23,990 bases of DNA from a virus: positions 1 to 23,990 of the IMG/VR virus record IMGVR_UViG_3300046003_007038. One strand, written 5' to 3'. Of the stretch, positions 1 to 23,990 are shown piece after piece. Position numbers and translations under genes: made by a program. The notes beneath the pieces were generated by a model. The model saw only the letters and a program-made list of their open reading frames with translations. It had not been told where the DNA came from and did no database searches. Position 1 is the stretch's first letter, and every line of letters begins with the position of its first letter.

Positions 1-298
1 GGAGAGATTTGATACCAGCATAGGTTGTTTCAGTTACAAGAGCTTGTGCTAGCTCAGGATTGTTGTCACTTTCCAACAAGATATCTGTTGACACTTGACC
101 TACAACATTGTTTAGCCGCGTCAACACTTGCGCCATAGCATCAACATCTGCCCTAGTAACTTGCCCAGCACCAGCCAGTTCTAGGGGAGCAGAACTGGCT
201 GGACTGCGCGCTGAGCGAGGACTCTGTGGAGTTTTTTCTCCGTTCATAATCTGCAAGAGACGGCTCATTGCGTCTTTGTCTTCATTACTAACTGTCAT
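1..298 (-). CDS. Partial phage protein, probably virion-associated (C-terminus beyond the window)
   Basis: An open reading frame runs from an ATG at 298 to the left edge without a stop, giving about 99 residues of an incomplete protein. It starts MTVSNEDKDAMSRLLQIMNG, then has a Ser/Pro/Ala-rich stretch and a helical segment (ADVDAMAQVLTRLNNVVGQV). A clear ribosome binding site, GGAG, sits 8 nt before the ATG, and the start follows the stop of the next gene by one base, so the two are translated together. I recognise no enzyme motif. The first 20 residues resemble the starts of two other proteins in this block (MR-L-NS pattern), which suggests a shared sorting signal; that is inference. Position in a late-promoter block points to a structural or assembly role. 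The gene is real with good confidence; the function is unknown. Confidence 0.75.
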   Translation of the reverse strand, partial: MTVSNEDKDAMSRLLQIMNGEKTPQSPRSARSPASSAPLELAGAGQVTRADVDAMAQVLTRLNNVVGQVSTDILLESDNNPELAQALVTETTYAGIKSL

Positions 299-299
299 A

Positions 300-527
300 C
301 TAGATTCTCCATTGATCACTTGGGTCGTCAAAGCTATAATAGAGTTTATCATCCCGTTTAACTCGTGTCAACACTCCACGGGCTACAAGATTTTTTGCTA
401 CTACTTTTTCTCTATCCGAAAGAGAACTTTTGGCTATTGAGCCTTGATTGCCAGTTATTTTATTGATCAAAAGATTTTCTTCATTGCTGACTGGCGTTCG
501 CCAGGCACCCAGTTCAATAATCTTCAT
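300..527 (-). CDS. Small hypothetical phage protein (75 aa)
   Basis: A 75-residue protein, MKIIELGAWRTPVSNEEN..., overlaps the end of the upstream gene by 14 nt and ends one base before the next start, so it belongs to the same minus-strand operon. The middle (SSLSDREKVVAKNLVARG, then VLTRVKRDDKLYYSF) reads like a helix-turn-helix followed by a beta hairpin, the general look of a winged-helix fold. A winged helix is only a guess from the residue pattern, and no recognition helix can be assigned safely. There is no signal peptide or membrane segment. It may be a small structural or DNA-contacting protein made late in infection. I do not recognise a named family. Confidence 0.75.
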   Translation of the reverse strand: MKIIELGAWRTPVSNEENLLINKITGNQGSIAKSSLSDREKVVAKNLVARGVLTRVKRDDKLYYSFDDPSDQWRI

Positions 528-1512
528 TCTCTAGCACCTCTGGAATATTGCTGCCAGCACCTTGAGATGTTCGTATGATTTGAAGATCTTGTAAGGCAGC
601 TTGCATAGTATCCAAACTGTTGGCTAACCTCTTGGCATTGGCACCTGCAAATTTATAGTCAGGGCTTCCGCTTGTTAAGTCAGCACTCAAATCACGGAAT
701 TGTCGTTGTATTCTCAAACGGAGGCCTTCCAGTGTTACTGTTGCGTCCACATTCAAAATTTTAACTCTCGTTTTGTCCATAGGTTGTTCAGGATCAAATT
801 CCACAACCACGCGCATGCCCAGAGGCAACTTGTCTTCACGAATCCCATCTGAGGCTTCTGGCAATGTGTCTACACCTGCCAAAGTCAGCATCCTGGCTAA
901 ACTGGGCATTTGCGTCATGCCCATAACCTGTTCATTTAGTGGCCCACAATCAGCTCGAGGCACCATTGTCAACTTGTGATCAAGAATAATACCCACAGTG
1001 TTATTGGGACCACGAGGAACACGTACCTCAACAATTTGATCTTTGTAAATTACTTGTTCCATGAATTCTTCCTTGGCGTGATGGAGGATCGTTTGTGCTT
1101 GCGATTTTGTAACGTTTTCTGTTTTTTGATTGGAAACATGATGATACAGTCCTTGCATGGTTTTGGGATCAAGAGTAGGCCAAGTCAATTCCCAATCTTG
1201 ATCGCTCAGCGATCCCACAATACTTAAAATTTGGCGTATTCTTGTACGCTGTCCTAGTTTGGAATCTTTTTCCAAGCTATGTAGTTTGTCTTGTACATCG
1301 TCTAACGTCGTTTTTTTGCTGCCCATGTTTGTGAACTGCAATAGTTGTAAGGCTTGTTTGATATTCTGTTTTTCAACACTAGCGACTAAATTTATCAGTT
1401 GATCAGCTGGAAGGTCATCAACAGCTTGTTTTACCTGTTTGGGGCTGAATCTACTGGCCTTGCTTAATATTCTTACAACGTCAGCAATGCTGTTTTCATG
1501 TAGTGGGGTCAT
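514..1512 (-). CDS. Hypothetical phage protein, probably structural or assembly (332 aa)
   Basis: A long minus-strand frame in the virion-gene block. The N-terminal third is helical (ADVVRILSKASRFSPKQVKQ), the middle has a beta-rich part with VIYKDQIVEVRVPRGPNNTV and PLGMRVVVEFDPEQP, and the C-terminus is helical again (TMQAALQDLQIIRTSQGAG). I see no catalytic motif and no membrane segment. An in-frame GTG lies 9 nt upstream of the chosen ATG (1521); neither has a good ribosome binding site. The start overlaps the stop of the preceding small gene, so translational coupling is likely. It probably shares the transcript that begins at the late promoter 1691-1698. Function unknown. Confidence 0.8.
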   Translation of the reverse strand: MTPLHENSIADVVRILSKASRFSPKQVKQAVDDLPADQLINLVASVEKQNIKQALQLLQFTNMGSKKTTLDDVQDKLHSLEKDSKLGQRTRIRQILSIVGSLSDQDWELTWPTLDPKTMQGLYHHVSNQKTENVTKSQAQTILHHAKEEFMEQVIYKDQIVEVRVPRGPNNTVGIILDHKLTMVPRADCGPLNEQVMGMTQMPSLARMLTLAGVDTLPEASDGIREDKLPLGMRVVVEFDPEQPMDKTRVKILNVDATVTLEGLRLRIQRQFRDLSADLTSGSPDYKFAGANAKRLANSLDTMQAALQDLQIIRTSQGAGSNIPEVLENEDY

Positions 1513-1666
1513 TGCGGTCACTGCTTATAGGAAACATGGGTTTTAAAGGTTTGGAGTTAACATCTAATTTTTCCACAGGAATGTTAAGAGCACGCAATAC
1601 TCCATTTTTCCTTTGAAAAACAGTTTTTGTGGCCTTGTGGGTTTCAAAAAGTTGTTGAGTATTCAT
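1496..1666 (-). CDS. Small hypothetical phage protein (56 aa)
   Basis: A short protein beginning MNTQQLFETHKATKTVFQRK and ending in a Pro/Asp/Thr-rich tail. I chose the ATG at 1666 rather than the upstream in-frame start at 1678, because the predicted late transcript starts near 1685 and GAGAAAC lies at the right distance. It is the first gene after a perfect TATAAATA late promoter, and its stop overlaps the start of the next gene, so it heads an operon that runs to the left edge. No motif is recognisable. It could be a small head or tail component, but there is no direct sign of that. Confidence 0.65.
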   Translation of the reverse strand: MNTQQLFETHKATKTVFQRKNGVLRALNIPVEKLDVNSKPLKPMFPISSDRNDPTT

Positions 1667-1690
1667 CTTGTTTCTCACACAAATATCGTA

Positions 1691-1698
1691 TATTTATA
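1691..1698 (-). promoter_or_regulatory. T4-type late promoter (TATAAATA)
   Basis: The minus strand reads TATAAATA exactly, the consensus of T4 late promoters used by the phage sigma factor gp55. Transcription would start near 1685, about 19 nt before the ATG at 1666. The site lies between the terminator of the gene at 1767-2390 and the operon 1666-1, so the operon has its own late start. Confidence 0.75.
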
Positions 1699-1716
1699 CG
1701 GCGAACATTACAGACG

Positions 1717-1744
1717 ACAAAAGGCGCATTTCTGCGCCTTTTGT
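1717..1744 (-). terminator. Intrinsic terminator after the virion gene at 1767-2390
   Basis: ACAAAAGGCGCA (1717-1728) pairs perfectly with TGCGCCTTTTGT (1733-1744) around a 4-nt loop: a 12-bp stem whose T-rich 3' arm gives termination on the minus strand. It is nearly symmetric and could act both ways, but only the minus-strand gene ending at 1767 needs it. It lies upstream of a fresh late promoter. Confidence 0.8.
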
Positions 1745-1766
1745 ACACTGTCTATACCAATAAGGT

Positions 1767-2390
1767 TTAGAGTTCTTCGCGAACCTTGCCGATAATGTTG
1801 CGGGCGGCGTTGCTGCCGCTAACAACAAAGCTTGTTGCAGAGATAACAGAAGTAGCTGTTGTGATCACACCGTCAATGGCATTCAGGAACTGATAGCCAT
1901 TTGTGTTGCTTTCTACAGTGCTTGTGTCCAACAACCAAGCTGGGTTACGCTCAGTGGCCAGGTTGATGTAGTAACCTGTTTGTGCGCCATTGAAATCGCT
2001 ACCAAAGTCCACAGCATTTACACCACTGGTCAACACTGTTGCACCAGCACCGTCAGAAATAGCAGCAGTGCTCACAGCTACGATCACAGGGTTGGCACGA
2101 GTGGCAAATGTGTTCAACAGCTTTGTGAGGTTAGCTTGCTTTGCACCAGCATCATTGTAGGCAGCGTCACTGGTGTAGGTTTGGCTTGCTCCATTGCCAT
2201 CCACAATGGTGATGGTGCGGCTGGCGCTCAAAGAGGTCCAGTTACGAGCCTTCAGTGCTTGAGCCAAAGGAGCTGTGACATTGGTGGGAAAGCAGGGGAT
2301 CACAGTTACCAGTTGGAAGAAATTTAGATTGCCGGTGAGGAACTCGCCACCGCGAGAACCGCCGTTTACGTTGGTTTGACCATAGGCCAT
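1767..2390 (-). CDS. Phage virion structural protein (207 aa)
   Basis: A 207-residue protein starting MAYGQTNVNGGSRGGEFLTG. It is rich in Ala, Thr, Ser, Gly, Val and Asn with few charged residues, the composition of capsid-decorating, tail or fibre beta proteins. Only one to two Cys are present, and there is no signal peptide. A strong ribosome binding site (AAGGAG) lies 8 nt before the ATG. A late promoter (AATAAATA) sits just upstream and a strong terminator just downstream, so it forms a single-gene late unit, which is typical of abundant virion proteins. I infer a structural role from composition and transcription signals; the exact place in the virion is not known. Confidence 0.8.
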   Translation of the reverse strand: MAYGQTNVNGGSRGGEFLTGNLNFFQLVTVIPCFPTNVTAPLAQALKARNWTSLSASRTITIVDGNGASQTYTSDAAYNDAGAKQANLTKLLNTFATRANPVIVAVSTAAISDGAGATVLTSGVNAVDFGSDFNGAQTGYYINLATERNPAWLLDTSTVESNTNGYQFLNAIDGVITTATSVISATSFVVSGSNAARNIIGKVREEL

Positions 2391-2425
2391 AGTTTTGTCT
2401 CCTTAAGAGTGCATTATTGCAAGGG

Positions 2426-2433
2426 TATTTATT
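2426..2433 (-). promoter_or_regulatory. T4-type late promoter (AATAAATA)
   Basis: The minus strand reads AATAAATA, one base from the T4 late consensus. The predicted start near 2420 leaves about 30 nt to the ATG at 2390, with AAGGAG between. The stop codon of the upstream 58-residue gene (TAA, 2429-2431) lies inside this element. Confidence 0.6.
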
Positions 2434-2605
2434 GTTTACGACTTTTTTTGCGCTTTTTTGGCTTGTTTGGCACATATCCAAACAAACTGGGGCGTCTCAT
2501 TACAATACCAAAAGGATTGGTTACTGATGCGATAGAGCCAGCTGAGCTACTCCCGCCTGTGGCCATTTCAGTTAATGGTTTGAGCAATAATTCACTTATT
2601 TTCAT
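2429..2605 (-). CDS. Small basic phage protein (58 aa)
   Basis: A short gene beginning MKISELLLKPLTEMATGG, with a Gly/Ser/Ala middle and a strongly basic tail (PNKPKKRKKSRKQ). The ATG overlaps the stop of the upstream gene as ATGA (2602-2605), and GGAGGGATC stands before it as a ribosome binding site, so the gene is very likely real. The basic tail could bind nucleic acid or an acidic head-core protein, but this is inference from charge only. The stop codon lies within the late promoter of the next gene. No family recognised. Confidence 0.75.
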   Translation of the reverse strand: MKISELLLKPLTEMATGGSSSAGSIASVTNPFGIVMRRPSLFGYVPNKPKKRKKSRKQ

Positions 2606-3348
2606 TTGATCCCTCCTGCCAGTGCCTTTCCAAGGTAGTATGCGCCTATACCAATGCCTGCTGTTATGGCAAGCTGTTTCAACAAGCTGAGTTTTTTCTT
2701 TTCTGGGCCTTGACCCACTTGCGGAGCAACGCAGCCTGCGCCAGTTTCGGGATCACAAACATCTTTCAATTCCCAATTATGAGAGTGTGCTAGATTGTCC
2801 AATTCATGGACTATGTCCCCACGAGCTGCTCTAGATCGTAATGCTTGGAGCAATCGGGTAACGCACAGTTTTTTGCCATCCAAGTCAATATGGAGGGAAT
2901 TCCAGTCAGCAACAATACGTCTAATACTGCGATAGTTTTGGGTCTTGATGCGCAATGAAGTTTCAATTTGATACAGAATCTGAGATGCTTGTTTTTGATC
3001 AAAATTTGTGTTTTGTATATTCTTCAAGAAGCGTTTGACAAGACGTTCGTCCATTGAAGGTGGTTCCTTGTTCAATACAAAATACAACAAGTCATATAAA
3101 TCAGGGGCACCAGGATGCCAAGTGCGAAAGTTACTATAGCGTAATGTTTTGTTAGCATATTGCTGTGCAAACTTTTGTGTGCTTGACTCTACACGCAGGA
3201 GTTGTAGGCTTACAAGATACAGAAACACAAGGTTTTCTGCATTGTCCTGATTCAAGGTTGACAAAGAACTGAAAAATGGAAGTAATCTGCTTTCAGCCAC
3301 AATGCTTTCTGGTTCAGAGAAGCGAGTAATAGGAGATGCTAATCTCAT
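2602..3348 (-). CDS. Hypothetical phage protein with C-terminal hydrophobic segment (248 aa)
   Basis: A mostly helical protein with many charged and aromatic residues (FRTWHPGAPDLYDLLYFVLN) and a C-terminal hydrophobic stretch, LLKQLAITAGIGIGAYYLG, that could be one membrane-spanning or membrane-inserting helix rich in Gly. Two Cys pairs occur near DVCDPETGAGCV. The start overlaps the stop of the gene before it (ATGA at 3345-3348), and the stop overlaps the following start, so it is embedded in a translationally coupled series. A late tail, injection or membrane-acting virion protein would fit the C-terminal helix; this is inference. No family recognised. Confidence 0.8.
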   Translation of the reverse strand: MRLASPITRFSEPESIVAESRLLPFFSSLSTLNQDNAENLVFLYLVSLQLLRVESSTQKFAQQYANKTLRYSNFRTWHPGAPDLYDLLYFVLNKEPPSMDERLVKRFLKNIQNTNFDQKQASQILYQIETSLRIKTQNYRSIRRIVADWNSLHIDLDGKKLCVTRLLQALRSRAARGDIVHELDNLAHSHNWELKDVCDPETGAGCVAPQVGQGPEKKKLSLLKQLAITAGIGIGAYYLGKALAGGIK

Positions 3349-4178
3349 TTGTATTTGGGTACTTTTGTTGTCGTCACTTGAGCAACGTCTGGCGACTGCT
3401 TGGGTTGCCTTTTGGCTCTTGTAGCCGATTTTGCAACTGGGGCCGCTGTAGGCTTTAATGTAGATGGTTGGGTCGCAGCTGGCATACTTTGGCCATATCC
3501 CGGAAGTTGCATTGATTGAACCTTGTCGCCTGCAATATTCAAGCGATAAGGCCGTTCTTTTGGCTTCGGGCTAAGAGCTTGTGCCAGTTTTGTATCCCGC
3601 TGGAATCCTTGTGGTTTTTGTTGTACCCAGTCCGCTGCGGCCCAAGGTTTGCTGGAAGCCGCTCCTGCTGAGGCGGCTGTTGGACTTGTTGAATTGGTGG
3701 ATGTTCCAGCCTGTGAGAATGCTTTTTGCAAGATATCAGGACCAATTGCTCCACGGGTTAACCACGCATATTTGGGATCTTTTTTCAATTGTTCAATTTT
3801 GTCTTGTAAACGGGCTCGCTCATCATTTGCAAATTTAGCAAAATCCAGCTTTGGTGGCTCACCAAGCTGTGTAGGAGCAGGCGTAGGAGCTGTCGCACCC
3901 TGCTTTGGGGGCTCAGAAGGTGCAACAGGATCTACGGATGATCTAGTGAACTCATTAGGGTTGTCTTTGCGAAAGCGGGCTTGTATTTCTGGAGTGATCC
4001 CATTTTTGGCTAACTCTTGACGCAATAGTTCTAATTGAGATTGTACTCTGGCAGACAGCTGACCAGTTCCTGAACCGCTTGGTGCAGCAGCAGTAGATTG
4101 TGTGGTGCGCGGCCTCGGCGGTAGGCCGCGCTCTGTAGGAGTTGGCCCAAATTTTGGGAAGTTAGGGGGTGACGCCAT
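3345..4178 (-). CDS. Pro/Ala/Thr-rich low-complexity phage protein (277 aa)
   Basis: The sequence is dominated by Pro, Ala, Ser, Thr, Lys and Gln and is probably largely disordered, with short helical islands (LSARVQSQLELLRQELAKNG and DERARLQDKIEQLKKDPKYA). The C-terminal 60 residues are basic (KSATRAKRQPKQSPD). No cysteine motif, membrane segment or enzyme signature is visible. It sits 2 nt after the LysM gene and overlaps the next gene by 4 nt, within the virion block. A packaged internal protein or a head-core scaffold-like protein would suit the composition, but that is not demonstrated. Confidence 0.75.
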   Translation of the reverse strand: MASPPNFPKFGPTPTERGLPPRPRTTQSTAAAPSGSGTGQLSARVQSQLELLRQELAKNGITPEIQARFRKDNPNEFTRSSVDPVAPSEPPKQGATAPTPAPTQLGEPPKLDFAKFANDERARLQDKIEQLKKDPKYAWLTRGAIGPDILQKAFSQAGTSTNSTSPTAASAGAASSKPWAAADWVQQKPQGFQRDTKLAQALSPKPKERPYRLNIAGDKVQSMQLPGYGQSMPAATQPSTLKPTAAPVAKSATRAKRQPKQSPDVAQVTTTKVPKYK

Positions 4179-4180
4179 TG

Positions 4181-5587
4181 TTAAAATCCTTGTCTGTTTG
4201 TAAAGCGACCGCTGCGTAGTCCCGCTTGAGTGTCTGATCTAGAGCCAACACCCTGATCGTAAGTTCTACTGCCGGTTTCAGAAGGGATATTGATTGTTTC
4301 TCCGGTCCTGAGTTGATCAGGATTTGTTATTTGAGGATTAGCAGCAAGCAATTCGCGCACACTGAGATTATTCTTTTGTGCGAGGGTGCTTAGATTATCG
4401 CCTCTTTGCACAGTGTATTCTTGGGATGGTATAGAGATGGTTGGATCATAGTCACCTGCCTCACCAGATGCCGATGATATGTCTACTGGGCTAGCGTCAT
4501 CATCGTCTTGAGTGCCGGTCCCTGTCCCTATTTCAGGATCGTCACGGTCCACCGGCCGCACTCTTAAAGGTCGAGAATCAGGTTCCACCACCGGGACTGG
4601 TTCATCATATCCTACTTCACCTGGGAAAGAGTTGGTTCTATTTCTGCTGGTTGCTGCGTAATCTCCTGCTTCACCAGAAGGGATACCTGTACCTGTTTTG
4701 TCAGATGCGTAATCTCCTGCTTCACCAGAAGGGATACCTGTACCTGTTTTGTCAGATGCGTAATCTCCTGCTTCACCAGAGGGGATACCTGTACCAATTG
4801 GTTCACTTTGCCCGCTTAACCATGAATCTAATGTATTGGATATTGCGTCTGAATAACGGATTGCGCCGCCTATTGCTGCCCCTATAGCAGTAAATGTAAT
4901 GTTTTTTGCAACAGCTGATTTAAAGCTGGCGCCGTTCAGCATATCCGTAACGGTCTTTGTTAAAATAAGAGCTGCTGGAGCCGCCCACCAATATCCTGAT
5001 GCCAAAATAGGAATTGACACACCCATCAGCCCCACAACTGCATTAGCTGTTTTTGGATGGTTTTTAACAATTTTGCTCAATTTTTGGAATATTGCACCCA
5101 GTTTTTTGTATTTGCCTTTGGGATCAGCCTTGCTCAAGGATTGCTGAAGTTTATCTTCCCGATTAGCTACCCACACTTCAGGATTAGACACTAAAGGATC
5201 ACTGCTTTGGGTTTTTTTCAAGATTGTTGCAGCGGCACCTTTGAGTGTCCGCAAGGCACTATCTTTGTCTAAGTCTTGTGTTGCTGGTTCATCGCGTAGG
5301 TTTGCGTGTGCAGCAATTAAGTCCTGTATGTTGGGATATTTCTTAGCCAACGCCAAGAGTTCTTCGTCAGTGTAGCCTTGTGCGTCAGCTTCTTGCACCC
5401 GCCCTTTGTAGCTCTCAAATACTGCATGAAAAGCAGGAATCAATTTCTCTTGAACCTGTCGCTCAGTTTCCAAGATCACTTGCTCTTCCTGCAATGCAAC
5501 ACTTTCATATAAGCGTGTTGCCTTGGGATTTGCGATGCTGTTTAAAAGTTGACGCATTAGCTCTGCATCAGAAACATGATTTTTCAT
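4181..5587 (-). CDS. LysM-domain phage protein with hydrophobic core and SGEAGDY repeats (468 aa)
   Basis: Domains in order: a charged helical N-terminal part (residues 1-170); a hydrophobic Gly/Ala-rich region near 180-245 (VVGLMGVSIPILASGYWWAA and FTAIGAAIGGAIRYS) that could be two or more membrane helices; a disordered acidic region with three tandem copies of GTGIPSGEAGDYASDKT-like units and a fourth SGEAGDY farther on; and a LysM domain close to the C-terminus (YTVQRGDNLSTLAQKNNLSV through INIPS). LysM domains bind N-acetylglucosamine in peptidoglycan, so the protein probably contacts the cell wall during entry or assembly of the tail. No catalytic peptidoglycan hydrolase domain is visible. 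The start MKNHVSDAELMRQLLNSIAN resembles the neighbour's start, and the two genes overlap by 4 nt. Confidence 0.8.
   Translation of the reverse strand: MKNHVSDAELMRQLLNSIANPKATRLYESVALQEEQVILETERQVQEKLIPAFHAVFESYKGRVQEADAQGYTDEELLALAKKYPNIQDLIAAHANLRDEPATQDLDKDSALRTLKGAAATILKKTQSSDPLVSNPEVWVANREDKLQQSLSKADPKGKYKKLGAIFQKLSKIVKNHPKTANAVVGLMGVSIPILASGYWWAAPAALILTKTVTDMLNGASFKSAVAKNITFTAIGAAIGGAIRYSDAISNTLDSWLSGQSEPIGTGIPSGEAGDYASDKTGTGIPSGEAGDYASDKTGTGIPSGEAGDYAATSRNRTNSFPGEVGYDEPVPVVEPDSRPLRVRPVDRDDPEIGTGTGTQDDDDASPVDISSASGEAGDYDPTISIPSQEYTVQRGDNLSTLAQKNNLSVRELLAANPQITNPDQLRTGETINIPSETGSRTYDQGVGSRSDTQAGLRSGRFTNRQGF
4656..4795 (-). repeat. 51-bp tandem repeat within the LysM gene (about 2.7 copies)
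   Basis: Units begin at 4656, 4707 and 4758, exactly 51 bp apart; the first two are full and the third is cut short with one base change (accagaa to accagag). In frame, each codes for 17 residues containing GTGIPSGEAGDY. The near identity at DNA level means recent expansion or homogenisation by slippage or recombination. Confidence 0.9.
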
Positions 5588-6525
5588 GGTGTTGGCGCCC
5601 CTCCACGTAAGTTTGCTATAATAAATCGTATCATATCATCTGAAAATCCTTGCGTGCGCAAGTCTGTTATCAGGTCAGTAAGGTCTTTTACAGGATTAGT
5701 GGGCAGCGGCGGAGGAGGTGGGGGTGGCTGTTTGCGACCGCCTCTTGCGAGGTTTGTATCATTAGCAATAACTATTTCCAACACCAAATCAGCCAGTTTC
5801 CCTATAAGGGCTTGTTTTTCCAAAACCGTGAGATTCCGGGTATTTGTGACTCGGAAGGGTTGTGGTAGAGGATGAACTGGCGCGGGTCTGATCCTAGCAT
5901 AATCTCGAGCAAACGCAATCATACCCGCGTTAACTGTCTGGATAGGTATTTGCTTTGCTGCGCTAGAGCCTCCAAGCGGCACAGCGGCAATTGTCTGGCC
6001 CAATTTTGCTAAGGAGAACTGACTTAGTCTAGGTAATGTAATTCTCAAGCTTTGCATTATTTGTAATGCCTCAGCTTCTTGTTGCTGTGTGCCTTTGGCC
6101 AACAAATTAGTGTGCAGCTTGTTTGCAGCTTTTTGCTGTATTTGTCCCAAACCCAAGAAGATTTTCTTGAGATCATCATCATTCAAGATTTTGCTCAAAT
6201 CGTTATTGGTTACTTGGGCAACAACTTGATTCACATACTGATCACCAATTTTGGTAGTGCTTTCTTTCCCGCCAAAACGAACTTGTTGATACCATTTCAT
6301 GAAATCTGCTGCTGAAACATTTTCCAACCCTGCTTGTCGCCATGCTAAATTCAATTGGTTGGCGTAATTACCGGCTGTGAGTTGGGCTGCTGCGGCTGGG
6401 TTACTAAAACTCTTTGCCCATAATGCTATTTCACGCCCAAGTCCCATAGGGGCACCAAAAGCCTCATCAAGCTGTGGCTTTGCTACACTGTTTATGAGCT
6501 TTCTCATATCCTCGGCATTACTCAT
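5584..6525 (-). CDS. Hypothetical phage protein with polyproline stretch (313 aa)
   Basis: Starts MSNAEDMRKLINSVAKPQLD, a pattern shared with the next gene. The body is helical and Gln/Ala-rich (QEAEALQIMQSLRITLPRLS), followed near residue 265 by a run of seven prolines and a helical C-terminus (TDLITDLRTQGFSDDMIRFI). No enzyme motif, Cys pattern or signal peptide is visible. It overlaps the upstream gene by 8 nt and the downstream LysM gene by 4 nt, so it is part of the same late operon that starts near 6790. A head or tail assembly role is the most likely reading from context, not from homology. Confidence 0.8.
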   Translation of the reverse strand: MSNAEDMRKLINSVAKPQLDEAFGAPMGLGREIALWAKSFSNPAAAAQLTAGNYANQLNLAWRQAGLENVSAADFMKWYQQVRFGGKESTTKIGDQYVNQVVAQVTNNDLSKILNDDDLKKIFLGLGQIQQKAANKLHTNLLAKGTQQQEAEALQIMQSLRITLPRLSQFSLAKLGQTIAAVPLGGSSAAKQIPIQTVNAGMIAFARDYARIRPAPVHPLPQPFRVTNTRNLTVLEKQALIGKLADLVLEIVIANDTNLARGGRKQPPPPPPPLPTNPVKDLTDLITDLRTQGFSDDMIRFIIANLRGGAPTP

Positions 6526-6772
6526 GACCTTTTCCTTTTTTAACAGTGTTAAGCTTACGCATAAATTTGGTTGATTCTTTACATAAGATGCTCTTTACTA
6601 ACCGTTTGGTTAAATCTTCAGCTACTTCTGCGTCATAGCTGGCATGGAGTTGCTCAATAAGGTGAATAGCACTGCTGATTACATGAGCAGCTCTACTTTC
6701 AATAACTGAGTGTTTGTTTTTAACTGGAACGAGCGAATCCAATTCCTCAATAATAGATTTCTGTTTGTTCAA
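6518..6772 (-). CDS. Small conserved-looking phage protein (84 aa, TTG start)
   Basis: The protein reads (M)NKQKSIIEELDSLVPVKNKH... with helices around SRAAHVISSAIHLIEQL and AEDLTKRLVKSIL and a basic end. The start is TTG at 6772, because no in-frame ATG exists near it; an AGG lies very close in front, so initiation is probably weak. It is the first gene after the minus-strand half of the late-promoter palindrome at 6794-6820 and overlaps the next gene by 8 nt. From memory the pattern resembles small hypothetical proteins of T4-like aquatic phages, but I cannot name one. Function unknown. Confidence 0.75.
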   Translation of the reverse strand: MNKQKSIIEELDSLVPVKNKHSVIESRAAHVISSAIHLIEQLHASYDAEVAEDLTKRLVKSILCKESTKFMRKLNTVKKGKGHE

Positions 6773-6793
6773 AGCCTGTCAACCCAATTTTTG

Positions 6794-6820
6794 AATATTT
6801 ATGCTCCCTCCATAAATATT
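6794..6820. promoter_or_regulatory. Palindrome of two back-to-back late promoters
   Basis: AATATTTATG (6794-6803) and CATAAATATT (6811-6820) form a perfect 10-bp inverted repeat around 7 bp. Each arm holds CATAAATA, a one-base variant of the T4 late promoter: one fires on the minus strand into 6772, the other on the plus strand into 6847. The -10 elements would be occupied from both sides, so only one direction may be open at a time. Confidence 0.65.
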
Positions 6821-6846
6821 TTTGACACTGTTTTTGGGCTCACATT

Positions 6847-7194
6847 ATGACACAAATTTTAACAGAACAAATGAGAAGCTTGGCTAAAAGATTACATGAA
6901 CTGGATAGTTCACCGGGCGCTGCAATGGTTCCTGGTAGTAAGGAAACGGTGCCTATAGAGCCAACGCAAGGGAGCGTTATGCCCAAGCAATTGGCTGACA
7001 TTCTTGGTATGCAGGACATAAACTTATTCACCCGTGCCTGGAATAAATTACGTCAGGGCAGAGAACATCAGCTCACACGTCAAGAGATGGCAGAACTTAG
7101 CATTGCATTCATGAAATTGGTGCTGGCTGATCCCAATGATACAACCAAAGCCATGAGCTTGTTGCGCCGGATCAGCGCCAAAAATCCAGAGTAA
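6847..7194 (+). CDS. Small hypothetical phage protein (115 aa)
   Basis: A plus-strand gene alone among minus-strand genes. It begins MTQILTEQMRSLAKRLHELD and is helical in the second half (LTRQEMAELSIAFMKLVLAD, AMSLLRRISAKNPE). The late promoter CATAAATA at 6811-6818 would start the message about 22 nt before the ATG. The stop codon (7192-7194) directly abuts the stop of the convergent helicase fragment at 7195, and there is no terminator between them, so transcripts from both sides would run into antisense. No family is recognised; the DP-helical pattern gives no function. Confidence 0.75.
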   Translation: MTQILTEQMRSLAKRLHELDSSPGAAMVPGSKETVPIEPTQGSVMPKQLADILGMQDINLFTRAWNKLRQGREHQLTRQEMAELSIAFMKLVLADPNDTTKAMSLLRRISAKNPE

Positions 7195-7734
7195 CTATCG
7201 CCTGATCAAGGATGTAAGCTCTTTGAGCTTAGCAAGATTGTTTGCTGGAGCAGACATGGTGTCAGTATTTGCAGGGGGAATAGGTGCAGCACCTGTTGCC
7301 CCAGTGTTTTTCCTACGCAAGTCTGCCATCATATCTGCTGCGGTTTTCACTGGCACTTGGCTTTCATTCTCTTCCAAGTCATAGATGCGCAGTGTTTCAA
7401 CATCATATCCCATAATGATCTTGCTGCCCACACCACTGCTGCTTCTTGTTTTCAAAAACTGGTATTGATACTGTCCACGTTCTCTCATTGCTGGTGTAGC
7501 CAAGATTGATACCACATTATCTGCTGTTTGAATCTTGCTGATACCGCCTGCAATGTGACTGTGATCATGTTCCATTTCATTGACTGAGCTGTTATGAGTT
7601 AAGATGTCATTGGCCCAAAACAATCTGTCATTGTCAACATTGATATCAATAGTGTCTTGAATTCCTAAGTACTTGATGTCTACGATCTCGTCCCAATCAA
7701 TATCTTCACTTAACTCGTCAAAAATTTCAGACAT
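7195..7734 (-). CDS. 41: Replicative DNA helicase gp41, C-terminal part with C-terminal split intein half
   Basis: The first 48 residues are the C-terminal half of a split intein: they end DRLFWANDILTHN, with the penultimate His and final Asn needed for splicing, followed by Ser as the +1 nucleophile (codon at 7588-7590). The remaining 131 residues are helicase C-extein: SSVNEMEHDHSHIAGG, then a DnaB-family motif with basic residues and glycines (KTRSSSGVG) and a low-complexity tail. Joined to the N-terminal fragment by protein trans-splicing, it gives a 468-residue hexameric helicase that unwinds the lagging-strand template at the phage fork with the primase. The start lies inside the endonuclease gene (25-nt overlap), with GAGG upstream. 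The intein half closely resembles the known gp41-8 split intein from memory. Confidence 0.92.
   Translation of the reverse strand: MSEIFDELSEDIDWDEIVDIKYLGIQDTIDINVDNDRLFWANDILTHNSSVNEMEHDHSHIAGGISKIQTADNVVSILATPAMRERGQYQYQFLKTRSSSGVGSKIIMGYDVETLRIYDLEENESQVPVKTAADMMADLRRKNTGATGAAPIPPANTDTMSAPANNLAKLKELTSLIRR
7591..7734 (-). other. C-terminal half of split intein (48 aa)
   Basis: Residues 1-48 of the helicase C fragment. Visible intein blocks: block F (INVDNDRLFWAN) and block G (ILTHN followed by Ser). It starts with its own ATG, acidic (DELSEDIDWDEIVDI), whereas the N-half is net basic; opposite charge is usual for split-intein partners that must find each other. Confidence 0.92.
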
Positions 7735-9008
7735 TGTTCCATAACCTCTTTTGTATTCTTTTTGTAGTCACTCTGCCAAATAGTCAATGTATTATAGCCT
7801 CTTGATTCATATAATTTAAGCTTGGCAGCATCTTTTTCCCATATTTCTTGTGCAGTAAGGTCCTTATTCAACGGGTTTGGCCTATCATCTGATTTATAGA
7901 CAGTTGGATTGGCATGCCAGCTATCTCCATTGAACTCAATTATTCGACCGTTATAGAAGAGATCTGGCTTGACATAGATATTCAAACCTTCAAACTCCCT
8001 GCATGAAATCCTTATTTCATTTTCCCCAAAATAATACAAATCATTTATAGTTTTAGAGAGCTCACAACATATCTCAAACGACCATTTGCTGAACCTTTTA
8101 CTACTGTTTATTGCAGACATAGTTTTTTCATATCTGTCTTGAAACATAGTTTTGCCTTCAGGTCCGTATTTCTCCAAATAATAGGCAAGCGTATTTGCAT
8201 AACCTTTTCTTTGGCAGACATCACTATATATTTTTGTACCAGTCTCTATGCCGTATCTATCAATATGTCCCTGTAGCGTTGCAATATAACCTATTCTGGC
8301 ATTGAGTTCTTTATATTTTTCTAACCCTTGTTCAAGACCATATAAACTGGTAAATTTAGCTAAATTACGTGTTGTTTTAGTTTCCTTGCAGATGATAGGG
8401 CCCATTTCTGGTCCATACTTCTCTATAAACCCTGCCAAACTATTTTTGTGACTTGAATCAGAAATTTTAGTATTGTATCGTGCTGTCCCTTCTTCTGCAC
8501 CATACAAGGCAATATAATGATCTAGTCCAGTTGACGGGTAGCAATGCCCGATTGCTTTGCGAGATTTGTAAGTATTTGATCTCTTAACACAATATTCTGC
8601 CCATTTTTGATTACCAATATCCTCGCCATACCGGTTCACATAATTCTCCAGAGATGCTCCTCTAGCAGATAATTTGCGAGTAGCTTCTTCTTGGCCATAT
8701 TTTTGTACATAATCCTCTTTGGTCTGTGTAGACGCTGCTGTCTTTTCTTCCCACAGCTCTAAACCTTTTTTCTCACCATATCGAGTAATAAATGACTTCT
8801 TTGAAGAGCTATCATGCCCAAGCTTAGTAATCTCGTCCCAGTTTTGGTGCAAGTGCCAAAAATCAAGAGTATATTTTTGGTAAATCTCAATAAGTGTAAT
8901 CAACATCCGTTTTGTGCGGCCATCATACTCGACTGAATTGAGCAATGCCTGTTTGTCCGCAGTCAAACATAAATTCCTTATTCTTTTAGAGTTGCAGATA
9001 TTCTTCAT
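7710..9008 (-). CDS. Free-standing homing endonuclease, EDxHD/Vsr-like, with YG-repeat region
   Basis: A 432-residue protein. The C-terminal 100 residues form a nuclease of the very-short-patch-repair-like fold: KPDLFYNGRIIEFNGDSWH (residues 347-365), with the acidic residues and His of the EDxHD family, then EIWEKDAAKLKLYESRGYNT and LTIWQSD. Residues 72-295 contain eight copies of a YGxExG-like module (Tyr-Gly at 77, 104, 127, 169, 198, 223, 252, 281), probably the DNA-recognition arm. It would cut intein-free helicase genes at the insertion site and so drive copying of the cassette. GAGG stands 5 nt before the ATG, and a CATAAATA late promoter lies within the last codons of the upstream intein half. 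It overlaps the helicase C fragment by 25 nt. Family assignment is firm; cleavage activity is inferred. Confidence 0.88.
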   Translation of the reverse strand: MKNICNSKRIRNLCLTADKQALLNSVEYDGRTKRMLITLIEIYQKYTLDFWHLHQNWDEITKLGHDSSSKKSFITRYGEKKGLELWEEKTAASTQTKEDYVQKYGQEEATRKLSARGASLENYVNRYGEDIGNQKWAEYCVKRSNTYKSRKAIGHCYPSTGLDHYIALYGAEEGTARYNTKISDSSHKNSLAGFIEKYGPEMGPIICKETKTTRNLAKFTSLYGLEQGLEKYKELNARIGYIATLQGHIDRYGIETGTKIYSDVCQRKGYANTLAYYLEKYGPEGKTMFQDRYEKTMSAINSSKRFSKWSFEICCELSKTINDLYYFGENEIRISCREFEGLNIYVKPDLFYNGRIIEFNGDSWHANPTVYKSDDRPNPLNKDLTAQEIWEKDAAKLKLYESRGYNTLTIWQSDYKKNTKEVMEQCLKFLTS

Positions 9009-9032
9009 ATGGTCCTCGTGTTGCCGTTAGCA

Positions 9033-10316
9033 TTATTTATGCGAACGGCAACGCAACCTATCACCAATTTTCAATCCAGATTCAAGATTTTTCAATCCGC
9101 CCTCAGTGGGAAACATATGCTTGCTACTCACCTTGATAGTCTTGCCACTTTTGGTAGTAATTTCAAACACTGCTTGTTTCACCACTGGTAGTACTTCTGT
9201 TACTCTTACTGGGCCAGATTCATTTTCAATGTAGTCTCCTACTTTCAATTGATCAATTGTTACTTTTTGGCCATTTCGAACTACTATAGTATCCAGAGTC
9301 AGACACCTTCCAAGTTGGCTCGCAGTTTGCATGATGATGTTGCGCTCTACTGCCAGTCCGCGAAGCTCCTCAGTTACAAACTTGTCCTTGATGAAAAGGT
9401 TACTAACGTCAATTCTCTTGTTGTTAGGAAACATGAGATCAAGATAATCTACCATGAGTGCATCGCATTTTTGCCCTGTCTCAATCTCATAGTTTTTCAA
9501 AAACGCTCTCAGGTCGTTAGTAGTTGTGCCTTGAGGCATCTGTTTCACATACAATGTGCCTGCACGTTTGCCTGCCTGTGCAACTTTGATCTCCACCTCA
9601 TCAATTCTCTTGAAAATTTCTGTTGTGGGAATATGCGCCACCATTGAGTCCAAGCGCATGGAGATCATTTCTTCACTCAGCTCTAGACTGATGTAGATAA
9701 CATTCAGTCCAGCCTTAACCATGTTCACTGCCATGTTTTGAAGTGTGAGACTTTTGCCACCACCTGAACCTGCACACCAAATGGTGATTTCTTTTCTGTT
9801 CACACCGCCATACAGCTTTTGGTCCACAGTTTTCCAACCAGTGCTGACCTGACCATTTGAGTTTTTGATTCGCATCAACCGCTCTCGGGGATTGAGAAAG
9901 TAGTTGGTGCCAATGTCACTAGTAAGCCCAACTAAGATAGCTTCTTTGACTCGCTTTTCCACCTCAGCATAGTTGCCTTTTTGAATCAACTCTGGTGCAC
10001 TCAGCACAGCATCTGCAATGGCTCGGTTTTTACAAAACTCTTCAATTTGATCCAGAAAAGCTTGTTGCAGTTGGGGATTGATGTTGTCAATTTTTTCAAA
10101 ATCAATACCAAATTGCGCACTCAATTGTGCTGGCTTAGGCAATGCCCTGTATTGATTTGCGAAATCAATAACAAAACGCATCACAGGTCTCAGCTTGTTC
10201 ACAAAGTATTTGGGCTGCAATATGTTTTGGCAGCGTGCATAAATCTCTTCATCACTCAACAGAACGCTTACCAGCATTTTTTGCACGTCTTCGTTGTAAT
10301 CTTTTGCTTCAGCCAA
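9033..10316 (-). CDS. 41: Replicative DNA helicase gp41, N-terminal part with N-terminal split intein half
   Basis: Residues 1-337 are the N-extein of a DnaB/gp41-family helicase: an N-terminal helical domain (primase and helicase-ring contacts), Walker A GSGGGKS near 183-189 and Walker B ALMVDYLD near 286-293. The fragment breaks after TASQLGR in the DnaB H3 motif, then 90 residues of N-intein begin with Cys 338. It cannot be active alone; trans-splicing with the fragment at 7195-7734 restores a 468-residue enzyme (T4 gp41 has about 475). Start is TTG at 10316, two bases after the primase stop, with AGGGGA 5-6 nt upstream; no usable ATG keeps the first helix. Primase and helicase are adjacent and co-transcribed, as partners of the primosome. 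Confidence 0.93.
   Translation of the reverse strand: MAEAKDYNEDVQKMLVSVLLSDEEIYARCQNILQPKYFVNKLRPVMRFVIDFANQYRALPKPAQLSAQFGIDFEKIDNINPQLQQAFLDQIEEFCKNRAIADAVLSAPELIQKGNYAEVEKRVKEAILVGLTSDIGTNYFLNPRERLMRIKNSNGQVSTGWKTVDQKLYGGVNRKEITIWCAGSGGGKSLTLQNMAVNMVKAGLNVIYISLELSEEMISMRLDSMVAHIPTTEIFKRIDEVEIKVAQAGKRAGTLYVKQMPQGTTTNDLRAFLKNYEIETGQKCDALMVDYLDLMFPNNKRIDVSNLFIKDKFVTEELRGLAVERNIIMQTASQLGRCLTLDTIVVRNGQKVTIDQLKVGDYIENESGPVRVTEVLPVVKQAVFEITTKSGKTIKVSSKHMFPTEGGLKNLESGLKIGDRLRCRSHK
9034..9041 (-). promoter_or_regulatory. Late promoter (CATAAATA) inside the end of the N-intein half
   Basis: The minus strand reads CATAAATA, formed by the last codons and stop of the N-intein (His CAT, Lys AAA, stop TAA). 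A start near 9028 would give a leader of about 20 nt to the endonuclease ATG at 9008. It would let the endonuclease be made late, apart from the early helicase message. Confidence 0.5.
9036..9305 (-). other. N-terminal half of split intein (90 aa)
   Basis: Begins CLTLDTIVVRNGQKVTI with the catalytic Cys1, has the GD-turn of block A (LKVGDYIENESGP), block B around VSSKHMFPTEGG with its His, and ends CRSHK. Length and wording are very close to the gp41-8 N-intein as I recall it (88 residues). Net charge is basic, opposite to the C-half. Confidence 0.93.
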
Positions 10317-10318
10317 GG

Positions 10319-11338
10319 TTATCCCCTAAACATTTGTCGTTTGATGCCGATCTCAACATCGTTTTTTGTGCGACTTTGAATCACACTTGTAATGGTATAG
10401 AGTTGACCATACCTCCTGCAAGCCTCAGCAGCATCTTTTACATCATCTTCCCACTCTGGGAAACTCACACTCCAGCCAAACATCAATGCTGTGTCAATCA
10501 ATTCTTGATTCTTACGCTGCCGGTCAGGCAACACTATGATCTCTTGATCCCTGGCTACCAATTGGTATATTTGCTGTTCACTAAGAGTGCTGCCCAATGC
10601 TGCAACGCCCTGTGTGGAAATAGCATCAAATCCACCCTCAACCAATATGGCAAACTTGCGTCCAGGAATATCCAGCACATCATTATTGAACAAATATCCA
10701 TCTGGTATGCTGCTGTTGAAGTAGCGAGAAGTTCCAGGCGGTGGCGAGCCTGCATATCTTGCAGTCCACCCCACAATTTGGTTATGTGAGTAAAAGGGTA
10801 TTAACACACGATTGTTCAATTGATGTTTTTTGTTGGGACTCCAATAATAATCGTAACCAGCTGCTATGTCTTGCCCACGACTTTCAATATACTCAACAAC
10901 CTTCAAAAAATCAGGGTCAAACTCAGACTCGGAAAGAAGGCTCTCTATGGGCCTTGCGCCCTCAGGCATTTCAACAGTGGGGAATTTTTGGAAACTGATC
11001 TTAACAGATTCTGGTAACGAGATCCGTCCATCCAGTTCTTTTTGTAATATTTCCATCTTCAAAGATTGAACGCTGCTTCGCGGCACGCCCAACCAGTCAA
11101 GATACTGTTCAAAACTGCTGCTTAACCTAGTGCCATCAAATCTTGTTTTGAACCCACAATTGAAACAATGGATGCCCAGTTGACCATCTTCTGAAAGTCG
11201 AAGATTTCCGCGCATGCGAGTATCAGCTTTGTGGCCTCGATGGCTGCAACAGACTGCATTGTGTATGACCCATCCTTTGGGTGTAACTCTCCGCTGAACT
11301 GGAAGATGCTGCATAATTAGTTCGTGTATCAAGCTCAT
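10319..11338 (-). CDS. 61: DNA primase, gp61-like
   Basis: A 339-residue primase, close to the 342 residues of T4 gp61. The N-terminus has a zinc-binding site: Cys30/Cys31 and His33/His36, then Cys58 and Cys61 (HCFNCGF). The middle holds the Toprim fold, FAILVEGGFDAISTQG, where Glu and the Asp are metal-binding catalytic residues. A further acidic site, IVLPDRQRKNQELI, takes the position of the second Toprim Asp. It makes short RNA primers for the lagging strand and acts with gp41 helicase in the primosome. Start ATG at 11338 follows a TATAAT at 11344-11349, without a convincing -35 element or ribosome binding site. It ends two bases before the helicase start, so both are co-expressed. Confidence 0.92.
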   Translation of the reverse strand: MSLIHELIMQHLPVQRRVTPKGWVIHNAVCCSHRGHKADTRMRGNLRLSEDGQLGIHCFNCGFKTRFDGTRLSSSFEQYLDWLGVPRSSVQSLKMEILQKELDGRISLPESVKISFQKFPTVEMPEGARPIESLLSESEFDPDFLKVVEYIESRGQDIAAGYDYYWSPNKKHQLNNRVLIPFYSHNQIVGWTARYAGSPPPGTSRYFNSSIPDGYLFNNDVLDIPGRKFAILVEGGFDAISTQGVAALGSTLSEQQIYQLVARDQEIIVLPDRQRKNQELIDTALMFGWSVSFPEWEDDVKDAAEACRRYGQLYTITSVIQSRTKNDVEIGIKRQMFRG

Positions 11339-11357
11339 ACACTATTATAGTCAGCTT

Positions 11358-12179
11358 TCAGCTTATTTTGTAGAGTATTTTATCTATTGTTCCTCGATTG
11401 ATTGGATCTGGAATACACACAAATCTGATCCAACGACAATTGATAGCGAAAGTATAACTCCGTAATGAGGTAGTTGTGCTGTCATAATAGTCTTCAGTTA
11501 CTCCTGGACTGAGATCCACATAAAACCAACTCCGCTCAACTGGTGCTAGGTTTTCCAAACTGGCTTGTATTTTAAAGTACCCTTGCCAATTGGTTTGATA
11601 GAAGGCAACTGAAAATAGCCCAGTGTTGTTACCTACACTGTTTTCTGCCCTAATAGCCCCACTAACCAACCATTCTTTCATTTCATCCCAGTCTACTGTT
11701 ATGGGCGTGAGTTCAGAACCCTTGAGTGTAACACTGGGAATAAATGTGCCGCCCACACTATCATACAAATCAAAATCACCAATTGTGGAATTGTTGATAT
11801 CTGTGTAAAGCATCTCTTGATTTTGATAAGGGCGGGTGATTTTCACTTGGTAGCGATATCCGCCTAAACTCCAATTGGATGTATCGTTGCTGCTTAGCAC
11901 AACTTGTGCTCTACCTTTGAGTTCATCTGTTACAGTACAAGATTTTTCCAGGACTATTGTCTGTGTAGCTGCATGCTCAATTACGATACTGAGTTGGCAA
12001 TCCACTAATTTGACAGGCCTGCGGTCATTGTTACGTACAACAAAATCAATAATGTTGTAGTTGTTTTTGTATATTTTTGTGTTGTAATTTATCATGGGCC
12101 TATTGTAATTTGGGGCGCGATGATCAGTCATGCTCAATTGAACTGGCAGTCTGTAACTGTAGAGATATATCAAGCTCAT
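11358..12179 (-). CDS. Phage virion protein, beta-rich (273 aa)
   Basis: The protein starts MSLIYLYSYRLPVQLSMTDH; I chose this start at 12179 over the longer frame to 12257, because the extra part overlaps the divergent gene and lies upstream of the palindrome at 12210-12234. The body is beta-rich with DFVVRNNDRRPVKLVDC, IVEHAATQ-like strands and many Asn, Tyr and Thr, and ends with RWIRFVCIPDPINRGTIDKI. The N-terminal pattern is like a group of virion proteins I remember from T4-like aquatic phages (baseplate or tail), but I cannot name one. No enzyme motif, membrane helix or signal peptide is evident. The gene is certainly coding; the role is inferred. Confidence 0.8.
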   Translation of the reverse strand: MSLIYLYSYRLPVQLSMTDHRAPNYNRPMINYNTKIYKNNYNIIDFVVRNNDRRPVKLVDCQLSIVIEHAATQTIVLEKSCTVTDELKGRAQVVLSSNDTSNWSLGGYRYQVKITRPYQNQEMLYTDINNSTIGDFDLYDSVGGTFIPSVTLKGSELTPITVDWDEMKEWLVSGAIRAENSVGNNTGLFSVAFYQTNWQGYFKIQASLENLAPVERSWFYVDLSPGVTEDYYDSTTTSLRSYTFAINCRWIRFVCIPDPINRGTIDKILYKIS

Positions 12180-12209
12180 TGGGATAACATCATCAACAAA
12201 AGATTTACA

Positions 12210-12234
12210 CCTATTTAAGAGTGTCTTAAATAGG
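12210..12234. promoter_or_regulatory. 11-bp palindrome between divergent genes, late-promoter-like
   Basis: CCTATTTAAGA (12210-12220) pairs perfectly with TCTTAAATAGG (12224-12234) around GTG. Each arm contains TTAAATAG, a distant match to the late -10 element. On the minus strand it would start 25 nt before the gene at 12179; on the plus strand the start would fall on the ATG at 12240, leaving no leader. It could instead be an operator. Confidence 0.5.
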
Positions 12235-12239
12235 GCTTG

Positions 12240-12605
12240 ATGGAAAACACACCGCAACAGAGATGGCCATTTTTAACAGAAATCCGCTATCTCAACAAAG
12301 ATTACACTGGCATTGTTCAAAATGCTGACAACACGATGCTGCACATGTATGTGATTGACCAGACCATGAGCATCCAACAGAAAAAAGAGATTATCCAATG
12401 TGGAGAGCTCTATTGGTGGGGTAGCAATCGCCAAATTCCCATCAATGTGTTCTTGCGGGAACGGTTCCGACCCTTCAAAGGGTGTTTGAAGACCTTTGTG
12501 AGAAAAGAAGTAACTGTGTTAAGCGGCCCCTTACCCAGCTTGGACACACTTATTAACAAGCGTGGCAAAAAGCGCACAGTTCAGCTTGTTAAGAGCACAA
12601 GCTAG
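12240..12605 (+). CDS. Small conserved phage protein (121 aa)
   Basis: Starts MENTPQQRWPFLTEIRYLNK at the ATG 12240 (a TTG codon just before it is not needed), with AGGGCTTG in front as a possible ribosome binding site. Distinct features: WWGSNRQIPINVFLRERFRP, a Cys-Leu-Lys-Thr-Phe segment and a basic end (KRGKKRTVQLVKST). From memory very similar small proteins, with the same WW-SNR-IPIN and KR-KR-QLV stretches, occur in T4-like cyanophages without known function. It is the only plus-strand gene among minus-strand genes here; its end overlaps the convergent gene at 12602 by 4 nt. The function is unknown; the compact beta-rich fold could be a regulatory or RNA-binding one. Confidence 0.8.
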   Translation: MENTPQQRWPFLTEIRYLNKDYTGIVQNADNTMLHMYVIDQTMSIQQKKEIIQCGELYWWGSNRQIPINVFLRERFRPFKGCLKTFVRKEVTVLSGPLPSLDTLINKRGKKRTVQLVKSTS

Positions 12606-12817
12606 CCACCGATCATCAAAAAGTGCACAAAGCCATCTAGTTTGATGGCTATTGTGACACTCTGATCAGGGGCAGTAAATTCAGGCAACAAGCAGTCTAT
12701 GCCCTGGAGGTTGAGCCAGGTTTTCACAGTTTCCTGTGTTTGGCTGTCCCAAACCTCAAACAAGGTCATATAGGTCAATGCTCTTTCAATAGCATCTAGA
12801 GTGGACTTAGTCCCCAA
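12602..12817 (-). CDS. Small hypothetical phage protein (71 aa, TTG start)
   Basis: A short protein, (M)GTKSTLDAIERALTYMTL..., with an acidic/helical start and a beta-type end (SVTIAIKLDGFVHFLMIG). The only start that keeps the first helix is TTG at 12817, which overlaps the stop of the preceding gene by 11 nt, so translation is probably coupled. The end overlaps the convergent plus-strand gene by 4 nt. Cys is single; there is no motif. I do not recognise it. Confidence 0.6.
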   Translation of the reverse strand: MGTKSTLDAIERALTYMTLFEVWDSQTQETVKTWLNLQGIDCLLPEFTAPDQSVTIAIKLDGFVHFLMIGG

Positions 12818-13250
12818 GTGAGGTCACCTGCACCTTCACCTTCACACTGCCATCTTTGCCTACCTTCACTTGTGCAGGGCGGCGAGACTTGAGATCCTTT
12901 TCGTCTCCTTTGCTCCACTTCATCCAAGTGCTAGTGAGAGTCCAGGCCACTGTAGCAGCATCAGTTTCGTCACTGAGTTTTAGGCTGGCGCTGAGTTTGT
13001 CTTCACTTTCGCCAAAAACTTCCAGGAGGTAGTTGTTTTCCAGTTCACTGAGAAAGCTTAGTGTGGTTCCAAGATCAGCTAGGGAAATCTTGGGTGCCCG
13101 GAACCAAAAGTGTTTTTTGATGTTCTTTTGACGAGACAGCCAATCATTTTCCAGGTTTTCGCGCACCAATACCTTGGTCTCACCCACTGTAAGATGGTAA
13201 GTGTGTCCAAACATATTGGCAGAGTGTTGCCAGTCTAGTGATTTGCTCAT
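12807..13250 (-). CDS. Hypothetical phage protein (147 aa)
   Basis: Begins MSKSLDWQHSANMFGHTYHL, then a section rich in aromatic residues (KKHFWFRAPKISLADLGTTL), a beta-like centre with LLEVFGESEDKLSASLKLSD, and a Lys/Val tail (QVKVGKDGSVKVKVQVTS). A strong ribosome binding site (AAGGAG) lies 9-10 nt before the ATG at 13250. It sits 12 nt after the DnaE-like gene and is probably on the same transcript. No catalytic pattern is visible. The location among replication genes hints at a DNA-metabolism or regulatory role, but that is only position. Confidence 0.75.
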   Translation of the reverse strand: MSKSLDWQHSANMFGHTYHLTVGETKVLVRENLENDWLSRQKNIKKHFWFRAPKISLADLGTTLSFLSELENNYLLEVFGESEDKLSASLKLSDETDAATVAWTLTSTWMKWSKGDEKDLKSRRPAQVKVGKDGSVKVKVQVTSLGD

Positions 13251-13262
13251 ACATGTTGCTCC

Positions 13263-13889
13263 TTATACCTGTACACTATAACTGCCATTTGCAATTAATT
13301 CAACCAGAAGGTTGAGCTGCACTTGGATAGCCACAGCGAGACTGATTGCATGTGATTTTTTGAAGCTGTAGTTTTGGTTAGGGTCAGGAGTCCAAATTTC
13401 AGGATCAAGGCTGTGCCAACCTTGATTTTGACATTTCCCAACCAAATGCCTTTTGCCAGGCCGGATCAAAGCCAAAATCATAGCCAATTGCACAGTGCTC
13501 TTGGGCTTCAAGCGGCGTACTAAATCAAAATGGTTATTGATATGGGCAAGCTGCTTAACAACTTCTTCATGTTCTAGAAGTTCCCACATTGGAGCAGTGC
13601 TCATCAACTGTGATAGATGTGCCTCACTTTGTACCCCAGCATAGATGCTGTTGTTAAGTATATCAATTTTGTAACAGTTTCTTTCTTCAGCAACATCATA
13701 AGATATGCTGCAACATTCCAAAAATGGATGTTGGGGGACGTTGTGGAAATATACACCGCTGTTGTGCAAGGAATGCTTGTTGTTCTTGACAATACTGGCG
13801 GGAATATGTGGAACTACATTGAGCAGTTTTTTCCTATCTCCAGTGTCAATGTCAATATCGCCAAGGAATGCCAATACTTTAGGTTCCAC
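13263..13889 (-). CDS. Miniature DnaE/PolC-like protein (208 aa)
   Basis: This short protein carries, in order, the conserved active-site pieces of the bacterial DNA polymerase III alpha subunit (family C). GDIDIDTGDR (residues 10-19) matches PD-D-DF--R, giving Asp11, Asp13 and Asp15; HNSGVYF matches GVHAGGVVI; CYKIDIL (72-78) matches KFDFLGL, giving the third catalytic Asp, Asp76; ILALIRPGKRHLVGK (138-152) matches ALFRPGP; and SFKKSHAISLA (175-185) matches FNKSHSAAYA. All linkers are shortened, and no PHP domain, thumb or OB domain exists. Whether it polymerises is unknown; it may act as a nucleotide- or primer-binding accessory. Start is GTG at 13889, with AGGAT 6 nt upstream. It overlaps the coiled-coil gene before it by 11 nt, in a cluster with gp62. 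Confidence 0.75.
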   Translation of the reverse strand: MEPKVLAFLGDIDIDTGDRKKLLNVVPHIPASIVKNNKHSLHNSGVYFHNVPQHPFLECCSISYDVAEERNCYKIDILNNSIYAGVQSEAHLSQLMSTAPMWELLEHEEVVKQLAHINNHFDLVRRLKPKSTVQLAMILALIRPGKRHLVGKCQNQGWHSLDPEIWTPDPNQNYSFKKSHAISLAVAIQVQLNLLVELIANGSYSVQV

Positions 13890-14193
13890 CTGTTATCCTA
13901 TCCATTTGTTTTGACAACGTGTCTACTTTTTGTGTCAGCTTTGTTAGACTATTGTTAGCTCTGATAAGACGATTATGTAAATCAATACAGGTTTGTGATG
14001 TTTGAATAATTTTTCGTTCAAGATCTTCAATCCATTGAGGATCAACCATCACAACCTTTTTGCCATCAACTTCCAAACTTTGTAATTTGCCAAGGCTTGT
14101 TAAGCTTACCTTGCTCTTGCTGATCAAGGTGGGCTGCGCAGCAGGTTCCATTTCCTCGTTTCCATACATATCTAGATTCAAACGATCACTCAT
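13879..14193 (-). CDS. Small coiled-coil phage protein (104 aa)
   Basis: The start MSDRLNLDMYGNEEMEPAAQ is followed by a beta-type hinge (SLEVDGKKVVMVDPQWIEDL) and a C-terminal coiled coil (residues 55-100: heptad-like IEDLERKIIQTSQ, then LIRANNSLTKLTQKVDTLSK). The likely outcome is an oligomeric adapter. TAGGA lies 8 nt before the ATG. The stop overlaps the GTG start of the DnaE-like gene, so both are probably made together, and it follows the zinc-finger gene by 9 nt. I do not recognise a family; a partner protein for the neighbouring DnaE-like protein is an inference from coupling. Confidence 0.75.
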   Translation of the reverse strand: MSDRLNLDMYGNEEMEPAAQPTLISKSKVSLTSLGKLQSLEVDGKKVVMVDPQWIEDLERKIIQTSQTCIDLHNRLIRANNSLTKLTQKVDTLSKQMDRITGGT

Positions 14194-14202
14194 GCATTTT
14201 TC

Positions 14203-14952
14203 CTACATTCCAGCTTCTGTCAACACACTTTTGATTAAATCAGCCTGTTGTTTATAACGGAGCAGTCTTACCTTCCATTTTTTCACTGGCGCAACCGTTT
14301 GTATCAAATACAGTTGCTCAGGATTACATCTTTCAAAAAATTCCACTGCGCTGTTACAATTATATAGCATCCAAGGGCTGATTTTGCCTTGTGATATCCA
14401 TCGAGTAGCTAAGTTTGGATTTACCTTTATCCAAAAGTCTTGCATAGGCAAGTCTTGCTCTTCAGTCCATTTTTGAACTGTGCGCAAGCTTCTCTGCAAT
14501 CCCATTTCAGGGGTTTCATCATGCAACAGCTCACTCAAAAAGCTGTTGTATAACAGCACATCACTCCATTTTTTGAAATCAGCTTTTTGTTTCAATAACC
14601 ACCGCACATATGTTTCAATCTCCTGAACTTGCTGCTCAATCAACCAATTGCCAAAGCGCACAAACTCAGTGTAATGCCTACTAACACAAAACTCTTGATA
14701 ACTTTTGCTCTTGAGTGTTGTATTTTTCGGTGCTGTGCCTTCATTAAACAATAGATATGATGCATACCCCAGCTTGACATCTGGATTGTATTGGGCTTCA
14801 CTCCTGCGCCTTGGTTCGCAACTGTGGGAAACCAAGGTTGCTTCTTTGGCAAATGCTTTTTGACACCAAGTGCAGAAGTGGGGCCGATTTAAATCAATCG
14901 CCTTTGGCAGCTTTTTTGAGTTCGTCTTTGAGCTCTTTGATACCACGGTCAT
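14203..14952 (-). CDS. Zinc-finger phage protein of unknown function (start uncertain)
   Basis: Near the N-terminus is a compact zinc-binding motif, PHFCTWCQKAFAKEATLVSH then SC: Cys-x2-Cys, and His-x-Cys 12 residues later, C2H2/C2HC-like. A basic patch (CEPRRRSE) follows, then a long helical body of about 200 residues with many Trp (VQKWTEEQDLPMQDFWIKVN, ISPWMLYNCNSAVEF). From memory, similar proteins occur in T4-like cyanophages near the clamp loader, unnamed. The nearest in-frame ATG (14952) overlaps the gp62-like gene by 59 nt; a start at the ATT or CTG codons near 14898-14910, next to the gp62 stop, would fit the gene packing better. It probably binds DNA or RNA at the phage fork; not proven. 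Confidence 0.8.
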   Translation of the reverse strand: MTVVSKSSKTNSKKLPKAIDLNRPHFCTWCQKAFAKEATLVSHSCEPRRRSEAQYNPDVKLGYASYLLFNEGTAPKNTTLKSKSYQEFCVSRHYTEFVRFGNWLIEQQVQEIETYVRWLLKQKADFKKWSDVLLYNSFLSELLHDETPEMGLQRSLRTVQKWTEEQDLPMQDFWIKVNPNLATRWISQGKISPWMLYNCNSAVEFFERCNPEQLYLIQTVAPVKKWKVRLLRYKQQADLIKSVLTEAGM

Positions 14953-15409
14953 CCATTCCACTGTATTTGGCAATTTCCATCAACTCTTCATCACTGTGAT
15001 TGGTTTTCAAAATCATCATCTCTGCTTCATTTACATCACCATACAATTGAGTCAGCAAAGCCTCTGTCTTGGGTGTCTTGGAAGCTGTAGACTTGGTGCT
15101 GATCCACTGATGGTACTGTTTTTTCCCCACACCAGCAACACACATCAGCAAGTATTGCAGTTCTGGATGTTTGCCTAAATTCCATAAGCCATTGTTCACA
15201 AGATCATTAGCTGCCAGTACAAAATATTCTTTGTAGGGATTTGAGTCTGGGACGGCAGAAAGCCAGCGAACTACAACTTTCGGTACAAAGCCCTTGCGCT
15301 CTTCTTCAGTTAAATTTGCATAAAATCCGCGATCCTTTTTGTCAATAGCCTCCAGCAGTACCATAAGGTCCAGTTTGAAGCTTCTTTTTGCTGTTGCTGC
15401 TTTTGCCAT
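14894..15409 (-). CDS. 62: Probable sliding-clamp loader small subunit, gp62-like
   Basis: A 171-residue protein, near the 187 of T4 gp62. After a short basic start it has a helical body: FVPKVVVRWLSAVPDSNPYK, YFVLAANDLVNNGLW, LQYLLMCVAGVGKKQYHQWI, and ends with a helical Lys/Glu tail (DDRGIKELKDELKKAAKGD). The pattern of a 'V-R-LS' helix, a leucine-rich repeat-like stretch and a basic 'KK--HQW' segment matches gp62 proteins of cyanophages as I remember them. gp62 joins four gp44 ATPases to load the gp45 clamp. AAGGA lies 8 nt before the ATG, and a sigma-70-type promoter is upstream. gp44 is not in the window. The identity is likely but not certain; a short helical protein of other function is possible. 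Confidence 0.6.
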   Translation of the reverse strand: MAKAATAKRSFKLDLMVLLEAIDKKDRGFYANLTEEERKGFVPKVVVRWLSAVPDSNPYKEYFVLAANDLVNNGLWNLGKHPELQYLLMCVAGVGKKQYHQWISTKSTASKTPKTEALLTQLYGDVNEAEMMILKTNHSDEELMEIAKYSGMDDRGIKELKDELKKAAKGD

Positions 15410-15430
15410 AATATTTCCTTATCTAGTGTA

Positions 15431-15459
15431 ATTGTAGGCTGTAATCTTGGTTCATTCAA
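15431..15459 (-). promoter_or_regulatory. Sigma-70-type promoter for the gp62-like replication cluster
   Basis: On the minus strand TTGAAT (15459-15454), 17 bp, then TACAAT (15436-15431). Four and five of six bases match the host consensus. The start would fall near 15424, about 15 nt before the ATG at 15409. Use before phage late functions would fit replication genes. It lies next to a divergent late promoter. Confidence 0.55.
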
Positions 15460-15467
15460 GGCATCCA

Positions 15468-15475
15468 TATAAATA
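15468..15475 (+). promoter_or_regulatory. T4-type late promoter (TATAAATA) for the virion protein
   Basis: An exact plus-strand TATAAATA. Transcription would begin near 15482, leaving a leader of about 70 nt, longer than others here, before the ATG at 15555. The leader ends with TAGGAG 10 nt before the start. Confidence 0.75.
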
Positions 15476-15554
15476 TCAGTAACTGCAATTGGTGCAGTTT
15501 TATGGGGTTACCCGCCCCGTATGGCCTAGAACGCCACGTAGGAGACCAAAAGCA

Positions 15555-16487
15555 ATGGGACGACCACTTAACAAAAAATATTTTGGCAGCTTGGCTGCCT
15601 CGGGAATTGGAGGCGAAGGTGTTGCCTCTGTAACCATAACCGGACAAGGTAATTATACTAGTTTGCCAACAGTGGGCTTCAGCCCGCCATTATTACCAGG
15701 CGGCATTTCAGCTGTGGGTAGTGTGGTGATGGAACTGCGCACTGTTGCCATCAACAATGCTGGTGGATCTTACACAGCAGGTGACGTGCTAGTGATAGGC
15801 GGCGGCGCTGTGGTAGGTGATACCACTGCTGGCACATACACTGTGCAGGCCGAGATAGTTGTTGACACAGTTGACGGTGGCACAGGAGCTATCACAGCTT
15901 TTGAAGTTTTGGCCGTTCGCGGATCATATACAGCACTGCCTGCAAAGGTTGCAGGTGGCAGCAATATCACAAACCTCAGCCTAGACGGCGGCACTGGTAA
16001 CAATGCTCGTGTCAACATCACATGGCGGGTTCTTTCTGTTACTGTGACAACAGCTGGTTCAGGTTACATTAGTGTAGCTGATGCTCTACCTACTTTCAGC
16101 GCCGGTACTGCTACAGCAACTGGCGCAGCAGTGCTCACCAGCACAACTGAGCCAGCTATCACTCCTTATGCTGTTACCATTGACGGTGGCACAGTTTTGC
16201 CAGCCGATATCATCAAACAAACTGGTGACAACAACTACATCATGGAAACTACAGAAGGGCAAACTCTCTGCACGTTGGGTACTACTGATACACCTGTGTT
16301 TGGCGGCGCGTACCTTCTGGCAACTGACGCAAATGGCAGCACATACTATGTGACAAAGCTTACAGCCCATCTTGCTGTGTTGACCCAAAAAGCTATGGTT
16401 GGCAGCTATGTTTGGCAAACCGGTGAGCTAGCTCCTTGGGGCCTTGAGGCTGCTGACAACCTTGTTGTGCAAATCAACAATACCTAA
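15555..16487 (+). CDS. Virion structural protein, Gly/Thr-rich beta repeats (310 aa)
   Basis: Starts MGRPLNKKYFGSLAASGIGG at 15555, chosen over the longer frame from 15489 because TAGGAG stands 10 nt upstream and the upstream frame has an arginine-rich, leader-like sequence. The body repeats 'GGxG---V-I---G-GYT-LP-V' units (VASVTITGQGNYTSLPTVGF, NNAGGSYTAGDVLVIGGGAV), about six times, giving a beta-helix or stacked-beta fold, and ends in a distinct domain (GAYLLATDANGSTYYVTKL). Similar MGRPLNKKYFG proteins I recall from T4-like aquatic phages are virion components. It has a perfect late promoter, its own strong terminator, and no cysteine-rich or enzyme motif. Probably a head decoration or fibre-like protein; exact place unknown. 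Confidence 0.85.
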   Translation: MGRPLNKKYFGSLAASGIGGEGVASVTITGQGNYTSLPTVGFSPPLLPGGISAVGSVVMELRTVAINNAGGSYTAGDVLVIGGGAVVGDTTAGTYTVQAEIVVDTVDGGTGAITAFEVLAVRGSYTALPAKVAGGSNITNLSLDGGTGNNARVNITWRVLSVTVTTAGSGYISVADALPTFSAGTATATGAAVLTSTTEPAITPYAVTIDGGTVLPADIIKQTGDNNYIMETTEGQTLCTLGTTDTPVFGGAYLLATDANGSTYYVTKLTAHLAVLTQKAMVGSYVWQTGELAPWGLEAADNLVVQINNT

Positions 16488-16523
16488 GACAGTTTCGCTG
16501 CCTTGGTAAAGCAGTGGACTCTG

Positions 16524-16570
16524 GAAACCCTCTCAAGCAAGCCCGAGCGAACTTGAGAGGGTTTCTTTTT
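16524..16570 (+). terminator. Strong intrinsic terminator
   Basis: GAAACCCTCTCAAG (16524-16537) pairs perfectly with CTTGAGAGGGTTTC (16552-16565): a 14-bp stem, 14-nt loop, followed by TTTTT. It lies 37 nt after the virion gene and stops plus-strand transcripts before the convergent radical SAM gene. On the minus side there is no T-run. Confidence 0.9.
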
Positions 16571-16572
16571 GA

Positions 16573-18015
16573 CTACCAGGTAATATAGGCTTGGGCGATG
16601 CTGTCACGCAGTTGACTTGTGTCCACATCAACCATCTGATCTGGCATATAGCTGCTGGGCCCCTGCCGCATAGTGACTGCATCCACATACATTGAAAATT
16701 TACCCTCTTCGGCAGTTTTCAACACGCTGGGAATCTCCAGTTCCTGCAGGATTGGGTCAAACTGTTGCACAAAAGCCGTATCCACTCCCAGCATACTGAA
16801 TCTGGCGTTGTAGTGGGCCTGGCCTTTTTCCTGCCGAAGTCGCAGAACCAAGTCCAACCCAGTGAGATCGTGGGGGGCGAAGTTTTCACCAAATCCCACA
16901 TTTTTGTAGCCGAGTAGAAGAACGTTCACACCTTCCTGCCAGCAACGTTCCAGGAGTTCTGCTGTTTCAGCAAGGTCCACACTGCCAACCACATGCTGAG
17001 CCATAATGGAGGGCAGTTTCCACCACTTCTCGCCCTGACTCTTCATGTGATTGTCTAGGTTACTCCTAATCTTGGAGATTTTGTTCAAGTCTTTGGCATT
17101 GTGAACACTCACACCAATAGCACCAGCATGGTTCACTACAGCCAATGCCTTCTCCCGATCCAAACTCCACTTAACACCAAAAGTAGTGAAGTTTGGTACA
17201 ATGTTCTTACTTGCGGTGTACTGAATGATCTCTGCGAAATTGGGGTGGTCAGTTGTCTCCCCGCCACCATAAGCAATTTCAAACACTCCCATCCGACTAA
17301 ACGTATCAACCAAATTGAGAACTTCCTTCAGTTGTGCATGCTTGCCTTCTGGGGTGCTGCCCTGATAACACCAATTACATTTGTAAAGGCAGTGGTCGGT
17401 CAGCTTAACGTCGACGAGCTCAGGATAAGTGCTCTTGACGTAAGGAAGAGCGTCATCTTGCATGCTGAGCCGCACCTTGTGCCCACTGCTGGGGCTGAAC
17501 AAGGTCCAATAATCCCCATCCTGGCGAATGCGCTTTTCGCCCGAGTGTTGGATAGCCGCAGTGATGTCGTTCTCAAAGCTGCCGTCTGGGGGTGTTTGCC
17601 CATCGCTGTTGTCGTTCCCGCCGAGGATAACAACATCATCGCGCATCACATACTGGTAGAGGCTCTTGACAAATCCACCATCAACAGGATCTGAGCTTGA
17701 GAAAATTCCCCAAATGCTTTGATGGTCCACACCATAGCTGCAAAAAGTGTCTGCTGTGTAGTTTGTGCCAAGCCAGCTGTTCATCAACTGAACAGCGGTT
17801 TCCCCTGACACATTTTCCCTATCCAGAGCATGGTATAGCTGGGTGGCAAAATACGCCGACTTGCTTTCTTGATCAGCCAGGGTGAACTGTTCCCAACCAT
17901 ATTCAAAGCGGTTGTGCTCATCTGTGCCAACCCGCATTCCGGCCGGAATCATCACAATGCTGTGACTACTACTGCTGTTGGTAGCAAAGCCAGCCCGAAC
18001 GTTGAAAATCTTCAC
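16573..18015 (-). CDS. Radical SAM protein with N-terminal NSSSSHS motif (480 aa)
   Basis: From the GTG at 18015 the protein starts (M)KIFNVRAGFATNSSSSHS, the amino-terminal form found in many phage and bacterial proteins of unknown role (MKIRNGFVSNSSSS type). The rest of the N-terminal half (to about 190) is an unassigned domain. The C-terminal half is a radical SAM core: DHCLYKCNWCYQGS with Cys209, Cys213 and Cys216 (CxxxCxxC) for a 4Fe-4S cluster, and YGGGETTDHP (GGE, SAM binding). The substrate is not readable; no auxiliary cluster is obvious. The GTG is favoured over the upstream ATG (18042) because GAGAGAGG lies 5 nt before it and the promoter's -10 element covers the ATG. Radical SAM enzymes modify proteins, RNA or small molecules. 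No RiPP precursor gene is visible nearby. Confidence 0.85.
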   Translation of the reverse strand: MKIFNVRAGFATNSSSSHSIVMIPAGMRVGTDEHNRFEYGWEQFTLADQESKSAYFATQLYHALDRENVSGETAVQLMNSWLGTNYTADTFCSYGVDHQSIWGIFSSSDPVDGGFVKSLYQYVMRDDVVILGGNDNSDGQTPPDGSFENDITAAIQHSGEKRIRQDGDYWTLFSPSSGHKVRLSMQDDALPYVKSTYPELVDVKLTDHCLYKCNWCYQGSTPEGKHAQLKEVLNLVDTFSRMGVFEIAYGGGETTDHPNFAEIIQYTASKNIVPNFTTFGVKWSLDREKALAVVNHAGAIGVSVHNAKDLNKISKIRSNLDNHMKSQGEKWWKLPSIMAQHVVGSVDLAETAELLERCWQEGVNVLLLGYKNVGFGENFAPHDLTGLDLVLRLRQEKGQAHYNARFSMLGVDTAFVQQFDPILQELEIPSVLKTAEEGKFSMYVDAVTMRQGPSSYMPDQMVDVDTSQLRDSIAQAYITW

Positions 18016-18022
18016 AGCAACC

Positions 18023-18068
18023 TCTCTCGTGTGTTCAGCCATTATACACACGAGAGAAAATACGTCAA
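18023..18068 (-). promoter_or_regulatory. Sigma-70 promoter inside a 12-bp palindrome (radical SAM gene)
   Basis: On the minus strand TTGACG (18068-18063), 16 bp, TATAAT (18046-18041). TCTCTCGTGTGT (18023-18034) and ACACACGAGAGA (18046-18057) form a perfect 12-bp inverted repeat with 11 bp between; the -10 element lies in and beside its centre. The transcript would start near 18033 and its ribosome binding site (GAGAGAGG, 18021-18028) lies at the edge of the downstream arm. A repressor bound here would block RNA polymerase; the arm in RNA could also hide the binding site. Confidence 0.8.
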
Positions 18069-18069
18069 G

Positions 18070-18570
18070 CTAGACCAATTGGCGAATATCCAGTTGATCG
18101 GGCAGCTTGCCCAGCTCTTTCACAAAAAACACACATAAGGGATTACTGCCTTGGGTCAATGGAAAGGCCAGTATGTGTCCATTCTTCAATCTGGGAAAAT
18201 ACCACTTGACATCACTGAACACATTGAGAATTTCAATGTTACAGAAATCAGGCATATAGCCTTTTATGGGATTGATACAAAAGGCATCAAAATCCTTGTC
18301 GTTTAGGTCCACTAGCTTCATGATTTCCAAATCACCAGCGTGTTTGTCTCCCACAACAATGCTCCAATCCAAGGGCATTTGTATGTTGTAAGGTCCAATT
18401 TTGATATCTGCACAAGGGCTATGGAAAATATCTAAGAAGATCAATGGGTACCAATAGTAGTCAATGTTGTGGCTATCACTGTAGTCAAGAACGCAATAGC
18501 GCAAATCATCCACTTTTTCAGGAAGTTGATTCAAGTCATACGCTGTATTTTCTGTGGTCAAAATGCGCAA
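18070..18570 (-). CDS. Hypothetical phage protein (166 aa, TTG start)
   Basis: Starts (M)RILTTENTAYDLNQLPEK at the TTG 18570, with TAGGA 7 nt upstream; no closer ATG gives the same start. The fold looks alpha/beta with rich Asp and aromatic residues: YWYPLIFLDIFHSPCAD, PLDWSIVVGDKHAGDLEIMK, and FDAFCINPIKGYMPDFCNIE. Patterns such as 'P-DW-I--GD---GD-E' and 'F-AFC-NP--G' remind me of a conserved unnamed protein of T4-like aquatic phages, but I cannot assign a name. It ends just before the operator region of the radical SAM gene and lies downstream of UvsW, with its own late-like promoter. No signal peptide or membrane segment. Confidence 0.75.
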   Translation of the reverse strand: MRILTTENTAYDLNQLPEKVDDLRYCVLDYSDSHNIDYYWYPLIFLDIFHSPCADIKIGPYNIQMPLDWSIVVGDKHAGDLEIMKLVDLNDKDFDAFCINPIKGYMPDFCNIEILNVFSDVKWYFPRLKNGHILAFPLTQGSNPLCVFFVKELGKLPDQLDIRQLV

Positions 18571-18596
18571 AGGAGTTTCCTAATGTGATGATCACT

Positions 18597-18604
18597 TATT
18601 TAAA
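18597..18604 (-). promoter_or_regulatory. Possible late promoter (TTTAAATA)
   Basis: Minus strand TTTAAATA, one base from TATAAATA, would start transcription near 18591, about 20 nt before the TTG at 18570. A small palindrome, GTGATGATCAC, lies just downstream (18585-18595). Weak evidence; could be chance in an A+T-rich gap. Confidence 0.35.
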
Positions 18605-18615
18605 TTGAAATCACA

Positions 18616-20073
18616 CTAGTAACGGATTTTTTTCACCTCAAAAGGGTATTCACTTGTTTTGTAAAACTGTTTGCGTTTGTTAAGATGGCTGTTACTGAAC
18701 TTCATCTTGCTGCTGATGTCATAAATTTGAACACTGCTCTTGTCATCTGCCATTCGTAATCCACGCCCAATGCTTTGAATAGTTCTTACAAAACTTTTGC
18801 CTGCTTCAACCAATACTAGATTGAAGATTCTGTTGATTGAAATACCTGTTGACGTGGTGCCATATGTGGCTACCATTATTTTATTATCGCTGAAATTGAT
18901 CTCTTTGTAATGCTCTCTACGATCTTTGGCACTCATTTCTCCTGAGATGAATACTGCTCCACTTAGTTGATTATAGAGTTTTTGTCCAGTTTCAATACGG
19001 TCAACAAGAACAAGTGTGTTTCCTGACTCAGCTATTGTCTCGATAGTTTGTGCCATCCATTGCAGCCTCTGATCATTTGTGACCAAAAACTTCAACTCTT
19101 CCTGGTAGTTTCCATATTGGAATGTTTCTTGTGTTTGTAAGCATGTTACATCACACTGTGCCAGCACTCCTTTGTCTTGCAGTTCTTTGGCAGTAAGGCT
19201 TCCAATTTGCGGCCCAATAGCAGTAAACAAACCCACTTGTTTGTATTCTTCCTCAGGAACGGTGCCAGTCAGTCCCCAACGAATGGGAATGTTTTTGAAC
19301 ACGCTTGTGAGTAATTGATGTAACACATTTAAATCTTTTACTCCATGGCACTCATCACAAATCACACACACCAAATCTTTCAAAAATGTCTCTAACTGAT
19401 CTCCATCAAGAGAGTCTTTGTTCTTTTTGTCTAGAACATTCAAGCTCTGCCATGTGCAGATAGTGTGTTTGCAGGTGTACTCTTTTCGATCACCAAACAA
19501 TACCCCTACATCAAGACCAATATTTCGATAATCTTCTTCTGTCTGTTGCACAAGATTCTTGTTAGGAACAATAACGATAGTTCGTCCACGCTCTTCAACA
19601 ATTTTTGAAAGTGTGGCTGTTACAATAGTTTTGCCAGCTGAAGTGGGTAGTACATTGACCCCTTGTGGGTTTTGGAGACAGAGATTGATGGCGTCTACTT
19701 GATAGTCTCGCAATTGAATTGGTTGACCAGCAAATCGATGCCCTGCAGGCCAAGTCAAAGGACTTAGAAAATTCTCATCAATTGATGGAAAGCTGATGTT
19801 GTGAAATGCACGTTGATCGTCAATCTCAAACTCATAACCATGTTCTTGTAAAACAGGTAATAGTCGATCCAGAATGTTGAGATAGGTTTTGCCTCCAAGA
19901 GTACAAAAGCTGGTGCAGCCGTCCCATCGTCCCATTTTGAAAGCGGGACTATACCGAGCTGATGGCAAGAAGTATTTGACAGAATTAACCAATGCTCTCT
20001 TGACAGGTAGGTCGATCCCTGTGATTTGAATGTTTACCTCGTCTTGAATAATTATCTTTGCAACTTTGCTCAT
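18616..20073 (-). CDS. uvsW: UvsW-like DNA/RNA helicase
   Basis: A 485-residue superfamily 2 helicase. The first 100 residues form the UvsW-type N-terminal domain (RYSPAFKMGRWDGCTSFCTL). Motifs follow in order: LRDYQVDAIN (Q-like), PTSAGKT (Walker A, 143-149), IVPNKNLVQQ (Ia), ICDECHG (DECH box, about 238-244), GLTGTVPEEE (III), and QSIGRGLRM (VI). In T4, UvsW unwinds D-loops, R-loops and branched DNA, ends origin-dependent initiation and supports recombination-driven replication and fork rescue. Length and order match T4 UvsW (about 500 residues). ATG at 20073 is preceded by GGAAAC and a sigma-70-type promoter. Next to the kinase pair, which is divergent. Confidence 0.92.
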   Translation of the reverse strand: MSKVAKIIIQDEVNIQITGIDLPVKRALVNSVKYFLPSARYSPAFKMGRWDGCTSFCTLGGKTYLNILDRLLPVLQEHGYEFEIDDQRAFHNISFPSIDENFLSPLTWPAGHRFAGQPIQLRDYQVDAINLCLQNPQGVNVLPTSAGKTIVTATLSKIVEERGRTIVIVPNKNLVQQTEEDYRNIGLDVGVLFGDRKEYTCKHTICTWQSLNVLDKKNKDSLDGDQLETFLKDLVCVICDECHGVKDLNVLHQLLTSVFKNIPIRWGLTGTVPEEEYKQVGLFTAIGPQIGSLTAKELQDKGVLAQCDVTCLQTQETFQYGNYQEELKFLVTNDQRLQWMAQTIETIAESGNTLVLVDRIETGQKLYNQLSGAVFISGEMSAKDRREHYKEINFSDNKIMVATYGTTSTGISINRIFNLVLVEAGKSFVRTIQSIGRGLRMADDKSSVQIYDISSKMKFSNSHLNKRKQFYKTSEYPFEVKKIRY

Positions 20074-20098
20074 GTTTCCATCTCAGTTTCAAGTCTAG

Positions 20099-20127
20099 AT
20101 TGTAATTTAGCATCTGACTTCAGCCAA
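20099..20127 (-). promoter_or_regulatory. Sigma-70-type promoter for uvsW
   Basis: Minus strand TTGGCT (20127-20122), 17 bp, TACAAT (20104-20099). The start would be near 20092, about 19 nt before the ATG at 20073. The -35 element is a partial match (4 of 6), the -10 good (5 of 6). Confidence 0.5.
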
Positions 20128-20150
20128 GTTGTGGTAGTGTAAATACTCTT

Positions 20151-20801
20151 ATGCAACTTAGTGAATTGGAAATAACCAAACAATTGAAAAAGCGCGGACC
20201 TGTTCACTGGCAAGAAGTTGTGAACAAACATGGCTGGACGCTTGTTGGGTGGGGTAATGAGGCTGTAGTGGTAGGTCATCCTGAAAAACCCTATGTGCTT
20301 AGAATTTTCAGTAAGGACACGCCCTATGTGGATTGGGTCAATTTAGTTAAGTCACATCAAGAAAATCCACATTTTCCCAAATTCAGCCGCTACGTAAGAC
20401 CTATTCCAGGAACTGAAATGAATTATGTGAGAATGGAAATATTAAAATCCATTACGGAAAATCAATTGATGAAAGATTATCTACCAGAATTAGCATATTT
20501 GTATATTCAAACAACACTGCTGGGATATCAGTTTGAATTAGACTTTGCCCCAACAGTAGGGGTTTACCTCCGAGAACTTTCAAGAGGCAGTATTTTTGAC
20601 AAACAAATTCAAAACGAACTATGGGAAAAAATTGGAAAACCAGACAGCTCTTGGAAACAGGCAATAGACTTATTGTTGACCTTACACCAAAAAAGTAAAA
20701 AGTGGCCTAGTGAGCTGGATATGCATTATGGCAACTTCATGCTACGAGGCAATATTCTTGTAATCTCTGACCCCCTGAAGTTACCTAGTCACCGTGCATA
20801 A
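20151..20801 (+). CDS. Kinase-fold protein, first of tandem pair (216 aa)
   Basis: Reads like a small member of the protein-kinase/aminoglycoside-phosphotransferase fold: a Gly-rich loop, LVGWGNEAVVVGHPEKPYVL; an RIF where the nucleotide-binding Lys usually sits (Arg51 in its place); RMEIL hinge-like; catalytic loop LDMHYGNFM (Asp190, His192, Asn195), matching D-H--N; and VISDPL (Asp207), matching the DFG Asp. The Arg-for-Lys change may weaken ATP use or make it a pseudokinase. The substrate is unknown; the D-H--N form is nearer to small-molecule phosphotransferases than to classic protein kinases. No ribosome binding site is clear; TGTAAATA (20138-20145) lies too close to the ATG to be a usual late promoter. 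The ending overlaps the paralog by 8 nt. Confidence 0.75.
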   Translation: MQLSELEITKQLKKRGPVHWQEVVNKHGWTLVGWGNEAVVVGHPEKPYVLRIFSKDTPYVDWVNLVKSHQENPHFPKFSRYVRPIPGTEMNYVRMEILKSITENQLMKDYLPELAYLYIQTTLLGYQFELDFAPTVGVYLRELSRGSIFDKQIQNELWEKIGKPDSSWKQAIDLLLTLHQKSKKWPSELDMHYGNFMLRGNILVISDPLKLPSHRA

Positions 20802-21426
20802 CTTACACGAGCTAGAGATTACAAAAGACTTAAAAACCAAAAGCCTTAGCGAAATATTGCACAAAAATGGATGGCAATTATTGGGCACAGGCAAAGAAGC
20901 GTTTGTTGCTGAACACCCCAAAGAGTCTTATGTACTGCGCATCTGGGTCAAAGGCAGCCGGTATGAGCACTTTGTTGAGTATTGTAGGCACAACCAACAC
21001 AATACTCATGTTCCCAAATTCAGTAGATATATACGCCCTATTCCTGGGACACCTTATGTGTATGTGCGAATGGAAAAACTATTACCTGTTAGTTTGAATA
21101 GATTAACACAAAATTATATGCCTGAGCTGCTATATTTGCACCTCTTGGCCAAAAAATATAATGTTCGTGCCCTAGTGGACCATGTTTTTGATGCAGTTGC
21201 AGATTTTATCTATGCAGAGGGAATTGATATAGAGTCAATATCTGACATAATGGGAGATCTTTGGGACATTTGGCAAAGGATTGGTCCCCCAGATCCCAGT
21301 TGGAAACAAGTATCCCAAAATTTGATTTCGTATGCCACTCACTATGGATTAACATCCTGGGATTTACACAATGCAAATTTTATGACCCGAGACGGCAATC
21401 TAGTAATAACTGACCCATTCTTTTAA
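20794..21426 (+). CDS. Kinase-fold protein, second of tandem pair (210 aa, GTG start)
   Basis: A paralog of the preceding gene: both start LHELEITKDLK / LSELEITKQLK and share FSRY-RPIPGT and SWKQ. Kinase landmarks are at the same positions: Gly loop LLGTGKEAFVAEHP, Arg at the VAIK Lys position (VLRIW), WDLHNANFM (Asp190, His192, Asn195), and VITDPF (Asp207). A 20-residue part after 118 differs most. The GTG start aligns with the first paralog's ATG, and the 8-nt overlap suggests translational coupling. The two proteins may form a heterodimer, one active and one regulatory; this is inference. A 15-bp terminator begins at the stop codon. Confidence 0.78.
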   Translation: MHNLHELEITKDLKTKSLSEILHKNGWQLLGTGKEAFVAEHPKESYVLRIWVKGSRYEHFVEYCRHNQHNTHVPKFSRYIRPIPGTPYVYVRMEKLLPVSLNRLTQNYMPELLYLHLLAKKYNVRALVDHVFDAVADFIYAEGIDIESISDIMGDLWDIWQRIGPPDPSWKQVSQNLISYATHYGLTSWDLHNANFMTRDGNLVITDPFF

Positions 21427-21459
21427 AAAAATGGGGAGGATTGCTCCTCCCCATTTTTT
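21426..21459. terminator. Bidirectional intrinsic terminator
   Basis: AAAAAATGGGGAGGA (21426-21440) pairs perfectly with TCCTCCCCATTTTTT (21445-21459) around TTGC: a 15-bp stem with A-run and T-run on either side. It separates the convergent kinase pair (plus) and PspA-like gene (minus) and serves both. The plus gene's stop codon ends within it. Confidence 0.92.
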
Positions 21460-21460
21460 G

Positions 21461-22186
21461 TCACACCTTACTGCGAAGTGCAGCCAGCTTTTCGTGCAGG
21501 CTGTTGCTTTTGCCTTTGCCGTCAACTTCTGCAAGAGCAGCAGCTACAGCAGAGTCGTTGTCTGAGGCCTTGCCCAGTGCATCACTCCGAATACGGTTAG
21601 CAGCAGCGCGCTCGCGAGACTCACGAACATTTGCTGCCATAGCATCCAGTGCTGCGTCTGTACCCGACAGCCCTTTGCTGATGCCAGCCATACGTTCCCG
21701 TTCTGCTCGGCGTGCCTCAGAGACCTTGGCCTCCTGTTCCGCACGCTCTTGGTCTCGGCGAGCACGGTCCAGCTTCTGCCGGCCTTCGAGGACCAGTCGC
21801 TGGGCATTTTGTGCAGCTTGGCGAGTTTCAGTAGCCCACTCAGAGGCATCAGCAGCCTCTTCCTCAGCATCCTTCAGCTGAGCTTGATACGAGAGTGCTT
21901 CATCAGCAGCCTTGTTGGCAGCAGTTTCGTTACCAGCGGTCAGCAGCTTTTCAGCAGCAGCCGTGTAGCGAGCTAGGTTACTTTGGATGTTGGCTAGTCG
22001 CTCAGCAGCCTGCTTGCTGTCAGTTTCAGCTCGTGCAGCAGCCGTAGCCATCTCCTGGGCCTGAGTGTCCCACTCCCGTAGCTGGGCTGAAGAAACTGCC
22101 TCAGGGTCCCATTGGGCCATCAGCTTGATTGCCCCATCGTGCAGTGAGTCCATCTTGCTTTTGAAGAATGAAGTGAAGAAAGCCAT
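21461..22186 (-). CDS. PspA/IM30-like coiled-coil protein (241 aa)
   Basis: Starts MAFFTSFFKSKMDSLHDGAI, an amphipathic first helix with Phe like the membrane-binding N-terminus of PspA/Vipp1. The rest is a long coiled coil rich in Ala, Glu, Arg and Gln (AAAEKLLTAGNETAANKAAD, RLVLEGRQKLDRARRDQERA), ending in a shorter helical part (DNDSAVAAALAEVDGKGKS then LHEKLAALRSKV), as in IM30 proteins: 'AL-E' plus 'L--LR-K'. PspA/Vipp1/ESCRT-III proteins bind and repair inner membranes; a phage version could protect the membrane against leakage or superinfection. A consensus-like promoter and AAGGAT ribosome site point to strong early expression. A generic coiled coil such as a TolA-like or scaffold protein cannot be excluded. 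Confidence 0.6.
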   Translation of the reverse strand: MAFFTSFFKSKMDSLHDGAIKLMAQWDPEAVSSAQLREWDTQAQEMATAAARAETDSKQAAERLANIQSNLARYTAAAEKLLTAGNETAANKAADEALSYQAQLKDAEEEAADASEWATETRQAAQNAQRLVLEGRQKLDRARRDQERAEQEAKVSEARRAERERMAGISKGLSGTDAALDAMAANVRESRERAAANRIRSDALGKASDNDSAVAAALAEVDGKGKSNSLHEKLAALRSKV

Positions 22187-22220
22187 GTTTATATCCTTTC
22201 AGTGGATTGATAGCATCAGT

Positions 22221-22249
22221 AGTGTATTTGTAGTGTGTAGTTGTGTCAA
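22221..22249 (-). promoter_or_regulatory. Strong sigma-70 promoter for the PspA-like gene
   Basis: Minus strand TTGACA (22249-22244, full consensus), 17 bp, TACACT (22226-22221). Transcription would start near 22214, about 28 nt before the ATG at 22186, with AAGGAT in between. It looks like a host-polymerase early promoter. Confidence 0.75.
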
Positions 22250-22372
22250 TAGTTTTATGGCCGGAGGTTCCTGCTAAACGGGCAAATTAACCCCTCCTTA
22301 ACCCTGTTTCCAAGGTCCCAATACGGAGCCCGCCCTGGGAGTTATCAGGGCAATTTTCCCCGGCTCAGTGCG

Positions 22373-22840
22373 CTATGACACAACCACAACCTCATCAAAG
22401 CCTTCGTCCTCAGTGGGTATCTCCAAGTGACTGGCCATGCCCTGGAGGATGTTCCAGGGAATATGCTTGCCTGGCCGGCTGGCGAGCCTGCGTTCCAGCT
22501 CCTTGGGCTCAGGAGTGGGAAAGAACACTGCCACCTTCCGGTAGGTGTTGGGCACAGAGGCCAGCTTAGCTGCACGGCTTTTGCTGGTCACATTGGTTTG
22601 ATCCCAACAAATGTCGTTTCCATCCTTGATGGCCATGGCCAAATCAGCGTTCATGATGGAGCTAGCACGCTTCACAAAGCCCTTGAACACCTCGCTGTAT
22701 GTTCGGCCTTGACGAGCTGCCTCAGCATCAATGTGCTGATCGGTGCTGATGATAGCAGTGTCTCGACCAAAGCCCTGCTGGTCAAGCCATGTGGACTTCC
22801 CGCTGCCAGGCACACCTACCAACATCCATAGAGTAGGCAT
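22373..22840 (-). CDS. P-loop kinase, polynucleotide-kinase-like (155 aa)
   Basis: Chosen start ATG at 22840 (MPTLWMLVGVPGSGKSTWLD), one base after the stop of the preceding gene, with GGGGAAGA 8-9 nt upstream; the longer frame to 22903 would overlap that gene. Motifs: Walker A GVPGSGKST (residues 9-17); ISTDQHIDAEA with the substrate-side Asp; DICWDQTNVTSKSRA (77-90), matching the D-TN---R signature of T4-type 5'-polynucleotide kinase domains; and RRLASRPGKHIP as the lid with Arg residues. T4 Pnk phosphorylates 5' ends to repair tRNA cut by the host anticodon nuclease; no phosphatase half is attached here. A nucleotide, nucleoside or RNA 5'-OH substrate is likely; the exact one is open. Confidence 0.78.
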   Translation of the reverse strand: MPTLWMLVGVPGSGKSTWLDQQGFGRDTAIISTDQHIDAEAARQGRTYSEVFKGFVKRASSIMNADLAMAIKDGNDICWDQTNVTSKSRAAKLASVPNTYRKVAVFFPTPEPKELERRLASRPGKHIPWNILQGMASHLEIPTEDEGFDEVVVVS

Positions 22841-22841
22841 C

Positions 22842-23024
22842 TTACATCTTCCCCACGCAGTAGGGCATATAGCGGCGGTTGGTTCCAGCCTCAGCTTCGG
22901 CACGGTTCATGCCAGCCACAGTGGCCCGTTCGAACTCGCAGCCTTTGCTCACAGTGTCCAGGCGCCTGGGCTCAAAAGAAGGATCTCCTGTGAGCATGAG
23001 AGTTACGACGAGAATGTTACCCAT
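22842..23024 (-). CDS. Small hypothetical phage protein (60 aa)
   Basis: The ATG at 23024 (MGNILVVTLMLTGDPSFEPR) is chosen because AGAAAGGAA lies before it; the longer frame to 23051 adds nine residues overlapping the neighbour. Composition is mixed with an early beta strand, many Arg/Glu and a C-terminal NRRYMPYCVGKM. The stop comes one base before the kinase start, so the two are likely translated together. Unknown function, no motif. Confidence 0.7.
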   Translation of the reverse strand: MGNILVVTLMLTGDPSFEPRRLDTVSKGCEFERATVAGMNRAEAEAGTNRRYMPYCVGKM

Positions 23025-23038
23025 CTTGATTTCCTTTC

Positions 23039-23431
23039 TTATTCCGGCCAATTGTCAGCAAGCTGGCCCACTCGGAAACTACCGTCTTTCATTTCCAGTA
23101 GGTTGAAGCCACAGTCACTCATCTCATCCAGCACCGCAAAATAGCGCATCTGTGAGACCTTGACGGCTGGCACAGTGTTGGTTGGTTCAACGTATTCATT
23201 TGGGGTGGAACCCTCAAGATACACTCCAATACTGGTGCCCTTGAAATAGTCATCCTCGTTAGGCGGGCGCGGCCCCAACATTTGCCAGTTGCTGGAATTT
23301 TCACAATAGCTTTGAAACTCCTGCATTTCATTGCCCTCAGCATGCTTACCGTAAGCTGTTTTCAGGATTTGCGGATTGCGCTTGAGGAACTCTGCGAGAT
23401 AAGTCAGCGCAGCTTGATCGGTAGGTGTCAT
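23039..23431 (-). CDS. Hypothetical phage protein (130 aa)
   Basis: Starts MTPTDQAALTYLAEFLKRNP with a strong ribosome binding site (AAGGAG, 8 nt upstream). It is acidic (many Glu/Asp, e.g. PRPPNEDDYFKGTSIGVYLE) with a helical N-terminus and a beta-like remainder that includes DEMSDCGFNLLEMKDGSFRV. Early-type small phage proteins of this look often bind host enzymes, but there is no specific motif. It lies 14 nt upstream of the next gene in the early operon. Confidence 0.75.
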   Translation of the reverse strand: MTPTDQAALTYLAEFLKRNPQILKTAYGKHAEGNEMQEFQSYCENSSNWQMLGPRPPNEDDYFKGTSIGVYLEGSTPNEYVEPTNTVPAVKVSQMRYFAVLDEMSDCGFNLLEMKDGSFRVGQLADNWPE

Positions 23432-23455
23432 GAATATTCTCCTTGTTTGCGCACT

Positions 23456-23734
23456 TTAGCGGTAACGTTGGCTTGCGTCAATCTCTTCTTGGGTGTAGCA
23501 ACCGCCCATACGGTCTGGGTTGCGTTCCCAACTGCCGGCTGTGGTTGCCTCCTGCACCTGTTTGAGGTCAGTTAGGATGCGCTCCAGCTCACTGATGTTC
23601 ACTCGGAGGAACTCTGACGTGACTCGCTCAGCCACCCCATCTCCGCCTGTGTAAAAGTTGATGCTGTCAAATAGCAAGCCGCGCTTGCCCAGGATGGTAT
23701 TCTCAAGGTTGCGGATAACTTGGTCCAGTGTCAT
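23456..23734 (-). CDS. Small hypothetical phage protein (92 aa)
   Basis: Starts MTLDQVIRNLENTILGKRGL, with AAGGAG 8 nt before the ATG. It is helical at both ends (ISELERILTDLKQVQEATTA) and finishes with an acidic, Arg-containing segment (TQEEIDASQRYR). The ribosome site is near perfect and the spacing to neighbours is tight (one base to the upstream gene), so expression is likely strong. No motif or family recognised; probably a small early protein. Confidence 0.75.
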   Translation of the reverse strand: MTLDQVIRNLENTILGKRGLLFDSINFYTGGDGVAERVTSEFLRVNISELERILTDLKQVQEATTAGSWERNPDRMGGCYTQEEIDASQRYR

Positions 23735-23735
23735 G

Positions 23736-23909
23736 CTAAATCTCCTTGGCCATCAGTGCCATCACGCCCGTGAAGCCATACATGGCAACGCCCCCTTGTT
23801 CTTGCTCAAAGAGATGGCGCACTTCGGTGGCCAGGTCCTCCTCGCTCATCTCATGCAGCCTGTCGTCATCGCGGAGTGTGAACTCCACAGTCACCAGCAC
23901 TCGCTTCAT
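23736..23909 (-). CDS. Small hypothetical phage protein (57 aa)
   Basis: The ATG at 23909 (MKRVLVTVEFTLRDDDRLHE) is preceded by GAGGAGAAAT, an excellent ribosome site 5-9 nt away, so it is preferred over the longer frame from 23984. A beta strand opens the protein and a helix (EEDLATEVRHLFEQEQGG) follows; the end is hydrophobic (MYGFTGVMALMAKEI). No motif is recognised. It is the first complete gene of the right-hand minus-strand operon, one base before the next. Confidence 0.75.
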   Translation of the reverse strand: MKRVLVTVEFTLRDDDRLHEMSEEDLATEVRHLFEQEQGGVAMYGFTGVMALMAKEI

Positions 23910-23922
23910 TTCAATTTCTCCT

Positions 23923-23990
23923 CTAGCTTGCACGCTTGCACAGGGTTCGCTCAGCACGCTTGCGCCACGTCGTGGGCATCGCACGCTCTC
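23923..23990 (-). CDS. Possible end of a further upstream gene (partial)
   Basis: A minus-strand frame from the right edge to a TAG at 23923-23925 gives ERAMPTTWRKRAERTLCKRA, then Ser, an arginine/lysine-rich C-terminus. The stop overlaps the start of the GAGGAG ribosome site of the next gene, the same close packing as elsewhere. Only 22 codons are visible and the frame could be fortuitous. Confidence 0.3.
   Translation of the reverse strand, partial: ERAMPTTWRKRAERTLCKRAS

Follow-up and report, generated by a model that had tools for sequence, protein, structure and literature searches.

The 208-residue open reading frame at positions 13263–13889 probably encodes one subunit, the C-terminal one, of a minimal DNA polymerase of family C that is built from two chains and is kept by the phage beside its family B replicase. 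The window, by which we mean the whole stretch of viral DNA that was analysed, is 23,990 nucleotides long (IMG/VR record IMGVR_UViG_3300046003_007038). The reading frame lies on the minus strand with a GTG start at 13889, and its product (the C-half) consists of the part of the palm that carries the catalytic aspartates, followed by trimmed fingers. The protein matches the family phrog_11778, labelled "DNA polymerase", with an E-value of 8.2e-60.

Homologues were found by tblastn in 63 of 50,697 phage records; all of these matches cover at least 80% of the protein length, and the identity is always below 60%. The carriers include RaK2, GAP32, 121Q/PBECO4, PA5oct, Atu_ph07, Phosso, SCTP-2, XacN1 and their relatives. 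An alignment-based scan confirms the C-half in 593 of 600 IMG/VR stretches, a lower bound; in the scans with alignments 80 loci were kept for this half and 80 for the N-terminal half described below, both counts being lower bounds. In the family alignment, from which closer contigs were left out, the window protein shares 36–58% identity with each of the 61 remaining rows. Two of its homologues (L008 and L009) are 87–89% identical to it. Comparison with these by the NG86 method, over 201 codons in each case, gives dN values of 0.086 and 0.096 and dS values of 1.55 and 1.47, the latter near saturation. Since dN is low relative to a dS of about 1.5, this is a maintained gene under purifying selection.

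The motifs of the window protein are GDIDID (D11, D13, D15), HNSGVYF (H42, G45), KIDIL (K74, D76), ALIRPGK (R143–K146) and FKKSH (176–180). The gene and its motifs are located as follows.

13263–13889, minus strand: putative C-half of a minimal, split polymerase of family C (phrog_11778, motifs and structure model)
13845–13859, minus strand: DIDID, Asp11/Asp13/Asp15, corresponding to D401/D403/D405 of E. coli DnaE; identical in 121 of 121 sequences
13755–13766, minus strand: HNSG (H42, G45), a palm motif resembling KHAGGV of DnaE; 121 of 121, equivalence by motif order
13662–13670, minus strand: KID, Lys74 and Asp76, corresponding to K553 and D555 of DnaE in the hhalign alignment; 121 of 121
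13452–13463, minus strand: RPGK (R143, P144, K146), a finger motif that is RPGP in DnaE; 121 of 121
13350–13364, minus strand: FKKSH, a finger motif matching FNKSH (756–760) of DnaE; H180 in 121 of 121

A first-pass annotation of the window had listed the D-D-D triad, HNSGVYF, KIDIL, ALIRPG and FKKSH in the order found in DnaE and PolC; all are present, and they are collinear with Pol III alpha. In E. coli DnaE, PDFDVDF occupies residues 400–406 and KFDFLGL begins at 553, with KFD at 553–555; therefore Asp11, Asp13 and Asp76 of the window, which the annotation took for the catalytic aspartates, are equivalent to D401, D403 and D555. Besides the positions in the list, L78, L95, W102 and A140 are invariant in all 121 C-half sequences. 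This set comprises 120 loci and the window, with none dropped, and includes near-identical contigs and three loci that were fetched twice. The patterns used to retrieve C-halves contained IRP and K-K-x-H, so that conservation at these positions is partly built in. D11, D13, D15, K74 and D76 lie outside the main IMG/VR retrieval patterns; a separate search, which brought 30 of the loci, had DIDIDTGD and ERNCYKID among its six patterns.

The order of the motifs, judged from sequence, is beyond chance. A 62-row family profile run against 177,635 distinct PDB sequences returned nine matches at E≤10, and all nine are Pol III alpha, which bears out the predicted family C relationship. The best E-value is 0.019; no single stretch is significant, and the matching stretches (around PDIDID, the RPG helix and the F-K-S-H motif) are collinear. 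The Pfam family DNA_pol3_finger is matched by 11 of 17 family members at E≤1, with a best value of 3.3e-5, while the window protein alone remains below threshold (E 0.18) and gives only chance matches in a single-sequence PDB search. Alignment of the C-half profile with the single E. coli DnaE sequence by hhalign is weak, with a probability of 9% and an E-value of 0.0036. The record of phage fENko-Kae01 also remarks on an HHpred similarity of its C-half to E. coli Pol III alpha.

Predicted fold and missing elements

A structure model of the C-half was predicted from a 53-row alignment, with a mean pLDDT of 91.7 and a pTM of 0.77. Residues 3–208 of the model superpose on residues 394–802 of E. 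coli DnaE (PDB ID: 2hnh) with a Z-score of 9.7 and an rmsd of 4.4 over 198 aligned positions. The 13 best structural matches are all of the DnaE/PolC type, with Z-scores of 6.6–9.7 (one of them, 9qpc, is titled only 'DNA polymerase with inhibitor'), whereas the best unrelated chain reaches 2.8. In a Foldseek search Pol III chains occupy ranks 1–14, the best with an E-value of 1.4e-3 and none under 0.001. The structure prediction thus upholds the fold that had been expected from the motifs. As modelled, the C-half chain shows the fold and the motifs of DnaE 394–802, including the metal-binding aspartates, RPG and FxKSH; the long C-terminal helix of the fingers is also kept. The earlier description of a stripped-down, miniature palm holds in that this is a family C palm with fingers, but the chain is not self-contained, as it covers DnaE 394–802 only.

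The spacing between the motifs is shorter throughout than in E. coli DnaE, as the annotation had noted: 65 residues against 154 from D11 to D76, 67 against 84 from D76 to R143, and 33 against 117 from R143 to F176. The family medians are 65, 67 and 29 (from 117, 117 and 112 of the 120 ORFs, respectively), and the median distance from RPG to FxKSH is 88 residues less than in E. coli. The position of the thumb we take to be the palm insertion between the second and third catalytic aspartates; since the median distance from the first to the third aspartate is 65 residues, compared with 154, the C-half has no room for a thumb. The LRRAMGKK motif of the fingers (R709/R710 in E. coli), whose arginines contact the incoming triphosphate, occurs in none of the 120 C-half ORFs, and because this segment is missing, catalysis by the split polymerase may be weak or different.

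Three further parts of Pol III alpha lie outside this chain. The Pfam lists at E≤1 contain no PHP family for either half; the finger domain is reported for C-halves, and all 42 N-halves match PF07733. Nothing in the match of the C-half model corresponds to the part of DnaE past residue 802, where the clamp-binding motif QADMF lies at 920. The nucleotide-binding part with the GRGS motif is likewise not in the C-half, which starts at the equivalent of DnaE 394.

The N-terminal partner and the position of the cut

In ten of ten complete named phages a second short ORF matches the first ~80–100 positions of the Pfam family DNA_pol3_alpha (PF07733), and no further match to that family is reported in these ten genomes. 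The profile of this N-half also matches fENko-Kae01 and, more weakly (E 2.6e-19), Slicko01. A separate N-terminal gene was found in all 12 named relatives that were searched whole, at 11 to 224 kb from the C-half; by record coordinates the halves are 14 to 224 kb apart in ten phages, and 11 kb apart in Slicko01. Neither a fused nor an adjacent pair occurs among the 120 C-half and 93 N-half loci.

Both halves are present in 61 of the 63 phage records with a C-half, which are all those checked for the pair; the remaining two are PP728206 and OQ508957. Of the 63, 58 appear in the list of 60 N-half records obtained by tblastn, and three more were found by other searches; two of the listed records, from a Staphylococcus and a Tenacibaculum phage, have no C-half match. 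Some of the N-half records outside the checked pairs (these two and 26 unlisted) may be full-length Pol III. Among 14 IMG/VR contigs chosen for their N-half the C-half was found in seven, six of which exceed 200 kb.

The N-half is ~175 residues long, mostly about 160–185. Its model has a pLDDT of 93, and residues 79–178 superpose on residues 278–393 of 2hnh with a Z-score of 9.4; the best match is 5lew (Z 11.5), and the best unrelated one scores 2.5. Alignment with DnaE 274–395 by hhalign gives an E-value of 5.5e-7. The ~78 N-terminal residues do not align with DnaE. The chain carries GxGRGS. All 93 N-half ORFs (two of them re-fetched) have GRGS, conservation that is partly built in, GRGSS being in the retrieval pattern. 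In the alignments alone, the arginine of 'ERFL' in DnaE (R390) is matched by a glutamate in the N-half profile. All 32 N-halves compared match phrog_11127; this family and phrog_11778 are both labelled 'DNA polymerase', and the labels are silent on their being two halves of one core.

Eighty of the 93 N-half ORFs end exactly 29 residues past GRGS, which corresponds to DnaE residue 393, and the other 13 end at 30–35 residues. The two chains meet at DnaE 393/394 without overlap, and there is one cut site throughout the set.

The surroundings of the N-half are conserved as well. Within flanks of at most 3 kb, a GroES-like gene lies downstream on the same strand at 76 of 81 loci (L059–L138, L221, L273–L276 and L278 being the loci used for neighbours) and the clamp-loader gene 44 at 59 of 81; where gene 44 is lacking, 11 of the 22 loci offer less than 2.3 kb of sequence downstream of the N-half. 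In Phosso, RaK2 and PA5oct the N-half and the GroES-like gene are separated by one small gene. The records of RaK2, SCTP-2 and XacN1 annotate a clamp-loader gene downstream of the N-half, and that of Phosso an AAA-ATPase.

Genomic setting of the C-half

The C-half lies in a block of replication genes, of which the window contains the following.

10319–11338, minus strand: DNA primase, gp61-like (phrog_47, E 2.6e-31); relatives in 103 of 121 C-half loci
18616–20073, minus strand: UvsW-like helicase, a conserved neighbour (phrog_16, E 1.1e-70)
14203–14973, minus strand: conserved neighbour with no function assigned (phrog_11058); relatives in 99 of 121 loci
14894–15409, minus strand: conserved neighbour with no function assigned (phrog_11758); relatives in 88 of 121 loci
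9033–10316, minus strand: N part of the replicative helicase (DnaB/gp41) with the N part of an intein (Pfam)
7195–7734, minus strand: C part of the intein with the C part of the helicase (Pfam)

These neighbour counts are lower bounds, as many loci are cut by contig ends, and the 121 loci include repeats. The C-half lies between UvsW and the primase–helicase pair in 8 of 11 named phages examined; it has other surroundings in XacN1 and RAS14, and in Slicko01 the helicase is kept and a clamp-loader gene (RFC small subunit) lies 1.4 kb upstream.

Three neighbours had been named in the first-pass annotation. The likeliest candidate for gp62, the product of 14894–15409, matches neither a Pfam family nor T4 gp62 in the PDB, and hhalign to T4 gp62 gives a probability of 0.1%; it belongs to phrog_11758, and its identification as gp62 is not supported. 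As for a zinc finger, a C-x2-C...H-x-C pattern is visible near the start of 14203–14973 but lacks Pfam support. For the coiled-coil gene at 13879–14193, the matches to coiled-coil families are all below the cut-off.

The helicase of the window is itself interrupted. At 7195–10316 (minus strand) the gp41/DnaB gene carries a split intein, with an endonuclease-like ORF at 7710–9008 between its two parts; both the intein and the endonuclease are matched weakly by Pfam (E 0.006–0.043). In a close relative, G001, which is 97–99% identical around the site, the helicase is encoded by an ORF of 468 aa that is uninterrupted at this position (QLGR/SAVNEMEHDHSH). As read from the two sequences, the helicases form an intein-plus/intein-minus pair in near-identical phages. 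The replication region of the window also encodes a radical SAM protein (16573–18051; PF04055, E 2.7e-11) with a long N-terminal extension.

The 24 kb of the window contain no family B polymerase. G001 (328.6 kb), which is 97–99% identical to nearly all of the window, holds both the C-half and a family B polymerase (PF00136, E 4.1e-29) with an exonuclease domain; the view of the source as a T4-like phage whose main polymerase is of family B is thereby supported. Family B polymerases were present in 11 of 11 records tested, none of which has a family A enzyme, and in 10 of 12 of a second set, the two misses being contigs of 199 and 216 kb. Of the carriers of both halves, 17 of 17 tested have one (ten named phages, Slicko01, G027 and G033–G037; fENko-Kae01, G038 and G045 are outside this count). 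An exonuclease domain is present in five of five family B enzymes examined. The Alishewanella phage Slicko01 (L240; 141,431 bp, circular) contains both halves and a family B polymerase, the latter in two open frames of 578 and 322 aa.

A stand-alone DnaQ-like exonuclease is encoded within 5 kb of the C-half in RaK2, GAP32 and XacN1 (L033, L035 and L039). The family B polymerases of RaK2 and XacN1 keep their own exonuclease domain. The DnaQ-like protein is a possible proofreading partner of the small polymerase.

For the window's own phage no N-half was found. It was detected in none of 27 records (the window and 26 IMG/VR contigs with a C-half, mostly short), in one of six large C-half contigs, and not in G001 even with a larger profile; sensitive HMM searches of G001, G029 and G031 gave weak, meaningless matches (best E 0.037). 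Because gene 44 is also undetected in these three contigs, the absence of the N-half from G001 is likely to reflect missing sequence, that is, a gap in the contig. In Phosso and PA5oct the N-half is 3–5 kb away from PhoH; in G001, one contig end is reached ~9 kb from PhoH. Loss of the N-half in the clade is not concluded, the adjoining gene 44 being missing from the same contigs, and interruption by an intein was set aside as no convincing partial match to the N-half was seen in G001, G029 or G031. The start of G001 (L222:18–980) is occupied by an ORF with a long Gly-Pro-Val repeat; the next ORF, of 2512 aa, contains a collagen-like stretch that resembles it.

Proposed role and relation to known systems

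The Pol III alpha of bacteria is a large enzyme with many domains. The phage proteins share with DnaE and PolC the fold, the catalytic aspartates and the order of KxD, RPG and FxKSH; they differ in being two chains of ~385 residues in total, compared with 1160 in E. coli DnaE, and in having no PHP domain, thumb or clamp-binding region. The relatives of T4 gp43 in the same genomes are the main replicase, and the window ORF is not a fragment of gp43, whose palm fold is unrelated to that of family C.

In the proposed arrangement a separate N chain, equivalent to DnaE ~278–393 with the GRGS loop as in the relatives, would be made in the window's phage as well. The N and C chains would bind each other and rebuild one active site, in which the N chain would hold the phosphates of the dNTP, and the C chain the metals, the template and the primer end. 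Linkage of the N gene to gene 44, and of the C gene to the UvsW–primase–helicase block, suggests that the pair works on DNA already loaded with clamps at the replication fork of the phage. Most likely it would extend primers or fill gaps alongside gp43, either in lagging-strand synthesis or during recombination repair; the choice among these is a guess.

A more specific version, which we offer tentatively and regard as unlikely, is that the two chains, ~385 residues together, make up an active polymerase that lacks thumb, PHP and LRRAMGKK. The incoming nucleotide would be gripped by GRGS of one chain and by the invariant RPxK of its partner. The enzyme would come to the fork together with the clamp loader, a product of the same gene cluster, and would take the primers made by the phage primase before gp43 does, in the manner of a separate primer-extension polymerase.

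It is unlikely that the protein is instead a catalytically inactive remnant of family C serving as a structural or regulatory part of the replisome, for example as a scaffold between the clamp loader and the helicase–primase. The absence of PHP, the thumb and the LRRAMGKK part of the fingers would suit such a remnant, as would the full family B polymerase with exonuclease that the phage already owns. However, a scaffold would be expected to lose some of the catalytic residues, and D11, D13, K74 and D76 are invariant in the 121 sequences; GRGS is equally constant in the N-half ORFs, though most of these were retrieved with a pattern that contained it.

The same two halves might also form a non-replicative nucleotidyltransferase, such as an end-tailing or primer-modifying enzyme, a reading that we consider improbable. 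With too little space for a thumb, and with RPG and FxKSH a median of 29 residues apart, what remains is the nucleotidyltransferase core; but RPG, FxKSH and the long C-terminal finger helix are all retained, and the genes sit among fork proteins.

That the fragment is a decoy or inhibitor of host Pol III, mimicking DnaE to capture its partners, agrees with its homology and phage origin but is highly improbable, as the clamp-binding region is absent from a model that matches 394–802 only, the catalytic positions are among the best conserved, and the gene co-occurs with the N-half in a replication block. Both this and the lone nucleotide binder proposed in the first-pass annotation give way to a subunit of a two-chain enzyme, which is more likely because the GRGS part is a separate gene in the relatives.

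The two-chain type of Pol III alpha has been published. Iyer et al. (2021; PMC7824862) describe a split minimal Pol III alpha in group 2.2 jumbo phages, predicted in 2021 and composed of an N-terminal NTP-binding protein and a C-terminal Mg2+- and template-binding protein, encoded by distant genes, with a family B polymerase alongside. The system described here is alike in its two-protein layout, in the distance between the genes (in the relatives) and in the company of family B, and Atu_ph07, which that paper names in group 2.2, holds both halves in our searches; it is unlike in that the window C-half comes from a metagenomic relative. Relative to the passages of that paper used for comparison, what is new is the exact cut at 393/394, the linkage of the N-half to the GroES-like gene and the clamp-loader gene 44, a carrier of 141 kb outside the jumbo class, and the loss of the LRRAMGKK finger segment. 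Two other papers touch on the subject: the Pfam domain of the N-half is given for 51.9% of one marine jumbo phage group (PMC9123017), and two 'DNA polymerase III subunits' are mentioned in a Sinorhizobium phage (PMC11242549). In the portion of the open-access literature that was available, no biochemical or genetic test of the split Pol III alpha was found, and in a 2026 review of jumbo phages the terms polymerase III, Pol III, family B and DNA polymerase are all absent.

The finding of a conserved two-gene catalytic core in phages that also bear a family B polymerase has a bearing on why a virus keeps two unrelated polymerases. For asking how little of Pol III alpha can make DNA, the pair provides a natural minimal enzyme; the genes are small, so that the question is directly testable, and the exact split and the linkage to gene 44 give concrete predictions of binding partners. 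If the pair is indeed an active, thumbless, two-chain polymerase, it would be the smallest family C core that we know of, and would offer a living model for how family C began.
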